64,000 nucleotides of DNA from Kaistia granuli DSM 23481 (lineage in GTDB: Bacteria; Pseudomonadota; Alphaproteobacteria; Rhizobiales; Kaistiaceae). Under the pieces are notes generated by a model. That model did not search any database. It was not told where the DNA came from and worked only from the letters and a program-made list of their open reading frames with translations. The stretch is taken from positions 372,001 to 436,000 of the forward strand of contig NZ_AQYH01000008.1 of the NCBI RefSeq assembly GCF_000380505.1, written 5' to 3'. Shown here in pieces: positions 1 through 64,000 of this stretch; positions within the stretch are counted from its first letter, which is position 1, and the number at the start of each line of letters is the position of its first letter. Position numbers and translations under genes: made by a program.

Positions 1-342
1 CGGGCCGATCAGGATGCCGGCGACGAGGCCGGCGGTGATGCCATAGTTCACCATCAGATAGGCGGCGGTGGTCGAGGTCAGCGCCACGATGGCGCCGACG
101 GAGATGTCGAGCTCGCCGGCGATCATCACCACCGTCATGCCGGCGGCGACGATCAAAATCACCGACATCTGCGCCATCAGGTTGCTGATGTTGATCCACG
201 TCATGAAGCGCGGCGAAAGATAGGACAGCACGATGATCAGCAGTGCCAAAACGGCGAGCGACTGGATCAGGCCGTAGGACCGCCGCAGCGTGTCCATCCA
301 ATTGTTCTGGCCCGGGGCGGGCTTGACGACAGCATCACTCAT
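1..342 (-). CDS. Sugar ABC transporter permease, RbsC-like (partial, C-terminus outside window)
   Basis: Inner-membrane permease of a CUT2 (ribose-type) sugar importer. Only the N-terminal 114 codons are inside the window. The reading frame starts at the ATG at 342 with MSDAVVKPAPG, followed by a hydrophobic segment and the family-typical stretch GMTVVMIAGELDISVGA, which corresponds to the conserved GIDLSVG region of RbsC/XylH permeases. The ATG lies five bases after the stop of the ATPase gene, so the two are co-transcribed and probably translationally coupled. The substrate cannot be read from the permease. The call is firm because the neighbours supply the matching ATPase and binding protein. 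Confidence 0.9.
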   Translation of the reverse strand, partial: MSDAVVKPAPGQNNWMDTLRRSYGLIQSLAVLALLIIVLSYLSPRFMTWINISNLMAQMSVILIVAAGMTVVMIAGELDISVGAIVALTSTTAAYLMVNYGITAGLVAGILIGP

Positions 343-347
343 GGATT

Positions 348-1865
348 TCAGCTCCCGCTGATCGAGGCCGCCAGAACAGCCTCTCTGTTGATGTCGGTTC
401 CGGCGTATTCGCGGATCAGCGCGCCCCGGTAGAGGATGAGGACGCGGTCGCACATGTCGACGATCTCATCGATTTCGGTGGTGACCAGGATGACGCCGAC
501 GCCCTGCGCCGTCAGATCGCGGATGATCGCCTTGATCTCCGCCTTGGCGCCGAGATCGATGCCGATGGTCGGCTCGTCGAGGATCAGCACCTTCGGCCCG
601 GTCTCGAGCCAGCGCGCCATCAGCACCTTCTGCTGATTGCCGCCGGAGAGCTGCCGGATGGTGGCATTCGGCCCCGAGGTTCGGACGTTCAGGCGGCGGA
701 TGCCGGCTTCCGTCACCTCGCGGCGCTGCTTCTCATCCAGGAAGCCCGATCCCTTGGAGAACCGGTCGAGGATCGGCAGCGTCATGTTGTCGATCAGCGA
801 GAAATCCGGCAGCACGCCCTCGCGCAGGCGGTCGCTGGTCAAAAGCGCGATGCGGTGCGACAGCGACTGGTGCGGGTTGTCGAGACGAACCTCGCGGCCC
901 TCCAGCCGGAAACGGCCGCCGTCGCGGCGAATATCGGTCGAGCCGAAGATCGCCTTGGCGAGATCGCTGGCGCCGGAACCTGTCAGGCCGGTGACGCCGA
1001 GCACCTCGCCCTTGCGCAGGGTGAAGCCGACATCGCGCAGCTTGCCCGGCGCTGACAGACCCGCGACCTCGAACAGCGGCTCGTCGGCGATCTGGCGGCG
1101 TGCGTGCGACCCGGTCGCCTTGGCGGCGGCCGCCTCCGATCCCAGCATCGCCCCGACAACCACGTCGAGCGTCGTCGTCTCGCGCGGCAGATGCGCCGCG
1201 TTCTGGCCGTCGCGCAGCACGGTGATGTCGTCGCAGACCTGGAAGATCTCCGACATGTAGTGGGAAATGAACACGATGCCGACGCCCTGCTCGGCGAGCG
1301 AGCGGATCATGTCGAGGACGACGCGGACCTCGGTCTGGTTCAGCGACGAGGTCGGCTCGTCCATGATCAGGATGCGCGCGTCGCGGTTCACCGCCTTGAT
1401 GATCTGGATCATCTTGCGGGCATCGTTCGGCAGCGTCTGCACCAGCGCATCGGGCGAGACGTCGAGATGATATTTCGCCAGCAGGTCGGCGACGCGCTTG
1501 CGGCCGTCCTTGCGACGCAGCAGCCCACCCTTCGTCAGCTCGTTGTTGAGCAGGATGTTGTCGGTGACCGACAGCGACGGAATCAGGTTGATGTCCTGAT
1601 GGATGGTGACGATGCGCCGGGCGAGCGCGTCGTTCGCATCGGCGAGCCGCAACTCCTCGCCGTCGAGACGGATCGAGCCTTCGTCCTGGCGATGGATGCC
1701 GGCGATGATGCGCGTCAGCGTGCTCTTGCCGGCGCCGTTTTCGCCGACGAGACCATGAATACCGCCGCGCCGGATGGCGAAGTCGACCCCGCGCAACGCG
1801 CGGACGCCGCCGAACGACTTGACGATGCCGCTACATTGCAGAATTGGCGCTTCCGCCCCGCTCAT
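348..1865 (-). CDS. Sugar ABC transporter ATP-binding protein, RbsA/MglA-like
   Basis: Cytoplasmic tandem ATPase that energises CUT2 sugar import. The protein is about 505 residues, the usual RbsA length. Domain 1 has a Walker A GENGAGKST and Walker B ILIMDEPTSSL. Domain 2 has the degenerate P-loop typical of the family (GLTGSGASD), a signature LSGGNQQK and Walker B VLILDEPTIGID. An open frame extends 21 codons upstream, but the ATG at 1865 is preferred because GGGGAG sits about six bases upstream and the protein then begins MSGAEAPILQ. It lies between the binding-protein gene (upstream on the minus strand) and the permease. The substrate is unknown. Confidence 0.93.
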   Translation of the reverse strand: MSGAEAPILQCSGIVKSFGGVRALRGVDFAIRRGGIHGLVGENGAGKSTLTRIIAGIHRQDEGSIRLDGEELRLADANDALARRIVTIHQDINLIPSLSVTDNILLNNELTKGGLLRRKDGRKRVADLLAKYHLDVSPDALVQTLPNDARKMIQIIKAVNRDARILIMDEPTSSLNQTEVRVVLDMIRSLAEQGVGIVFISHYMSEIFQVCDDITVLRDGQNAAHLPRETTTLDVVVGAMLGSEAAAAKATGSHARRQIADEPLFEVAGLSAPGKLRDVGFTLRKGEVLGVTGLTGSGASDLAKAIFGSTDIRRDGGRFRLEGREVRLDNPHQSLSHRIALLTSDRLREGVLPDFSLIDNMTLPILDRFSKGSGFLDEKQRREVTEAGIRRLNVRTSGPNATIRQLSGGNQQKVLMARWLETGPKVLILDEPTIGIDLGAKAEIKAIIRDLTAQGVGVILVTTEIDEIVDMCDRVLILYRGALIREYAGTDINREAVLAASISGS

Positions 1866-1895
1866 GGCTGCTCCCCGCTCATGGCTATTCCCTGG

Positions 1896-1920
1896 GCAGG
1901 GCGCCGCGCGGGCGCCCTGC
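1896..1920 (-). other. Intergenic hairpin between binding-protein and ATPase genes
   Basis: The perfect inverted repeat GCAGGGCGCC / GGCGCCCTGC with a five-base loop lies between the stop of the binding-protein gene and the ATPase start. It has no U-run on the minus strand, so it is more likely a 3' stabiliser or partial attenuator that keeps binding protein in excess than a full terminator. Confidence 0.55.
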
Positions 1921-1954
1921 GAGTTCAATGGTCGATAGGTTCGGGAAGCGGGCG

Positions 1955-2932
1955 TTACTTGCCGCCGGTGACCTGCGGGTCGTTGGCGAAGTCGGCGGCC
2001 GTCTCCTTCGACAGGATCAGCGGCTCGATCTGCATGTCCTTCAGGACCTCGCCGCCGGTCAGCGACGCCACCATGTTGTTCATGCCGGCATAGCCCATCT
2101 CAAACGGCTTCTGGACGACGAGGCCGAGCAGCTTGCCGTCCTTGACCATGCCGTAGGAGATCGGATCGAGATCGAAGGCGACGAGCTTGACGCTGTCGGC
2201 CTTGTTGAGCGTCTCCAGCGCCGAGGCGGCGCCCTGGCCGCCGACCTGGTTCATGAAGAACACGCCGGCGACGTCCGGAATGGAGGTCAGCGTGTCTTCC
2301 ATCAGGCGACGGGCATTCTCGAGGCTCAGCGTGTAGATCTTGCGCGGCTCGACAGTGAGGCCAAGCTTGGCCGCCTCTTCCTCGAAGCCGCGACGGCGCT
2401 CCTGGCCGGCCGTGCTGTTCGGCAGGTGATCGAAGGTGATGACCTTAGCGCCGGCCGGCACGTTCTTCGCCATCAGCTGCGCCGCCAGCGCGCCGCCCTT
2501 GTAGTTGTCGGTGATGTTGAAGTGGACGTAGTCGCCCTTCTCGATGCCGATATCAGTGATCGCGACCGGGATCTTGCCCTTGTTGTAGAGGTTCACGATC
2601 GGATCGCCGACGACGATGCTGTCGCCCGGGAAAATCAGCAGGCCATCGACGCCGCGCGCATAGAGATCCTCGAGATCGGCGACCTGCTTGTTGACGTCGG
2701 TGTCACCGGCATTGGTCACGATCATGTCGACCGCGACGCCCTTGTCGGCCCATTCCTTGACGGCCTTCTCGGCGCCGGCGGCCTGCGCCAGCAGGAAGGG
2801 GTTGGTGCCCCACATCTGCGAGTAGCCGATCGTGAATTTCTTCTCTTCGGCGAAGCTGGGGCCGGACGAGATCACGGCAGTCAGGGCCGACAAAGCGAGC
2901 GCGTATTTGAACGCGGAACGGCGATTCAACAT
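1955..2932 (-). CDS. Periplasmic sugar-binding protein of the ABC importer (RbsB-like)
   Basis: Captures a sugar in the periplasm for the adjacent RbsA/RbsC-type importer. The protein is 325 residues: a signal peptide (MLNRRSAFKYALALSALTAV, cleaved near FAEE), then a Peripla_BP_4 fold beginning KKFTIGYSQMWGTNPFL, with the family's DGLLIFPGDS and AITDIGIEKGDY segments. The frame stays open upstream, but the ATG at 2932 is chosen for the GGAGGAAG ribosome site seven bases before it and the signal peptide that follows. It is first in the operon and divergent from a GntR/FCD regulator. The exact sugar is not identifiable by eye. Confidence 0.92.
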   Translation of the reverse strand: MLNRRSAFKYALALSALTAVISSGPSFAEEKKFTIGYSQMWGTNPFLLAQAAGAEKAVKEWADKGVAVDMIVTNAGDTDVNKQVADLEDLYARGVDGLLIFPGDSIVVGDPIVNLYNKGKIPVAITDIGIEKGDYVHFNITDNYKGGALAAQLMAKNVPAGAKVITFDHLPNSTAGQERRRGFEEEAAKLGLTVEPRKIYTLSLENARRLMEDTLTSIPDVAGVFFMNQVGGQGAASALETLNKADSVKLVAFDLDPISYGMVKDGKLLGLVVQKPFEMGYAGMNNMVASLTGGEVLKDMQIEPLILSKETAADFANDPQVTGGK

Positions 2933-3335
2933 CGGTTTCTTCCTCCACAAAGCTAGCGATCGCTGCCGGCACCAAAGTCCCCACCGGGCGGCTAGTGATA
3001 TCTCAGATATTTCAAAATTGACGGAGAGGCAATCCCTGACTAGGGATGTTGTTGCGGCTCGGATGAGGATGCATCGGAGCGGGCCGGGCGACGACGGTTC
3101 CGATTGGAGCGCCGGCGTCGGGCGGGACCAGCGCGCAGCCGCGCCGGTTTCGGGCGGCGGAAGGAAGCGGACGGTTGAGGATAAAGATGCAGCGACCTCA
3201 CGCGCGATGCGCGCAGGCTTTCGGCAAGCGCCGCCTTGTGCCATGCCCATCTTCGATGGTCGAAATATTCACCGTCCAACCGATTGCCGGATCCGAACTC
3301 GGCAACGTCTCGTCCACCAGGGGAGCCCCCGTCCC
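2933..3335. other. Divergent control region between the sugar operon and its GntR regulator
   Basis: This 403-base gap lies between two divergently transcribed genes. Apart from the perfect palindrome at 2998-3010 and the two ribosome sites at its ends, I see no other gene or repeat. The AT-richer stretch around 2995-3020 is the likely core promoter of the minus-strand operon. Confidence 0.6.
2998..3010. promoter_or_regulatory. Candidate GntR/FCD operator
   Basis: ATATCTCAGATAT is a perfect 6+1+6 palindrome 66 bases upstream of the binding-protein start. FCD-type GntR regulators commonly bind short AT-rich palindromes of this size, and a GntR/FCD gene is divergently encoded just beyond. Assignment to that regulator is inference. 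Confidence 0.45.
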
Positions 3336-4031
3336 ATGACCGCCCACCAGCTCGACCGACCGAAATCGCTGACCGCAATGGCTTTCGAACGCCTGCTCGA
3401 AAGCATCACCCAGGGCGAGATCGCCTATGGCAGCATGCTGAGCGAGAAGGCCGTCGCCGAAACCTTCGGCACCAGCAAGACGCCGATCCGCGAAGCCTTC
3501 TTCCAGCTGCAATCGCTGGGCCTCGTCGAGATCCAGCCGCAGAAGGGCTGCTTCGTCCCCTACCCTACGCTCGAGCAGGTGCGCGAACTCTGCGAACTGC
3601 GCGTCGAACTGGAATGCTATGCGCTCCGCCTCTCGATGGAACGCGGTCCGAAGAAGCTGCTGAAGGCCGTCACCAGGACCTTCGAGCAGATGGAGGACAT
3701 GCGCGACCAGTATCAGCACGAGACCTATCACCGGCTCGACCAGGATTTTCACAAGGCGTTCTTCGCGGCTTGCGGCAATGCCCTGCTCGGCGAGGTCTAT
3801 GGCTCGATCGATCCGCGCATCCAGGCGCTGCGCGCCAATTTCTCTTCTCCCAACGAGACCCTGTTCGACATCTCGAAGAGCGAGCACGCGGCGATCGTCC
3901 AGGCGATCGCGCAGGACGATCTCGCCAGCGCTACCAACACCATCCGCAATCACATCACCCGGGTGCGCGACATCTATTCGGTCGGCATCAGCAAGCTGAA
4001 GCAATCGGACCCGACACTGGCGGCCCACTAG
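3336..4031 (+). CDS. GntR-family (FCD) transcriptional regulator
   Basis: DNA-binding repressor or activator, 231 residues. The N-terminal winged helix-turn-helix covers about residues 10-75 (LSEKAVAETFGTSKTPIREA, then GLVEIQPQKGCFV). An all-helical FCD effector domain follows, containing RVELECYALRL, a YHRLDQDFHKAFFAACGN segment and a late SEHAAIVQAI segment that provide the usual metal and ligand residues (Asp and His). The start at 3336 follows the CACCAGGGGAGCC region. Divergent orientation from the sugar importer suggests it controls that operon in response to the sugar or a catabolite. Confidence 0.9.
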   Translation: MTAHQLDRPKSLTAMAFERLLESITQGEIAYGSMLSEKAVAETFGTSKTPIREAFFQLQSLGLVEIQPQKGCFVPYPTLEQVRELCELRVELECYALRLSMERGPKKLLKAVTRTFEQMEDMRDQYQHETYHRLDQDFHKAFFAACGNALLGEVYGSIDPRIQALRANFSSPNETLFDISKSEHAAIVQAIAQDDLASATNTIRNHITRVRDIYSVGISKLKQSDPTLAAH

Positions 4032-4117
4032 GCGGCTAGCCGGTCGCGCCCACCGACCAAGGCCCAACCGTAGCGCTCGCGGATATCAGAGCGATCCACG
4101 AGGTGTCCCACGGCCCC

Positions 4118-4588
4118 TCACCAGAAGTCCTTGTGGTCCTTCAGGATCTCGTCTTCGAGTTCCGGGAACGGGCCACGGACCTCGATCTGGCGCCGTCCGG
4201 CAGCGAACACCTGGCGACAGCTCAGATCGATGGTGAGGTTGCGCGGGTTGTCTCCGGTGAGTTTGACCAACTGCTTTTCACTCAAACCGAAGACAACGGT
4301 GCCGATGCCGGCCCAGTACGAAGCGCCCGAGCACATGCAGCACGGCTCGACCGAGGTCACCAACATGCACCCCGCTAGAAATGCCGGCTCGTATCGCAGC
4401 GCGGCCGCGCGGGCGACATTCGATTCGGCGTGGCCAACGCCGCGATCCCGCGCATAGGTGTTGCCCGAGGAAAACAACACGTCGCCCTCCGGCCCGACCA
4501 GGAGCGCCCCGAAGGGATGACTGCCGCTGGCCCGACTTTCCGCGGCAAGCTTCATGGTGAGACGCAGGTATTCGGCATCGCTTCGCAT
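4118..4588 (-). CDS. Nucleoside deaminase (cytidine/deoxycytidylate deaminase superfamily)
   Basis: Zinc-dependent hydrolytic deaminase of 156 residues. The zinc and catalytic motif HAE is at residues 53-55 and the second zinc motif PCCMC at 81-85, both intact. The layout (SHPFGALLV, then HAE, then PCCMCSGA) is closest to the guanine deaminase / TadA-like nucleoside deaminases rather than CDA. The C-terminus LEDEILKDHKDFW is also typical of that stand-alone group. A strong AAGGAGG ribosome site precedes the ATG at 4588. It is a single gene convergent with the GntR regulator; the substrate base cannot be decided from sequence. Confidence 0.88.
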   Translation of the reverse strand: MRSDAEYLRLTMKLAAESRASGSHPFGALLVGPEGDVLFSSGNTYARDRGVGHAESNVARAAALRYEPAFLAGCMLVTSVEPCCMCSGASYWAGIGTVVFGLSEKQLVKLTGDNPRNLTIDLSCRQVFAAGRRQIEVRGPFPELEDEILKDHKDFW

Positions 4589-4752
4589 GGCCGCCTCCTT
4601 GGGATGCCCATTCGAAACTGTACGCGCGGGCCCGTCGCCCGGATCTATACTGCCGGCGCGCTTTGAAGCCGTCCAGTCAGGCGCATCCCGTCGCGATAGG
4701 CCGTGTTCGGGAAGCGTGCTATGGCGTCGACAGCCTCGAACAGCGAGCCGAG

Positions 4753-5550
4753 ATGACTGCGGAATCGAAGAGCCCCACCGATGCCGGCCTCACCCGACTG
4801 AGGCGGCGCCTTCACTACCTGTACCACAGCAGGGCGCGGCGGGCCCGGATCTTCCAGGCTTGCGTCATCATCATCGACCTCGCGATCATCGCCTTCTTCA
4901 TCGCGACACCTGTGCTGCGCGACGCCTCGGCCTTTCTCTGGCTGGACTATGCGGTGGCGATCATCCTGCTGATCGACATCGTCGCCCGCGGCCTGTCGGA
5001 ACCACATCTGCGCGCCTGGCTGAAGCAGCCGACCGTCATCGTCGACATCTTCATCCTGGTGACGCTGCTTTTCCCCCATTCCCTGGCCAATCTCGGCTTC
5101 CTGCGCATTCTGCGTCTCTGGTCGCTGTCGCGCAGCGGGCAGCTCTGGCGACCGATCCGCTCCAACCGCTTTGCGCGCTGGGAACAGCCGCTCAGCGCAG
5201 CGCTCAACCTGCTGACCTTCCTGCTAGTCGCCACCGGCTTCATTTATACATTCTTCTTCCGGCATAACCCCGGCGCCACCGGCTATATCGATGCGTTCTA
5301 CTTCACGGTGACCACCGTCACGACGACGGGCTTCGGCGACATCACGCTGCCGGGCCCGTGGGGCAAGCTGACCTCGATCGTCACCATGATCTGCGGCATC
5401 TCGCTGTTCGTCCGCCTGGCGCAGGCGATCGTCCGCCCGAGCAAGGTCTTCCACCCCTGCCCGCGCTGCGCCCTGCAGTGGCACGACCAGGACGCGGTCC
5501 ATTGCAAGGCCTGCGGCGAGATCCTCGCCATTCCCGACGATGGCGCCTAG
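4753..5550 (+). CDS. Voltage-gated-type ion channel with C-terminal zinc ribbon
   Basis: Predicted inner-membrane cation channel of 265 residues. Hydrophobic segments resembling S1-S4 occupy about residues 35-130, including an Arg-rich S4-like stretch LRILRLWSLSRSGQLWR. S5, a pore helix and the filter TTVTTTGFGD (about residues 190-200), then S6 follow. GFGD is a K+-channel-type filter. After S6 the protein ends in a small zinc ribbon with two CxxC knuckles (CPRC and CKAC, 13 residues apart). The ATG at 4753 is chosen; an in-frame TTG at 4663 would add 30 residues that show no homology. The ion and gating signal are inferred from the filter only. Confidence 0.82.
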   Translation: MTAESKSPTDAGLTRLRRRLHYLYHSRARRARIFQACVIIIDLAIIAFFIATPVLRDASAFLWLDYAVAIILLIDIVARGLSEPHLRAWLKQPTVIVDIFILVTLLFPHSLANLGFLRILRLWSLSRSGQLWRPIRSNRFARWEQPLSAALNLLTFLLVATGFIYTFFFRHNPGATGYIDAFYFTVTTVTTTGFGDITLPGPWGKLTSIVTMICGISLFVRLAQAIVRPSKVFHPCPRCALQWHDQDAVHCKACGEILAIPDDGA

Positions 5551-5626
5551 CGCGCAAGCTGGCCTGGCGAAGCGCGACGCTCATGGGCGAGCTGGCGCTG
5601 TTCCCGTTTTGTGCTAGAATTTCGGA

Positions 5627-6175
5627 ATGAGCACCCAAGGCATCGTCCTGTTCGAAACCGCCATCGGTCCGTGTGGAATCACCTGGGGCGAACGCGGCAT
5701 CACCGGCCTGCATCTGCCCGAGGCGGATGCCGACGCGACGCGGGCGGAGCTCGGCCGCCGCTTCCCCGAAGCGACGGCGATCGATCCGCCCGGCTTCGTC
5801 ACCGAGGCGATCGCGGCGATCGTCGCCCTGCTCGAAGGCGCGGACGACGACCTGACGAGCATTCCGCTCGACCCCGACCACATTCCGCCCTTCAACCAGC
5901 GCGTCTACGACGTGGCGCGACGCATTCCTCCCGGCGAGACCATGACCTATGGCGAGATCGCCGCGGCGATCGGCGAACCGGGCGCCGCCCGCGCCGTCGG
6001 CAGGGCGTTGGGCGAAAACCCGTATCCGATCATCATCCCGTGCCACCGCGTGCTCGCGGCCGGCGGCAAGGTCGGCGGCTTCTCCGGCAGCGGCGGCATC
6101 GGCACCAAGCGGCGGATCCTCGCCATCGAGAGCCGCGCCAGGCTCGATGAACTGCCGCTGTTCGGCGGCGGCTGA
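5627..6175 (+). CDS. ogt: Methylated-DNA--protein-cysteine methyltransferase
   Basis: Suicidal DNA repair enzyme that transfers the methyl group from O6-methylguanine to its own cysteine. The protein is 182 residues. The active-site motif PCHRV lies near residue 139 and is followed by the typical GGFSGSGGIGTKRRILAIE. The DNA-binding region with YDVARRIPPGETMTYGEIA is intact. There is no fused AraC/Ada domain, so this is the Ogt type. It stands as a single gene between the channel and an oppositely oriented epimerase gene. Confidence 0.93.
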   Translation: MSTQGIVLFETAIGPCGITWGERGITGLHLPEADADATRAELGRRFPEATAIDPPGFVTEAIAAIVALLEGADDDLTSIPLDPDHIPPFNQRVYDVARRIPPGETMTYGEIAAAIGEPGAARAVGRALGENPYPIIIPCHRVLAAGGKVGGFSGSGGIGTKRRILAIESRARLDELPLFGGG

Positions 6176-6195
6176 GCGCCGCCGCCCGGAGGGCG

Positions 6196-7038
6196 CTAGC
6201 GCCAGTTGAACTGCGGCTTGTAGCCGAGCACCCGTTTCGCCTTCTCGATCGACAGCAGCGATTCGTTCGGCCCGATCGGGCGTTTGCGGGCGACGCCCGG
6301 AAACGCCTCGTCGAGCATCGAATCATTCGACCGGCTCATGACGCCGTCATCATTGGCGATGACGAAGACGTCCGCGCCCTTCAGCGGCGATTCGAGCGCC
6401 AACCGGCACGACTGCGCCGCGTCGCGTACGTCGATATAAGCCCAGAGGTTCCAGATCCGCGCCTTGATGTCGGCGTCGAAGGCGGGGAACTCGGCATAGC
6501 GCTCCGGCGCGATGACGTTCGAGAAGCGCAGGCCGAAGATCTTCATCTCCGGATCCCAGCGGCAGAACTCCTTGGCCATTTCCTCCGAAAGGAACTTCGA
6601 CAGAGAATAGGCGGTCTCCGGTCGGCCGCGATATTCTTCGTCGACCGGCACATAGGGGGGCGGCGTGTCGAACGGGATGCCGAGTACCGTCTCGCTCGAG
6701 GCCCAGACGACGTTGCGGATGCCAAGCACGCGCGCCGCCTCGAAGACATTGTAGGTCGAGACCATGTTGGTCTCGAAGATCACATGGTTGGGCGCGAGGC
6801 CAGGCGCCGGAATGGCGGCGAGATGGACGATGCCGGTTACCTTCGACACCCGCTCGTCAATGGCCGAGAGGGCGGCGATCGCCTGGCCGTAATCCGTCAG
6901 ATCGGCGCGGCTGAAACGGACGCCCTGACCCGGTGGCTGCGGCGCCATGTCGATCGACGTGACGTCATAGCCGTGCTCGACCAGGTCCCTGACCACCGCG
7001 CGGCCGGCCAGCCCGCTTCCACCCGTGACAACGATCAT
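6196..7038 (-). CDS. NAD-dependent epimerase/dehydratase family protein
   Basis: Extended short-chain dehydrogenase of 280 residues acting on a sugar or nucleotide-sugar. The N-terminal Rossmann motif is GGSGLAGRAV. VHLAAIPAPG follows and the catalytic YSLSK (Tyr, three residues, Lys) is in the middle, with an upstream Ser-rich WASSETVLG. The frame is open for 26 more codons upstream, but the ATG at 7038 has a strong GGGAGGAAAG ribosome site and starts exactly at the Rossmann strand (MIVVTGGSG). The ogt gene ends 20 bases away on the other strand. The substrate is not determinable. Confidence 0.88.
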   Translation of the reverse strand: MIVVTGGSGLAGRAVVRDLVEHGYDVTSIDMAPQPPGQGVRFSRADLTDYGQAIAALSAIDERVSKVTGIVHLAAIPAPGLAPNHVIFETNMVSTYNVFEAARVLGIRNVVWASSETVLGIPFDTPPPYVPVDEEYRGRPETAYSLSKFLSEEMAKEFCRWDPEMKIFGLRFSNVIAPERYAEFPAFDADIKARIWNLWAYIDVRDAAQSCRLALESPLKGADVFVIANDDGVMSRSNDSMLDEAFPGVARKRPIGPNESLLSIEKAKRVLGYKPQFNWR

Positions 7039-7326
7039 GCTTTCCTCCCGACATGCTATAAGAACCGGACGGGCGCGCCGCCTCCGCAGGGCGGCTGAGC
7101 CTGAATGCCTGTCCATTCATCCGACCATAGCACCGGCTCCCGGCGCTTCAATGCCGCGGCGGCAGGTGTTGCAGACCTATCCTCTGAGCGCATTTGCCAC
7201 GAAGCCAAGCAAGCGCGTTGCCGCTATCGCATGGATCGCTTCGAGGCCGGCATGATCCGGCCAGAGCCGATGGTGAAACAAGAGATGTCCGCCGCCGGGA
7301 TCGGCGCACTGCACGGAGATGAAGTG

Positions 7327-7686
7327 ATGAACGGTCAACGCGCGCTCCTCGTCGTCGCCGGCCTCGCCGGCATGCTCGGGGTCGCCATGGCCGCCGCCGG
7401 GGCCCATGTGCCGGGCGGCGAAAGGCTGGCGACCGCCGGCAACATGGCGATGGCGCAGGCGCCGGCCCTGCTGGCGCTCGGCTTCTTCGTGCCGGCATCG
7501 GCGCTGCTGATGACGATATCGGCCTGGGCGATTGCGCTCGGCCTGATCGGCTTCGCCGGCGCGCTCGCCTTCCACACGCTGACCGGCAGCCCCGCCCTCG
7601 CCTCCATCGCCCCGATCGGCGGCACCACGATGATGATCGGCTGGCTGGGCGTCGCCATCTCCGCGCTTATCCAGAAGAAGCGCTAG
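7327..7686 (+). CDS. DUF423 family small membrane protein
   Basis: Inner-membrane protein of 119 residues with four hydrophobic segments. The sequence NGQRALLVVAGLAGMLGVAMAAAGAH at the N-terminus and a late segment GGTTMMIGWLGVA match the DUF423 (YgdD-like) family, whose biochemical role is unknown. The open frame reaches back to 7105, but the ATG at 7327 follows GGAGATGAAG and gives the family-standard length. It is followed after 76 bases by prfC, and co-transcription is possible. Confidence 0.8.
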   Translation: MNGQRALLVVAGLAGMLGVAMAAAGAHVPGGERLATAGNMAMAQAPALLALGFFVPASALLMTISAWAIALGLIGFAGALAFHTLTGSPALASIAPIGGTTMMIGWLGVAISALIQKKR

Positions 7687-7762
7687 GGACCATCGGGGCT
7701 GGCCTTTCCGGTCGGTCTCGTCTATCGATGCGCCATCTCAAAAACCGCTAGAAGACCAAGCC

Positions 7763-9349
<1,587 letters not shown>

Positions 9350-9432
9350 CCTCCGGGGCTGGTCGCGCGCGGACGTCGGGCGCAGACTGAGCCCCGGGTC
9401 GCAATTCCTGCGTCCACGCGGCGGAGCGGTCG

Positions 9433-9780
9433 ATGCCGGTCGACACGGAGAGGCTGAAACAGATCTTCCTCGCGCTTCCCGAGATGCGCGAGGGCGTCAC
9501 CCACGGCACGCTGTCCTTCTATCTGGGCAAGAGGTTCCTGGGCCGCCTGCAGGACGACGGCACGACCTTCGCCCTGAAGATCGACATCGGCGACCGCGAC
9601 ATGCTGATCGCGGTCGAGCCGGACATCTTCTTCACCAACGACCATTTCCGCGGCTATGCTTATGTCCTCATCCGCCTGCCCCGGATCGACGCCGACCGGC
9701 TGGCGCCACTGGTCGAACGATCCTGGCGCCAGTCCGCGCCGAAGCGGCTGGCGGCGGCGTTCGACCGGGAGCGCAACTGA
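9433..9780 (+). CDS. MmcQ/YjbR family protein
   Basis: Small cytoplasmic protein of 115 residues with the YjbR fold (a CyaY-like, proposed DNA-binding fold). Diagnostic features are the early LALPEMREGVTHGTLSFYLGK, a central VEPDIFF and the late APKRLAAAF, matching the family motif APKR. A GGAG site precedes the ATG at 9433. A second, divergent member of the same family lies at 37758. Function is not established for the family beyond structural assignment. Confidence 0.82.
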   Translation: MPVDTERLKQIFLALPEMREGVTHGTLSFYLGKRFLGRLQDDGTTFALKIDIGDRDMLIAVEPDIFFTNDHFRGYAYVLIRLPRIDADRLAPLVERSWRQSAPKRLAAAFDRERN

Positions 9781-9923
9781 GCGTCGCCCGTCGTCTTCCT
9801 TGCACTTCGTCATGGAATCGACGGATTGCGCCGTTCATAGTCCCCCCAATCGATTCCGGACCGTCTGCGACACCGGACCCTGACATTTCCGGCCGCGCCC
9901 GGCCGCTCCCCTCGGAGGTTTTC

Positions 9924-11126
9924 ATGCGCAAAGCTGGCTTGCAGCTCGCGACATTCTTCGCCCTCACCGTCTCGGCGCTTCCCGCCTTTGCCGCCTCCTG
10001 CAAGGACGCCTCCGGCTTCCCGGCCTGGCTTCAGAGCTTCAAGCAGGAAGCCGCCCAGAAGGGACACTCCTCGCAGGCGATCGCCGCGCTGGACGGCCTC
10101 TCCTACGCGCCCGATGTCGTCGCCAAGGATCGCGCCCAGAACGTCTTCTCGCAGAGCTTCCTGGAATTCTCCGACCGCATGGTCGCCAAGTACCGGATGC
10201 AGAAGGGCGCGCAGCTGATCAAGCAGAACGCCAAGCTGTTCGACCGCATCCAGAAGGACTACGGCGTGCCCGCCGCGGTTCTGGTCGGGTTCTGGGGCCT
10301 CGAGACGGATTTCGGCGCCAATCTCGGCGACATGCCGACGCTTCGCTCGCTGGCGACGCTCGCCTATGACTGCCGCCGCCCGCAACTCTTCCACGACCAG
10401 CTGATGGCGGCGCTGACCGTCATCGATCGCGGCGACCTGACAGCCGCCCAGATGAAGGGCCCCTGGGCCGGCGAGCTCGGCCAGGTGCAGTTCCTCGCCA
10501 CGCACTACCGCGACTTCGCCGTCGACTATGACGGCGACGGACGCCGCGACCTGATCAAGAGCACGCCGGACGTGCTCGCCTCCGCCGCCAATCTGCTGGT
10601 CCATGAAGGCTGGCAGCGCAACCAGCCCTGGCTGACCGAAGTCCGCGTTCCGGCCAATCTCGACTGGTCGCAGGCCGACCTGCAGATCCAGCATCCGGTC
10701 TCGACCTGGAAGAAGATGGGCGTCTCCGTCGCGCCGGGCTCGAAGCTGCCGGAAGCCGACATGAAGGCGTCGCTGCTGCTGCCGATGGGCCGCAACGGCC
10801 CCGCCTTCCTCGCCTACCAGAACTACCGGGTCTATCTGGAATGGAACCAGTCGTTCATCTACGCCACCACCGCCGCCTATTACGCGACCCGCCTCGCCGG
10901 CGCGCCGCCGGTCGGGCGCGGCAATGGCGCCGTCCAGCTTCCCTACAAGGAAGTGGTCGAGCTGCAGAAGCTGCTCGCCAAGCGCGGGCATGATGTCGGC
11001 AAGGCCGACGGCATGATCGGCGCCGGCACCCGCGCCGCCGTCAAGGCGATGCAGATCGAGCTCGGCATGCCGGCCGATTCCTATCCCGACGCCGCGCTGC
11101 TGCAGCGCCTGCGCGCCGGAAGCTAA
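9924..11126 (+). CDS. Lytic murein transglycosylase, MltB family, with peptidoglycan-binding domain
   Basis: Periplasmic enzyme cleaving the MurNAc-GlcNAc bond of peptidoglycan to form 1,6-anhydro ends. The protein is 400 residues. It has a cleavable signal peptide (cut near AFAASC), then an SLT/MltB catalytic domain with the catalytic Glu in GLETDFG near residue 127 and the conserved GELGQVQF and DGDGRRDL segments. A C-terminal PG_binding_1 domain spans about residues 335-398 (ELQKLLAKRGHDVG, then GAGTRAAVKAMQ). GGAGG precedes the ATG. It is a single gene with its own intrinsic terminator. Confidence 0.94.
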   Translation: MRKAGLQLATFFALTVSALPAFAASCKDASGFPAWLQSFKQEAAQKGHSSQAIAALDGLSYAPDVVAKDRAQNVFSQSFLEFSDRMVAKYRMQKGAQLIKQNAKLFDRIQKDYGVPAAVLVGFWGLETDFGANLGDMPTLRSLATLAYDCRRPQLFHDQLMAALTVIDRGDLTAAQMKGPWAGELGQVQFLATHYRDFAVDYDGDGRRDLIKSTPDVLASAANLLVHEGWQRNQPWLTEVRVPANLDWSQADLQIQHPVSTWKKMGVSVAPGSKLPEADMKASLLLPMGRNGPAFLAYQNYRVYLEWNQSFIYATTAAYYATRLAGAPPVGRGNGAVQLPYKEVVELQKLLAKRGHDVGKADGMIGAGTRAAVKAMQIELGMPADSYPDAALLQRLRAGS

Positions 11127-11133
11127 CGCGATC

Positions 11134-11162
11134 AAGCCGGACGGGATACCGTCCGGCTTTTT
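11134..11162 (+). terminator. Rho-independent terminator of the transglycosylase gene
   Basis: An 11-bp perfect stem (AAGCCGGACGG / CCGTCCGGCTT) with loop GATA is followed directly by a T-rich run. It begins eight bases after the stop codon. Confidence 0.93.
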
Positions 11163-11384
11163 CCTTCGGGGCGGTCGGCGGATCGAATATCCCTGGACCG
11201 CTCATGGCCCGCGCCTCGAATCGGCCAGTCGAACGCGAGTGCCTCGAACCGCGTCTCGCTTCACGTCTTCTTGCGACGGAAAGGCAAGAAAATCCGGCAT
11301 CGCGGAAAACCTTGGAGCCTCATTCCTTCGTTGCCGAAAAGCTCTGTCCTATTCTTGGGGAAACGCCACCGACAGAGCAAAGAC

Positions 11385-11930
11385 ATGTCCCGATTGATCA
11401 TCCCCGGCTGGCAGGGATCCGGCGCTGGCCATTGGCAGCGCCGCTGGCTCGATGTCGATGCCGATGCGCGCTTCGTCGAGCAGGACGACTGGTTTGCGCC
11501 GGACCTCGAAGCCTGGCTGGTCCGGCTCGACGCCGCGGTCCGCCGCGTGCGGCAACCGACCCTGGTCGCCCACAGCCTCGGCGTCATCCTCGTCGCGCAT
11601 TATGCCAGCCTCTATCCGCGGGCGCCGATCGCCGGCGCGCTGCTGGTGGCGCCCGCCGATGTCGACAACCTGCCGGCGGATCATCCGCTGGCGGATTTCG
11701 GCTCCGTGCCGCTGAAGCGCCTGCCCTTCCCGTCCATCCTGGCCCTGAGCCGGAACGATCCGTATGTGTCGGTCGAGCGTGGAAGGCTGTTCGCCGCGCA
11801 CTGGGGCTCGGAATTGCACGATCTGGGCACGGCCGGTCACGTCAACACGGAAAGCGGGCACGGCAAATGGGCCGACGGCTTCCGCCTCGCCGCCCGCCTC
11901 GGCAACCGCGCCGTCAAGGCCGCCGCCTGA
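11385..11930 (+). CDS. RBBP9/YdeN-family alpha/beta hydrolase
   Basis: Small serine hydrolase of 181 residues. The start MSRLIIPGWQGSGAGHWQ is diagnostic of the RBBP9/YdeN (DUF1234) family. The nucleophile motif is AHSLG near residue 65. An Asp in LSRNDPYV and a His in AGHVNTESGHG complete a probable catalytic triad. The ATG at 11385 lies close after AGAGCAAAGAC, and the longer open frame upstream has no family similarity. Physiological substrates of this family are unknown. Confidence 0.88.
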   Translation: MSRLIIPGWQGSGAGHWQRRWLDVDADARFVEQDDWFAPDLEAWLVRLDAAVRRVRQPTLVAHSLGVILVAHYASLYPRAPIAGALLVAPADVDNLPADHPLADFGSVPLKRLPFPSILALSRNDPYVSVERGRLFAAHWGSELHDLGTAGHVNTESGHGKWADGFRLAARLGNRAVKAAA

Positions 11931-12233
11931 GCGCGGGCCCCGGCCGGTCTCGCCCGGGCGAGCCGGCCTGCCATCGTCGGGTAACATGCGGACAGAACCC
12001 GACTGCGAGGCCGAATTAGTTCGCTACCCGCCGAATACCCGGCGCATCCCCTTGTCGCGGCTTCGTTTCCCCGCCTGGTCGATGCATTGAGCCCACCGCC
12101 TTCGAAGCCTAGGATGGTGCAGACTCCTGTTGAGTCGTCGCGCCGCCCGGCGCGCATTGCGTGGTTTGCCATAGGCTCAATCGCAGATCGGCACCGGCCG
12201 CCCCTCGCCGGCGCATCATACCGAGGTAGAAAC
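11931..12233. other. Intergenic region with a strong GC hairpin
   Basis: This 303-base gap lies between the hydrolase and the glucose dehydrogenase. It contains the palindrome at 11942-11968 (GGCCGG, bulged T, then self-complementary CTCGCCCGGGCGAG, then CCGGCC), probably the transcript end of the hydrolase gene although no U-run follows. GAGGTAG near 12224 is the ribosome site of the next gene. Nothing else is recognisable. Confidence 0.55.
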
Positions 12234-14696
12234 ATGGCCCAATCGAGAGCTCCGCTAGGCATAGGCGGATGGTTGCTCGTCCTTTTCGGGATCGTCGTCG
12301 CGCTCGTCGGCGCCCTGCTCGCCGGTCTCGGCGTCCAGCTGATCACACTGGGCGGCTCGTGGTACTACGCGCTGGCGGGAGCCGGATTGCTGATCGTCGG
12401 CATCCTGCACATCCTGCGTCGGCCGGTGGCCACCTGGCTCTACATCCTCATCCTGCTGGCAACCATCGCCTGGGCGATCTGGGAAGTCGGCCTCGATTTC
12501 TGGCCGCTAGTGCCGCGCCTGATCGCTCCCGCCGTCCTGGCGGTGATCGCGCTGATCCTGGTGCCGGCCTTCCCGGCTCGCAACGGCGTCCGCCGGTCGT
12601 CGGCCCCGGCCATCCTGCTGGCCCTGGTCCTGTTCGTCGCGCTCGGTGCGGCCGTCGTCTATGCCTTCAAGCCGCATGGCGTCATCCGCAATGAGATCGC
12701 CTCGGCTGCCCCGGCAGCGGCGACCGTCCCGCCGGCGGCGGCGAGCGCCACCGACTGGCGCCATTACGGCCGCACGCCGTACGGCACCCGCTACGCCCCG
12801 ATCGACCAGATCAACCGCGACAATGTCAGGGATCTGAAGGTCGCCTGGACGTTCCAGACCGGCGATCCGGCGGTGAAGGGCGCCGAAGACCAGAACACCC
12901 CGCTGCAGGTCGGCGACACCGTCTATACCTGCTCGCCGCACAACATCGTCCACGCGCTGAACGCCGAGACCGGCGCGGTGCGCTGGAAGTTCGATCCGGA
13001 AGCCAAGTCGCCGCTCTGGCAGCGCTGCCGGGGTGTCAGCTACTACGAACCGGTTCTGCAGCCCGTCGTCGAGGCGCCCGCCGCGGCACCTGCCGAGGCG
13101 AGCGACGCGACCACCACGCCGGCGACCGAGCCCCCCGCCGCCCCGGCCCCGGCTCCCGTCGCAGACAATTGCGGCGGCCGCATCGTCCTGACGACCATCG
13201 ACGCCCGCCTGATCCAGGTCGACGCCAAGACCGGCGAGCTCTGCACCGGCTTCGGCAACAACGGCACGGTCGACCTCAAGAACGGCATGGGCGAGGTCAA
13301 GGCCGGCTTCTACTTCCAGACCTCGGCCCCCACCGTCATGCGCGATCTGATCCTGGTTGGCGGCTGGGTCTGGGACAATGTCGAGACCGGCGAACCGTCG
13401 GGCGCCGTGCGCGCCTTCAACGCCCGCACCGGCGAACTGGCCTGGGCCTGGGACCTCGGCAATCCCAACATCACCAAGCTGCCGCCCGAGGGCGAGAGCT
13501 ACACGCGCGGCACGCCGAACGTCTGGTCGACGCCGAGCTATGACGAAGCCCTCGGTCTCGTCTACCTGCCGACCGGCAACGCCACGCCGGACTTCTTTGG
13601 CGCGCATCGCTCCAAGGCGGCCGAGGAATACACGGCGTCGGTCGTGGCGCTCGACATCGAAACCGGCCGCGAGCGCTGGAAGTTCCAGACCGTGCATCAC
13701 GATCTCTGGGACTATGACGTTCCCTCGCAGCCGGCGCTCTACGAGGTTCCGGACGGCAAGGGCGGCACGACGCCGGCCCTGATCCAGGTCACCAAGCGCG
13801 GCCAGATCTTCATGCTCGACCGGCGCGACGGCAAGCCGATCGCCGAGGTGCAGGAAATGGCTGTGCCGCAGACCGGCGGCGTCAAGGAGGACTTCCTGTC
13901 GCCAACCCAGCCCTATTCGGTCGGCATGCCATCGATCGGCACCGAGCCCTTCACCGAGGCGCGGATGTGGGGTGCGACGCCGATCGACCAGCTGCTCTGC
14001 CGCATCGCCTTCAAGAAGATGCGCTACGAGGGCGAATTCACCCCGCCCGGCACGACCCGCTCGCTGATCTTCCCCGGCTATTACGGCGGCATGAACTGGG
14101 GCAGCGCCTCGATCGACGAAGCGAACGGCATGCTCGTCGTCAACGACATCCGCATGCCGCAGTTCGTCGAGCTGCTGCCGCGCGAGGTCGCCGACAATTA
14201 CGGACCCTCGGCCGCGCATGACGGCCTCGGCACCCAGGTCGGCACGCCCTATGGCGCGCTGAAGAACGGCTTCATGTCGGTCCTCGGTGTGCCCTGCCAC
14301 CAGCCGCCCTATGGCACGATCACCGGCATCGACCTGAAGTCGCGTGAGATCGTCTGGCAGGTACCGGCCGGCACGCTGGAGGATACCGGCCCGCTCGGCC
14401 TGAAGACCCGTCTGCCGATCCCGGTCGGCATGCCGTCGCTCGGCGGACCGACGACGACCGCCGGCGGTCTCGTCTTCTATGCCGGCACGCAGGACTATTA
14501 CCTGCGCGCGCTCGACAGCAAGACGGGCGAGGAACTCTGGAAAGGCCGGCTTCCCGTCGGCGCCCAGGCGACCCCGATGACCTATGTGTCGCCGGAGAGT
14601 GGCCGGCAGTTTGTCGTCATCTCGGCCGGCGGCGCCCGCCAGTCGCCCGATCGCGGCGACTATATCGTCGCCTACGCCCTGCCCAAGGCGAACTGA
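12234..14696 (+). CDS. gcd: Membrane-bound PQQ-dependent glucose (quinate/shikimate-type) dehydrogenase
   Basis: Quinoprotein that oxidises glucose (or a related polyol) to the lactone in the periplasm and passes electrons to ubiquinone. The protein is 820 residues. About five transmembrane helices fill residues 1-150. The periplasmic eight-bladed propeller starts near residue 175 with DWRHYGRTPYGTRYAPIDQIN. Bacterial PQQ dehydrogenase signatures are present: WWFDP-like RWKFDPEA, RGVSYYEP, DYDVPSQPAL and GCP-type VPCHQPPYG. An Ala/Pro-rich insertion of about 35 residues sits near residue 285, before CGGRIVLTT. GAGGTAG precedes the ATG at 12234. No PQQ biosynthesis genes are in the window. Glucose versus quinate specificity is inferred. 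Confidence 0.9.
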   Translation: MAQSRAPLGIGGWLLVLFGIVVALVGALLAGLGVQLITLGGSWYYALAGAGLLIVGILHILRRPVATWLYILILLATIAWAIWEVGLDFWPLVPRLIAPAVLAVIALILVPAFPARNGVRRSSAPAILLALVLFVALGAAVVYAFKPHGVIRNEIASAAPAAATVPPAAASATDWRHYGRTPYGTRYAPIDQINRDNVRDLKVAWTFQTGDPAVKGAEDQNTPLQVGDTVYTCSPHNIVHALNAETGAVRWKFDPEAKSPLWQRCRGVSYYEPVLQPVVEAPAAAPAEASDATTTPATEPPAAPAPAPVADNCGGRIVLTTIDARLIQVDAKTGELCTGFGNNGTVDLKNGMGEVKAGFYFQTSAPTVMRDLILVGGWVWDNVETGEPSGAVRAFNARTGELAWAWDLGNPNITKLPPEGESYTRGTPNVWSTPSYDEALGLVYLPTGNATPDFFGAHRSKAAEEYTASVVALDIETGRERWKFQTVHHDLWDYDVPSQPALYEVPDGKGGTTPALIQVTKRGQIFMLDRRDGKPIAEVQEMAVPQTGGVKEDFLSPTQPYSVGMPSIGTEPFTEARMWGATPIDQLLCRIAFKKMRYEGEFTPPGTTRSLIFPGYYGGMNWGSASIDEANGMLVVNDIRMPQFVELLPREVADNYGPSAAHDGLGTQVGTPYGALKNGFMSVLGVPCHQPPYGTITGIDLKSREIVWQVPAGTLEDTGPLGLKTRLPIPVGMPSLGGPTTTAGGLVFYAGTQDYYLRALDSKTGEELWKGRLPVGAQATPMTYVSPESGRQFVVISAGGARQSPDRGDYIVAYALPKAN

Positions 14697-14725
14697 CGGC
14701 CGTTCGTCCGGATCGACGGTTACAG

Positions 14726-14756
14726 AGGGAGGGCGCGCGAGCGCCCTCCCTTTTTC
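14726..14756 (+). terminator. Rho-independent terminator of gcd
   Basis: The stem AGGGAGGGCGC / GCGCCCTCCCT closes a GCGA loop and runs directly into TTTTT. It begins about 30 bases after the gcd stop codon. Confidence 0.94.
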
Positions 14757-15046
14757 GTTGCGCAGCGCCGGCAGCGGCGAAACGGCGGCCTTGCGACACG
14801 AAAAGCCGGACCGCCCGGCCACCCCGGACACCGGCTCATGGCCTACCAGCGGAACATCTGGGAATTGCGCAGGCTGGGCATCGCGCAACGAACTGCCTCG
14901 CGCAATCGCAAAATTAAAAACGACTTCCTTTATCGTCTTAGCCGCCTTTCATAGGCTGAAGGCACGGTCGGATGATCGATCGTCGCGGCGATTTCAGGCT
15001 GGCTTGCCCCGCGCCAACAACGGCTAAGCCCCAAAGGGAGCACGCC

Positions 15047-15067
15047 ATGACCACCCGGCTCTGTTGA
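15047..15067 (+). CDS. Candidate Cys-ending leader peptide MTTRLC of the sulfonate operon
   Basis: A six-codon ORF (ATG ACC ACC CGG CTC TGT TGA) sits 113 bases upstream of the sulfonate-binding-protein gene. It has a better ribosome site (AAAGGGAG, about six bases before the ATG) than many real genes here. The last sense codon is Cys, and the operon feeds cysteine biosynthesis. Short Cys-codon upstream ORFs in front of sulfur genes are an established regulatory class (CcuORFs in Rhodobacter, cysteine attenuators in actinobacteria). Assigning this ORF to such a class is inference. The sequence overlapping its stop (TGT TGA C) reads on in the +1 frame for another 14 codons. Confidence 0.5.
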   Translation: MTTRLC

Positions 15068-15126
15068 CGTCCGCTTGATCGCGACGCCGCGCCAATGCGG
15101 CCCTCCTTGAAGATCCCCAGTTTTCC

Positions 15127-15163
15127 TGCGCGCTCAAGCTGAGCGAACGGCCAGCTGCGCGCA
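15127..15163 (+). promoter_or_regulatory. Leader hairpin upstream of the sulfonate operon
   Basis: TGCGCGC and AGCTG pair with CAGCT and GCGCGCA across a ten-base loop, with a three-base bulge on the 5' side. The structure ends just before the AGGA ribosome site of the binding-protein gene, so it could regulate initiation together with the leader ORF at 15047. No U-run follows, so it is not a standard terminator. Confidence 0.5.
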
Positions 15164-15180
15164 AAATCCAGGACAGCACC

Positions 15181-16197
15181 ATGTCAGCTTTCACCCGCCG
15201 CACTTTCGTCACCACGGCAGCCGCCATCGGCCTGACGCTCGCCGCAGGCGCCACCGCCCGCGCCGACGAATCCAAGTTGACGATCGGCTACCAGACCGTC
15301 GTCGAGCCGTCCAAGATCCCGCAGGCCGACGGCGCCTATGAGAAGGCGGCCAAGGCCGCCATCGACTGGAAGAAATTCGATTCCGGCGCCGACGTCATCG
15401 CCGCCATCGCGTCGGGAGCGCTCGATATCGGCTATGTCGGCTCAAGCCCGCTGGCCGCCGCCGCCAGCCGCGAGCTGCCGATCGAGACTATCTTCGTGGT
15501 CGGGCTGATCGGTGAATCCGAAGCCCTGGTCGTTCGCGACGGCACGAACATCGCCTCGCCGAAGGATCTCGTCGGCAAGAAGATCGCCGTGCCCTTCGTC
15601 TCGACCACGCATTACAGCCTGCTCGCCGCGCTCAAGCATTGGGACATCGATCCGAAGACGGTCGAGATCCTCAACCTCCGGCCGCCCGAGATCGCCGCGG
15701 CCTGGGAGCGCGGCGACATCGACGCCGCCTATGTCTGGGATCCGGCGCTCGGCAAGATCAAGGAAAACGGCAAGGTGCTGACGGATTCCGCTCAGGTTGC
15801 GACGTTCGGCGCCCCGACATTCGACGCCTGGATCGTCCGCAAGGACTATGCCGAAGCGCATCCCGATGTCGTGAAGGCCTTCGTCAAGACGACCGGCCAG
15901 GCCTATGCCGACTTCCGCGCCAAGCCGGAAGCCTGGGACGCCAAGTCAGAACAGGCCGCCAAGATCGCGCGGTTGACCGGCGCCAAGGTCGAGGAAGTGC
16001 CGGCCTTGCTCAAGGGCTATCACTTCCCGCTGCTTGACGAACAGACCTCGGCCGGGCTGCTCGGCGGCGGCACGGCAAAGGCGATCGCCGACGCCTCCGC
16101 CTTCCTGAAGGAGCAGGGCAAGGTCCCGGCCGTGCTGCCGGATTACAGCCCCTATGTCACGACGAAATTCGTGACCGAGGCGCTCGCCTCGAACTGA
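15181..16197 (+). CDS. tauA: Taurine/sulfonate ABC transporter substrate-binding protein
   Basis: Periplasmic receptor of a sulfonate importer, 338 residues. It has a Tat-like or Sec signal (FTRRTFVTTAAAIGL, cut near ARADE), then an NMT1/SsuA-like fold. The sequence KLTIGYQTVVEPSKIPQADG, the segment ALDIGYVGSSPLAAA and the hinge region RPPEIAAAWERGDIDAAYVWDP are typical of TauA. The gene heads tauA-tauB-tauC. No taurine dioxygenase (tauD) or ssuD gene follows in the window, so the exact sulfonate is inferred. A leader ORF and hairpin precede it. Confidence 0.9.
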   Translation: MSAFTRRTFVTTAAAIGLTLAAGATARADESKLTIGYQTVVEPSKIPQADGAYEKAAKAAIDWKKFDSGADVIAAIASGALDIGYVGSSPLAAAASRELPIETIFVVGLIGESEALVVRDGTNIASPKDLVGKKIAVPFVSTTHYSLLAALKHWDIDPKTVEILNLRPPEIAAAWERGDIDAAYVWDPALGKIKENGKVLTDSAQVATFGAPTFDAWIVRKDYAEAHPDVVKAFVKTTGQAYADFRAKPEAWDAKSEQAAKIARLTGAKVEEVPALLKGYHFPLLDEQTSAGLLGGGTAKAIADASAFLKEQGKVPAVLPDYSPYVTTKFVTEALASN

Positions 16198-16229
16198 TCC
16201 CGTCGCGGTCGGGGCAATGCCGCGACGCA

Positions 16230-16267
16230 AGGCCCGTTCCGCGATCCCTCTCGCGCGGAGCGGGCCT
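16230..16267 (+). other. Intergenic hairpin between tauA and tauB
   Basis: A 14-bp stem with one wobble (AGGCCCG-T-TCCGCG / CGCGGA-G-CGGGCCT) and a ten-base loop occupies the 109-base gap. It lacks a U-run. Such hairpins after binding-protein genes usually protect the upstream message and lower expression of the membrane components. Confidence 0.6.
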
Positions 16268-16306
16268 CTTCCGCTTTCGATCCGATACGGCAAGGAAAAC
16301 AAGACC

Positions 16307-17077
16307 ATGGCGCATCTCCAGCTCGATAGCGTATCGCTCCGATACGAGGGAGGCGCGCCGGTTCTCGGCAATCTCTCGCTCGATATACGGGCTGACGAAT
16401 TCGTCGTCGTGGTCGGCCGGTCGGGTTGCGGCAAGACCTCGCTCCTGAACCTCGCCGCCGGCTTTCTCGCACCCTCATCGGGCCAGGTCCTTGTCGATGG
16501 CCGCCCCGTCACCGGCCCCGGGGCCGATCGCGCCGTGGTGTTTCAGAACGATGCGCTGTTTCCCTGGTTGTCGACGGCGGAGAACGTCGCCTTCGCCGCC
16601 CGGCTCGCCGGCATCGCCCCGGCGGAGCGCCGCGCGCAGGCGGATCGCTACCTCGATATCGTCGGACTTGCCGGCCTCGGCGACCGGCCGATCTGGCAAT
16701 TGTCCGGCGGCCAGCGCCAGCGCGTCGGCCTTGCCCGCGCGCTTGCCGCCGAACCGCGCTTCCTGCTGATGGACGAGCCGCTCGGCGCGCTCGACGCCAT
16801 GACGCGGGAGGCGATGCAGGACCTGCTGCTCGAAGCCTGGAACCGGACACGGACCGGCACCTTGCTGATCACGCATGGCGTCGAGGAAGCGCTCTATCTC
16901 GCCACGCGGGTCATCGTCATGGCGCCGCAGCCCGGCCGCATCGTTCGCAGGCTCGAGGTCGATTTCGGCCGCAGGCGGCTCGCCGGCGAAAGCGCGCGCT
17001 CGATCAAGGCGAGCCCCTCCTTCGTCGCAGCGCGCGAGGATCTCCTCGACAGCATCTTCGAAAGGGAAGCGGCATGA
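16307..17077 (+). CDS. tauB: Taurine/sulfonate ABC transporter ATP-binding protein
   Basis: ATPase subunit of the sulfonate importer, 256 residues. Walker A is GRSGCGKTS, the Q-loop region is FQNDALFPWLST, the signature LSGGQRQRVGLARAL, and Walker B LLMDEPLGALD. The H-loop TLLITHGVEEAL is typical of nitrate/sulfonate/taurine (TauB/SsuB) ATPases. The ATG at 16307 is used because the longer upstream frame encodes only hairpin sequence. The stop overlaps the tauC start (ATGA), showing translational coupling. Confidence 0.93.
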   Translation: MAHLQLDSVSLRYEGGAPVLGNLSLDIRADEFVVVVGRSGCGKTSLLNLAAGFLAPSSGQVLVDGRPVTGPGADRAVVFQNDALFPWLSTAENVAFAARLAGIAPAERRAQADRYLDIVGLAGLGDRPIWQLSGGQRQRVGLARALAAEPRFLLMDEPLGALDAMTREAMQDLLLEAWNRTRTGTLLITHGVEEALYLATRVIVMAPQPGRIVRRLEVDFGRRRLAGESARSIKASPSFVAAREDLLDSIFEREAA

Positions 17078-17922
17078 GTCTCGATCTCGCCGAAGCCGCG
17101 CTCGCCCCGTCCCGGCCCGCGGAGCGCGCCGGGCCGACCAAGGCCGCACCGCGAAATCGTCCCGTCGTCGCCATCACCGCGGCGCTGACGATCGCAAGCC
17201 TGGTCCTGGCATGGGCGATCGCCTCGCATTTCCAGCTCGTCTCCGCCCTGTTCCTGCCGTCGCCAGTCGCCGTTGGCAAAGCCTTCGTGACCGTGGCGCG
17301 CGACGGCTTTGTCGATGCGACGCTGTGGCAGCATCTCGCCGCCAGCCTTGGTCGCGTGTTCGCCGCGCTGGTCGGCGCGACCCTGATCGCCGTTCCCATC
17401 GGCTTCGCCATCGGCTCCAGCGCGGTTGGTCGCGGCACCTTCGATCCGATCATCGAATTCCTGCGGCCTATCCCGCCGCTCGCCTACCTGCCGCTCGTCA
17501 TCATCTGGTTCGGCATCGGGGAGCCGTCGAAGATCCTGATCATCGGCATCGCCATGCTGGCGCCGATCGTCATCTCGACGGCGACAGGCGTCAAAGGCGT
17601 CGACGCCGACCGGCTCAACGCCGCCCGCTCGCTCGGCGCGACGCGGAGGCAACTGCTCCGCCATGTCATCCTGCCCGGTTCCCTGCCCGCGATCCTGACC
17701 GGCATCCGCATCGCGCTCGGCGCCGGCTGGTCGACTTTGGTCGCAGCCGAACTCGTCGCTGCCTCGCGCGGCCTCGGCTTCATGATCCAGTCGGCGGCGC
17801 AATTCCTCGTCACCGACGTCGTGCTGATGGGGATCCTCGTCATCGCGGCAGTCGCCTTCGCGCTGGAAGCGGTCCTGCGCTGGATCGAACGCCGTCTGGT
17901 CCCCTGGGCGGGAAAGAGCTGA
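17074..17922 (+). CDS. tauC: Taurine/sulfonate ABC transporter permease
   Basis: Inner-membrane permease of 282 residues with about six transmembrane helices. The EAA-type cytoplasmic loop is ARSLGATRRQLLRHVILPGSLP, which docks the ATPase, and the helix before it has FLRPIPPLAYLPLVIIWFGIGE, a hallmark of SsuC/TauC. The start at 17074 overlaps the tauB stop by four bases. It is the last gene of the operon; 112 bases separate it from the next gene. Confidence 0.93.
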   Translation: MSLDLAEAALAPSRPAERAGPTKAAPRNRPVVAITAALTIASLVLAWAIASHFQLVSALFLPSPVAVGKAFVTVARDGFVDATLWQHLAASLGRVFAALVGATLIAVPIGFAIGSSAVGRGTFDPIIEFLRPIPPLAYLPLVIIWFGIGEPSKILIIGIAMLAPIVISTATGVKGVDADRLNAARSLGATRRQLLRHVILPGSLPAILTGIRIALGAGWSTLVAAELVAASRGLGFMIQSAAQFLVTDVVLMGILVIAAVAFALEAVLRWIERRLVPWAGKS

Positions 17923-18034
17923 GAGCCGAATCCACCGACGCCATCCGACCGGCAAGGCAGCGGACGGGGATTCAAGGAGGATTAAGCCCTCGTCCCTAGA
18001 CTGCCGGCCGGAGTAGCGGGCCGAGGATGGTTGG

Positions 18035-19498
18035 GTGCTGAATTCGTTCAAAGTCATGCTGCGGATCGTCGGGTTCACCGCGGCGATCCTGGTGTCGGGC
18101 TGCACATCCATCGACACCACGCCGATCAACCAGCCAGGCCGGCAGCCCGGTTCGCCGTCCTCGCACGCTCTGCCCGATCCCGGCGACGACGGCAGCACCA
18201 TCGTCGCCCTCGCGTTTTCGGGCGGCGGAACCCGCGCGGCCGCCTTCGCCTATGGCGCGCTCACCGAACTGGACACACTCGTCATTGATGATGCTCCGTA
18301 TGAGCGCAGCCTGGTTGACGACGTACGCTCGGTCGCCGGCACGTCGGGCGGCGCCGTCATGGCCGCCTATCTCGGCTACAAGGGCAAAGGCGAATTCGCG
18401 GATTTCCGCACACGGTTCCTCGATCAGGATGCCGAAGCCTACATGCGGACCTCGGCCAATCCCGCCAATCTCCTGACGGCGACGGTATATGGCGGCGCGA
18501 ACGACCGCAGCAGCTTCGGCCGCTGGCTCGACGAAAGGCTGTTCGACGGCCAGACCTATGCCGCGTTCCAGAAGCCGGACCGGCCGCTGGTCTGGATCAC
18601 CGCGTCGGACATCTACAACAACACGCCCTTCCTTTTCACTCAGGACACGTTCTCGGCTTTGTGCAGCGATCTGCAGCAGGTCAAGATTGCCGATGCCGTC
18701 GCCGCCTCTGCCGCCGTGCCAATAGTCTTCTCTCCTGTCGTGCTCGCCACGCCCGACAAGGGAGAATGCAACTATCGCCGACCGGCCTGGCTAGAAAAGG
18801 CGCTCGAATCGGACAATCCCTCCGTCCGCCTGCAGGCCTACGCACGGGCACTCGATTCCTACCAGTCGAAGGATGAGCTCAAATATGTCCGCCTGCTGGA
18901 CGGCGGCCTTACCGACAATCTCGGCATTGGTGGACTGTCCCTGGAGCGGGCCCAGGCAAACACGCCCTATGCCCCGCTCTCCGCCCATCAGGCCGTCCGC
19001 ATCCGCCATTTCCTGTTCATCGTCACCGATGCGGGCGTCGAGGGGCAATATGGTTGGGGCGCGTCGCGGCAGACCCCGCATCTCGGCAAGATCCTGCGCT
19101 CCGTCGCGGATACGACGATCGCCGCTTCGACCCGTCATGGTTTCGACGCCATCGACCTCGCACTGGCCGAATGGCAGCAGCAATTGATCCGGTACCGCTG
19201 TGGCCTGCCGCGAAGCGAGGTGCTGCGCTATCGGGGGACGCTGGCCGACTGGAACTGCCGCGATGTCCACATCACGACCGAGCACCTGACCTTCCGCAAC
19301 GCCAGGCCGGAGCAATACGAAAAGCTCAACAAGGTGCCGACCCGGCTCAAATTGTCCAAGGATCAGGTCGACCTGGTCGTCGACGCCGGCCGCGAGGCCG
19401 TACGCGGCAATCCTCGGATCCAGACCATCGCCCGCGATACGCGCCAGCGCTCCCGCATCTTCGACAAGCTAGGGCCGATGCAGCAGGCGCGAAACTAG
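18035..19498 (+). CDS. Patatin-like phospholipase, lipoprotein
   Basis: Predicted outer-membrane or periplasmic lipid hydrolase of 487 residues. The N-terminus carries a lipoprotein signal with lipobox VSGC around residue 23. The patatin domain has the Gly-rich oxyanion loop FSGGGTRAAAFAYG, nucleophile motif GTSGG near residue 105 and the catalytic Asp in DGGLTDNLG near residue 290, giving a complete Ser-Asp dyad. The start is GTG at 18035 with GAGGA upstream; the ATG at 18056 would also keep the signal. It ends eight bases from the convergent hemerythrin gene. The lipid substrate is unknown. Confidence 0.88.
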   Translation: MLNSFKVMLRIVGFTAAILVSGCTSIDTTPINQPGRQPGSPSSHALPDPGDDGSTIVALAFSGGGTRAAAFAYGALTELDTLVIDDAPYERSLVDDVRSVAGTSGGAVMAAYLGYKGKGEFADFRTRFLDQDAEAYMRTSANPANLLTATVYGGANDRSSFGRWLDERLFDGQTYAAFQKPDRPLVWITASDIYNNTPFLFTQDTFSALCSDLQQVKIADAVAASAAVPIVFSPVVLATPDKGECNYRRPAWLEKALESDNPSVRLQAYARALDSYQSKDELKYVRLLDGGLTDNLGIGGLSLERAQANTPYAPLSAHQAVRIRHFLFIVTDAGVEGQYGWGASRQTPHLGKILRSVADTTIAASTRHGFDAIDLALAEWQQQLIRYRCGLPRSEVLRYRGTLADWNCRDVHITTEHLTFRNARPEQYEKLNKVPTRLKLSKDQVDLVVDAGREAVRGNPRIQTIARDTRQRSRIFDKLGPMQQARN

Positions 19499-19505
19499 GC
19501 GGTCT

Positions 19506-20090
19506 TCAGATCCCGATGCCGTCCTCAGTGCGGTCGAGGATCAGCGGGATGATCAGATCCTCCTCGTCGGCGAGATGGCGCATCAGCCCGGCGAGCATGG
19601 CGCCGCTCGCATCGGCATAGGCGTCGCTTGCCCGCAGCAAGGCATCGCGGTCGCCGTCGAGCGAGCGGAGAAAGCCGTTGGCCGTCTCCGCCACCGTGTC
19701 GATCCAGTGATGGATCGTCTGGTGATCGCCGTCGAGCAGTTCGAAGCCACGCGCCAGTCGTGGTTCCGCCGCCGTGAAGACGGGGAAATACTGATAGTCC
19801 TCGATCTGGTGATGGCCGTTCAGCTCGTTCAGGAAGCGCTGCAACCGTGGCGCCAGCCACGGACCGAAGGCGCGCGGCTCGATCCTGCCTTCCCGAAAAT
19901 CGACCAGCCCGGCGGCCATGATCTTGCCCTGCTCGCGAAAGGCGTCGTGGCGCTGCAACCAGAAGCGGGCCGTCATGCCGAGATTGGCGTGGCCGGTCCA
20001 GACCTCGCGCGGATAGAGTTCGGCCAGATAGCGCAGTTCGTCGGGCAGCCGGTCGCGGGTTTCCAGCGCGAACGAGGTGAGATCAGTCAT
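19506..20090 (-). CDS. Hemerythrin HHE-domain protein
   Basis: Four-helix-bundle protein of 194 residues predicted to bind a di-iron centre. Candidate ligands are in HANLGMTARFWLQRHD, HHQIEDYQYFP, DGDHQTIHHWID and MRHLADEEDLIIP, which follow the HHE spacing (His, His...Glu, His, His...Glu). Such proteins sense or scavenge oxygen or nitric oxide. No regulatory or catalytic partner domain is fused. It is convergent with the patatin gene and appears monocistronic. Confidence 0.85.
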   Translation of the reverse strand: MTDLTSFALETRDRLPDELRYLAELYPREVWTGHANLGMTARFWLQRHDAFREQGKIMAAGLVDFREGRIEPRAFGPWLAPRLQRFLNELNGHHQIEDYQYFPVFTAAEPRLARGFELLDGDHQTIHHWIDTVAETANGFLRSLDGDRDALLRASDAYADASGAMLAGLMRHLADEEDLIIPLILDRTEDGIGI

Positions 20091-20326
20091 TCGATGTACC
20101 GGGAGCGTTGGAGCTCATGAGAGGAGGCGGCGCGTCCGTCGGGACCAACGATGCCAATCCGGACAGATGGGGATCGCCGCGCCGAAACCAAGCCGCGCGG
20201 AATCACGCGATTGAATCGGCGCCTCTTCGCAATCCGGGCCGCGAGGCGCTATCAACAGATCAGCCCATTCGGGCGGCAGAGATTCGTGTCCACCCGAACC
20301 CGCCGCCGGCAAGCCGAGGAACGAAG

Positions 20327-20881
20327 ATGACCACATGGATTGTCCTGGCCGTGATCGTGGCAGCCGCGTTCTATGCGGTCAGCCTCTACAACACCCTCGT
20401 CGCCAAGCGGAACCTCGCCCATGAAGGGTGGAGCGGAATCGACGTCCAGCTGAAGCGGCGCGCCGATCTGATCCCCAATCTGGTCGAGACCGTCAAAGGC
20501 TACGCCGCGCACGAAAAGGCGATCTTCGAGGACGTCGCGGCGAAGCGCGCCGCCAGCATGAACGCCGGCGACGTCAAGAGCCAGGCGGCGGCGGACCAAG
20601 CGCTCTCCGGCGCACTCGGTAGGCTGATCGCCATTTCCGAGGCCTATCCCGACCTGAAGGCCGACGCCAATTTCCGCGAATTGCAGGCGCAGCTCGCCAG
20701 CGTCGAGGACGAGATGCAGATGGCGCGGCGCTATTACAACGGCACGGTGCGCGACCTCAACACGGCGATCCAGACCTTCCCGAGCGTGCTGGTCGCCAAC
20801 ATGTTCGGCTTCCGCCCCGAGGCCTTCTACGAGATCGAGGACCGCGCCGCCGCGCAGATCCCGCCCAAGGTTTCGTTCTGA
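20327..20881 (+). CDS. lemA: LemA family protein
   Basis: Membrane-anchored helical protein of 184 residues. One N-terminal transmembrane helix (TTWIVLAVIVAAAFYAVSLY) is followed by NTLVAKRNLAHEGWSGIDVQ and LKRRADLIPNLVETVKGYA, the hallmark of LemA, and by the C-terminal FPSVLVANMFGF. The ATG at 20327 has GAGGA upstream; the longer upstream frame lacks family similarity. It is seven bases ahead of a DUF2207 gene, a partnership common in many bacteria. Its biochemical role is unknown. Confidence 0.93.
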   Translation: MTTWIVLAVIVAAAFYAVSLYNTLVAKRNLAHEGWSGIDVQLKRRADLIPNLVETVKGYAAHEKAIFEDVAAKRAASMNAGDVKSQAAADQALSGALGRLIAISEAYPDLKADANFRELQAQLASVEDEMQMARRYYNGTVRDLNTAIQTFPSVLVANMFGFRPEAFYEIEDRAAAQIPPKVSF

Positions 20882-20888
20882 GGCAGCC

Positions 20889-22817
20889 ATGCGCGCGCGA
20901 CCGCCCTTCGGATCCATCCTCGGCCTCGCCGCCGGCCTGCTGCTGGCGTTCGCGCCGCTTTCGACCGCCACGGCCGAGGAACGCATCCTGCGCTTCGTAT
21001 CGGATGTCACGGTCGAGCGGAACGGCGATCTCGACGTGGTCGAGTCGATCCGCGTCCAGGCCGAGGGCAACGAGATCCGGCGCGGCATCCTGCGCGATTT
21101 CCCGACCACCTATCGCGATGACAAGGGCGGTTCCGTCGTTGTCGGCTTCGATGTGGAATCCGTCACCCGCGACGGCCGCGACGAGCCCTTCGCGATCGAG
21201 CAGCTCTCGAACGGCAAGCGCATCCGCATCGGCTCCGGCGACACGCTGCTGACGCCAGGTCCGCACGACTACGTCATCCGCTACAAGACCACGCGCCAGA
21301 TTGGTTTCTTTGACGATTTCGACGAACTCTACTGGAACGCCACCGGCACCGGCTGGACCTTCCCGATCGACGTCGCCGAGGCGCGCATCACACTGCCGGA
21401 GGCCGTCCCGTTCGGCAACACGGCGATCTATACCGGCCATCAGGGCGAGCGAGGCCAGGACGCCCGGATCGTCTCGAAGGAGCCGGGACGGATCGTCTTC
21501 CGCACGACCGAGCCCCTGCCCGCCCATAGCGGCCTGACGGTCGCCGCCGCCTGGCCGAAGGGCGTCGTCGACGCGCCGAGTTCGAGTCAGCGCACGTACT
21601 GGTGGATCCAGGACAATATCGGCGCAATTTTCGCGCTGCTCGGCGCCGCCGGCGGACTGCTCTATCTGTTCCAGGCCTGGCGCAAGGCCGGCCGCGATCC
21701 CGAGCCCGGCCCCGTCATTCCGCTGTTCACGCCGCCCGAGGGCCTCTCGGCGGCGGCGACGCGCTACATCACCGAAATGACCTTCGACGACCGCGCCTTC
21801 ACGGCGGCGATCCTCGATCTCGGCGTCAAGGGCCAACTCAAGATCGCCGACAGCGACAAGACGCTGGTGCTGACCCGCACCCCGGGCGGCAAGCCGATCG
21901 CCCAGCCGGAGGCGGCGGCGGCGGCGGCGCTGTTCCGTGGCGGCGGCGAGATCTCGCTGGTCCAGTCGAACCACGCGACATTGTCCAGCGCCAAGGCGAC
22001 GCTGGAGCGCGGCCTCGCCAAGGCCTATTCCGGCACCGTCTTCAACATGAATGGCGGCTGGCTGACCGGCGGCGTCCTGATCACACTCGCGGCCTATGCG
22101 CTCGCCGCGATCGGCCTGGTCATCGCCATGGGCGAGAACGGCATGGTCGCCGCCTTCAGCCTGGTGTTCCTGTCGATCCCGGCCATCGTCGTCGGGCTCA
22201 CCCTGCGGTCGCTGCGCGGCAGTCCCTGGTACAAGCGGATCTTCGTTCTGCTGTTCACCGGCATCTTCGCGCTCGCCTTCGGCGGCGCTGGCCTCGGCGT
22301 CTTTCTGAGCGCTGTTCGCGGCCCGCTCGACCTGGCCGTTCTCGTGCTGCCTTTCGCCCTGCTGCCGGTGCTCGCGTCCGCCTTTTCGTGGATGCGCTCG
22401 CCGACGCCGGAGGGCCAGAAGCTGCGTGATGCCATCGCCGGCTTCCGCCAGTATCTCGGCATCGCCGAGGAACATCGGCTGGAAATGCTGCATCCGCCGG
22501 AAAAGACGCCCGAGCTGTTCGAGCGTTACCTGCCCTATGCCGTGGCGCTCGACGTCGAGAACGCCTGGGCCAAGAAGTTCTCAGGCATCCTCGCCGCCGC
22601 CGGTGCGACGGCGGCGGTATCGAGCTGGTATCTCGCCAGCGGCAATCGCAGCGCGACCGATCTGGTCGACCGCCTCGGCTCGGGACTATCGCAGACGGTG
22701 GCCTCCGCCTCGACGGCGCCAGGTTCGCGCTCCGGCTCCGGCGGTTTCAGCTCCGGCAGCAGCGGTGGCGGTTCGTCCGGCGGCGGCGGCGGCGGGGGCG
22801 GCGGTTCCGGCTGGTAG
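20889..22817 (+). CDS. DUF2207 domain membrane protein with Gly/Ser tail
   Basis: Membrane protein of 642 residues. It has a signal peptide, then an extracytoplasmic DUF2207 beta-rich domain (about residues 35-220, with EEIRRGILRDFPTTY-like NEIRRGILRDFPTTYRD). A transmembrane helix lies near 240, a cytoplasmic region contains AAATRYITEMTFDDRAFTAAILDLG, several more helices follow around 385-510, and the C-terminus is a low-complexity Gly/Ser run. Exactly this architecture recurs next to LemA. The role is unknown, possibly envelope-related. It is co-transcribed with lemA. Confidence 0.9.
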   Translation: MRARPPFGSILGLAAGLLLAFAPLSTATAEERILRFVSDVTVERNGDLDVVESIRVQAEGNEIRRGILRDFPTTYRDDKGGSVVVGFDVESVTRDGRDEPFAIEQLSNGKRIRIGSGDTLLTPGPHDYVIRYKTTRQIGFFDDFDELYWNATGTGWTFPIDVAEARITLPEAVPFGNTAIYTGHQGERGQDARIVSKEPGRIVFRTTEPLPAHSGLTVAAAWPKGVVDAPSSSQRTYWWIQDNIGAIFALLGAAGGLLYLFQAWRKAGRDPEPGPVIPLFTPPEGLSAAATRYITEMTFDDRAFTAAILDLGVKGQLKIADSDKTLVLTRTPGGKPIAQPEAAAAAALFRGGGEISLVQSNHATLSSAKATLERGLAKAYSGTVFNMNGGWLTGGVLITLAAYALAAIGLVIAMGENGMVAAFSLVFLSIPAIVVGLTLRSLRGSPWYKRIFVLLFTGIFALAFGGAGLGVFLSAVRGPLDLAVLVLPFALLPVLASAFSWMRSPTPEGQKLRDAIAGFRQYLGIAEEHRLEMLHPPEKTPELFERYLPYAVALDVENAWAKKFSGILAAAGATAAVSSWYLASGNRSATDLVDRLGSGLSQTVASASTAPGSRSGSGGFSSGSSGGGSSGGGGGGGGGSGW

Positions 22818-22915
22818 CAGCCTGAAATCCTGCGGCGTGCCGGCGAGGATGGTGTCGAAATCGACAGCGTCCGTTCGTCGTGTACCCGACTGCATGAGTT
22901 CAGGAGGGTTCCATC

Positions 22916-23347
22916 ATGGGCAAGACCGCAGCAATCCTCGTCGCCCGGCTGATCTTCGCCGGCATCTTCATCATGGCCGCGACGTTCAAATTCGCCGGCA
23001 TGGATGCGACTGCCGGCTATATCGCGTCGGCCGGGTTCCCGTTCCCGCTGTTCCTCGCCTGGATCGCGGCCTTCTTCGAAGTGGCACTCGCGGCTGCGTT
23101 CCTGACCGGCGCCTTCTTCTCGGAAGCCGCCCTGCTCGCCGCCGCCTATGTGCTGTTCCTCGCCTTCGCTTTCCACGGTCCGTCGCACTGGAACAGCCAG
23201 ATGGAAATCGGCGCCTTCATCGACCATTTCACCTTCATCGCCGGCCTGCTGTTCGCGGCGGTGCACGGACCAGGCGAGCGGCTGGTATTGCGCTCGTCCC
23301 TGATCCGCTGGCTCAACAGCAGCGAGACAAGCGGGTCCAGGGCCTGA
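22916..23347 (+). CDS. DoxX family membrane protein
   Basis: Four-helix inner-membrane protein of 143 residues. The opening ILVARLIFAGIFIMAATFKF, the conserved GYIASAGFPFP and IAAFFEVALAAAFLTG match DoxX/YphA-type proteins, some of which form thiol or oxidative stress complexes. An AGGAGG ribosome site lies before the ATG at 22916. It ends 26 bases from the convergent acvB gene. There is no sequence evidence for a specific partner. Confidence 0.88.
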   Translation: MGKTAAILVARLIFAGIFIMAATFKFAGMDATAGYIASAGFPFPLFLAWIAAFFEVALAAAFLTGAFFSEAALLAAAYVLFLAFAFHGPSHWNSQMEIGAFIDHFTFIAGLLFAAVHGPGERLVLRSSLIRWLNSSETSGSRA

Positions 23348-23373
23348 TCCGGGTGAACTCCCCGGGCGGCTAC

Positions 23374-24765
23374 CTACCGCGCCGCCTGGGGATGGCCCTG
23401 CCCCGCAACGCGGCGCTTGAAGCCGTCGAGGATCCTGGCCGCCAGCGCATCATAGTCGCCGTCGAAATGATGGCCACCGGTGGTCTTGATCATCTCGACG
23501 CCGGTGCCTTCGAGCTTCGGGCAGGCGGAATCCTCCTCGTCCTCGCCATAGACACACTGCACCAGGGCCGGCTTGATCTGTTTCAGGTCCGGCAGCGTTT
23601 CGCCCTCGCTTGAGCTTGTGCCGAGGAACTCGCCGACCGAGATCTCGTAGTCGACGGCTTCGGAGAGGCCGAGCAGCGAGAGCTCCGCCACCGTGTCCTT
23701 CACCTCCGTCGGCAGGCGGTTATAGGCGTTGGGCAGCACGTCGGCGCCGAAGGAATAGCCGATCAGGATGACGTGATCGACGCTCCAGCGCTCGACATAG
23801 GCCTCAATGATGCGGGCGAGATCGGCCGACGTCTGTTCCGGCGTCTTCTGCGACCAGAAATAGCGCAGTGAGTCGACACCGACCGTCGGCACGCCCTGCT
23901 TCTGCAGTGCCTCGGCGACCGACTTGTCGATATCGCGCCAGCCGCCATCGCCGGAATAGACGATCGCCATGGTGTTGTGCCGGGCCGTGGCCGGCAGCTC
24001 GATCAGCTGCAGATCGGCCAGCGGATCCTCGCTGGACGATTTCGGCGTCAGGACATGCAAGAGACGCTCCTGCAGCGCGGCATGCGCATCGCCCTCGGCG
24101 GTCTTGTCCTTAATCCTGAACCCCTGCTTCTGCAGATCGACCACATGCGCCTTGCCGTCGGCCGGCGCGGCCGGCGTGTAGATGGCGTCGACGGGATTGG
24201 TCAGGTCGCCTTCGGCGAGACCGTAGACGGCGCCGCCGGCCGCCGCGGTCCGCGGCGCGTCGGTGCAAAGCGGCTTCACCAGCGGCAGGACCTTCTGCGG
24301 GTCGACCACGACGGTCCGGCCGATCGTCGCGTCCGGCGTCTGTGCGGCGATGGCGAGACCTAGCGTGCCGGCCGTCCCGATGCCGGCGATGATAGGCGAA
24401 TGATATATGGCGGTGCCAAGCGAGCGCTGGATCTGGTGGCTCAGATCCTCGATGTCGGCGACGAGGTAGACGCACTCGTCCACCTTGTCGACCTCCAGCC
24501 CGGCGAGGAATTTCGGCGTATCGACGCCGACGACGATGGCCCCCGCCTGCTGCAGACCGGTCGCCAGGGTTTCATCGGCCGGCGTCCAGCCGGCCTTGTC
24601 GGAAAACAGAAAGACCGCGCCGCCGACATCCCCGTCCGGCACCAGGATTTGCGGCGTGCCGAGCAGCCCGGCGCGGAAATTCGTCGGCTTCGGCGCCGCA
24701 TCGTCGGCGAGAGCGGGCGCGGCTGCGCTGGCGATCAGCGCCGCGAAGATCAGATCTCGGATCAC
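23374..24765 (-). CDS. acvB: AcvB/VirJ family protein (lysyl-phosphatidylglycerol hydrolase-like)
   Basis: Periplasmic alpha/beta hydrolase of 463 residues. It has a signal peptide (IRDLIFAALIASAAAPALA), an N-terminal hydrolase-like half, and a C-terminal VirJ domain with nucleophile motif GYSFG (Ser about 338) and a late GGHHFDGDY supplying the His. In Rhizobium and Agrobacterium this protein is encoded with LpiA/MprF and hydrolyses lysyl-phosphatidylglycerol. The start is GTG at 24765, overlapping the mprF stop by four bases (GTGA). Upstream in-frame sequence belongs to mprF. The role is inferred from family and context. Confidence 0.88.
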   Translation of the reverse strand: MIRDLIFAALIASAAAPALADDAAPKPTNFRAGLLGTPQILVPDGDVGGAVFLFSDKAGWTPADETLATGLQQAGAIVVGVDTPKFLAGLEVDKVDECVYLVADIEDLSHQIQRSLGTAIYHSPIIAGIGTAGTLGLAIAAQTPDATIGRTVVVDPQKVLPLVKPLCTDAPRTAAAGGAVYGLAEGDLTNPVDAIYTPAAPADGKAHVVDLQKQGFRIKDKTAEGDAHAALQERLLHVLTPKSSSEDPLADLQLIELPATARHNTMAIVYSGDGGWRDIDKSVAEALQKQGVPTVGVDSLRYFWSQKTPEQTSADLARIIEAYVERWSVDHVILIGYSFGADVLPNAYNRLPTEVKDTVAELSLLGLSEAVDYEISVGEFLGTSSSEGETLPDLKQIKPALVQCVYGEDEEDSACPKLEGTGVEMIKTTGGHHFDGDYDALAARILDGFKRRVAGQGHPQAAR

Positions 24766-27461
24766 TTTCCAACGACTCCCTTGAGGCTGCCGCTGATCAG
24801 GACGGTCACATCGGCCAGGGCCAGGGCCGGCGACATGCCGCCCGATACCGCCATGTAGCGAGGATGCCACTCGGGCTGGAACTTCGCCTTGAAAGCCCTG
24901 AGCCCGTGAAAATTATAGAAGCGTTCACCATGCTCGAACACCGCCCGGCCCAACCGGTGCCACATCGGCGCGGCGGGGCTCTCGGACAAGCCGGCGAGCG
25001 GCGCCATGCCAAGGTCGAACCAGCGATAGCCGAGCGCGCGGAGATGCAGCATCACGCAGACGAACAGATACTCCATCGCACCGGCCGGAACACCAGGATC
25101 GAACCGCATCAGATCGACGGTCGCCGCTTCCTTGGTCTCCGTCGTCATGACGGTGGCAAAGGCGACGATCCGCCCCTCTCTGCGCACGACGGCCGCCGGC
25201 TGCGACATCACATAGCCGCGCTCGAAGGCGCCGAGCGAAAAGCGCTTCTCGCGGGCCCTGTGCTCGGCCAGCCAGCGGTTCGAGATGGCTTCGAGGTCGT
25301 CGATCGATCCTGCCACCTCGCCCGGTTCGAGATACTCGAAGCTCAGTCCCTCGCGCTGGCTGCGATTGAACGCGTGGCGCAGGCCCGCCCGCTTCGCGCC
25401 CTTCAGATCAAAGCCTTCGAGATCGACCTGCGCCGCCTCGCCCAGCTTGAAGGCGCGCATGCCGGCATCGGCGTAGAGCGCCAAATTCTCCGGCATCACC
25501 TGATAGAACACGGCGCGGCCGCCCGCCGCCCGCGCCATCTCGACGAACTGCCAGATCAGCCCGGGCCAGGCATCGCGCGGCCCGATCGGGTCGAACAGCG
25601 CCACCCAGGAATGCGCCTGGCGGCCGAACATGATGAAGGCGCGGCGATCGTCGGAGAACAGCAGCGTCTTGTCGCCCATCCGCACGAGATTGGCGTCCGG
25701 ATAAGGCTGGCCCTCGAGAATGCGGACCGCCTCGGCCACTTCCTCCGGCTTCGGTCGTCCGGTCTTGCCCTTCGAGGGCCGCAGCAGCGACCAGGCGGCG
25801 ATCGATCCAGCCGCGATGACGACGCCGAGAAGCGCGCGCAGGCTGCGCGGGGCTTCCTGCGAGAACTCGAACTGCCACCAGAGCTGGTTGGAATAGTCGA
25901 CATCGGCATAGACGAACAGCATGACGGCGAGCGCCGTGACGATCACCGTCGCAATCGCCAGGTACCAGCCCGGCGTCAGGCGCTGGTGCAGAAGCGACGC
26001 CGGCCGGTTGAACTCGCGCCGCGTCGCCAGGAGAGCGATGAACAGCAGCGCCAGCGCGATCGACTCGCTGATCGCGATCGCCTTCAGGAGCGACAGCAGA
26101 ACCGCGGCGCCCGCCGCCGTCACCGCCGCCCACCAGGCGCCATCCAGGCGATGCGCAAGCCCATGCGCGATCGCGATCAGGCCAAGGCCGAGGACGCTTT
26201 CGAGGAAATGCGCGCCCTCGACAATCGGCAGCGGCAGCAGGCCGGAAAGCAGGTCCAGCCGCTGGTCGGAAGCCGGCGTCACGCCGGAGAAGATCAGCAC
26301 TGCGCCCATGGCGAAGGTCAGAGCCGCCAGCACCCGCGGCGACAATTGCGCTCCGGCCCTCAGCACGCGGGATGCCTGCGCCCCGGACGCGGCCCGCTGC
26401 ACTTCGAGCCCGGTCACCAACGCCGACGCCGCCAGCAACGGCAGGCCGTAATAGATCACGCGATACAGGATGAGCGCCGACAAAACCTCGTCGACGGAGG
26501 CCGTTCGACCAACCACGGCAATGATCACCGCCTCGAACACGCCGAGCCCGGCCGGCACGTGGCTGGCGACGCCGAGGCCGATTGCCACCGCATAGACGGC
26601 AATGAAGGCCGGCAGGCCGACATCCGTCTGCGGCAACAGCACCCAGAGCACGGCGGCCGCCGCCGAGACGTCCACCAGGGTGGCGCCGAACTGGGTCAAC
26701 AGGATCCCCGGCCGCGGCAGGGCCAGGGAGAAGCCGCGCCCGCCGATCTTGCCGCCGCCATAGGCCGAATAAGCGACAAGTGCCGCGAGGGCTGCGAGGA
26801 CGGCGACGCCGATCCCCCGCAGCAGCGCCGGCGGCAAGGCGAGCGGCGCCGCGAGATCGGCGGCGGCGAAGGTCAGGCCGAGCCCGGTGACACCGGCAAG
26901 ACCAAGGCCGAAGGCGACAGTGACAAACGCGACGATCTTGGCGACGTCGGCCGGCTCGAAGCCGAGGCGCGAATAGAAGCGGTAGCGAATGGCGCCGCCG
27001 GTCAGCGGACCGAATCCGGCGGTGTTGCCAACCGCATAGGCGCAGAAGGCGGTCAGCGCGACGATCGGATAGGGCACCGAGCGCCCGAGATAGCGAAGGG
27101 CCGACTGATCGTAGATGCTGAGCGCCAGGAAGCTCAGCGCCGTGAAGCCGATCGCCGCGGCGATGGCCGAGAACGGCGTCGCATGCAGCGTGTCGAGGAC
27201 GTCGTCATAGTTGACCTCCGCGACCAGCCGCGACACGGCGAGCCAGACGAGGATGACGACGGCGACGCCGACCAGCGCGGCGATGGCGGGACGCCAGGGC
27301 GCCAGGGCAGCGCGGAGCCGCTCAAAACGCGGTGCTGACGGAGCGCCGGTTTCGCTGCAGTCCGGCGCCTCGTCCCTGTGCGGATCGGCCATGTCTTCAC
27401 GCAGCTTTTCCACGCGGCGACGGGCGCTGCGTGCGAGCAATGTAACGCTATCGCTCATCAT
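24762..27461 (-). CDS. mprF: Lysylphosphatidylglycerol synthetase/flippase MprF (LpiA)
   Basis: Bifunctional membrane protein of about 899 residues. The N-terminal two thirds contain about 14 transmembrane helices with the flippase motifs GGAIRYRFYSRLGF and SHVPAGLGVFEAV. The C-terminal cytosolic domain (about residues 570-880) is the GNAT-like LPG synthase using Lys-tRNA, with FNFHGLRAFKAKFQPEW-like NFHGLRAFKAKFQPEWHPRY. It modifies lipid charge to resist cationic peptides and acid. The ATG at 27461 is a choice among 27461, 27458 and 27392; none has a clear ribosome site. It is co-transcribed with acvB. Confidence 0.92.
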   Translation of the reverse strand: MMSDSVTLLARSARRRVEKLREDMADPHRDEAPDCSETGAPSAPRFERLRAALAPWRPAIAALVGVAVVILVWLAVSRLVAEVNYDDVLDTLHATPFSAIAAAIGFTALSFLALSIYDQSALRYLGRSVPYPIVALTAFCAYAVGNTAGFGPLTGGAIRYRFYSRLGFEPADVAKIVAFVTVAFGLGLAGVTGLGLTFAAADLAAPLALPPALLRGIGVAVLAALAALVAYSAYGGGKIGGRGFSLALPRPGILLTQFGATLVDVSAAAAVLWVLLPQTDVGLPAFIAVYAVAIGLGVASHVPAGLGVFEAVIIAVVGRTASVDEVLSALILYRVIYYGLPLLAASALVTGLEVQRAASGAQASRVLRAGAQLSPRVLAALTFAMGAVLIFSGVTPASDQRLDLLSGLLPLPIVEGAHFLESVLGLGLIAIAHGLAHRLDGAWWAAVTAAGAAVLLSLLKAIAISESIALALLFIALLATRREFNRPASLLHQRLTPGWYLAIATVIVTALAVMLFVYADVDYSNQLWWQFEFSQEAPRSLRALLGVVIAAGSIAAWSLLRPSKGKTGRPKPEEVAEAVRILEGQPYPDANLVRMGDKTLLFSDDRRAFIMFGRQAHSWVALFDPIGPRDAWPGLIWQFVEMARAAGGRAVFYQVMPENLALYADAGMRAFKLGEAAQVDLEGFDLKGAKRAGLRHAFNRSQREGLSFEYLEPGEVAGSIDDLEAISNRWLAEHRAREKRFSLGAFERGYVMSQPAAVVRREGRIVAFATVMTTETKEAATVDLMRFDPGVPAGAMEYLFVCVMLHLRALGYRWFDLGMAPLAGLSESPAAPMWHRLGRAVFEHGERFYNFHGLRAFKAKFQPEWHPRYMAVSGGMSPALALADVTVLISGSLKGVVGK

Positions 27462-27646
27462 GACGTCACGGCGCCGGCGCGACAATCGACATGCTGTCGA
27501 TAGGGGCCGCCGCCATTCTCCTTGCATCCGATGCAAGGTTGAAGAGCCTCAAATCTGGCTGGATTGAGGCCGTGCGCGGAAGACAGCAGCAGATTTACAT
27601 GGCATGACCTGCTGCCTTCCGTCGCGGGACGCCCGGCGCTGCTACG

Positions 27647-28900
27647 TCAGGCCCATTCGCCCTGGCGCATGATCGGTTCGGCGCTGCCATCGGCGGCGAT
27701 GCCGTCGATATCGACCTGGCCGGAACCAATCATCCAGTCGATATGGATCAGGCTCTTGTTGGCGCCCCTCGCCGCCAACTCGTCGGGGCTCAGCTTGTCG
27801 CCGCCGCGAATGCACTTGGAATAGGCCTGGCCGAGCGCGATGTGGCAGGCGGCGTTCTCGTCGAACAGCGTGTTGTAGAAGAGCAGGCCGCTGGCCGAGA
27901 TCGGCGAGGAATGCGGCACCAGCGCCACTTCACCGAGCCGGCGCGCGCCTTCATCGGTATCGAGCACCTTGGCCAGCACGTCGGCGCCGGTGCGGGCGGT
28001 GGATTCGACGATGCGGCCGTCCTCGAAGCGGACGGCGATGTCCTCGATCAGCGTGCCCTGGTAGGAGAGCGGCTTGGTGCTCGTCACATGGCCGGAAACA
28101 CGGTCCTTGTGCGGCGTGGTGAACACCTCTTCCGACGGGATGTTCGGGTTGCAGACGATGCCGTTCTTGGCCGTCGAGGCCCCGCCTTCCCAGGCATGGT
28201 CGTCGGCCAGCCCGACGGTCAGGTCCGTGCCGGGGCCGACAAAGCGCAGCGCCGAATAACGCTTGTCGTTCAAGAGCTTGGTGCGGGCGTGCAGCGCCTT
28301 GTTGTGCTCGCCCCAGGCCGCGATCGGATCGGGGAGATCGACGCGCGAGGCAGCGAAGATCGCATCCCAGAGCTTGGCGACCGCGACCTCCTCCGGTTCG
28401 TTCGGGAACACGGTCCGCGCCCAGGCCGGCGACGCAAAGGATGTGATCGTCCAGTTGATGTCGAAGCCGACGATCCGTTCCATGGCGGGCGTGTAGGCCT
28501 TGGAGCGGGCGCGATTGGCGCGCGAAACCTTGTCGGGATCCTGACCAGCGAGCAAGGACGGGTTCTCGCCGGCGATGGCAAGGCGCGCAGCGCCGTTGCT
28601 GAAGGCCGATGCCATGCCGTCGAAGAGCCAGCCGGAGGCGACGTCGAACGAGCCGTCACGGGCATGGCGGAAGCGCATCAGGGTCGCTTCCTCGTCGGAG
28701 AACAGTGTCGTGACCAGCGACGCGCCGGCCTTGTAGGCATGCTCGGTGATGCGCCGCACCAGGGGCAGCGCGTCGAGCGAGGCGGTCATGACCAGCTCCT
28801 GGCCTTCCTGCAGGCCGAGGCCGACCCGGACGGCCACTTCGCCCAGCCTATCGAGCTTCTGCTCGTGGGTGAGCGAGGGATCACGGTGCATCATCGTCAT
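27647..28900 (-). CDS. M29 family aminopeptidase
   Basis: Cytoplasmic metallo-aminopeptidase of 417 residues (AmpS/PepS/AmpT family). The double-metal ligand segments are present in order: NIPSEEVFTTP, GEVALVPHSSPI, FYNTLFDENAACHIALG and SLIHIDWMIGSG. The ATG at 28900 is preferred over an in-frame GTG at 28915 because GTGGAG lies upstream of it. It follows the MFS gene by 56 bases on the same strand, so co-transcription is possible. About 185 bases separate it from the downstream mprF. Confidence 0.92.
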   Translation of the reverse strand: MTMMHRDPSLTHEQKLDRLGEVAVRVGLGLQEGQELVMTASLDALPLVRRITEHAYKAGASLVTTLFSDEEATLMRFRHARDGSFDVASGWLFDGMASAFSNGAARLAIAGENPSLLAGQDPDKVSRANRARSKAYTPAMERIVGFDINWTITSFASPAWARTVFPNEPEEVAVAKLWDAIFAASRVDLPDPIAAWGEHNKALHARTKLLNDKRYSALRFVGPGTDLTVGLADDHAWEGGASTAKNGIVCNPNIPSEEVFTTPHKDRVSGHVTSTKPLSYQGTLIEDIAVRFEDGRIVESTARTGADVLAKVLDTDEGARRLGEVALVPHSSPISASGLLFYNTLFDENAACHIALGQAYSKCIRGGDKLSPDELAARGANKSLIHIDWMIGSGQVDIDGIAADGSAEPIMRQGEWA

Positions 28901-28956
28901 GGGCTGGAACTCCACTATCAGGTTTGGCTCGAACTAGGGATTGGACCGGCTTTGCG

Positions 28957-30393
28957 TCAAGGGCGCGGCGTCGCGACGGCCCGCTCGCGCAGACGATGTC
29001 GGCTGACCGCGGTGCCGGCGTCGCGCGGCAGGGCGAAGGAATCGTAGAGGCCGAACAGGCCGACAACGCCGACGATCAGGAAGGCGACGTGGAAGTCGGC
29101 GAGCGTCAAGCCTTCTATGTCCGGCGTCAGCCAGGCATCGGCCAGGCGCAGCGCGATCGCGCCGAGCGCGATGCCGAGGCCGAAGGTAATCTGCTGCACG
29201 AGGCTGAACAGCGTGTTGGCGCCGCTCATCCGGTCCTGCGGAACATCGACGAAGGCCATGGTGCCGATCGCAGTGAACTGCATCGAGCGCGCGGCGCCGC
29301 TCAGGAACAGCACGATCATGAGGATCGGCCAGGGTGTCGCCGGTGTCAGCATGGCACAGCCGAACAGGGTCGCGACGAAGAACAGGCCGTTGCCGATCAG
29401 CGTCGTGCGGAAGCCGAAGGTGCGTAGCACCAGGCTGGTGAACGGCTTCATCGCGAGGTTGCCGGCGAACAGCGCCAGCACATAGAGGCCGGCCTGGAAC
29501 GGATCGAGGCCGAAACCGAGCTGGAACATCAGCGGCAGCAGGAACGGCACGGCGCTGACGGCGGTACGGAACAGCGAGCCGCCCTTCATGGTCACTGCAA
29601 AGGTCTGGATGGCGAGGCCGTAGAGATCCGGCAGCGGATGCGGATGTCGGCTCGAATTGCGCAGCGCCACCCAGAAGAACAGCGCGCTCGCCGCCAGGAT
29701 GCCAGCGCCGACGACCCAGTCGACATGACTCTGTCCGACCAGGTCGAGTCCGTACATCAGCCCAGCGCAGGCGATACTGGTCAGGATGAAGCCGAGCCAA
29801 TCGAAGCTCTGCCGCTCGGCGACGCGCTCGTTCGGGATCAGCCAGAACGACAGCGCCAGGGTGACGATGCCGATCGGCACGTTCAGGATGAAGATCCAGT
29901 GCCAGGAGGCATAGGTGGTGATGAAGCCGCCGAGCGGCGGGCCGAGGATCGGCGCCGACAGCGCCGGCCAGGTCAGCACGGCGATCGCACGCATCAGCTC
30001 GCTCTTGGACGCATTGCGCAGCACGACCAGCCTTCCGACCGGCACCATCATGGCACCGCCGGCCCCCTGCAGGATGCGCGCGAGCACGAAAGTCAGCACG
30101 CTGTCGCTGAGCGCGCAGAAGACGGAGGCGATGGTGAAGACGAAAACCGCCCAGGCGAAGACGGTGCGGGCGCCGAAGCGATCCGCCATCCAGCCGCTCG
30201 CCGGAATGAAGATCGCCAGCGTCAGCATGTAGACCGACATGCCGATGTTGAGATCGACCGCCTCCACGCCGAAGGAGGCCGCCATCTGGGGCAGCGACGC
30301 CGCGATCACCGTGCCGTCGAGGTTCTCCATGAAGAACGCGACAGCGACGAGCAAGGCAATCCAGGTCGATTTCTGCGGTGCTGCGAAGGTCAT
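28957..30393 (-). CDS. DHA2-type MFS multidrug efflux transporter
   Basis: Proton-driven inner-membrane exporter of 478 residues with up to 14 predicted helices. Motifs are the N-terminal LDGTVIAASLPQMA (DHA2 motif D1), GWMADRFGARTVF (motif A) and PILGPPLGGFI (motif C, antiporter signature), as in EmrB/HsrA-type pumps. No membrane-fusion partner (emrA) is adjacent, so it probably works alone. The substrate is unknown. It is upstream of the M29 aminopeptidase gene. Confidence 0.9.
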   Translation of the reverse strand: MTFAAPQKSTWIALLVAVAFFMENLDGTVIAASLPQMAASFGVEAVDLNIGMSVYMLTLAIFIPASGWMADRFGARTVFAWAVFVFTIASVFCALSDSVLTFVLARILQGAGGAMMVPVGRLVVLRNASKSELMRAIAVLTWPALSAPILGPPLGGFITTYASWHWIFILNVPIGIVTLALSFWLIPNERVAERQSFDWLGFILTSIACAGLMYGLDLVGQSHVDWVVGAGILAASALFFWVALRNSSRHPHPLPDLYGLAIQTFAVTMKGGSLFRTAVSAVPFLLPLMFQLGFGLDPFQAGLYVLALFAGNLAMKPFTSLVLRTFGFRTTLIGNGLFFVATLFGCAMLTPATPWPILMIVLFLSGAARSMQFTAIGTMAFVDVPQDRMSGANTLFSLVQQITFGLGIALGAIALRLADAWLTPDIEGLTLADFHVAFLIVGVVGLFGLYDSFALPRDAGTAVSRHRLRERAVATPRP

Positions 30394-30529
30394 GCCGGCC
30401 GACGGCGAGGGAGATCAGGGCGGGGCGACGTGGTGCCAGCCGGCGACACATCGAACCCCTGATTCATCGCGCTTTCGCGCGCCGAGCACAAGCGGAATGC
30501 GGCGCGCGGGTGACGCCGCATTCCCGCCG

Positions 30530-32002
30530 TCAGCCGTGCGGATTCTCGACGCGCGGCCAGATCGGCCGGTTGAGCTTGCGATAATCGGTGACGCGCGGAT
30601 TGGACGGATAGGGCGCGCCAGCGTCGATATAGACGATCTCGGCGGCGATCGGCGCGAAGCCGGCATGGAAATGGTTAGTCGACTTGACCAGCAGCATCTC
30701 CTTCGCCAATGGATCGAGCCCGAGATTGGAATAGGCGTCCGGCTCGAAGGTCTGGGTCCGGTTGGTGTTGAGGATGACGTCGATCTCGGTGCCGAGAATG
30801 CGGACCAGGGCCGTCGGCCCGAACGTGACGCGGCTGGCGCCGAAGCTCTGCCAGCTCTCCTCGACGGCGCGGACAACCTCGACCATGGCGTCGATCGGCG
30901 CACCGCCGTCCGGCCCCGCCTTGCCGCCGAAGCGCAGCTGGATGTGCGCCCCCGCGCCCGCCGCCAGGCAGAAGGTGACGGCGAGCGGATCCCAGATCGT
31001 CGCGACGGCGACGTTGTCGATGCCGCGCTCGATCATCCGGCGCAGGATCAGCGTGCCGTCGCCGGCAACGCCGCCGCCCGGATTGTCCCAGGTGTCGGCC
31101 AGCACCACCGGCTTGCCCGGCCGGCCGGCGACTAGCGCCAGCGCGTGATCGAGCCCCGCGTCGATGCCGAATTGCGGCATCATCGTCTTGCCGCGCAGCG
31201 AGAAGATCTCCATGCCGAGCTTCTCGGCCAGCGCGTCGCCCTCCGCCTTGCGGTCGTCGGTCACCACCAGCATGCGCGTGCCCAGCTCGGGCACGTCGCC
31301 GGCCATGAAGCCGTGGATCAGCGACACCGACAGGATGCCGTCCTTGCCGTGCATCGCCTTCATCCGGTCGACGAAGGAACGCATCGGCTCGCGGCTGGTC
31401 GGGAAAACGTCGATCATCCGGCAGTCGAAGGTGGAGATCACCGGCTTGATCTCTCCCCGCAGCGCGCGGATGGCGAGATCGACGACATGCTCGCCGCGCT
31501 CGTAGAAATCCGTGTGCGGGAATTCGAGGAAAGCAGCCAGGATGTTCGAATTCGCGACGCGCTTCGGCGTCAGGTGGCTGTGCGGATCGAGTTCGGCGGC
31601 GATGAGGACATCGGGGCCGACGATCTCGCGGATGCGGGCGAGCAGATCGCCCTCCGGATCGTCATAGCCCTGCGCCACCATGGCGCCGTGCAGGCCGAGC
31701 ACGACGGCGTCGACCGGCATGACGGCGCGAAGCTGGTCGAGGATTTCATCGCGCAAACCTTCGAAGGTGGCGCGCTGCAACAGACCGCCCGGCTCCGCCC
31801 AGGTCGCAGTGCCCTCGACCAGGTCGATGCCGTCAGCCTTGGCGCGGCGACGCAGCGCCACGATCGGCGACGAGCAGAGCGTCGGCGTCTCGGGATGCCG
31901 GCCAGGTCCTGCATAGAATGCCATCTCGAAGCTCGCCCGGTCGGTCGGGACGGGCGAAAACGTATTGGTCTCGGTCGCGAGCGAAGCAGTGAAGATGCGC
32001 AT
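30530..32002 (-). CDS. M81 family metallopeptidase (MlrC-like)
   Basis: Zinc-dependent enzyme of 490 residues with the DUF1485/MlrC N-domain (MRIFTASLATETNTFSP, then GLHGAM, AELDPHSHLT, FPHTDFYERG) and the MlrC C-domain beginning near ADTWDNPGGGVAGDG. The family is named for the microcystin-degrading MlrC, but soil relatives act in small-molecule or D-amino-acid pathways. Here it lies in a group with RidA and, divergently, an SDR and a D-threonine aldolase-like enzyme, which suggests metabolism of an amino-acid derivative rather than toxin degradation. Confidence 0.9.
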   Translation of the reverse strand: MRIFTASLATETNTFSPVPTDRASFEMAFYAGPGRHPETPTLCSSPIVALRRRAKADGIDLVEGTATWAEPGGLLQRATFEGLRDEILDQLRAVMPVDAVVLGLHGAMVAQGYDDPEGDLLARIREIVGPDVLIAAELDPHSHLTPKRVANSNILAAFLEFPHTDFYERGEHVVDLAIRALRGEIKPVISTFDCRMIDVFPTSREPMRSFVDRMKAMHGKDGILSVSLIHGFMAGDVPELGTRMLVVTDDRKAEGDALAEKLGMEIFSLRGKTMMPQFGIDAGLDHALALVAGRPGKPVVLADTWDNPGGGVAGDGTLILRRMIERGIDNVAVATIWDPLAVTFCLAAGAGAHIQLRFGGKAGPDGGAPIDAMVEVVRAVEESWQSFGASRVTFGPTALVRILGTEIDVILNTNRTQTFEPDAYSNLGLDPLAKEMLLVKSTNHFHAGFAPIAAEIVYIDAGAPYPSNPRVTDYRKLNRPIWPRVENPHG

Positions 32003-32031
32003 GATTCGGGAAGGATCCTGGAAAGGGGGTC

Positions 32032-32065
32032 ATCGGACCCGACCCGTGCCGGGCCGGGGTCCGAT
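32032..32065. other. Intergenic palindrome between ridA and the M81 gene
   Basis: ATCGGACCC pairs perfectly with GGGTCCGAT around a 16-base GC-rich centre that can fold further. There is no U-run on either side. It lies between two co-directional genes and may be a stabilising or processing hairpin. Confidence 0.5.
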
Positions 32066-32097
32066 GGTCGAGCCGGTTTCGAACGGCCGTGACCGCG

Positions 32098-32472
32098 TCA
32101 GCCCAGCGGGGCGTAGGCGATGGCCTCGATCTCGACCTTGATGTCGATCATCAGCCGGGCCTCGACCGTGGTGCGCGCCGGCGGGTCCTTCTCGAAGAAG
32201 GTCGCATAGGTCTTGTTGAAGCCACCGAAGTCGCGCGCGTCGGTGATGATCACGAAGGTCTTGACCACCTGGTCCATGGTGCAGCCGGCCAGCGCCAGCG
32301 CCGCCTTGACGTTTTCGAGCGTCTGCCGGGTCTGCGCCTCGATGCCGCCTACGACGACGGTGCCGCTCGCGTCGGTCGGCACCTGGCCGGAGACATAGAC
32401 GAAATCGCCCGCACGCACGGCCGGGGAGAGCGGCACATGCGAGGCGCCGTAGACGATCTTCAGTTTGCTCAT
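32098..32472 (-). CDS. RidA family protein (enamine/imine deaminase)
   Basis: Trimeric YjgF/YER057c/UK114-fold protein of 124 residues that hydrolyses reactive 2-aminoacrylate-type imines released by PLP enzymes. Diagnostic segments are SPAVRAGDFVYVSGQVPTD near the N-terminus and PPARTTVEARL, holding the conserved catalytic Arg, near the C-terminus. The ATG at 32472 follows AAAGGGG. It lies upstream of the M81 gene on the same strand and divergent from an SDR/D-threonine-aldolase pair. The context fits clean-up of enamines from a hydroxy-amino acid pathway. Confidence 0.92.
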   Translation of the reverse strand: MSKLKIVYGASHVPLSPAVRAGDFVYVSGQVPTDASGTVVVGGIEAQTRQTLENVKAALALAGCTMDQVVKTFVIITDARDFGGFNKTYATFFEKDPPARTTVEARLMIDIKVEIEAIAYAPLG

Positions 32473-32655
32473 GGACAAGCCCCTTTGGTTATGCGAGGCG
32501 GCCCGACAGCGGGCCATCAGACCACCCCAGAGTAGCGGCGGCGAGGCTAGAATAAATCGCCCCGATTATCGACAGGAAACCGGCGAAACACTGCATTTGG
32601 CCGGTTGCTTTGTTGCCCGATCCGAAAGAGCCTTGCGGCAGGCGGAGGAATGAGA

Positions 32656-33411
32656 ATGTTCGGTCTGAACGACAAGCATGTGGTGATCAGCGGCGCCGGA
32701 GGCGGCATCGGCCGCGCCCTCGTGGCCGCGTTCCAAACGGCCGGGGCCCGCGTGACGGCCTGCGACCGCGATCCGGAATTGCTGGCGCCGCTGCAGGGCG
32801 TCGCGAAATCGGTGTTCGAGCTGACGGATGCGGAAGCGACGGCCCGCGCGGTGGCGGCCCTCGTCGCCGAGCACGGCACGCCGGACGTTCTCGTCAGCAA
32901 TGCCGGGTTCAGCCGGGCCGAGACGATGGATACGGTCGATCAGAAGTCCTGGAACCAGGAAGTCGACATCAACCTGACCGGCAGCTTCAACCTCATCGAC
33001 CCGACGATGCGGGCGATGATCGCCAATGGCGGCGGCGCCATCGTCATGACGTCGACCGTCAATGCCCTCGCCCATTACGGCAATCCGGCCTATGCGGCGG
33101 CCAAGGCCGGGCTCATCGCCTATATGCGAGCGATCGCGGTCGAGAATGGCCGTGACAACATCCGCGCCAACTGCATCTGCCCCGGATCCGTGCGCACGCC
33201 GGCCTGGGATCATCGCGTCGAGAAGGATCCGAGCCTCCTGACTAAGGTCGTGGCGCACTATCCGCTCGGCAAGCTGGTCGTACCCTCCGACGTCGCCAAC
33301 GCCGCCCTGTTCCTGGCCTCGCCGCTCGCCGGCGCCATCACAGGTGTTGCGCTGCCCGTCGATGCCGGGCTCACTGCGGGCAATCTGCGCTTCATCCGCG
33401 ACGTCTTCTGA
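32656..33411 (+). CDS. SDR family oxidoreductase
   Basis: NAD(P)-dependent short-chain dehydrogenase of 251 residues. It has the cofactor motif GAGGGIG near residues 13-19, SNAGFSRAET with the NAG motif, an active-site Ser in MTSTVNAL, and YAAAK with catalytic Tyr and Lys. The C-terminus holds the usual ITGVALPVDAG. The ATG at 32656 has GGAGG at optimal spacing; the ATG at 32650 would be too close to it. It is 61 bases ahead of a D-threonine aldolase-like gene, and the pair likely acts in one pathway. The substrate is unknown. Confidence 0.92.
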   Translation: MFGLNDKHVVISGAGGGIGRALVAAFQTAGARVTACDRDPELLAPLQGVAKSVFELTDAEATARAVAALVAEHGTPDVLVSNAGFSRAETMDTVDQKSWNQEVDINLTGSFNLIDPTMRAMIANGGGAIVMTSTVNALAHYGNPAYAAAKAGLIAYMRAIAVENGRDNIRANCICPGSVRTPAWDHRVEKDPSLLTKVVAHYPLGKLVVPSDVANAALFLASPLAGAITGVALPVDAGLTAGNLRFIRDVF

Positions 33412-33472
33412 CCTTCGAAGCCCGTCGCACCAGCAACCCCATCCGCCGCGGCCGCGGCCAGGCGAGGACATC

Positions 33473-34540
33473 ATGCCGAGACATATCGATACCCTTCAGA
33501 CCCCCTGCGTCGTGATCGACCTGGACAAGGCCGAAGCCAATCTCCAGCGCGCGCAGGACTATGCCGATGCCCATGGCGTGCGCCTTCGGCCGCACATCAA
33601 GACGCACAAGCTGCCGCTGTTCGCCAAGCGCCAGCTCGAGCTGGGCGCCATCGGCATCACCTGCCAGAAGCTGGGCGAAGCCGAAGTGATGGCCGATGCC
33701 GGCATCGAGGACATCTTCCTGCCCTACAATCTGATGGCGCCGGAGAAGCTCGCCCGCCTGAAGGATCTCGCCAGGCGGGTGACGCTCGCCGTCACCGCCG
33801 ACAGCGACTATGTCGTTGACGGCTATGCCGCGACGTTCGCCGACTCCGCCGACGCACCGCTCAACGTGCTGATCGAATGCGATACCGGCGCCGGCCGCTG
33901 TGGCGTGCAGACGCCCGACGACGCCGTCGCGCTCGCCCGCCGGATCGCTTCGACCCCCGGCCTCGTCTTCGGCGGCCTGATGACCTATCCGCCGGCTGGC
34001 AACTCCGCCGGCGCGCGTCAATGGCTCGAGGAAGCGGCGGCGAAGCTCGCCGATGCCGGCCTGCCGGCCAAGGCCATCTCGACCGGCGGCACGCCCGACC
34101 TCTGGCGCGCGCACGAGACGGCGATCGCCACCGAATATCGCCCCGGAACCTATATCTATTACGACCGATCGCTGGTCGCCCGCGGCGTCGCCACGGAGGA
34201 GGATTGCGCCCTCAACGTGCTGGTGACGGTGGTCAGCCGGCCGACGGCAGACCGCGCCATCGTCGACGCCGGCTCGAAGGCGCTGACCAGCGACCTGCTC
34301 GGCCTCAGCGGCTACGGCACCGTGATGGGCTATCCCGACGCGGTGATCTACGGCATGAGCGAGGAGCACGGCAATATCGACTTCTCGGCCTCGGCCAAGA
34401 AGCCGAAGGTCGGCGACCGGCTGCGTATCCTGCCGAACCACGCCTGCCCCGTCTCGAACCTGTTCGACCACGTCCACCTGGTCTCCGGCGACCATGTCGT
34501 CGAGACGGTGGCGGTGGCGGCGCGTGGTCGCGTCGACTGA
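33473..34540 (+). CDS. D-threonine aldolase-like PLP enzyme (DSD1/D-TA family)
   Basis: Fold-type III PLP enzyme of 355 residues that cleaves or dehydrates D-beta-hydroxy amino acids. The PLP lysine is in RPHIKTHKLP near residue 40. The barrel contains ECDTGAGRCGV and STGGTPDLW, and the C-terminal metal site has NHACP and a nearby DHV (His-x-Cys motif) as in D-threonine aldolases and D-serine dehydratases. GAGGA precedes the ATG at 33473. It is paired with the SDR upstream, with RidA nearby. The precise substrate is inferred. Confidence 0.9.
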   Translation: MPRHIDTLQTPCVVIDLDKAEANLQRAQDYADAHGVRLRPHIKTHKLPLFAKRQLELGAIGITCQKLGEAEVMADAGIEDIFLPYNLMAPEKLARLKDLARRVTLAVTADSDYVVDGYAATFADSADAPLNVLIECDTGAGRCGVQTPDDAVALARRIASTPGLVFGGLMTYPPAGNSAGARQWLEEAAAKLADAGLPAKAISTGGTPDLWRAHETAIATEYRPGTYIYYDRSLVARGVATEEDCALNVLVTVVSRPTADRAIVDAGSKALTSDLLGLSGYGTVMGYPDAVIYGMSEEHGNIDFSASAKKPKVGDRLRILPNHACPVSNLFDHVHLVSGDHVVETVAVAARGRVD

Positions 34541-34598
34541 ACGAAATCATGGAAATGACGCCTCGGTTCAGGCCGGGGCGTCGATCACCGGGGTCAGC

Positions 34599-34988
34599 TC
34601 ATTCACCCTGGGCGGCGTAGGCCTGCAGGCGGCCGGATTCGGAAAGCGTGCGCTGCCGCAGGTCGCGCAGGAAGGCGAGATTGCCGTGGATCTCGACCAG
34701 CCGCACGTCGCCGCGCACCAGAAGACGCTCCGCATCGGTCAGCATCGCCGCGGCGCCGGCGGTATCCGGGTTCTCGCCCTCGAGCATGTCGCCATAGAGA
34801 AACGCGGCGCGGGCGCGGGCTTCCTCGATGCGCGCCGTGAGGCCGGCCAGTTCCTGTTCGACCTCGTCGATCACCTTCGATATCGCGCTTTCGACCGATG
34901 CCAACCGCTCGACATCACTACGAATATCGCGTTCCTTGGACCGAAATCGAGGAAACAGCACGTCTGGTCTCTCCCGGTCGAAATGCAT
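34599..34988 (-). CDS. Hypothetical coiled-coil protein
   Basis: I do not recognise this gene. It is a 129-residue, charge-rich, mostly helical protein. A heptad-like region (SKERDIRSDVERLASVES through LTARIEEARARAAFLYG) suggests a coiled coil over residues 15-65, followed by a second helical part. There is no signal peptide or membrane segment. The start is uncertain: ATG 34988 or ATG 35030 (143 residues), the latter with a GGAAAG upstream. Codon usage matches neighbouring genes. It is convergent with the D-threonine aldolase-like gene and divergent from fuconate dehydratase. Confidence 0.6.
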   Translation of the reverse strand: MHFDRERPDVLFPRFRSKERDIRSDVERLASVESAISKVIDEVEQELAGLTARIEEARARAAFLYGDMLEGENPDTAGAAAMLTDAERLLVRGDVRLVEIHGNLAFLRDLRQRTLSESGRLQAYAAQGE

Positions 34989-35212
34989 TCCGTTCGGCTT
35001 GGCTGCCGAATCGCCATCCTGATAATGCCGCATGACTTTCCGATGGGCGATAGGAAATCCGCCCGCATCGTCAGGTTGCGAGGCCGGCAGGGCCGTTGCC
35101 GAGGTCCGGGCCGTAAGGTATTCGGAAGCTGGACGCATCCACCACGGCGCCCCCCACCGTGATGTCCGGGCGGTTCCTCCCGACCGCGCCGACAAGACGA
35201 AAGCAAAGAACA

Positions 35213-36490
35213 ATGACCCGCATTACTGGCATTCGCGTCTTCGATCTCCGCTTCCCGACCTCGCAATCGCTCGACGGCTCGGACGCGATGAACCCGGATC
35301 CGGACTATTCGGCCGCCTATGTCATCCTCGATACCGACAATCCCCAGCTCTCCGGCCACGGCCTGACCTTCACCATCGGCCGCGGCAACGAGATCTGCTG
35401 CGCCGCGATCCGCGCGCTCGATCATCTGGTGATCGGCCTCGAACTCGACTGGATCAAGGAAGATCCCGGCCGCTTCTGGCGCCACATCACCGGCGACAGC
35501 CAGCTGCGCTGGATCGGCCCGGACAAGGGCGCCATCCACCTGGCCACCGGCGCCGTCGTCAACGCCGCCTGGGACCTCTGGGCCAAGGAAGTCAAGAAGC
35601 CGGTCTGGCAGCTCGTCGCCGAGATGACGCCGGAAGAGATCGTCAAGATCGTCGATTTCCGCTACCTGACCGACGGCATCACGCCCGGCGAGGCCCTCGC
35701 CATCCTGAAGCAGGCCGAGATCGGCAAGGCCGAACGCATCGCCACGCTCAAGGCCGAGGGCTATCCCTGCTACACGACCTCGGCCGGCTGGCTCGGCTAT
35801 AGCGACGAGAAGCTGCGCCGCCTCTGCCAGGAAGCCGTCGACCAGGGCTTCAACCACATCAAGATGAAGGTCGGCCGCGATCTCGAGGACGACATCCGTC
35901 GTCTGAAGGCGGCCCGCGAGGTCATGGGTCCGGACCGCTTCCTGATGATCGACGCCAACCAGGTCTGGGAAGTCGATGCCGCGATCGACTGGGTCAAGCA
36001 GCTCGCTTTCGCCAAGCCCTATTTCATCGAGGAGCCGACCAGCCCCGATGACGTCGAAGGCCATCGCAAGATCCGCGAGGGCGTCGCGCCGATCAAGGTC
36101 GCGACCGGCGAGATGTGCCAGAACCGCATCATGTTCAAGCAGTTCATCATGCGCAACGCCATCGACATCGTGCAGATCGATGCCTGCCGCATCGGCGGCC
36201 TGAACGAGGTTCTGGCGGTGCTGCTGATGGCGGCGAAGTATGGCAAGCCGGTCTGGCCGCATGCCGGCGGCGTCGGCCTGTGCGAATACGTCCAGCACCT
36301 GTCGATGATCGACTATCTCGTCGTCTCGGGCAGCAAGGAAGGCCGGGTGATCGAGTATGTCGACCATCTGCACGAGCACTTCATCGAGCCCTGCGACATC
36401 CAGAACGCCGCCTACATGCCGCCGAAGCTGCCGGGCTTCTCGATCGAGATGAAGGCGGAATCGATCGCCGACCACACTTTCGTCGACTAA
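35213..36490 (+). CDS. L-fuconate dehydratase (enolase superfamily)
   Basis: Dehydrates L-fuconate to 2-keto-3-deoxy-L-fuconate in oxidative fucose catabolism. The protein is 425 residues, close to the family norm. Enolase-superfamily residues are intact: KMKVG (KxK base motif), MIDANQVWE with the first metal Asp, FIEEPTSPDD and ATGEMCQNR with the second and third metal Glu, and WPHAGGVGL with the catalytic His. The segment NPDPDYSAAYVILDTD near the N-terminus is characteristic of fuconate dehydratases. No other fucose gene is adjacent, so the pathway is split. Confidence 0.92.
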   Translation: MTRITGIRVFDLRFPTSQSLDGSDAMNPDPDYSAAYVILDTDNPQLSGHGLTFTIGRGNEICCAAIRALDHLVIGLELDWIKEDPGRFWRHITGDSQLRWIGPDKGAIHLATGAVVNAAWDLWAKEVKKPVWQLVAEMTPEEIVKIVDFRYLTDGITPGEALAILKQAEIGKAERIATLKAEGYPCYTTSAGWLGYSDEKLRRLCQEAVDQGFNHIKMKVGRDLEDDIRRLKAAREVMGPDRFLMIDANQVWEVDAAIDWVKQLAFAKPYFIEEPTSPDDVEGHRKIREGVAPIKVATGEMCQNRIMFKQFIMRNAIDIVQIDACRIGGLNEVLAVLLMAAKYGKPVWPHAGGVGLCEYVQHLSMIDYLVVSGSKEGRVIEYVDHLHEHFIEPCDIQNAAYMPPKLPGFSIEMKAESIADHTFVD

Positions 36491-36499
36491 GCCGCGGAT

Positions 36500-36538
36500 A
36501 AAAAAGGCGTTGGTACTTCGCGAAGAAGCACCAACGCC
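36500..36538 (-). terminator. Intrinsic terminator on the minus strand, pointing into fuconate dehydratase 3' end
   Basis: The 9-bp stem GGCGTTGGT / ACCAACGCC, extended by CTTC/GAAG after a mismatch, is flanked by six A residues at its left edge. It is therefore followed by a U-run only for minus-strand RNA. No annotated minus-strand gene ends here, so it may terminate an antisense or non-coding RNA, or act on the plus strand merely as a 3' hairpin. Confidence 0.55.
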
Positions 36539-36634
36539 GAAACAGAGCACTAGATATCCTGACCGCTTCCAGTAGAACCGGTCCGGATATCGACCATGCC
36601 TTTGCATGCCGATCCAGCAAATGGTGACAAGGCG

Positions 36635-37723
36635 ATGCTGCGGGCCTTCCTTCTTCTGGTGTCCGGCTTCTGGCTCGCGCTTGGCCCTGCTGCCACGGCC
36701 CTGGCCGAGGAGACCGCCCCGCCCGCGACGGCACGCGAACTGGTCATCGGCACCAAGCAGGCGCCACCCTTCGCCATCAAGGGCGCAGACGGTGTCTGGA
36801 CCGGCATCAGCATCGATCTCTGGCAGCGCATCGCCGACAAGCTCGACGTCAGATATCGCCTCGTCGAGGAGCCGACCGTCGAGGCGCTGATCGACGGCAC
36901 CGCGAGCGGCAAGTACGACGCCGCCGTCGCCGCCCTGACGATCACAGGTCCGCGCGCCGAGATCCTCGACTTCAGCCAGCCCTTCTATCGAACCGGCCTC
37001 GGCATCGCCGTGCCCTTCTCGGACGGATCGCGCTGGACGGTGATTCTGCGCTCCATGCTGTCGCTCGGATTTCTGCAAGCCGTCGGCGCGCTGATCGGCC
37101 TCGCGCTGCTGGTCGGCTTCCTGATCTGGGTATTCGAGCGCCGGCGCAACGAGCACTTCGGCGGCGCGCGCGGCATCGGCGCCTCGATCTGGTGGTCGGC
37201 CGAGGCGATGACACAGGCAAGCACCGGTGTGCATACGCCCATCACGCTCGCCGGCCGGTCGCTCGCCATTCTCTGGATGGCGGTATCGATCATCGCGATC
37301 GCCGTCTTCACGGCGGGCGTCACCTCGGCGCTGACGACGAGCGCGCTGCAAGGGCTGATCAGCAATCCGAACGATCTGGCCTCGGTTCGGGTCGGCGCGA
37401 TCTCGGACAGCTCGACCGTCGACTATCTCAACACCCAGCGCCTCAAATATACCGGCTTCCCCTCGGCCGAGGATGGCCTGAAAGCCCTGAAGGCCGGCGA
37501 GATCGATGCCTTCGTCTACGACAAGCCGCTGCTCGCCTGGATCGTCCTGCAACGCTATTCGTCGTCGATCCAGATGCTCGACCTGGTGTTCGACCCGCAG
37601 AACTACGGCATCGGCCTGCCGCTCGGCAGCCCGCTGCGCAAGAACATCGACGTCGCGCTGCTCGACAACGTTCATAGCGACTGGTGGAAGCAGACCCTGT
37701 TCAGCTATCTGGGCGAACGCTGA
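36635..37723 (+). CDS. Prokaryotic ionotropic glutamate receptor-like channel / transporter substrate-binding protein with pore insertion
   Basis: Predicted ligand-gated channel of 362 residues. After a signal peptide (LRAFLLLVSGFWLALG, cut near ALAEE) the first half of an amino-acid-binding domain has the ligand Arg in ITGPRAEILDFSQPF. The domain is then interrupted by a membrane module: a helix around residues 139-167, a re-entrant pore region with SIWWSAEAMTQASTGVHTP, and a helix around 209-234 with FTAGVTSALTTSAL (equivalent to the receptor SYTANLAAF region). The second binding half follows, with VYDKPLL providing the Asp. An ATG at 36596 is an alternative start. GluR0's TVGYGD filter is absent, so ion selectivity is uncertain. 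Confidence 0.82.
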   Translation: MLRAFLLLVSGFWLALGPAATALAEETAPPATARELVIGTKQAPPFAIKGADGVWTGISIDLWQRIADKLDVRYRLVEEPTVEALIDGTASGKYDAAVAALTITGPRAEILDFSQPFYRTGLGIAVPFSDGSRWTVILRSMLSLGFLQAVGALIGLALLVGFLIWVFERRRNEHFGGARGIGASIWWSAEAMTQASTGVHTPITLAGRSLAILWMAVSIIAIAVFTAGVTSALTTSALQGLISNPNDLASVRVGAISDSSTVDYLNTQRLKYTGFPSAEDGLKALKAGEIDAFVYDKPLLAWIVLQRYSSSIQMLDLVFDPQNYGIGLPLGSPLRKNIDVALLDNVHSDWWKQTLFSYLGER

Positions 37724-37757
37724 CCGCGAACTGGAGCAGGCCTCCAGCCGGGACGTC

Positions 37758-38108
37758 ATGAAGCCGCAGGAACAACCGACCGATCGACTGCGCGAACTTT
37801 GCCTCGCCCTGCCCGAAGTCGTCGAACAGGAAACCTGGGGCGATCCCACCTTCCGCGTCGGCGACAAGATCTTCGCCATGGTGAAATCAGGCGACGAGCG
37901 GCTGTCGGTTTGGATCAAGGCGCCGCAAGGCAGCCAGATGGTGTTGGTCGGCGCCGACCCTGCGCGCTTCTTCGTGCCGCCCTATGTCGGATCGAAGGGC
38001 TGGGTCGGCATCCGGCTCGACGAGGATCCTGACTGGCAGGAAGTCGCGGACCTGGTCCGCCGCAGCTACCAGCTCATCGCCCCGAAGCGGCTTCTGAAGC
38101 GCATCTAG
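37758..38108 (+). CDS. MmcQ/YjbR family protein
   Basis: Cytoplasmic protein of 116 residues with the YjbR fold. The opening LRELCLALPEVVEQETWGDPTFRVGDKIFAM, the central PARFFVPPYVGSKGWVGIRLD and the closing APKRLLKRI match the family closely. This sub-type (with GSKGWVG) differs from the one at 9433. It starts 34 bases after the receptor-like gene and may be co-transcribed, though no functional link is known. Confidence 0.85.
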   Translation: MKPQEQPTDRLRELCLALPEVVEQETWGDPTFRVGDKIFAMVKSGDERLSVWIKAPQGSQMVLVGADPARFFVPPYVGSKGWVGIRLDEDPDWQEVADLVRRSYQLIAPKRLLKRI

Positions 38109-38212
38109 GTCGAGACGTGGGAAAATCGGCGCGTGCCAAAACGGCCGATCGCTTCGGCGACTGGCTCCGTTGCGCTTGCGCCGGTGGCGGGCGCTAGACG
38201 CGCCCGGCCCGA

Positions 38213-38395
38213 TCAGCTCTTGGAAGTACCGACATCTTCCATCATGTGCTCGACAGCCATGATGGCGTTCTCCAGATCTGAGATCTTGCGCAGCGCGCCG
38301 TCGGTCGGCAGGCCGCCGGCGTCGACAGCCTGCGTGATCAACCTCTGCTGCGCTTCGACCAGCCGCGCCCGAAGCGCCGTCAGCTTCTTGTTCAT
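38213..38395 (-). CDS. Small hypothetical helical protein
   Basis: I do not recognise this 60-residue protein. It is amphipathic and helical (NKKLTALRARLVEAQQRLI, then a Gly/Pro turn, then DLENAIMAVEHMMEDVG), which suggests a helical hairpin. It has no signal, Cys or membrane segment. GAGGG lies about 12 bases upstream of the ATG at 38395. The gene is flanked by the YjbR gene (convergent) and another small gene (divergent). The coding call rests on the ribosome site, composition and compact design. Confidence 0.5.
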   Translation of the reverse strand: MNKKLTALRARLVEAQQRLITQAVDAGGLPTDGALRKISDLENAIMAVEHMMEDVGTSKS

Positions 38396-38604
38396 ATGGA
38401 AAGATCCCTCGTTTCGGCAAACGTATGACAGATTTCTCAGGACGCGTTGACATAAAAATGGGCCAACCGTCGATGCGACCGAGCCGCGCAACATCTTGTG
38501 GACGGGGCATCGAGGCGAAAAGCCCGACCGTCACCACCGCTTGACCGAATCTCGTATCAGGCAGAATCTAAGGATTGGTTCTTCTCGACAGGGTGGTCGG
38601 AATT

Positions 38605-38817
38605 ATGTCGCGACGAATTTTCCTGACAACGGCGCTCGACCGTCTCCTTGACGAGGGCCAGATCTCTCGCCGCTCCGATGCGCACCGCATCATGAAGCTG
38701 GTGATCGAGAACGGTGTCACGGCGCTCGACGACGACCAGCGCTACTTCTACGACAGCGAACTGATCCCGAAGATCGAGGATGTGCAGATCCGCCGGAGCC
38801 AGTTCGCCGGCCCCTAG
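38605..38817 (+). CDS. Small hypothetical protein
   Basis: I do not recognise this 70-residue acidic protein. It starts MSRRIFLTTALDRLLDEG and ends with IEDVQIRRSQFAGP. It looks fully soluble and helical in the first half. A GGGTGG sequence upstream of the ATG at 38605 is a moderate ribosome site; an in-frame TTG at 38575 would add ten residues. A GC-rich hairpin follows at 38830. It is divergent from the small gene at 38213, separated by about 209 bases with no other visible feature. Confidence 0.5.
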   Translation: MSRRIFLTTALDRLLDEGQISRRSDAHRIMKLVIENGVTALDDDQRYFYDSELIPKIEDVQIRRSQFAGP

Positions 38818-38829
38818 AGATCGCCGATC

Positions 38830-38854
38830 CGGGGCGGCCCGTAGGCCCGCCCCG
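38830..38854. terminator. GC-rich hairpin between convergent genes
   Basis: CGGGGCGG pairs perfectly with CCGCCCCG around a nine-base loop. It lies between two convergent genes and has no U-run, so termination strength is doubtful. It probably marks the 3' ends of both transcripts. Confidence 0.5.
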
Positions 38855-38871
38855 TCACGCACCGTCGCGCC

Positions 38872-39534
38872 TTACTGGGCAGCGAAGCAATAGAGCAGCC
38901 CGGCACCGCCGGTGCCCTGCAGCGCTTCCTGCGAACAGCCGCCGCGCGACAGGTGCGACGAATTCCACGACTTCGCCGGCGCCGATTCATCGAGCCCCAC
39001 CCGGTCGTGGTGACCCACCATCGCCGCGCCCTCGGCGCCGCTCTTCGTCCAGTTGCCGCAGGTCTTGTCCTCGCCGGCCGGGAAGGCCGTGCCGTCCGGC
39101 TGCGTACCAGTCAGGATGTCATGCGTGTTCGGCTTGTCGCCGCGGCCATTCACCGGCACTCCGGTCTCGGTCAGCCCGGTCTCCTTGGTGAGATTGTTCT
39201 TGCCGTGCAGTTCCGCCACGTCCTTGGCAATGACGACGCCCTTGGCGTTCTGCCAGGGTCCCGCGCCGATACGGTCGCGCGCATTGACCGCCGGCGTGCC
39301 GTCGACAGCCTGGGTCGAGAGATAGGCGCGCCAGGTCTTGCCGCTTGCCCCGGCCTTCTCCGCCAGCGTCTGGCAAAGTTTGTCGGCGCCTTCGAGCCCG
39401 CCGAGATCGGCCCCCTTGCCCGAGCCGACGCTGGAAATGAAGAAGGTCATGCTGCCTTCCTGCGCGCTCGCGGCGCCGCCAAGCGCCATCAGCGCGACAG
39501 AAGCCACAAACGCCAGTGATCGTGCGGTCGTCAT
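38872..39534 (-). CDS. Secreted protein with an endostatin-like (C-type-lectin) fold
   Basis: Exported protein of 220 residues with a clear signal peptide (TTARSLAFVASVALMALGG, cut near ASAQE). The mature part parallels animal endostatin in order: GADKLCQTLAEKAG with a Cys, TWRAYLSTQ (endostatin TFRAFLSS), VNARDRIGAGPWQN (VNLKDELLFPSW), then ILTGTQPDGT (WHGSDPNGR), CGNWT (CETW), and a C-terminal GLLYCFA. Four cysteines occur in the mature chain, matching the two nested disulfides of endostatin. GAGGAGGG precedes the ATG at 39534. Ligand and role are unknown. Similarity is by motif order, judged by eye. Confidence 0.65.
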   Translation of the reverse strand: MTTARSLAFVASVALMALGGAASAQEGSMTFFISSVGSGKGADLGGLEGADKLCQTLAEKAGASGKTWRAYLSTQAVDGTPAVNARDRIGAGPWQNAKGVVIAKDVAELHGKNNLTKETGLTETGVPVNGRGDKPNTHDILTGTQPDGTAFPAGEDKTCGNWTKSGAEGAAMVGHHDRVGLDESAPAKSWNSSHLSRGGCSQEALQGTGGAGLLYCFAAQ

Positions 39535-39687
39535 CTCGTCCCTCCTCTCGAACCGGCGTCGCAGCGACGCCCGATCCACTACCTGTTCCGATATAGGCGC
39601 CTTCCGGCTGCCGGCGAGACGGCAGCTTCAACCAAGGCGGGAGCCAGTGCAATGGACCGCGCGCGGTAGCGTCCTGGCAGCGACGGC

Positions 39688-41697
39688 TCAGAACGGCGCC
39701 TCGACGGAGCCGAGTTGGACGAAGACGCGCTTCAATCGGGTATAGGGCTCAAGCGTCGCCGCGAACGCCTCGCCCGCGATATCGACACCGAAGCCGGGAT
39801 GATTGATCCAGCAGGAGCCGGCATGGAGGCGCGCGACGACACGATTGCCGCGCGCCAGGTCTCGCGTGAAGACCGTGGCGGTCGGCCCGAACGGCCGCGC
39901 ATTGGCCCTGGCGATCCCATCGTCCTCATCCCGGAACGACAGCACCGTCGCCACCGGGCCGACGATCGCTTCGCGGACGACCGCCATTGTGTCGGTACAC
40001 TGGTCGAGGATCGTCGGCGCGACGAAAGCGCCCTTCGCCATCGCCCCGGCCACGATGCGATAGCCACCCGCCAGCACGCACACACCCGCCTCCCGGGCCT
40101 GCGCGATCTGGTCGAGCAGGCGCTCCAGATGCGCTTCCGAGATCAGCGCGCCGATCTGGGTGCGCGGATCGAGCGGGTCACCGACGATCAGGCGGCTGGC
40201 GCGGGCGACGAGCTTCTCGAGAAATGCGTCCCGCACGCTCTCCTGCACGAAGATCCGCGTTCCGCCCCAACCGGCCCGAGCGAAGCTGGCAAGCAGCGCC
40301 CCGGATACAGCATCGTCCAACTCCGCATCCTCGAAGACGAGCAGGGACGACTTGCCGTCCCCCTCAAATGTCCGGGGCTGCCCCGCGTCGGCCGACGGGA
40401 TCCGGATGATGCCGGGATGGCGGGCGAGAAGTCGCTCCGTCTCGGTTGCCCCGTGCACCACGTTGAAGACGCCGTCCGGCACACCCGCCTCGCTCAGGAT
40501 TTCGGCGAGCCTGGCCGCCGATAGCGGCGTCTGTTCGGAGGGTTTGAGGATCAGGGCGTTGCCGGCCGCGAGCGCCGGCGCGGCGTGGCCGCAAGCGCTC
40601 AGCAGGGGATGGCTCTCGTCGCCGATAGCGGCGAGAACGCCGAGCGGCTCGCGCCTCGTATAGCCGAACGCCTCCGCTCCGAGATCGACGGCCCCGTCCG
40701 TCGGTGCGCCGGCCAGCCCGGCGAAGTAGTCGATGCAGTCGGCGGCGGAGGCCGTTCCCGCCGTCTGCCGGATCGGCCTGCCCGTCTCGAGAGTTTCCAG
40801 CCGGGCGAGTTCATCGCTGCGCTCACGGAGCATTGCCGAGGCTCGCCGCAAGATCTGGCCGCGTGCGGCACCCGTCATCGCACCCCAGAGCCGCTGGCCC
40901 GCCTCGGCACTTGCAACGGCCGCGTCGATTTCCACCGCGTCCGCCAGCTCGATCTCGGCGATCGTTTCGCCGGTGGCGGGATCGATCATTGCGAAACGGC
41001 GGTCGTCGCCATTCGCGCGGGCGCGACCGCCGATGAAATTGCGGACGACCTTGCGGCCTTCGGGCCCAGGCAGGGCATCCGCCGCCGATGTCCGCGCGCG
41101 GATCGCGGCGAGCTGGGCATCGACGAAGGCCGTGGCGATGGCGCGCGCCTCGGCGCTCTCCGGCTCGCCCTCCGCCAACAGGGTCTCGCGCAGCCAAAGC
41201 CCGTCGATGACGGCGGCGATCGCCACCGCCGTCGACTGCGCCTCGCGCGCCGGCACCATCTGCTTCAGCCCATGGCGCAGATTGGAGAGCATCCGGCGCT
41301 GATAGACGTTCTGCACGCGTTTGAAGCGGGCGGAGTGGATGACCTGCCCCCAGAAGGCGAGCCAGACGCTGGCCGTGCGGCGATCGAATTCCTCGGGCGC
41401 CAGATTGGCGTCGATGACGGCTTGCACGCGCTCACGCGGCGACCGGGCCTCCGCCAGCCGGATCGAGACGATCCGGCTCAAACGGCCGGCCATGTAGCGC
41501 AAGGTCGCTTCGAGCAAGCCTTCCTTGTCCCCGAAGTAGTGCGCCACCAGTCCGGGCGACGCCCCGGCCCGGCGGCCGATATCCATCAGGGTACAGGCGG
41601 CAAAACCGACCTCGGCCAGCGATTCGATCGTCGCCTCGATCAGCTGTCGACGACGCAGATCCTCGACTTCGATCCGGACGGAACCTGCCTCGGCCAT
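39688..41697 (-). CDS. BetI-type TetR regulator fused to a catalytically dead BetB-like aldehyde dehydrogenase
   Basis: A single uninterrupted frame of 669 residues. Residues 1-198 are a BetI repressor: RRRQLIEATIESLAEVGF, HTH with GRRAGASPGLVAHYFGDKEG, then the BetI effector helices VWLAFWGQVIHSARFKR and VIDGLWLRETLL. After a short linker, residues 216-669 align with betaine aldehyde dehydrogenase BetB (TRREPLGVLAAIGD, APALAAGNALILKPSE, FEDAELDDAV). Key catalytic features are gone: WNYP is ESHP (Asn to Ser at 362), GQVCTNGT is GWGGT (no Cys near 477), the FTG-GS-loop before FEGDGKS is shortened, EEIFGP is EAIVGP, and the GGYKHSGIGRE motif is deleted. ATG at 41697 follows AGAGGA. Divergent from choXWV. 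Regulatory use of the dead enzyme is inference. Confidence 0.9.
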   Translation of the reverse strand: MAEAGSVRIEVEDLRRRQLIEATIESLAEVGFAACTLMDIGRRAGASPGLVAHYFGDKEGLLEATLRYMAGRLSRIVSIRLAEARSPRERVQAVIDANLAPEEFDRRTASVWLAFWGQVIHSARFKRVQNVYQRRMLSNLRHGLKQMVPAREAQSTAVAIAAVIDGLWLRETLLAEGEPESAEARAIATAFVDAQLAAIRARTSAADALPGPEGRKVVRNFIGGRARANGDDRRFAMIDPATGETIAEIELADAVEIDAAVASAEAGQRLWGAMTGAARGQILRRASAMLRERSDELARLETLETGRPIRQTAGTASAADCIDYFAGLAGAPTDGAVDLGAEAFGYTRREPLGVLAAIGDESHPLLSACGHAAPALAAGNALILKPSEQTPLSAARLAEILSEAGVPDGVFNVVHGATETERLLARHPGIIRIPSADAGQPRTFEGDGKSSLLVFEDAELDDAVSGALLASFARAGWGGTRIFVQESVRDAFLEKLVARASRLIVGDPLDPRTQIGALISEAHLERLLDQIAQAREAGVCVLAGGYRIVAGAMAKGAFVAPTILDQCTDTMAVVREAIVGPVATVLSFRDEDDGIARANARPFGPTATVFTRDLARGNRVVARLHAGSCWINHPGFGVDIAGEAFAATLEPYTRLKRVFVQLGSVEAPF

Positions 41698-41740
41698 GAC
41701 AATCCTCTTCCGCCAACAAGCACGCACCCGTCATTTATCC

Positions 41741-41758
41741 TGATTGAACGGCCAATCA
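41741..41758. promoter_or_regulatory. BetI-like operator 1
   Basis: TGATTGAACGGCCAATCA is an inverted repeat (TGATTG / CAATCA, six-base centre) 43 bases upstream of the fusion gene's ATG. It shares GATTGAACG with site 2, consistent with ATTGAA-type boxes of BetI repressors. Binding by the fusion protein is inferred; the likely effect is autorepression. Confidence 0.6.
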
Positions 41759-41851
41759 AAGCACGGACCGCTTCCCTCTACTCCCTCCGTTGGAGCAGAC
41801 ATCTCAAGTCGATATCGTCATTCAAATCGCGCAAATCCGCTGACAATCAGG

Positions 41852-41869
41852 ATTGAACGCCCATTCAAT
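41852..41869. promoter_or_regulatory. BetI-like operator 2
   Basis: ATTGAACGCCCATTCAAT is an inverted repeat of ATTGAA / TTCAAT with a six-base centre. It lies about 180 bases upstream of choX and 155 upstream of the fusion gene, and shares the GATTGAACG core with site 1. This makes co-regulation of the divergent choline operon plausible. Confidence 0.62.
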
Positions 41870-42049
41870 GGACAAGAATCAGAAAGCCTAGCCGCGTTCA
41901 TTTGACTTCGAACGAAGAGTGGCGGACACATCGTCGCGGAGACTATCATCCGATCCACAGCTAGGACGCATCATCGCGTCGATTGCTGCGCTATGCTTGA
42001 CCCCATCCGGCGGTCGCCTGGCAAAGCCACATGTTGGGAGAAGTAGAGA

Positions 42050-43000
42050 ATGCTGAATTCGGTAGTGTCGAAGTCACTGGCCGCCATGACGTGCGTTCTG
42101 GCGCTCGCGGGAACCGCCTCGGCGGCGGAACCTGCCAGCTGCAAGTCCGTGCGCTTTTCCGACGTCGGCTGGACCGATATCTCGGCGACAACGGGCCTGA
42201 CCTCGCGCATTCTGACCGGCCTTGGCTACGAGCCGAAGCTGCAGGTGCTGTCGGTGCCGGTCACCTACGCCTCGCTGAAGAACAAGGATATCGACGTCTA
42301 TCTCGGCAATTGGCTGCCCTCGATGGCTGCCGACCTCCAGCCCTATCTCGACGACGGCTCGGTCGAGGTCGTCGGCGTCAATCTGGAAGGCGCCAAATAC
42401 ACGCTCGCTGTGCCGGCCTATCTGTTCGACGAAGGCCTCAAGACCTTCGCCGACATCGCCAAGTTCAAGGACAAGCTCGACGGCAAGCTCTACGGCATTG
42501 AGCCGGGCAATGACGGCAATCGGCTGATCCTCGACATGATCAAGGCCGACAAGTTCGGCCTCGGCTCGTTCGAGCTGGTCGAATCGAGCGAACAGGGCAT
42601 GCTCGCCCAGGTCGACCGCGCCGGCCGCAAGAAGGACGCGATCGTGTTCCTCGGCTGGGCGCCGCACCCGATGAACGAGAAGTTCGCCATGCAGTATCTC
42701 GATGGCGGCGACGAGGTGTTCGGCCCGAATTTCGGCGGCGCCACCGTCTCGACCAGCGTGCGCAAGGGCTATCTCGAAGAGTGCCCGAATGTCGGCGCGC
42801 TGATCAAGAACATGAAGTTCACCCTGCCGATCGAGGGCCAGGTGATGTCGAGCATCCTCGACGACGGCAAGGAGCCGATCGCCGCCGCCGAAGCCTGGCT
42901 GAAGGCCAATCCGTCCCAGCTCGACGCCTGGCTCGCCGGCGTAAACACGATCGACGGCCAGCCCGGCCTCGCCGCCGTGAAGCAGAGCCTCGGTCTCTGA
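42050..43000 (+). CDS. choX: Choline ABC transporter substrate-binding protein
   Basis: Periplasmic choline receptor of 316 residues (OpuAC fold). A signal peptide (SLAAMTCVLALAGTASA) is followed by SCKSVRFSDVGWTDISATTGL, then VYLGNWLPSM, GIEPGNDGNRLILDM and FLGWAPHPMN. These Trp/Tyr-containing segments are the aromatic box residues conserved in ChoX of Sinorhizobium and relatives. It heads choX-choW-choV and is divergent from the BetI-ALDH regulator. GGGAG lies upstream of the ATG. Choline is the expected ligand; acetylcholine or betaine are possible. Confidence 0.93.
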   Translation: MLNSVVSKSLAAMTCVLALAGTASAAEPASCKSVRFSDVGWTDISATTGLTSRILTGLGYEPKLQVLSVPVTYASLKNKDIDVYLGNWLPSMAADLQPYLDDGSVEVVGVNLEGAKYTLAVPAYLFDEGLKTFADIAKFKDKLDGKLYGIEPGNDGNRLILDMIKADKFGLGSFELVESSEQGMLAQVDRAGRKKDAIVFLGWAPHPMNEKFAMQYLDGGDEVFGPNFGGATVSTSVRKGYLEECPNVGALIKNMKFTLPIEGQVMSSILDDGKEPIAAAEAWLKANPSQLDAWLAGVNTIDGQPGLAAVKQSLGL

Positions 43001-43056
43001 GCCATGTTCCTACCGGCGCCGGTTCGGCCGGCATCGGTGGGATCCACAACGCTTGA

Positions 43057-43085
43057 GCGGGGCGAGCGACATTTCATCGCCCCGC
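43057..43085 (+). other. Intergenic hairpin between choX and choW
   Basis: GCGGGGCGA pairs perfectly with TCGCCCCGC around an eleven-base loop, with no U-run. The position after the binding-protein gene fits a transcript-protecting hairpin that raises choX over choWV. Confidence 0.6.
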
Positions 43086-43131
43086 CGGTCCGTCCGGCCC
43101 CCGGAGACCCAATTGAGGATCGCAGCGCGCC

Positions 43132-43983
43132 ATGTATAGCTGGCTGACCGAGCACAAAATCCCGCTCGGATCCTGGATCAAGAGCTTCGTCGACTTCCTG
43201 AACCAGCACGCGCAATGGCTGTTCGACTGGATTTCACTTGTCCTCGGCACGCTGATCGAAGGGCTGACGGATCTGCTGCTGGCGGTGCCGCCGCTGCTTC
43301 TGATCGCGATCTTCGCGGGCATCGCCTATGGGCTGCACCGCTCGTTCAGGCTCGCGGCCTTCACCGCCATCGCCTTCCTGCTGGTCATCAATCTCGGCTA
43401 TTGGCAGCCGACGATCGAGACGCTCGCGCTGGTGATCTGGGCGACGCTCGTCTGCGTCGTCGTCGGTGTGCCGATCGGTATCGCCGCCGCGCACCGGCCC
43501 TGGCTCTATGCCGGCATCCGCCCCGCTCTCGACCTGATGCAGACGATTCCGACCTTCGTCTATCTGATCCCGACGCTCGTGCTGTTCGGCCTTGGCACCG
43601 TGCCCGGCCTGATCTCGACGGTGATCTTCGCCATCCCCGCCCCGATCCGGCTCACCCATCTCGGCATCACCTCGGTGCCGGCCCAGTTGCGAGAGGCAGG
43701 CCAGGCCTTCGGCGCCACCAAGCGGCAGCTGCTCTACAAGGTCGAGCTGCCGCACGCGATGCCGACGATCATGGCCGGCATCACCCAGTGCATCATGTTG
43801 TCGCTTTCGATGGTGGTGATCGCGGCTCTGGTTGGCGCCGACGGGCTCGGCAAGCCGGTCGTCCGCGCGCTGAATTCCGTCAATATCGGCATGGGCTTCG
43901 AGGCAGGCGCGGCGATCGTGTTGCTCGCCATCGTGCTCGACCGGGTCTGCAAGCGCCCCGAACGCAGGAAGGGAGCGCGCTGA
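43132..43983 (+). CDS. choW: Choline ABC transporter permease
   Basis: Inner-membrane permease of 283 residues. The cytoplasmic N-terminus (YSWLTEHKIPLGSWIKSFVDFLNQHA) matches ChoW/ProW proteins, followed by about six helices. The EAA loop is LREAGQAFGATKRQLLYKVELPHAMP. LDLMQTIPTFVYLIPTLVLFGLG is the classic ProW/OpuAB helix. It is one base from choV, so translation is coupled. Confidence 0.94.
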   Translation: MYSWLTEHKIPLGSWIKSFVDFLNQHAQWLFDWISLVLGTLIEGLTDLLLAVPPLLLIAIFAGIAYGLHRSFRLAAFTAIAFLLVINLGYWQPTIETLALVIWATLVCVVVGVPIGIAAAHRPWLYAGIRPALDLMQTIPTFVYLIPTLVLFGLGTVPGLISTVIFAIPAPIRLTHLGITSVPAQLREAGQAFGATKRQLLYKVELPHAMPTIMAGITQCIMLSLSMVVIAALVGADGLGKPVVRALNSVNIGMGFEAGAAIVLLAIVLDRVCKRPERRKGAR

Positions 43984-43984
43984 C

Positions 43985-45163
43985 ATGCCGGCCATCCAGT
44001 TCAACAAGGTCGACATCGTCTTCGGCGACCGCCGCGGCAAGGCACCAGCGCTGATCGACCAGGGCAAGACACGCGACGAGATCCTGGCTGCGACCGGCGC
44101 CGTCCTCGGCGCGGCCGGCATCGACCTGACCGTCGAGCGCGGCGAGATCTGCGTGCTGATGGGACTCTCGGGCTCCGGCAAGTCGACGGTGCTGCGCGCC
44201 GTCAATGGGCTGAACGAAGTCGCGCGCGGCAGCGTGCTCGTCTCGCATGACGGCGCCGCCGTCGATGTCACACATTGCGACGACGCCACGCTGCGCGAGA
44301 TCCGCATGCGCACCGTCTCGATGGTGTTCCAGCAATTCGGCCTGCTGCCCTGGCGCTCGGTACGCGAGAATGTCGGCTTCGGGCTGGAAATCCGCGGCAT
44401 GCCGGCTGCCGAACGCCGGCGGATCGTCGACGAGAAGCTCGCCATGGTCGGGCTCTCGCAATGGGCCGACAAGCATGCGCAGGAGCTTTCCGGCGGCATG
44501 CAGCAGCGCGTCGGCCTGGCGCGGGCTTTCGCCACCGATGCCGAGATCCTGCTGATGGACGAGCCGTTCTCGGCGCTGGACCCGCTGATCCGCGACAAGA
44601 TGCAGGACGAACTGCTCGACCTGCAGCGCCGCATCCAGAAGACCATCCTCTTCGTCAGCCACGACCTCGACGAGGCGATGAAGATCGGCAGCAAGATCGC
44701 CATCATGGAGGCGGGCTGCATCGTCCAGTGCGGCACGGCGGAGGACATATTGCTCCGCCCGGCGACGCCCTATGTCGCGGAATTCGTCAAGCATACCAAT
44801 CCCTTGAACGTGCTGCGCGGCCACTCGGTGATGACGCCCGCCTGCTCGGTCCGGCGGAGCGACGGCACGGTCCTGCTCGATCGCGACGGGCTGGTGCGCA
44901 TGCGCGTCGACGCCGGCGACCGCCCGGTCGGCGTCGAGGTGAACGGCCGCGAGGGCAGCCTTGGCCGCGTCAACGGCAATGCCGGCGCCTTCGACACGCC
45001 CTGCGATATCATCGTGGCGCCGGTCGAGCTGAAGCTCGCCACGACGATCGCGCTGAAGCGCAAGACCGACCATCCGATCATCTTCGTCGATGCGGACGGC
45101 AAGCTGGCCGGCCTCTGCGGCGACGACGAGATCTATGGCAGCCTGCTCCGCCGCAGCGCCTAA
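43985..45163 (+). CDS. choV: Choline ABC transporter ATP-binding protein
   Basis: ATPase of the choline importer, 392 residues. Walker A is GLSGSGKST, Q-loop FQQFGLLPWRSV, signature LSGGMQQRVGLARA and Walker B LLMDEPFSALD. The insertion before Walker A (GKAPALIDQGKTRDEILAATG) is typical of the ChoV subfamily. After residue 270 a C-terminal extension occurs in place of tandem CBS domains, beginning FVKHTNPLNVLRGHSVM. It ends three bases before the convergent M24 peptidase gene. Confidence 0.94.
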   Translation: MPAIQFNKVDIVFGDRRGKAPALIDQGKTRDEILAATGAVLGAAGIDLTVERGEICVLMGLSGSGKSTVLRAVNGLNEVARGSVLVSHDGAAVDVTHCDDATLREIRMRTVSMVFQQFGLLPWRSVRENVGFGLEIRGMPAAERRRIVDEKLAMVGLSQWADKHAQELSGGMQQRVGLARAFATDAEILLMDEPFSALDPLIRDKMQDELLDLQRRIQKTILFVSHDLDEAMKIGSKIAIMEAGCIVQCGTAEDILLRPATPYVAEFVKHTNPLNVLRGHSVMTPACSVRRSDGTVLLDRDGLVRMRVDAGDRPVGVEVNGREGSLGRVNGNAGAFDTPCDIIVAPVELKLATTIALKRKTDHPIIFVDADGKLAGLCGDDEIYGSLLRRSA

Positions 45164-45166
45164 GCC

Positions 45167-46345
45167 TTAGATCAACCGAACGATTTCGTCCTGGATCGGC
45201 GTCGTCACGCTGGGCCCGGCGACGGGGTCGAGGAAGACGTTGATCTCCAGCCGAACACCGAATTCGGGCTGGTAGATCGCCGGCTCGATCGAAAAGCCGG
45301 TGCGCGGCAGGATGCGGCGGGTGTCGTGCGTCTCGAGATTGTCGAGGTTGACGCCGAGCCCATGCAGCCGCTTGCCAGGGCCCATGCTGTGGCCGGTGCG
45401 GTGGTGGAAATTCTCACCGAAGCCGGCCGCCGCGATGATGCCGCGGGCCACGTCGTCGACCTGCCAGCCCTCCAGAACCGCACCGGATTGCCAAGCCTTT
45501 TCAATCGCTTGTAGCGCCGCATCGCGGGCGCGGCGGACGATGTCGAAGATTTCCTGCAGCCTCGGCGGGATGGTCGCACCGGCATAGGCGCCCCAGGCGA
45601 TGTCGGAATAGACGTTGCGCTCGCCGGGATAGCGGGCCCAGAAGTCGATCAAGAGCCAGTCGCCGGCGCCGATCGGCGCCGAGCCTTCCGGTTTCGGCTC
45701 GTAGGAGACGATGCCGGAATGGCCGTTCACCTGCACGACCGGCTGCCCCTCCGTCTCCAGGCCGAGGCGCTCGAACTCGGAAACAATGAACTGCTGCAGC
45801 TCATATTCTGTTAGCGGCTTGTTAACCCCGATGGCCGTTTTCGCGCGGTCGAAGGCGGCGTCCTTGATGCCGGCGACGACGACGCAGGCGCGCTTGTGGG
45901 ATCGAATCGCAAAATCGTCCCAGGCGGCGGCCGAGACCTGGAACAGGTCGGCCGAGGTGACAATCTGATAGTCCCAGCTCCGGAGCAGCTCGACCGTGCC
46001 GGCATCGGCCCAGGAGACGGTCGGCACGCCGCCCTCTTCCGAATATTCCAGCGCAAGCCGCCGCGTCGGCCCGAGCAGGTCGCGGAGCATCTCCCGCATC
46101 TCGACCCAGCCGCGATAGATCCGCTTGTCGAGTTCGACGTCGTGGAAGAAGAACTGGTCGACGGTATGGATCAGGAGCACCGGGGTGCCCGAGCGTGGCA
46201 CGACCAGGAAGGCGCGCCGGGTCGGTTGCCGGACCACACCGAGGATGTGCCAGAGCAGCGGATTGCTGCCGCGATAGTCGACCAGCAGCCAGGCATCGAT
46301 GCCCTCGGCCTGCATGAAGCGCTGGGCGGTGTCGAGATCGAACAT
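45167..46345 (-). CDS. M24 family metallopeptidase (Xaa-Pro peptidase/creatinase-like)
   Basis: Pita-bread-fold enzyme of 392 residues. The N-domain begins MFDLDTAQRFMQAEGIDAWLL. Metal ligands of the C-domain are present in order: Asp in LLIDFWARYPG, Asp in VYSDIAWG, His in HHRTGHSMGPG, Glu in FSIEPAIY and Glu in RLEINVFL, so it should be a metal-dependent peptidase or amidinohydrolase rather than a dead relative. The ATG at 46345 has GAGGA seven bases upstream; a GTG at 46363 is an alternative. It closes a minus-strand run with the LLM and aminotransferase genes. Confidence 0.88.
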   Translation of the reverse strand: MFDLDTAQRFMQAEGIDAWLLVDYRGSNPLLWHILGVVRQPTRRAFLVVPRSGTPVLLIHTVDQFFFHDVELDKRIYRGWVEMREMLRDLLGPTRRLALEYSEEGGVPTVSWADAGTVELLRSWDYQIVTSADLFQVSAAAWDDFAIRSHKRACVVVAGIKDAAFDRAKTAIGVNKPLTEYELQQFIVSEFERLGLETEGQPVVQVNGHSGIVSYEPKPEGSAPIGAGDWLLIDFWARYPGERNVYSDIAWGAYAGATIPPRLQEIFDIVRRARDAALQAIEKAWQSGAVLEGWQVDDVARGIIAAAGFGENFHHRTGHSMGPGKRLHGLGVNLDNLETHDTRRILPRTGFSIEPAIYQPEFGVRLEINVFLDPVAGPSVTTPIQDEIVRLI

Positions 46346-46408
46346 GCCGTGGTCCTCAAACACTGTCGGCCTCCCTCTCCGTTCCGGAAGAGGGTTCTGG
46401 GGAGCCCC

Positions 46409-47779
46409 CTACCCCCGCCGGTACTTCTTGCCCGGATGGTCGTCGCGCAACTGCTTCTGCCCCGCGCCGTAGAGGTTCTCGCGGAAGGTCGAGCCCGCAT
46501 AGGCCGGACGCATCAGGCCGCGTCGGCGCAGCTCCGGCACGACGTATTTGACCGTGTCGACGAAGGTGCCGGGGCGGATGGCATAGGTGATGTTGAAGCC
46601 GTCGAGATCGGCGATTTCGACCCAGCGCTGCATCTCGTCGGCGATCGTCGCGCCGGAGCCGACGAATTTCGGCCCCATGCCGCCGACGCCCATGTAGTGG
46701 GCGATGTCGCGCAGCGTCCAGACGACGTCCGGATCGGCCCCGGCGAACAGATGCCGGGTGAAATGCGCCGCGTTCGGGTTGATCTCGGTCAGCGGCCGAT
46801 CGGGATCGAACTTCGAGACATCGAGGCCGAGCGGCCCGGCGAACTGCACCATCGCGCCCTCATAGTCCGCATAGGACAGCAGCTCGGCATATTTCTCGTC
46901 CGCCTCGCCGTCCGTCGCCCCTGCGACGATGGTGGTAACGGCGAAGATCTTGAGGCTCCGGGGATCGCGCCCCTGAGCCGCCGCGCTGGCGCGGATGTTG
47001 GCGACGACGGGCGCGATCACCTCCGGCCGGGTGCCGTGCACGAACACGCCCTCGGCATGGGTGGCGGCGAAGGTCTGGCCGCGCGACGAGGATCCCGCCT
47101 GGAACAGTACCGGAGTCCGCTGCGGCGACGGTTCGGCGATGAAGGAGTCAGGCACGTTGAAATAGCGCCCGGCATGCCGGATCGGATGTACCTTGGCCGG
47201 ATCGACATAGATGCCGCGCGCCTTGTCGATGACGACGGCGTCGTCCTCCCAGGAACCTTCCCAGAGCTTATAGAGCACCTCCAGGAACTCGTCGCCACGG
47301 TCATAGCGCTCGTCATGCGAGAGCTGTTCGCCGCGGCTAAGATTGCGGGCAGCACTATCGAGATAGGAGGTGACGATGTTCCAGCCGACGCGGCCGTTGC
47401 TCGCATGGTCGAGGCTGGTCATCTTGCGGGCGAAGGCATAGGGCTGCTCGTAGGTGAGCGATACCGTCGCCGCGAAGCCAAGATGCTTCGTCACCGCCGC
47501 CATCGCCGGGATGACGGTGAGCGGATCGTTGATAGGAACCTGGATCGCATGGCGCAGCGCTGCGTCCGGCTTGCCCTCATAGACGTCGAGGATGCCGAGC
47601 ACGTCGGCGAGGAAGATCGAATCGAACCCCGCCTCCTCCAGCATGACGGCGAGCTCGGTCCAGTAGGTGATGTCCTTGTAGCGGTGCGACTGGTCGTCCG
47701 GATGGCGCCAGAGGCCGGCCGAGATGTTGACCGGCGAGCAATTCTCGAAGGCGTTCAGATGGATGGTGCGGGCGCTCAT
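46409..47779 (-). CDS. LLM-class FMNH2-dependent monooxygenase (NtaA/SnaA/DszA type)
   Basis: Flavin-dependent monooxygenase of 456 residues using reduced flavin supplied by a separate reductase. The family opening IHLNAFENCSPVNISAGLWRHPDDQSH with the sequence YTYWTELA-like DITYWTELAVMLEEAGFDSIFLAD, then NGRVGWNIVTSYLDSAARNL and QAGSSSRGQTFAATHAEGVFV, is typical of NtaA/SnaA/DszA. No reductase gene is adjacent. Substrates in this group include chelators and sulfur or nitrogen heterocycles. It sits between an aminotransferase and an M24 peptidase downstream of an ABC importer, suggesting catabolism of an imported amine. Confidence 0.9.
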   Translation of the reverse strand: MSARTIHLNAFENCSPVNISAGLWRHPDDQSHRYKDITYWTELAVMLEEAGFDSIFLADVLGILDVYEGKPDAALRHAIQVPINDPLTVIPAMAAVTKHLGFAATVSLTYEQPYAFARKMTSLDHASNGRVGWNIVTSYLDSAARNLSRGEQLSHDERYDRGDEFLEVLYKLWEGSWEDDAVVIDKARGIYVDPAKVHPIRHAGRYFNVPDSFIAEPSPQRTPVLFQAGSSSRGQTFAATHAEGVFVHGTRPEVIAPVVANIRASAAAQGRDPRSLKIFAVTTIVAGATDGEADEKYAELLSYADYEGAMVQFAGPLGLDVSKFDPDRPLTEINPNAAHFTRHLFAGADPDVVWTLRDIAHYMGVGGMGPKFVGSGATIADEMQRWVEIADLDGFNITYAIRPGTFVDTVKYVVPELRRRGLMRPAYAGSTFRENLYGAGQKQLRDDHPGKKYRRG

Positions 47780-47787
47780 GCTCTATC

Positions 47788-48921
47788 TCAGTCGGTGGAG
47801 CCGGCCGGTTCGGCGTCGGCAAAGGACTTGGCGACGGCCTCGATCGCGGCGTCGAGGTCGACGGCCTGGCCGAGCGCTGCGAGCGCCTGGCCATAGGCAA
47901 CGACATTGGCCAGGACCGGCCGGTAGGCGGCGCGGGCGGCGGTGTGGTTCAGTCGCACCAGAAGCGTCTCGACGCCGCCGACGCCAGGGCTGATCGCGGC
48001 GCCCTCGCCCGCGCTTGCCGCCGCGACCAGCGCGTCGACGTCGACGCCGCTAGGCACCGGCACGGCGGTGACGAGCGCCGAGGCGGCCTCGTCATCCTCG
48101 ATCCAGAGGGCGGCGCCGAGCGCGCGAAGCCCGGCGCGGGTGGCGCGCATGGCGAGCTGGTGGCGCTCGACCACGGTCTCGATGCCGTCGTCCTCCGCGT
48201 CGATCCGGTCGAGCGCCGCGTCGAGCGCCCAGAATTCCAGCGGCGCCGGGGTGCCGGGCAGCGCATCGGCGCCGCGATCGAGCCAGTTTTCCTTGAGATC
48301 GAGCAGCGACAGCGTCGAGAGCCGCAGGGCCGGCGCCTCGGCGATCCTGGCCCAGGCGGCCTCGCTGACCGAGATGGCGGAGAGGCCGGCCGGCCCGGCC
48401 AGCGCCTTCTGCGGACCGATGATCGCGATGTCGATGCCGAGCGTCTGCACCTCGAACGGATGCGCGCCGATCGAGGCGACGGCGTCGACGACCAGGAGCG
48501 CGCCGCGCGCCTTGGCGGCGACGGCGATCTCCGGCAGCGGGTTCAGGGAGCCATTCGCCGCCTCGCCATGCACGAGCACGACGACATCGACCCTCTCCAT
48601 GCCGTCGAGCGCCGCCTGGAACGCCGCCAGCTCGACCGGGCGGCCAAGCTCGGCGACGACGTTCTCGACGACGGCGCCGCCGCGACGCAGCCAGGCCGCG
48701 AAATAGTCTCCATAAGGGCTGCTGACGACGTTGAGGACGCGAAGACCCGGCTTGGCAAGGCTGGCGGCGACCGCCTCCAGCGCCACCACCGCCTCGGCCT
48801 GGACGAAGACCACATCGTCGAAGCTGCGCATCAGTGCTCCGATCCGGTCGGCGAGCACGGCATAGCCGACGCTGGGATAGGCGGGCGGATCGAGCAGGTC
48901 TTCGGCGGAGAACTCGGTCAT
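47788..48921 (-). CDS. Class V PLP-dependent aminotransferase-like protein
   Basis: PLP enzyme of 377 residues with the class V fold (alanine-glyoxylate / serine-pyruvate aminotransferase type). The middle has VVLVHGEAANGSLNPLPEIA, VVDAVASIGAHPFEVQTLGIDIAIIGPQKALAGPAGLSA, where the Lys of GPQK is the PLP Schiff-base site and the Asp of VVDAV pairs with the pyridine nitrogen. The N-terminus lacks the usual GPT motif and begins EFSAEDLLDPPAYPSVGYAV. It is eight bases upstream of the LLM gene. The amino donor is unknown. Confidence 0.82.
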   Translation of the reverse strand: MTEFSAEDLLDPPAYPSVGYAVLADRIGALMRSFDDVVFVQAEAVVALEAVAASLAKPGLRVLNVVSSPYGDYFAAWLRRGGAVVENVVAELGRPVELAAFQAALDGMERVDVVVLVHGEAANGSLNPLPEIAVAAKARGALLVVDAVASIGAHPFEVQTLGIDIAIIGPQKALAGPAGLSAISVSEAAWARIAEAPALRLSTLSLLDLKENWLDRGADALPGTPAPLEFWALDAALDRIDAEDDGIETVVERHQLAMRATRAGLRALGAALWIEDDEAASALVTAVPVPSGVDVDALVAAASAGEGAAISPGVGGVETLLVRLNHTAARAAYRPVLANVVAYGQALAALGQAVDLDAAIEAVAKSFADAEPAGSTD

Positions 48922-48968
48922 CGATTATCGTCTCTTTCTGGAACCAGGGCCGGGGGAACCTGGCTTTT

Positions 48969-48991
48969 CACCTCTCCCCGAGGGAGAGGTG
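48969..48991. repeat. Short palindromic repeat (CTCTCC/GGAGAG type)
   Basis: CACCTCTCC and GGAGAGGTG form a perfect 9-bp stem with a CCGAG loop. This looks like the dispersed CCTCTCCC...GGGAGAGG palindromes common in alphaproteobacterial intergenic DNA. It lies in the 241-base gap between the pot-type importer and the aminotransferase gene. Confidence 0.65.
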
Positions 48992-49038
48992 AGGCAAACT
49001 CAAAGCAGCCGTGCTCACTGCGGCGGATGGAAAAACTC

Positions 49039-49065
49039 GTCGCCCCGGCGAACGCCGGGGCCCAT
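49039..49065 (+). repeat. REP-like palindromic unit A
   Basis: A 27-base imperfect palindrome with CCCCGGCG pairing with CGCCGGGG. Its inverted copy is unit B at 49119-49145. Both fold on themselves and belong to the dispersed GTC-rich repeats common in this group of bacteria. Confidence 0.7.
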
Positions 49066-49118
49066 GAACACCGACCGGGCAGACAGTGGCCCAGCCCCGT
49101 GACCACCGGACTGCGTGT

Positions 49119-49145
49119 ATGGATCCCGGCCTTCGCCGGGATGAC
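49119..49145 (-). repeat. REP-like palindromic unit B (inverted copy of unit A)
   Basis: Read on the minus strand it matches unit A except at about five positions. The stem changes are paired (outer bases GC in A, AT in B), so the hairpin is kept. Confidence 0.7.
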
Positions 49146-49162
49146 GGCCCTTCGAGCTTCCA

Positions 49163-50017
49163 TCAGTCACCTCCCGGTCGAGCCCGGCCCGGCTTCCGGC
49201 TCAAATGGAAACAGAGCGCCGCAAGCCCGAGCAGGGTCACCGTGAAAAGGAAGACCACGGTCGCCGCCGCATAGACGGAGGGCGCCGGGCCATATTGCAG
49301 GCTGCCATAGAGATAGACCGGCAGCGTGTTGACGGTCGGCGTGGTCAGGAAGGCGGCGACGACGAGATTGTCGAAGCAGAAGGCATAGGACATCAGCCCG
49401 CCGGCGAGGATCGCCGGCAGGAGCTGCGGCAGGATGATGAACCAGAGCGTCTTCGAGCGCGTGCTGCCGAGATCGGCCGCCGCCTCCTCCAGCCTCGGGT
49501 CGAGGGTGAGCGCCCGCGCGCGCACGATCAGCGCCGTGACGGCGATCGCCGCCGGCGTGATGCCGGCGATCAACGTCGCGGCGCCGAGCGGAACGCCGGT
49601 GACGGCGTAGAACAGAAGCAGCGAGACGCCGATGACGACTTCCGGCACGATCAGCAGGATGTAGGTCAGCCCCGACAGCCACCAGCGCACCCGAGCGCTC
49701 GGATGGCGCACCAGCGCGTAGCCGAGCGAGGTCCCCATCGCGAGCGCGATCAGCGCCGCCCAGAAGGCGACGTAGAGGCTGGTCTGGACGGAGCGGCGCA
49801 GCGCCAGGTCGTTCCACGCGGCCGGATACCAGTCGAGCGTCCAGCCGGTGAACTGCGCCGTCTGCTTGCCGACAACACCGGCATTGAACGAATAGAGGAT
49901 CGAGACGGCGATCGGCGCGAACAGGAACAGGATGGCGAGGGCGAACCAGAGCGCCAGCCCGGCATCGCTTGCCCGAATGCCGCCCTGCCCGTTTGTGCTC
50001 GCGGCGCGCGCGGTCAT
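49163..50017 (-). CDS. ABC transporter permease, PotC-like
   Basis: Inner-membrane permease of 284 residues with about six helices. It has a typical MetI-type EAA loop (EEAAADLGSTRSKTLWFIILPQLLP) and the PotC-like segment SYAFCFDNLVVAAFLTTP. Its ATG overlaps the upstream permease gene by four bases. It is the last component of the polyamine-type importer, with the intergenic repeats following. The substrate is predicted as a polyamine or related cation by family only. Confidence 0.92.
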   Translation of the reverse strand: MTARAASTNGQGGIRASDAGLALWFALAILFLFAPIAVSILYSFNAGVVGKQTAQFTGWTLDWYPAAWNDLALRRSVQTSLYVAFWAALIALAMGTSLGYALVRHPSARVRWWLSGLTYILLIVPEVVIGVSLLLFYAVTGVPLGAATLIAGITPAAIAVTALIVRARALTLDPRLEEAAADLGSTRSKTLWFIILPQLLPAILAGGLMSYAFCFDNLVVAAFLTTPTVNTLPVYLYGSLQYGPAPSVYAAATVVFLFTVTLLGLAALCFHLSRKPGRARPGGD

Positions 50018-50931
50018 GCCGGCACCGTGGCGAAGCCCTTGGTGAGGCGCGCCAGCGCCGCGACGAGGATCGCGACCGCGATCAGCACCAGCACGGCCAT
50101 GGCCGAGCCGAGCGCGTAGTTCTGCGACTGCATGTATTGCGACTGGATCGCCTGACCCATCAGCACGCCACGGCTGCCACCGAGCAGGCGCGGGATCACC
50201 ATCTCGCCCAGCATCGGCACGGCGGTGAGCAGCACGGCGGTGGCGATGCCCGGCCGCGCGAGCGGCAGGGTGACCGCATAAAAGGTTTGCCAGCGACTGG
50301 CGCCGAGATCGCGACTCGCCTCCAGCAGCGGCCCGGGAATGCGGTCGAGCACCACGAAGAGCGGCACGATCGCGATCGGCAGATAGGTGTAGACCATGCC
50401 GATGAAGACGGCGGTCTTGGTGTCGAGCAGATCGAGCGGTCCATCATGCAGATGCAGGAAATTCAGGATCGTCTCAATGACCCCGCCGCGCGCCAAAAGG
50501 ATCTGCCAGGACATGACGCGGACGAGGAACGACGAGAAATAGGGAACGAGGATCAGCACCAGCGCCAGCGTGCGAAACCGGCCGGCCTTGCGGGCGATAA
50601 AATAGGCGACGGGGAAGGCGACGATCAGGCAGAGCGCCGAGGCGGTCACCGCGAACTGCACCGTGCGCAGGAAAGTGGTGAGATAGAAGCCGGAAAGCGC
50701 CGTCTGGTAGTTCTTCAGCGTCAATCCCAGCTCGACCGCGCCGAACAGCGAATTGCCGAAGGAATAGACGACGGTGAAGCCGAGCGGCGCCAGGAAGAAC
50801 AGCGCCAGCCACAAGGTCGGGACGGCCGCGAAGCCATGATCGACCCAGCGCGCCGGCGCGGCGCGCCGGGCGTTGGCGCGACCGCCGCCCGGATGGGCAA
50901 CGGTCGCATCGATCGGAGGGTTCGCGGACAT
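50014..50931 (-). CDS. ABC transporter permease, PotB-like
   Basis: Inner-membrane permease of 305 residues. A cytoplasmic N-terminus of about 30 residues precedes six helices. The EAA loop is EASRDLGASRWQTFYAVTLPLARP, and LFFLAPLGFTVVYSF and PYFSSFLVRVMSWQILLARGG are hallmarks of PotB/spermidine-putrescine permeases. It follows the binding-protein gene closely and overlaps PotC-like by four bases. Confidence 0.93.
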   Translation of the reverse strand: MSANPPIDATVAHPGGGRANARRAAPARWVDHGFAAVPTLWLALFFLAPLGFTVVYSFGNSLFGAVELGLTLKNYQTALSGFYLTTFLRTVQFAVTASALCLIVAFPVAYFIARKAGRFRTLALVLILVPYFSSFLVRVMSWQILLARGGVIETILNFLHLHDGPLDLLDTKTAVFIGMVYTYLPIAIVPLFVVLDRIPGPLLEASRDLGASRWQTFYAVTLPLARPGIATAVLLTAVPMLGEMVIPRLLGGSRGVLMGQAIQSQYMQSQNYALGSAMAVLVLIAVAILVAALARLTKGFATVPA

Positions 50932-50946
50932 CTGTTTTCCGAAGGA

Positions 50947-52077
50947 TCAGCCGCCGGCAGCCGCCTGGATCTCGGTCTGCACCTCGAGATAGACGCCGAT
51001 CGTCGCCGGATCGACGACGAAGGAGGTGAGCTTGTCGAAATCGAGGTCCTTGCCGCCGAAGATCAGGTCGACATTCTTGGTGTCGGCCGGCAGCTTGTCG
51101 CGCAGGCCGGCGAGCGCCGCCGGGAAGCCGATATACTGCGTCTCCGAGATCTGCACCTCCGGCTCCAGCTGGTAGGCGAGGAAATCATAAACCTGGTCGA
51201 GGTTCGGCGCCTTGGCGGGAATGGCGTAGTTGTCGACCCAGAGCTCGCTCATCGGGCCGGGCACGACGAACTTCAACTTCGGATTGAGCGCGATGGCCGC
51301 GCGCGCCGTACCCTGGTTGGTCTGGGCCAGCACGATGGCGCCGTTGGCGAGCTGGTTCGGATCGAGGCCGGCGAAGGTCTTCACATGCTTGGCGAAGGCC
51401 TTGATCTCCTCGCCGGCGGCGCGGATCTCGGCCTCGGTCGCCTTGTTCCAGTCCTTGCCATGGGTCCAGAGCGACATCCCGATCGTCTCCCAGCCGGAAT
51501 CCGACAGGCGCACCTTGCCGCTGACGCCGGGCTTGGCGCCGGCATCGAGGAAATCCTGCCAGGTCTTGATCTCAGCCCCGACGGCCTCGGGATCGTAGAC
51601 GACGCCGAGCACGCCCCAGTCCTTCGGGATCGAGTACTTGTTGCCGGGGTCGTAGTCGCGGTTGAGCAGGGATTGATCGAGCGAGGCGAGGTTCAGGCGC
51701 GAGTGGTCGATCTCCTGCAAGAGACCGCGATCGGCCATCTGCTTGATCCAGCTCGAGCTCGGGATGACGAGGTCGAAATCAGCGCCGGCCGGGCTGTTCA
51801 GCTTGGCGAACAGCGTCTCGTTCGAATCGTAGGAGGTGATGTTCGGCGTCACGCCGGACTTGCGGGCGTACTCGGCGAGGCTGTCGTTGGAGAAATAGTT
51901 CGGCCAGGAGAAGACGTTGAGCGCGCCACCACCGGCCGATTCCGCCAAGGCCGAGCCCGGGAATGCCGACTGGATCGCCAGCGCCGCCGGCGCCGCGCCG
52001 AGCAGGCCGAGCATGGAGCGCCGGCTGAAGCCCGTGCGCTTGGCGGATCCCTGGGGAAGAAGCAGATGCCGGGTCAT
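50947..52077 (-). CDS. ABC transporter substrate-binding protein, PotD-like
   Basis: Periplasmic receptor of 376 residues. The N-terminus carries a twin-arginine-like signal (SRRSMLGLLGAAPAALAI, cut near ALAES). The mature fold opens with GALNVFSWPNYFSNDSLAEY and contains DLVIPSSSWIKQMADRGLLQEID and WVDNYAIPAKAPN, as in PotD/PotF. The ATG at 52077 is used because AAGGAACC precedes it; an in-frame TTG at 52092 overlaps the ATPase stop. A polyamine or an unrelated cationic compound are both possible ligands. Confidence 0.92.
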   Translation of the reverse strand: MTRHLLLPQGSAKRTGFSRRSMLGLLGAAPAALAIQSAFPGSALAESAGGGALNVFSWPNYFSNDSLAEYARKSGVTPNITSYDSNETLFAKLNSPAGADFDLVIPSSSWIKQMADRGLLQEIDHSRLNLASLDQSLLNRDYDPGNKYSIPKDWGVLGVVYDPEAVGAEIKTWQDFLDAGAKPGVSGKVRLSDSGWETIGMSLWTHGKDWNKATEAEIRAAGEEIKAFAKHVKTFAGLDPNQLANGAIVLAQTNQGTARAAIALNPKLKFVVPGPMSELWVDNYAIPAKAPNLDQVYDFLAYQLEPEVQISETQYIGFPAALAGLRDKLPADTKNVDLIFGGKDLDFDKLTSFVVDPATIGVYLEVQTEIQAAAGG

Positions 52078-52088
52078 GGCGGTTCCTT

Positions 52089-53216
52089 TCAAGAGGACGG
52101 ACCGATGGGAAGCGGTTCGGTGCCGGCGCGATAGGCGCGCGCGGCAGAAACGTCGAAGGTGACGGAGACGGCATCGCCGGAAGAGAGGCCGGCGCGATCG
52201 TCGCGGTGGTCGCCGCGGCGTTCGATCGATTCGAACTCGACGCCGCCGGCCGTGACGGCGCGGAGCCGGAGCGACGGGCCGAGCGTGACAATGTCGAGGA
52301 TGCGGGCCGGAATGCGGTTCGGCGCGGCGAGGCCAGCGGTCGGCCGTTCGAAGCGGGTCTGCTCCGGCCGGATGATGACGATGGCGCGGTCGCCCGCCTG
52401 CAGGTCGGCCGCGATGTGCGCCGCCGCGAGCGGCCCGAGATCGGAATGAAGCTCGTCGCCTACGCCGCGCGTCGCGCTGATGCGGTTGGCGCTGCCCAGG
52501 AAGAGCGCGACCCAGGCGTCGACCGGCTCGTCATAGAGCGTCGCCGGATCGCCGATCTGGGCGAAGCGACCGTCGCGCATCACGGCGAGGCGGTCGGCCA
52601 TGCCGAACGCCTCCTCCTGGTCATGGGTGATGTAGATGAAGGTGGCGCCGAGTTCCGTCTGGATGCGGCGGAGCTCACGCTGCATTTCCTCGCGCAGCTT
52701 TCGGTCCAGCGCGCCGAGCGGTTCGTCGAGCAGCAGGACGGCCGGCTGGTTGGCGAGCGCGCGGGCGAGCGCCACGCGCTGCTGCATGCCGCCGGAAAGC
52801 TGGTTGGGCTTGCGGTCGGCCGCGCCGGAAAGGCGGACCAGATCGAGCAGTTCGCCCGCCTGGCGGCGCCGTTCGGCGCGCGGCACGCCGCGCATCCTCG
52901 GGCCGTAGGCGACGTTGTCGAGGACGGAGAGATGCGGGAACAGCGCATAGCTCTGGAACACGGTATTGACGTCGCGCCGCTCGGCCGGCAGGCCGGTGAC
53001 GTCTTCGCCTGAAATCCAGACCGAGCCCTCGTCCGGCGTCTCGAAGCCGCCGATGACGCGCATCGCCGTGGTCTTGCCGCTGCCGCTCGGGCCGACAATC
53101 GCCAGGAATTCGCCGCGCGGCACGTCGAGCGACAGCCCGTCCAGCACCGTCTGCTCGCCGAAGCGCTTGACGACGCCCCGGAGCGCGACGGCGGTAGGAT
53201 CTGGGCTTTGCGTCAT
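52089..53216 (-). CDS. ABC transporter ATP-binding protein, PotA-like
   Basis: ATPase of 375 residues. Walker A GPSGSGKTT, Q-loop VFQSYALFPHLSV, signature LSGGMQQRVALARAL, Walker B LLLDEPLGALD and H-loop YITHDQEEAF are all present, followed by a C-terminal TOBE domain with RPEQTRFERP. An open frame extends 200 codons upstream without similarity, so the ATG at 53216 is used; its ribosome site is weak. It is the first gene of the minus-strand run ATPase, receptor, PotB, PotC, aminotransferase, LLM monooxygenase, M24 peptidase. Confidence 0.93.
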   Translation of the reverse strand: MTQSPDPTAVALRGVVKRFGEQTVLDGLSLDVPRGEFLAIVGPSGSGKTTAMRVIGGFETPDEGSVWISGEDVTGLPAERRDVNTVFQSYALFPHLSVLDNVAYGPRMRGVPRAERRRQAGELLDLVRLSGAADRKPNQLSGGMQQRVALARALANQPAVLLLDEPLGALDRKLREEMQRELRRIQTELGATFIYITHDQEEAFGMADRLAVMRDGRFAQIGDPATLYDEPVDAWVALFLGSANRISATRGVGDELHSDLGPLAAAHIAADLQAGDRAIVIIRPEQTRFERPTAGLAAPNRIPARILDIVTLGPSLRLRAVTAGGVEFESIERRGDHRDDRAGLSSGDAVSVTFDVSAARAYRAGTEPLPIGPSS

Positions 53217-53394
53217 CGACTGTCGACCGAGCGGATCAAGGTGGAGGATGGGCAGCGGCTCGGCGGCGACCGCCAAGATGAAACTAGTACGGCGGCCCAC
53301 CCGAACAATCGAGTTGGATTGTTCCGAAGTTTTCTGCCGGCGGAGTTTCCTGTTCCCCGGCCGTCGGTCCTGGCCGAACCCTGCCGGGACCGCC

Positions 53395-53940
53395 TCAGAG
53401 GCCGGGCGTTGCAAGCTCGGCGGCGGCGCGGCGGACGATCTCGACCACCGGCACGTCGACGGCGACGGCCAGGACGTCGGCCTCGCCATCGCCCGGTCGC
53501 TCCAGCGTCGCATACTGGCTGGCGAGCAGGCTCGGCGGCATGAAATGGCCCTTGCGCGCGCCGAGCCGGTCCTGGACCAGCGATTGCGGCGCGTCGAGAA
53601 AGACGAAACGGATCGGCTGGCCGGCCGCGGCGCGGATGCGATCGCGGTAGATCTTGCGAAGCGCCGAGCAGGCGACGACGATGCCGGTCGGATGCGCCGC
53701 GCGATCGCCGAGTGTCCTGCCGATCTTGTCGAGCCAGGGCCAGCGGTCGTCATCGACAAGCGGCTGGCCGCTGGCCATCTTGGCGACGTTCTCCGGGCTG
53801 TGCAGGCCGTCGCCATCGACGAAATCGATGCCGAGTGCCGCCGCCAGCCCTTCGCCGACGCTCGATTTGCCCGAGCCGGACACCCCCATCACGATAACGG
53901 CCAACCGTGCTTCCGCGCTCCGTCCCGATTCCGTCGTCAT
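53395..53940 (-). CDS. gntK: Gluconokinase
   Basis: Phosphorylates D-gluconate to 6-phosphogluconate. The protein is 181 residues with the P-loop MGVSGSGKSSVGEGLA, the conserved FVDGDGLHSPENVAKMASGQPLVDDDRWPWL and CSALRKIYRDRIR, and the lid RLGARKGHFMP, all diagnostic of GntK. The ATG at 53940 begins a poorly conserved short lead. No gluconate importer is adjacent. It fits with the periplasmic glucose dehydrogenase in this window, which would yield gluconate. Confidence 0.95.
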   Translation of the reverse strand: MTTESGRSAEARLAVIVMGVSGSGKSSVGEGLAAALGIDFVDGDGLHSPENVAKMASGQPLVDDDRWPWLDKIGRTLGDRAAHPTGIVVACSALRKIYRDRIRAAAGQPIRFVFLDAPQSLVQDRLGARKGHFMPPSLLASQYATLERPGDGEADVLAVAVDVPVVEIVRRAAAELATPGL

Positions 53941-54037
53941 GAAGTCCGCCCGCTCCCCCGCTCGCGTTCCGATCTGCCAGCATTATCGCGGAGTTCGCCC
54001 CGGCGTCCACACCCGCGCGCGTGGAACGCGCCGGCAC

Positions 54038-55378
54038 TCAGCCTTCCATGGCGCGCAGCAGCGCATCGATCCGCATGGTGGCGAAGTTGGAGGCGGTATC
54101 GGAGAGTGCATAGGGCAGGATGATGTGCTCGCCATGCCGCATCGCGCCGCAGGTATAGACGACGTTCGGCACATAGCCTTCGCGCTCGGACGGCTCGGGC
54201 CGAACGATCGGTTCGCTCGAACGGGCCAGGATCTTCGAGGGATCCTTCTTGTCGAGCAGCGCGGCGCCGATCGAATATTTGCGGACCGGCCCGACGCCGT
54301 GGGTGAACAGCAGCCAGCCTTCGTCGAGCTCGATCGGCGAACCGCAATTGCCGATCTGCACGAACTCCCACGGAAAGCGCGGCCGCATGAAGGGCACGCC
54401 GCCGTCCCAGACGGAGAGATCGTCCGAATAGATCAGGTAGAGATTCTCGTTGTCCTGCCGGCCGATCATCGCGTAGCGGCCATCAATCTTGCGCGGGAAC
54501 AGCGCCATGCCCTTGTTGCGGGCGGCGCTGCCATAGAGCGGCGACATCCGGAAACGGACGAAATCGTCTGTCTGCAACAGCTCCGAACGGATCGCGCTGC
54601 CGCTATAGGCGGTGTAGGTGGCGTAGTAGGTCCGCTTGCCATCATCCTCGAAGCGGACGAAGCGCGCATCCTCGATGCCGTTCGACTGCGAGCTCGTCAG
54701 GGGAAAGATCAGCCGCTCTGTGATGTCCTCGTCGGTCGCGAATTCGAGATGGACCACCTCGCCATCGAGGACGGCCGTCCGGCTGAGGACCTTCGGCACC
54801 GAGGCGAGCCGGATGGTCGGATCGATCACGATGCCGCCGTCGGCCGCGATCGAGCCGGAACGGAAGGTCAGCGACGAGATGTGCCCCTCGCCGACGGAAC
54901 GCAGGCTGAGGATGAAACGGCAGCCGCCCGGCGGCGCACCGGTCTGGTCGGGATGCAGCACGATGCTCGGATTGAACAGCGCCGCCGATTCGAACGAGTA
55001 CTCATGCAGGAAATAGGCGCCGATCAGCTGCCGCTGGATCCGACTGAACTCCGGGTGAGGCGTGAACGCCTCCTCCATCTCGTCGGCGCGGTTCTCGAAA
55101 GTCTTCAACAGGTTGCGGTGCCGGCCGTCGAAGTTTTCAAGAACATCGATCAGCTGGCTGGCTGCTGCCTCCGGTTCCAGGGCGAGGACGCGGTCGACGA
55201 TATGGTTCGCCCGCGTCTTTTCCTTCGGGTTGAGATCGCGCGGTTCGGTGGCAGGTTTGAACGGACGAACCACCACGCGGGCGGGATCCGGACGCAGAAA
55301 CAGCGCCTGCCGGTTCAGAAATGAGGCTGGAGACAAGACGTCCTCGACTGGTTTGACGGAATGCAGCACGGACGTCAC
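54038..55378 (-). CDS. GH130 family glycoside phosphorylase/hydrolase
   Basis: Five-bladed propeller enzyme of 446 residues that acts on beta-mannosides in known GH130 members. The central core contains GIEDARFVRFEDDGKRTYYATYTA with the catalytic Asp of the EDPR-type motif, then NKGMALFPRKIDGRYAMIGRQDNENLYL and GNCGSPIELDEGWLLFTHGVGPVRKY. It carries an N-terminal helical extension of about 120 residues. Its start overlaps the GT4 gene stop by four bases. The operon with GT4 and phosphomannose isomerase supports a mannose polymer or glycoside as substrate. Confidence 0.9.
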   Translation of the reverse strand: MTSVLHSVKPVEDVLSPASFLNRQALFLRPDPARVVVRPFKPATEPRDLNPKEKTRANHIVDRVLALEPEAAASQLIDVLENFDGRHRNLLKTFENRADEMEEAFTPHPEFSRIQRQLIGAYFLHEYSFESAALFNPSIVLHPDQTGAPPGGCRFILSLRSVGEGHISSLTFRSGSIAADGGIVIDPTIRLASVPKVLSRTAVLDGEVVHLEFATDEDITERLIFPLTSSQSNGIEDARFVRFEDDGKRTYYATYTAYSGSAIRSELLQTDDFVRFRMSPLYGSAARNKGMALFPRKIDGRYAMIGRQDNENLYLIYSDDLSVWDGGVPFMRPRFPWEFVQIGNCGSPIELDEGWLLFTHGVGPVRKYSIGAALLDKKDPSKILARSSEPIVRPEPSEREGYVPNVVYTCGAMRHGEHIILPYALSDTASNFATMRIDALLRAMEG

Positions 55379-57672
55379 GCACGCACGGCGCGCAACTCGC
55401 GACGCACGTAATCGTCGCTGAGGCGAGCCAGCTGGCGCATCTCGGCGAGACTGAGCAGATAGGACACGACGGATTCACCTCCGCGGTTCTCGTTGGCGCG
55501 ATCGGGATGCAGCCCGTCGCGGCAACTTCCAGTTTCCGGGTCGACCAGCGAAATCTTGAGGTCATTGTCGCCGAGGAACCAGGCGAAGGCGCGCTTCGCC
55601 TCCCCGATCCAGCTTCGCGCGCCATCGGCGCGCCAGGCGGCGACACAGGCCGAGATGGTCGCCGTCGCTTCCAGCGGCTGCTGGTCATAGGCGAGCGGCG
55701 GCTTGCGGATATCGCCGAAACTTTCGCTGCCGACCGGACGGAAGCAGCCGGTCGGCGACGTCTGCACCTCCGTCAACCAGCGCAGCGCCCTGCGGCCGGC
55801 TTCGATCTGCGACGCCGTCCCGCTCGCCATACCCGAAAGGATCAGAGCCTCCGGCAGGCGGGCATTGTCATAGGCAAGCCCGTTCTCGAACCAGACCCAA
55901 TCAGGCGTCTCCGTCTTGGCAAAGATCGACATGAGCCTTTCCGCCAGAAGGTCGCGATGGCGACGGGCGACAGGATCCTCCGGAAATGCGGCACAATAAG
56001 GCGCGAGCCCCAGAAGCGTGAACGCCCAGGCGCGCGGCGAGCTGAACCGCAGCACCGTCGGCAGGGCGGCGATGAACAGGGATGCCGCCCAGCGCCGGCG
56101 CGACGGACTGCTGTCGCTCGCCGCCGCCTCGCCCAGTGCCCAAAGCGTCCGGCCGTGGCTGTCCTCGGACCCCTCATCCTCCAGCCAGCGCCGATCGAAG
56201 CTCATGAAATTGCGGAAGCGGCGATTGTCCGGGTTCCATGCATGCTGGATGAAGGCGGCGAAGCGGGACGTCATCTCCTCCGGCAATCGCTGCTCGCCGG
56301 TCCGGTTGAGGGTGCAGGCGACGAGCAGCGCGCGCGCATTGTCGTCGACGCAATAGCCGTGATGGCGATCCGGCACCGAGTGGACGGCATGCTGGAAAAG
56401 GCCCGTGTCGTCGCACATGGCGAAGAAATGACCGAGCTGCATGGCAGGGGGCGCCGCATGCGCGACAGAACGCGTCTCCTGGCCGAACGGTGCGATCAGC
56501 TTGAGCCGGTCGCTCGGACGCCGCGACGTCTCGAAGACGGCAAGATAATGCTCGGCTGTCTTCTCCCAGATCATGGTACGGCTCGACGAATAGGCCCGCT
56601 TGCGCATCGTCTCGCGGCGGACATCGTCGGTCAGGAGCCCGGCAATGGCATGGCCGGTCGCCGCCGCGTCGCCGAAGGGGACGAGCACGCCGCGGCCATC
56701 CGCCAGAAGTTCGCTCGCATGCCAGTAGGGTGTCGACACGACAGCCTTTCCGAGGCCGAAGCTATAAGCCAGCGTCCCTGAGGTCATCTGCGCCTCATGA
56801 AGATAGGGCGTGACGTAGAGATCGCACATGGCGATGTAGTCGAGCAGCGTGTCGCGGTCGACGAACTGGTCGCGGAAGACGATGCGATCCTCGATGCCGA
56901 GGTCGCGGGCCCGCGTCTTCAGACTGTCGCGATAGCTCTCGCCATGGTCGCGGACGAGGTTGGGGTGCGAGGCGCCGAGAACGACATAGACGGCGTCGGG
57001 CCGGCTCTCCAGGATTTCCGGCATGGCATCGATCATCACCTCGATGCCCTTGTTCGGCGACAGCAGGCCGAAGGTCAGGATGACGGTGCGGCCGGCAAAG
57101 CCAAGCTTTTCCTTGACCGGCTCCGGATCGACGAAATCGAAATCGGGAATGCCGTGCGGGATCACCTCGATCTTCTCGGCCGGCACCCGGTAGATGGTCC
57201 GCAGCAGTTCCCGCCCCTTCTCGGCCATGACGACGATCCGCGCCGACAAGTCGATGATGCGGTCGAGCACGCGCCGCTGGGCCTCGGACGGTTCCGCGAG
57301 CACCGTATGCAGCGTCGTGACGACCGGCATGTCGAGCCGCGCCAGCAAGGCGATGACGTGACTGCCCGCCTCGCCGCCGAAAATACCGAACTCGTGCTGC
57401 AGCGAGACGACGTCGAAATCGCCCCGGTTCAGATAGTCGGCCGCCGCGACATAGTCCTCGAGCGTGCCGTCATCGATCTCGAAGGTAACGGCCGGCGGAT
57501 AGTCATAGCGGTGACCATGATCGGTCATCGCGACCACTTCCGTCTCGGCGGCGCCGGAATCCGCGATCGCCTGTCTCAGATCCGTTGTGAAGGTGGCGAT
57601 GCCGCAACGGCGCGGGAGCGAGTTCCCGATGAAGGCCACCCGCAGGGTCGAGGTCCGGCGTACCGTTTTCAT
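55375..57672 (-). CDS. GT4 glycosyltransferase fused to an (alpha/alpha) barrel-like domain
   Basis: Two-part protein of 765 residues. Residues 1-390 are a GT-B family 4 transferase: IGNSLPRRCGIATFTTDLRQAI, HEFGIFGGEAGSH, VILTFGLLSPNKGIEVMIDA and TSGTLAYSFGLGKAVVSTPYWHASELLADGRG-type donor site. Residues 400-765 are helical and rich in Trp and aromatic residues (HGYCVDDNARALLVA, LWALGEAA, WVWFENGLAYDNARLPEALILSG), resembling alpha-barrel glycosidase-like domains. Neither donor nor acceptor is known; mannose is suggested by neighbouring manA and GH130. Overlaps both neighbours by four bases. Confidence 0.88.
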   Translation of the reverse strand: MKTVRRTSTLRVAFIGNSLPRRCGIATFTTDLRQAIADSGAAETEVVAMTDHGHRYDYPPAVTFEIDDGTLEDYVAAADYLNRGDFDVVSLQHEFGIFGGEAGSHVIALLARLDMPVVTTLHTVLAEPSEAQRRVLDRIIDLSARIVVMAEKGRELLRTIYRVPAEKIEVIPHGIPDFDFVDPEPVKEKLGFAGRTVILTFGLLSPNKGIEVMIDAMPEILESRPDAVYVVLGASHPNLVRDHGESYRDSLKTRARDLGIEDRIVFRDQFVDRDTLLDYIAMCDLYVTPYLHEAQMTSGTLAYSFGLGKAVVSTPYWHASELLADGRGVLVPFGDAAATGHAIAGLLTDDVRRETMRKRAYSSSRTMIWEKTAEHYLAVFETSRRPSDRLKLIAPFGQETRSVAHAAPPAMQLGHFFAMCDDTGLFQHAVHSVPDRHHGYCVDDNARALLVACTLNRTGEQRLPEEMTSRFAAFIQHAWNPDNRRFRNFMSFDRRWLEDEGSEDSHGRTLWALGEAAASDSSPSRRRWAASLFIAALPTVLRFSSPRAWAFTLLGLAPYCAAFPEDPVARRHRDLLAERLMSIFAKTETPDWVWFENGLAYDNARLPEALILSGMASGTASQIEAGRRALRWLTEVQTSPTGCFRPVGSESFGDIRKPPLAYDQQPLEATATISACVAAWRADGARSWIGEAKRAFAWFLGDNDLKISLVDPETGSCRDGLHPDRANENRGGESVVSYLLSLAEMRQLARLSDDYVRRELRAVRA

Positions 57673-58628
57673 AGGGTATTCTCCGCGATGCGGGAGGACG
57701 CCTGGGCGCTCCCTTTGTGATGAGAAGCCGGCGCGCCGAAGCGATGCGCGGACAGATCGACGATGCGTTGGTCGGGGGCCTGCAGCAGGTTGCGATGCGG
57801 TTGCGGCCCGAGATAGGCCACGAGCGCCTTCACGCCGTAGGCGCCCGCATGGACGGTGCAGCGCTCATGGTCGAGGAAGACGGCCTCGCCGATCGCGATG
57901 CCGCTCGATCCGATCGCGGCATCGCCCGCGAGGCCGAGAATCCACGTCTCCTGCGACGCGTTCAGGATCCGGGTCGTGTCCGGCCCGAGCTCCACCCGCT
58001 CCAGCACGAAATACGGATTGGCGACCAGCAAGGTGCGGTGGTCGCCGAGATGGCGCGGCGACGGCAAGGGCGCGGCGGGGCCTGTCTGCGCGACGGCGAC
58101 ACCGGCGTCGACATGCAGTTCACGCGCTCGGCCATAGTCGAACAGGCGGAACGTCACGTCGCTGCGTTGCTGGATTTCGGCCAGCACCAGACCGGGGCCG
58201 ATGGCATGGATCGTGCCGGCCGGGATGAAGATGGTCTCGCCGGCGCGGACGGGATGCCACTCCACCAGATCGGCGATCGAGCCGTCCTCGATGGCGGCCC
58301 GCAATTGCTCCGCCGTGAGGTCGCGCTGCAGCCCGACGGCGACGGCCGCCTCTGGCTCGGCGGCGAGGATGTACCAGGCCTCGGTCTTGCCATGCGGCTC
58401 GCCCATCGAGCGGGCATAGCTGTCGTCGGGGTGGACCTGAATCGACAGGGCCTGGCGGGTGAAGAGCAGCTTGAGGAGAAGTTCGGGATCCGGCGCCTTG
58501 GTATCGGCCCGCTCAAACCACAGTTCTCCGATCGGTCCGGCGTCGTCGCGCAGGGAACTCCACGGAAGGAGATTACGGCTTCCCCAGGGTTTTTGCACAG
58601 CCCGTACAAGGGCATGTTCGATTGCCAT
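57669..58628 (-). CDS. manA: Class I mannose-6-phosphate isomerase
   Basis: Cupin enzyme of 319 residues interconverting fructose-6-phosphate and mannose-6-phosphate. Zinc and active-site segments are present: SIQVHPDDSYARSMGEPHGKTEAWYIL (Gln, His and Glu ligands) and AGTIHAIGPG (His). The ATG at 58628 has CAGGAG at good spacing; an ATG at 58655 would add nine residues. First gene of the three-gene operon with GT4 and GH130, suggesting supply of mannose units. Confidence 0.92.
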   Translation of the reverse strand: MAIEHALVRAVQKPWGSRNLLPWSSLRDDAGPIGELWFERADTKAPDPELLLKLLFTRQALSIQVHPDDSYARSMGEPHGKTEAWYILAAEPEAAVAVGLQRDLTAEQLRAAIEDGSIADLVEWHPVRAGETIFIPAGTIHAIGPGLVLAEIQQRSDVTFRLFDYGRARELHVDAGVAVAQTGPAAPLPSPRHLGDHRTLLVANPYFVLERVELGPDTTRILNASQETWILGLAGDAAIGSSGIAIGEAVFLDHERCTVHAGAYGVKALVAYLGPQPHRNLLQAPDQRIVDLSAHRFGAPASHHKGSAQASSRIAENTL

Positions 58629-58959
58629 GAAACGCTCCTGGTTTGTGCTTTTCATAGGGTTCGGCGTGACAGCCAGCGGGGACTTTGCCCGGCGTCGACC
58701 TCACGGAGGACATGGACTAAACGTCGCCGTCCCGGCTCCGTTCCCAAACGAATTGCCCGAATAGAGAGCTTCCGCTTCGGAATATCACGGCAGGCCCGGC
58801 GCATGGCGCCACGAAAGGCCCTCGGGGCGGCGTGGAAGACGCTCGGTCAACTTGGCAGGGGATTACCGATGACAGCGCCGTCATCACCGGCTTGACTCCC
58901 GAAGCGCCTCGCGATTAAAGCAACTGGTCTGCTGGTCCGATCAGTCAATTAGTGGTGCG
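58629..58959. other. Divergent control region between the mannose operon and a GntR/sugar transporter operon
   Basis: This 331-base gap lies between two outward-facing operons. I see a near-palindrome at 58932-58944 next to the regulator start, and no other gene, strong terminator or long repeat. Confidence 0.55.
58932..58944. promoter_or_regulatory. Candidate GntR/FadR operator
   Basis: CTGGTCCGATCAG is a 6+1+6 near-palindrome with one mismatch (GTC...GAT), resembling TGGTC-type FadR/GntR boxes. It ends 15 bases before the regulator's ATG, so binding would autoregulate. Evidence is weak. Confidence 0.3.
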
Positions 58960-59715
58960 ATGTCGTCTTCGACCAAGAACATGGATCCCGCGCTGATTGC
59001 CGAGCTCCCGAGCTTTCGGGAAGCGATCGTCAAGCGACCGATCACGACCGTCATCAGCGACAAGATCGCGGCGCTGATCGCGTCCGGCATCCTGCAGGTC
59101 GGCGACGCGCTACCCAGCGAGCGCCATCTCGCCACCGCGCTCAATGTCAGCCGCGACGCCGTGCGCGGCGGCATCCAGATGCTGGCGGCGCGCGGCATTC
59201 TCGAGATCTCGCACGGCGCGCGGACGCGCGTGCGCAGCAACGAGATCGGACCGGTCACGGTCGGTTTCGCCACCGCCCGCGCGGTCAATTCCTACGACAT
59301 CGAATCCGTGCATGCGGCGCGGCTGCTGGTCGACCGGCAGGTTGTCGCCGACGCGGCGCGCAACATCGACGACGCCGGCGTGAAGATCCTGGAATCGCTG
59401 CTGGAGGCGCAGGTCGACGCGCTCGACGACCCGGTGCGCTTCCTGATCTCCGACCGGGAATTCCACGTCGCGCTCTACCATGCGTCGAGCAATCCGCTGC
59501 TCGCCGACATCAGCACCGATCTCTACGCCTACATGATGGAATACCGCCGCGAGGCGCTCACCAGCCCCGGCGCCATCGCCACCAGCTATGCCGATCACGT
59601 CGCCATCGTCGAGGCGATCCGCGCCCGCGATCCCGAGGCGGCGGCCGAGGCGTTCATGACGCATACCGGCCGCATCTACGCGACGACGCAACCCTTCATC
59701 AAGGGAGGCGGCTGA
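58960..59715 (+). CDS. GntR-family (FCD) transcriptional regulator
   Basis: Regulator of 251 residues. An extended N-terminus precedes the winged HTH at about residues 28-95 (ISDKIAALIASGILQVGDALPSERHLATALNVSRDAVRGGIQML). A helical FCD domain follows with VDRQVVADAARN, ISDREFHVALYHASSN (metal His/Asp) and YADHVAIVEAIRARD (late metal His). It starts at an ATG without a clear ribosome site. It is followed after 95 bases by a sugar ABC importer, which it probably controls. Confidence 0.9.
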   Translation: MSSSTKNMDPALIAELPSFREAIVKRPITTVISDKIAALIASGILQVGDALPSERHLATALNVSRDAVRGGIQMLAARGILEISHGARTRVRSNEIGPVTVGFATARAVNSYDIESVHAARLLVDRQVVADAARNIDDAGVKILESLLEAQVDALDDPVRFLISDREFHVALYHASSNPLLADISTDLYAYMMEYRREALTSPGAIATSYADHVAIVEAIRARDPEAAAEAFMTHTGRIYATTQPFIKGGG

Positions 59716-59810
59716 CCGACCTTCGCGCGTGAACGGGGGTTCGCAACGCGCGTCGGCACTCGAATATCTGCAACGCAGCCGATCCTGGCTGATCCAATGG
59801 GAGGAACTCT

Positions 59811-60794
59811 ATGGAACGTCGCTCATTCCTGAAGCTCGCGGCCGGCTCGACGCTGCTCGCCGGCACCGGTCTTGCCGGAATTTCCGCCGCCGCCGCGGCC
59901 GGCAAGGAAATCGTCTACCTGACGCCCGGCCTCGACCTGCCGTTCTGGCGCTACCTGTCGAAGGGCATCGAAGAGACGGTCAAGGCGAAGGGCTTCAACT
60001 TCCAGGCGCTCGACAGCCACAACAGCGCCGAGACGCAGCTGCGCAACGCGCAGGACTCGATCGCCCGCGGCGTCGCCGGCATCATCATCTCGCCGACCGA
60101 TTCCTCGACGGCTCCGAGCGTGCTGGCACTGGCCCAGAAGGCCGGCATCCCGGTCGTCATCGGCGACATCGGCACCAATAGCGGCGACTTCGCCTCGTTC
60201 ATCTCGTCCGACAACTACAAGGGCGCGCATGACGTCGGCGTGGCGCTGGCCGAAGCGCTGAAGAAAAAGGGCTGGGAAGGCGGTTCGGTCGGTATCGTCG
60301 CCATTTCGCAGGCGCGCAAGAACGGCCAGGCCCGCACCAAGGGCTTCCTGGACGGCCTCAAGGAAGGCGGCTTCACCGGCAAGGAAGCCGGCCTGCAGCA
60401 GATGCAGAGCTACACCGCCGACGAGACCTTCAAGTTCACGCAGGATCTGCTCACCGCCAATCCGGACATGCGCGGGCTGTTCATCCAGACCGACCAGCCG
60501 GCGATCGGCGCGCTGCGCGCCATCAAGGCGGCGCGTCGCAACGGCGAAGTGCTCGTCGCGGCGTTCGACGGCATCCCGGAATTCGTTGACCTGCTGAAGT
60601 CGGGCGACCTCGTCGTCTCCGGCATGCAGCAGCCCTTCCTGATGGGCGTCAACTCCGGCGAAGCGCTGCTCGAAGTGCTCGACGGCAAGACGCCGAAGGC
60701 CGAAATCACGGTTCCGATCGTCGCCATCACCAGCACGAACATCGAAGCTGAACTGCCGACCATCCGTCGGACCGTCTTCGCCAACGAAGTCTGA
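59811..60794 (+). CDS. Sugar ABC transporter substrate-binding protein (CUT2 type)
   Basis: Periplasmic sugar receptor of 327 residues with a clear Tat-type signal (ERRSFLKLAAG, cleavage near ISAAAAAGK). The Peripla_BP_4 fold begins KEIVYLTPGLDLPFWRYLSKG and contains GVAGIIISPTDSS and AAFDGIPEFVDLLKSGDLV. A GGGAGGA ribosome site lies before the ATG. It is followed by a hairpin with U-run and then ATPase and permease genes. The neighbouring partial gene suggests apiose, but that is inference. Confidence 0.9.
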   Translation: MERRSFLKLAAGSTLLAGTGLAGISAAAAAGKEIVYLTPGLDLPFWRYLSKGIEETVKAKGFNFQALDSHNSAETQLRNAQDSIARGVAGIIISPTDSSTAPSVLALAQKAGIPVVIGDIGTNSGDFASFISSDNYKGAHDVGVALAEALKKKGWEGGSVGIVAISQARKNGQARTKGFLDGLKEGGFTGKEAGLQQMQSYTADETFKFTQDLLTANPDMRGLFIQTDQPAIGALRAIKAARRNGEVLVAAFDGIPEFVDLLKSGDLVVSGMQQPFLMGVNSGEALLEVLDGKTPKAEITVPIVAITSTNIEAELPTIRRTVFANEV

Positions 60795-60803
60795 TCCCGA
60801 TCC

Positions 60804-60841
60804 CGCCGCGCGATGCCCGTCGTCGCGCGGCGACCCTTTTT
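60804..60841 (+). terminator. Intrinsic-terminator-like hairpin between receptor and ATPase genes
   Basis: CGCCGCGCGA pairs perfectly with TCGCGCGGCG across a nine-base loop and is followed by ACC then a run of six T. It probably terminates part of the transcription after the receptor gene, keeping receptor in excess over ATPase and permease. Confidence 0.75.
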
Positions 60842-60896
60842 CCGCCGCCGGCCTCCGCCCTGAGGGTGTCGAGGCCGACACCAGGAGCATGATCCG

Positions 60897-62807
60897 TTGC
60901 AGCCCAACACTGCCCCCCTCGCGGAGACGGGCCACACCACCCTTCTCACGGCCCGGGACATCACCAAGACCTTCGACCGCACGCGGGCTCTCCAGGGCGC
61001 CAATTTCGAATTGCGCGAGGGCGAGGTGCACGGCCTGCTGGGTGCCAACGGCGCCGGCAAGTCGACACTCTCCAAGGTCATTTCCGGCCACTACACGCTC
61101 GACAGCGGCGAACTCACCTATCGCGGCCACGAGATCCGCCTGCGTTCGACGCGCGACGCGCTCCGCATCGGCATCGCCATCGTCATGCAGGAGACCAGCC
61201 TCGTCCCCGACCTGACGGTGCTCGAAAACATCTTCCTGCCCGAACTCGGCCGGCCCGGCCGCCTCGACTACAGCGAATTGCGCCGGCGCGGCCAGGAGAT
61301 CCTGAACGATCTCGGCCAGGGCGACAGCCTGCCCTTCGACTGGGAAGTCCGCCGCCTCTCGTCGGCCCAGAAGCAACTGGTCGAGATCGCCAAGGCGCTC
61401 GGCGTGCGCGCCAAGCTGCTGATCTTCGACGAGCCGACGGCGTCGCTCAGCCCCGGCGAGGCGGAGCGCCTGTTCGACATCATGGCGCGGCTGCGCTCGT
61501 CCGGCCACGGCCTGGTCTTCGTCTCGCACCGTCTGGAAGAAGTCTTCGCCATCACCGACCGCGTCACCGTCATGCGCGAGGGCCGCACGGTGATGAACGC
61601 GCACCCGACCGCGACGCTGTCGCAGGCCGAGCTGATCCGCGCCATGGTCGGCGCCGAGCTTGGCGCGATCTACGAGCGCGGTGAAAGCCACCACGTCGCC
61701 GAGACCGACGCGCCGGTGGCGCTTGAAGTGCGCAATCTCGCCTCGGCGCCTGCCGTGCGCGATGTCTCCTTCTCGGTCCGCAAGGGCGAGATCCTCGGAA
61801 TTGGCGGCCTGGTCGGCGCCGGCCGGTCGGAGACGGTCGAGGCGATTTTCGGCCTCCGGCCCCGCACCGGCGGCGAGGTCACGCTCGGGGGCAAGAAGCT
61901 CCGCGCCGACAGCCCGCAGACGGCGATCCGCGCCGGCCTCGGCTTCGTCGCCGAGGACCGCCGCACGCAGAACATCGTCCCCGACCTCTCGGTGAAGGAG
62001 AACCTGCTGCTCGCGCATCTCGGCGCGCATCGCGGCTTCTTCTGCAGCTACGCCTCGCGCGAGAAGAAGGTGAAGGAGCTGCTCGCCAAGCTCGGCATGC
62101 CCGAGGACCGGGTGGCGGACGCGTCGATGCTGAACTTCTCCGGCGGCATGCAGCAGAAGATCATCATCGCCCGCTGGCTGCTGCTCGAGCCGGACGTGCT
62201 GATCCTCGACGAGCCGACCAAGGGCGTCGACATCGGCACCCGCGCCTCGATCTACGCGATGCTGCGCGACATCGCGGCCGAGGGCGTCGCCCTCGTCGTC
62301 GTCTCCTCCGATTTCGAGGAGCTGCTCGGCCTCTCCGACCGCGTCGTCGTGATCAGCGACGGCCGCACCATCGCCGACCTGCCGAGCGCCATGCTCGACG
62401 AGGAAAGCCTGACGCTGCTGGCAGCGCCGCGCACCTCGATGGTGCGCAATACCGAGATGCTCAACGGCCTCGCCCGCGAGCATGGCGGCTCCGGCTTCTG
62501 GGCGCTGATCGAGGGCGAGCGGCTGATCTGCCTGAACGCCGTCGTCAGCAACCCCGCGCTCGATCCCGGCTTCCGGGCCGGACAGGCGCGCGAGCTCGGC
62601 GCGACCCAGATTCCCGAGGCGCTCCGCCGCCGCGAGCCGATCTTCGTGCCCGAGGCGGACAGGAGCCGCACCACGCTGGTGGTGCCGATGACCAGCCCGC
62701 GCGGCCACGACCTCGGCTGGGTCGGGCTGTCGCTGCCGGCCGACCGGCCGCTGCCCGCGCCCGACACGATCAAATCCCGCATCGACACCATGGCGGCAAC
62801 GCTGTGA
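60897..62807 (+). CDS. Sugar ABC transporter ATP-binding protein with C-terminal GAF-like extension
   Basis: CUT2 ATPase of 636 residues, about 130 longer than usual RbsA. Domain 1 has GANGAGKST, LSSAQKQLVEIAKAL and LLIFDEPTASL; domain 2 has GLVGAGRSE, FSGGMQQKIIIARW and VLILDEPTKGVD. From about residue 512 a non-ATPase domain follows (GGSGFWALIEGERLICLNAV, then IPEALRRREPIFVPE, TLVVPMTSP, LGWVGLSLPADRP) with the alternating strands of a GAF fold. The start is TTG at 60897 after AGGAGC; no in-frame ATG lies before the first domain. Its stop overlaps the permease start (GTGA). Confidence 0.88.
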   Translation: MQPNTAPLAETGHTTLLTARDITKTFDRTRALQGANFELREGEVHGLLGANGAGKSTLSKVISGHYTLDSGELTYRGHEIRLRSTRDALRIGIAIVMQETSLVPDLTVLENIFLPELGRPGRLDYSELRRRGQEILNDLGQGDSLPFDWEVRRLSSAQKQLVEIAKALGVRAKLLIFDEPTASLSPGEAERLFDIMARLRSSGHGLVFVSHRLEEVFAITDRVTVMREGRTVMNAHPTATLSQAELIRAMVGAELGAIYERGESHHVAETDAPVALEVRNLASAPAVRDVSFSVRKGEILGIGGLVGAGRSETVEAIFGLRPRTGGEVTLGGKKLRADSPQTAIRAGLGFVAEDRRTQNIVPDLSVKENLLLAHLGAHRGFFCSYASREKKVKELLAKLGMPEDRVADASMLNFSGGMQQKIIIARWLLLEPDVLILDEPTKGVDIGTRASIYAMLRDIAAEGVALVVVSSDFEELLGLSDRVVVISDGRTIADLPSAMLDEESLTLLAAPRTSMVRNTEMLNGLAREHGGSGFWALIEGERLICLNAVVSNPALDPGFRAGQARELGATQIPEALRRREPIFVPEADRSRTTLVVPMTSPRGHDLGWVGLSLPADRPLPAPDTIKSRIDTMAATL

Positions 62808-63805
62808 CCAAGGATCCTTCGACCATGGCCAACACCGAAACCCTCAACCGCCGGGCGCCCGCCTCGCCGCTCAAGCAGTTCGCGCAGCGGCTCGAAGTCC
62901 GCATGCTGCTGCTGGCGCTGCTGATCGCCGTCTGCCTGTCCTTCCTGTCGCCCTTCTTCCTGACCAAGTCCAACATCTTCAACCTTCTGGACCAGTCGGT
63001 GGTGATCGGCATCGTCGCCGTCGGCATGACCTTCGTCATCCTGACCGGCGGCATCGACCTCTCGGTCGGCTCCGTCGCGGGGCTGACCGGCATCATCCTC
63101 GGCCTGTCGCTGCAGCATGTGCCGATCGTGCCGGCGATCGGCATCGCCGTCGTCGCCGGCGGCTTCATCGGCCTGATCTCGGGAACGCTGATCACCGTGT
63201 TCGGCCTCGCGCCCTTCGTGGTGACGCTCGGCGTCATGGCGATCGGCCGCAGCCTCGCCTACATCTTCTCCGGCCAGACGGCGATCTCGAACATCCCCGA
63301 GGCGATGCAGAACATCGTCTACACCGATGTCCTCGGCATCCCGTCCAACGTGCTGTTCCTGATCGCGCTCTACGCCGCCGCCTGGGGCTATCTGACCTAC
63401 ACCAAGGGCGGCCGCACCATCTATGCGGTGGGCTCCAACAAGGAAGCCGCCCGCGCCGCCGGCCTCAACACCACCTTCTATTCGATCCTGCCCTATGTGC
63501 TGTCCGGCGCCTTCGCCGCCGTCGCCATCACCTTCTCGATCAGCCAGCTGCTCTCGGCTGATCCGCTGATGGGCAACCAGATGGAACTCGACGCCATCGC
63601 GGCGGTCGTCATCGGCGGCGCCAGCCTCTATGGCGGCCGCGGCTCGATGATCGGCACGCTGATCGGCGTCTTCATCATGGTGATGATCCGCAACGGGCTG
63701 AACCTGATGGGCGTCTCGCCCTTCTGGCAGGGCACCGCGATCGGCACCATCATCATCCTGGCGCTCCTGGTCGAGCGCCTGGTTTCCTCGAGGATCAGCC
63801 GATGA
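62804..63805 (+). CDS. Sugar ABC transporter permease (CUT2 type, RbsC-like)
   Basis: Inner-membrane permease of 333 residues with about eight to ten helices. It contains the family hallmark GMTFVILTGGIDLSVGSVAGLTG, LGVMAIGRSLAYIFSGQTAI, and GSNKEAARAAGLNT in the cytoplasmic loop that contacts the ATPase, then VVIGGASLYGGRGSMIGTLIG. Start is GTG at 62804 overlapping the ATPase stop; an ATG at 62825 is an alternative with AAGGAT upstream. The stop overlaps the next gene (ATGA). Confidence 0.92.
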   Translation: MTKDPSTMANTETLNRRAPASPLKQFAQRLEVRMLLLALLIAVCLSFLSPFFLTKSNIFNLLDQSVVIGIVAVGMTFVILTGGIDLSVGSVAGLTGIILGLSLQHVPIVPAIGIAVVAGGFIGLISGTLITVFGLAPFVVTLGVMAIGRSLAYIFSGQTAISNIPEAMQNIVYTDVLGIPSNVLFLIALYAAAWGYLTYTKGGRTIYAVGSNKEAARAAGLNTTFYSILPYVLSGAFAAVAITFSISQLLSADPLMGNQMELDAIAAVVIGGASLYGGRGSMIGTLIGVFIMVMIRNGLNLMGVSPFWQGTAIGTIIILALLVERLVSSRISR

Positions 63806-64000
63806 GCCAAGCCCCCTCCCTCGCAATCCGGCTCTTCGGCACCGACGAGCCCGTCACGCCGCTCCGCCTGTTGAGGGCGGGGGCGCTCACCGCCGAGCTC
63901 GATACCGGCAATCTCCGCCATATCCGCTATGCCGGCGTCGAGATCATCCGCGCCGTCTCCTTCATCGTCCGCGACAAGAACTGGGGTACCTACAACCCGA
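63802..64000 (+). CDS. Partial gene, D-apionate lactonase-like (candidate)
   Basis: Only the first 66 codons are in the window. The N-terminus MSQAPSLAIRLFGTDEPV is followed by LRAGALTAELDTGNLRHIRYAG and FIVRDKNWGTYNP. The LRAG...LDTGNLRHIR...RDKNWGT pattern resembles the ApnL/D-apionate lactonase family, but I recall this from memory and cannot align it here. The ATGA overlap with the permease shows it belongs to the transport operon. If correct, the transporter could import D-apiose or apionate. Confidence 0.45.
   Translation, partial: MSQAPSLAIRLFGTDEPVTPLRLLRAGALTAELDTGNLRHIRYAGVEIIRAVSFIVRDKNWGTYNP

Follow-up and report, generated by a model that had tools for sequence, protein, structure and literature searches.

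The window analysed here, a 64,000-nucleotide stretch of the genome of Kaistia granuli DSM 23481, carries on its minus strand a single open reading frame of 669 amino acids, with its ATG at 41697 and its stop codon at 39688-39690. The frame joins a BetI repressor to a domain derived from betaine aldehyde dehydrogenase (BADH) and is divided as follows.

39688..41697, minus strand: BetI-BADH fusion frame, 669 aa, stop included (ORF listing and profile scans)
41104..41697, minus strand: BetI part, residues 1-198, a TetR HTH and a BetI-type C-terminal domain (profiles; omega 0.05-0.08 in the degenerate clade)
41053..41103, minus strand: linker, residues 199-215 (a gap in the Pfam matches, with low pLDDT at 205-214)
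39691..41052, minus strand: BADH-derived domain, residues 216-669, catalytic residues gone and scaffold kept (profiles, alignment and codon model)

The Pfam scan of the window protein returned TetR_N (residues 19-64), TetR_C_6 of the BetI type (87-196) and Aldedh (231-634) only, and a proline dehydrogenase domain was absent from it. Residues 8-198 form the stretch that scored above the cut-offs of both curated NCBIfam models for BetI (TIGR03384, 209.3 versus 201.3 bits; NF001978, 199 versus 118). The cut-offs of the BADH models were missed (NF009725, 467.2 versus 593; TIGR01804, 394.4 versus 668.6), and the ALDH part aligned over almost its full length with solved BADHs (PDB 2wme and 6wsa, cited for BetB). 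An earlier note on this DNA had claimed a single BetI-BADH frame at 39688-41697 and the BetI identity of residues 1-198, and both claims were borne out by the coordinates and the profile matches.

Four changes in the BADH-derived domain were placed on the DNA.

40612..40614, minus strand: Ser362, which replaces the catalytic (oxyanion) Asn (alignment; Ser at the clade ancestor of three degenerate species, posterior 0.92)
40396..40401, minus strand: junction P433/S434, site of a deletion that removes most of the NAD loop (alignment; a strand and a helix of the intact AF2 control are unformed in the window model)
40267..40272, minus strand: junction G476/W477, where the catalytic Cys and its neighbours are deleted (alignment)
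39967..39969, minus strand: Ala577 at the position of the second Glu of EEIFGP (alignment)

In the alignment, EEIFGP has become EAIVGP in the window copy, the Cys loop is shortened and lacks its Cys, and the C-terminal GGxKxSG stretch is deleted. The earlier note held that every catalytic feature is altered. This is so for the Asn, the Cys, the NAD loop, EEIFGP and GGxKxSG, but the window copy retains both its general-base Glu (E445, in TFEGDGKS) and its NAD-site Lys (K385), each of which is lost in some degenerate congeners. Together, the alignment and profile results confirm that the window protein is, by sequence, a BetI repressor with a BADH whose active site is ruined. The aromatic box, whose positions for the trimethylammonium group we take to be those of the spinach enzyme, reads YWYF in intact congeners and HGAG in the window copy, and ARGL, RLRA and DSL- are found in the other degenerate species.

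Twenty catalytic, NAD and aromatic-box positions were chosen from the BADH literature, and 18 of them were invariant in 16 intact rows. The window copy (G000) and its congeners G001 and G008 each keep two of these 18 positions and G010 keeps none, versus 164, 110, 156 and 142, respectively, of the 229 other invariant positions (48-72%). Functional sites were lost in excess of other invariant positions (Fisher p 0.002 to 8e-8), a comparison in which the NAD-loop stretch carries much weight among the 18. All four degenerate species have 79 of the 247 invariant positions in common. The replacements at the old sites differ from species to species, and no shared new pocket is visible. As judged from these alignments, the scaffold is retained in the degenerate clade and catalytic function is not.

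The AF2 models were of moderate confidence, both for the window protein (pLDDT 78.7, pTM 0.58) and for an intact control, L009 (82.8 and 0.65). The control model has a strand (435-440) and a helix (442-454) in the NAD domain that the window model does not form. When the window model was compared with solved structures, the best matches were BADHs, 6bjp first, with TM-scores by target length of 0.78-0.87. Low confidence at the hairpin, the Cys loop and the C-terminus was considered as a sign of damage and rejected, since the intact control is low there too. Other low-confidence stretches are common to both models and silent on damage.

Upstream of the fusion, on the opposite strand, lie the choline transport genes, with two palindromes between.

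41743..41760, plus strand: BetI-box-like palindrome 1, proximal to the fusion, ATTGAACGGCCAATCAAA (palindrome scan, shuffles)
41852..41869, plus strand: BetI-box-like palindrome 2, proximal to choX, ATTGAACGCCCATTCAAT (palindrome scan, shuffles)
42050..43000, plus strand: choX, choline ABC transporter substrate-binding protein (over the TIGR03414 cut-off)
43132..43983, plus strand: choW, permease (over the TIGR03416 cut-off)
43985..45163, plus strand: choV, ATPase (over the TIGR03415 cut-off)

All three genes exceeded curated cut-offs, and the divergent placement from choXWV that had been claimed holds. The palindromes were compared with the BetI box ATTGACG*CGTCAAT given in the accessible text of PMC12442346. 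Two sites matching at 13/16 or better were predicted in the intergenic region, and such a pair never appeared in 2000 Markov shuffles per genome. The pair lies 109-111 bp apart in all six genus members checked, whether degenerate or intact. Outside these, the spacing was 146 in G019, a member of the same family, and 90 in G020, and G025 has a single box; fixed operator spacing as proof of tetramer bridging was dropped for this reason. At a looser threshold of 12/16, applied without shuffles to 25 other fused loci, 15 had at least two sites, eight had one and two had none, with varied spacing. The simplest view is one predicted box per divergent promoter.

Several other genes were noted in the course of this work. 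A gene at 38872-39534 (minus strand) adjoins the degenerate fusion in all four degenerate species; its only match, to DUF1554, is below threshold, and we read it as lectin-like and of another family than betA. At 36596-37723 (plus strand) of the window, SBP_bac_3, Lig_chan and Lig_chan-Glu_bd matches describe, by domains, a glutamate-receptor-like channel. Elsewhere in the window genome (contig C17, 43246-45411; L090, L105) an 838-aa frame contains two ALDH matches in tandem, an arrangement known from the two-domain ALDH16, and frames of comparable length with an ALDH match occur in several congeners. The window genome has three CDP-alcohol transferases. Of the two that were scanned, one exceeded the PssA cut-off, the other fell below the cut-offs of two inositol-phosphate-type families, and neither was named phosphatidylcholine synthase; phosphatidylcholine synthesis as a choline sink was dropped on this ground. 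G006, a congener without the fusion, has a fourth CDP-alcohol phosphatidyltransferase match (274621-275070 on C1, L208) in a 264-aa frame, and the other six genomes searched have three each. Choline may be oxidised by a GMC paralogue, the best of which in the window genome is 44% identical to betA.

Fusions in other genomes and the probable order of loss

A scan of the genome collection matched at least 597 stretches, of which the best 80 loci were taken. Together with searches at the level of genus, family and order, it supplied the 43 single-frame BetI-ALDH rows that were read. These include three identical pairs (L010/L146, L012/L174 and L017/L177) and so represent 40 distinct fusions, the window included. 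Outside this count are L031, L033, L034, L035 and L036 (frame-split or cut), the likewise cut and unread L061, loci in which betI and betB are separate, and loci with an ALDH that has no adjoining BetI part.

Among the loci listed, all six residues checked (N, K, E, C, E and F) are intact in 37 of the 40 distinct fusions (40 of the 43 rows), and the three that are not intact are the window and its congeners G010 and G001. A fourth degenerate congener, G008 (L145), is cut by the contig end, is degenerate in the part seen and stands outside the 43 rows. The question whether the homologues have all lost the Cys and the Asn, raised in the earlier note, is answered in the negative by these counts. 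The same single frame in 40 distinct proteins also rules out a sequencing or assembly join of two genes, which that note had named as a possible refutation.

Intact fusions were found in Azorhizobium, Ancylobacter, Aureimonas, Methylobrevis, Faunimonas, Gluconacetobacter, gammaproteobacterial MAGs and the congeners G004, G005 and G013. In the intact loci L140, L142, L146-L148, L009-L030, L032, L037 and L039, which range from Hyphomicrobiales to the gammaproteobacterial MAGs, betA mostly comes next and choXWV is mostly divergent. Where 25 fused loci were checked, betA was downstream of the fusion in 24, the exception being a locus that ends just past the fusion, and choX was upstream on the opposite strand in 20. 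In an even draw of 397 genomes across the order, 17 had a full-length, stop-free, single-frame match, and five of these genomes (G000, G001, G004, G005 and G010) belong to the same genus as the window. Read from these sequences, the BetI-BADH fusion is old and usually intact.

Within the genus, seven of 14 genomes carry the fusion, which is intact in G004, G005 and G013 and degenerate in G000 (the window), G010, G001 and the contig-cut G008. choX is present in six of the 14, namely all fusion carriers but G008. A BADH over the cut-off was found in the genus only in G004, G005 and G013, and a betA over the cut-off only in G004 and G005; the best betA relatives elsewhere in the genus are at most 48% identical, and betA is missing from all four degenerate species. 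Gene maps place betA after the fusion in G004, G005, G019, G020 and G025, and not in G013 or the degenerate species. In G013 (L141) the fusion is intact and no betA reaches the family cut-off, the best relative being 48% identical; G013 is possibly an intermediate stage or a species whose BADH has another source of aldehyde.

In a tree of the BetI part, the three degenerate rows that include this part form one group (95/91), with G013 beside it (92/90), followed by G004 and G005. The ALDH-part tree was dropped for the branching order inside the clade, where long branches meet: its branches measure 0.78-5.7, versus 0.07-0.21 for the tips of the BetI part, and the longest (5.7) belongs to the very divergent domain of G001, which is difficult to recognise in places in the alignment. 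The simplest order of loss is betA first and BADH activity second; alternatively, betA may have been lost separately in different lineages.

Reconstruction at the ancestor of three degenerate species (node C) placed Ser already at the position of the catalytic Asn (0.92), and the Glu and Phe of EEIFGP had probably changed to Ala and Val (0.83 each). The Cys (0.78), Lys (0.97) and Glu (0.99) had probably survived to that point. Thus the loss of function would have begun before the clade radiated and been finished later, and some of the constraint measured on later branches may date from before catalysis was fully lost.

Selection on the BADH-derived domain

Selection was estimated with a Muse-Gaut-type codon model on nine taxa and 196 BetI and 387 ALDH codons, G008 being outside the models. 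For the ALDH part alone, omega (dN/dS) was 0.10 on the background, 0.30 on the stem and 0.205 on the degenerate branches, and setting omega to 1 cost 2dlnL 191.8; the BetI part alone gave 0.08. With branch lengths shared with the BetI part, omega was 0.26-0.27 for the ALDH part versus 0.055-0.059 for the BetI part (2dlnL 235.3 against 1). Alignment margins of 0, 2 and 5 columns and three topologies gave 0.246-0.284, with 2dlnL of 190-203. Overall, the dead domain evolved at an omega of 0.20-0.28, versus 0.08-0.10 on the background, and 1 was rejected (2dlnL 190-235). The dN/dS over the ALDH part, an estimate suggested in the earlier note, is not near 1.

Each of the terminal branches rejects an omega of 1, with 0.147 for G000 (2dlnL 55.9), 0.324 for G001 (47.3) and 0.305 for G010 (8.1). 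On the internal branches, with 0.443 for stem C and 0.352 for D, an omega of 1 was not rejected (2dlnL 2.9 and 1.1). The constraint is diffuse, with block omegas of 0.21-0.38, and no interface stands out. A saturation artefact was addressed by simulation and rejected. Four runs simulated at an omega of 0.26 were refit at 0.23-0.30, and four neutral runs at 1.03-11.3; the neutral refits were unstable upwards, partly near the search bound and never below 1, and show solely that the estimate stays at least 1.

In the three complete degenerate genes, and in what is seen of G008, the frame runs on without truncation. The earlier note took the open frame as an argument for selection. This GC-rich window has spurious antisense frames of up to 1015 aa, and the neutral probability of meeting no stop per lineage is 0.07-0.14 with third-position composition and 1e-4 to 5e-4 with mean composition. 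With such long spurious frames and so high a neutral probability, the open frame alone is weak evidence and the case rests on dN/dS; the selection itself stands, as the codon model rejects an omega of 1. Whole-codon indels (33 segments versus G013) were dropped as separate proof, since indels of any other kind could not appear between aligned open frames. The features of a pseudogene, a dN/dS near 1 and a broken frame, were not found in the fusion, and by sequence the domain has those of a pseudoenzyme, being the homologue of an enzyme, without catalytic residues and under selection. These results support the view that the dead BADH domain is a pseudoenzyme under purifying selection.

Relation to known systems and the possible role of the dead domain

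The window protein resembles BetI (TIGR03384, NF001978) in its curated scores, the BetI-type palindromes and the adjoining choline transport genes, and differs from it in bearing a C-terminal domain of 450 aa. The accessible text of PMC12442346 mentions no such tail; the word "fused" does not occur there, and "fusion" occurs twice, in a methods passage on fusion PCR. The domain resembles BetB (NF009725, TIGR01804) in its near end-to-end alignment and predicted BADH-like fold, but it scores below the cut-offs, has lost the Asn, Cys, NAD loop, aromatic box and C-terminal motif, and is fused to a repressor. The intact BetI-BADH fusions are direct relatives with the same architecture and largely the same neighbourhood, but their six checked active-site residues are present and betA comes next in 24 of the 25 loci checked, and not in G013. 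A title and abstract search of the open-access literature, a scope that most subscription journals fall outside, found no paper on a BetI-BADH fusion, and the intact fusion seems undescribed. Automatic databases may name such fusions.

PutA, whose DNA-binding domain is a ribbon-helix-helix, differs in its proline dehydrogenase, in a type of DNA-binding domain not found in the window protein and in its active main ALDH. In likeness to the window protein, PutA as excerpted in PMC9132996 unites a DNA-binding regulator and an ALDH-containing enzyme in one protein. According to excerpts of PMC13155685, PutA also has a separate, non-catalytic domain of the ALDH superfamily that is thought to be structural and to help hold the geometry of the enzyme. 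By analogy, this domain would be the nearest precedent for a structural job, and the whole of PutA that for a regulator which is also an ALDH enzyme. Human ALDH16A1 is likewise an ALDH homologue without catalytic residues that is kept for other roles (PMC10650815, in the text accessible), but it has no TetR repressor fused to it and its roles are unrelated.

On balance, we lean towards a history in which betA was lost first, the BetI part does the sensing of choline, and the dead BADH serves as a structural module that the repressor still needs. The ancestor would have been a bifunctional repressor-enzyme that united BetI with an active BADH and headed a betIB-betA operon, with choXWV divergent from it. 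Once betA was lost in the window's clade, betaine aldehyde was presumably no longer made, so that BADH catalysis would have become dispensable and the catalytic, NAD and substrate sites would have been erased, from the Asn to Ser change before the radiation onwards and then separately in each lineage. The remaining BADH fold would be kept as a non-catalytic module, most likely for the folding, stability or oligomer assembly of the repressor. With choline sensed in its BetI domain, the fusion would repress choXWV and itself through the two BetI boxes. Counted against a structural job are the diffuse constraint, in which no interface stands out, branches C and D, which do not reject an omega of 1, and the BetI proteins that regulate choline genes with no enzyme tail mentioned in the accessible text of PMC12442346. 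Further difficulties are the great divergence of the G001 domain, the moderate confidence of the AF2 models and the import of choline in genomes that lack betA.

In a rival reading that we regard as doubtful and yet serious, the BADH part has no job, lingers because its breakage would destabilise or misfold the repressor or because the loss of catalysis is recent, and will eventually be lost. Its fast evolution and large deletions (ALDH branches 0.78-5.7 versus BetI tips 0.07-0.21), the diffuse constraint, the partly unrecognisable domain of G001 and the two internal branches all fit such decay. That Cys, Lys and Glu had probably not yet been lost in the clade ancestor led us to rate this decay higher and the structural module lower. 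Against decay stand the lack of truncation in the three complete degenerate genes and the part of G008 seen, an omega far below 1 on three terminal branches, and 79 of 247 invariant positions kept in all four species.

Signalling from the dead BADH to the HTH appears improbable to us, whether the ligand be choline, betaine aldehyde, betaine or NAD(H), as the earlier note had suggested, or a new one in a remodelled pocket. The divergent choXWV and the retained scaffold would suit a ligand sensor, and the regulatory activity of PutA is altered by proline, FAD and NAD+ (PMC9132996, as excerpted). However, the aromatic box, NAD loop and catalytic residues are lost in all four degenerate species, with replacements that differ and no common new pocket, and the BetI part is under the stronger constraint. 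Since the old sites were erased, sensing through them is unsupported; there may be a sensor that uses another pocket, and the ligand domain of BetI, which is intact, can explain the sensing of choline. That the ALDH part has kept or gained an enzymatic activity is more improbable still: E445 and K385 remain in the window copy, but there is no Cys and no Asn, the NAD-domain strand and helix are unformed in the predicted model, and the Glu and Lys are lost in some degenerate congeners. As for an artefact, whether a sequencing or assembly join or a chance open frame, GC-rich DNA does hold many long spurious frames, but the homologues refute it almost completely: the fusion recurs in 40 distinct proteins and is degenerate in four congeners (window included), and there is selection at the codon level.

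A single genus spans intact fusions with betA (G004, G005), an intact fusion without it (G013) and fusions that are dead but selected (G000, G010, G001 and, as far as seen, G008). With this ordered series one can ask what keeps a dead enzyme domain in place. Most pseudoenzymes are encountered when their origin lies far back, and here the passage from an enzyme to a non-catalytic part of a regulator is unusually clear. The intact fusion is itself worth study, as a possible PutA-like enzyme that regulates its own operon. More tentatively, the pseudo-ALDH might represent a novel class of transcription-factor domain that arose when an enzyme-repressor fusion lost its catalytic function. Its regulatory job would then be to assemble repressor dimers on the two operators, for instance, or to sense a ligand that has no relation to betaine aldehyde. 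If this is true, the active and intermediate stages of its origin would still be alive in the same genus.
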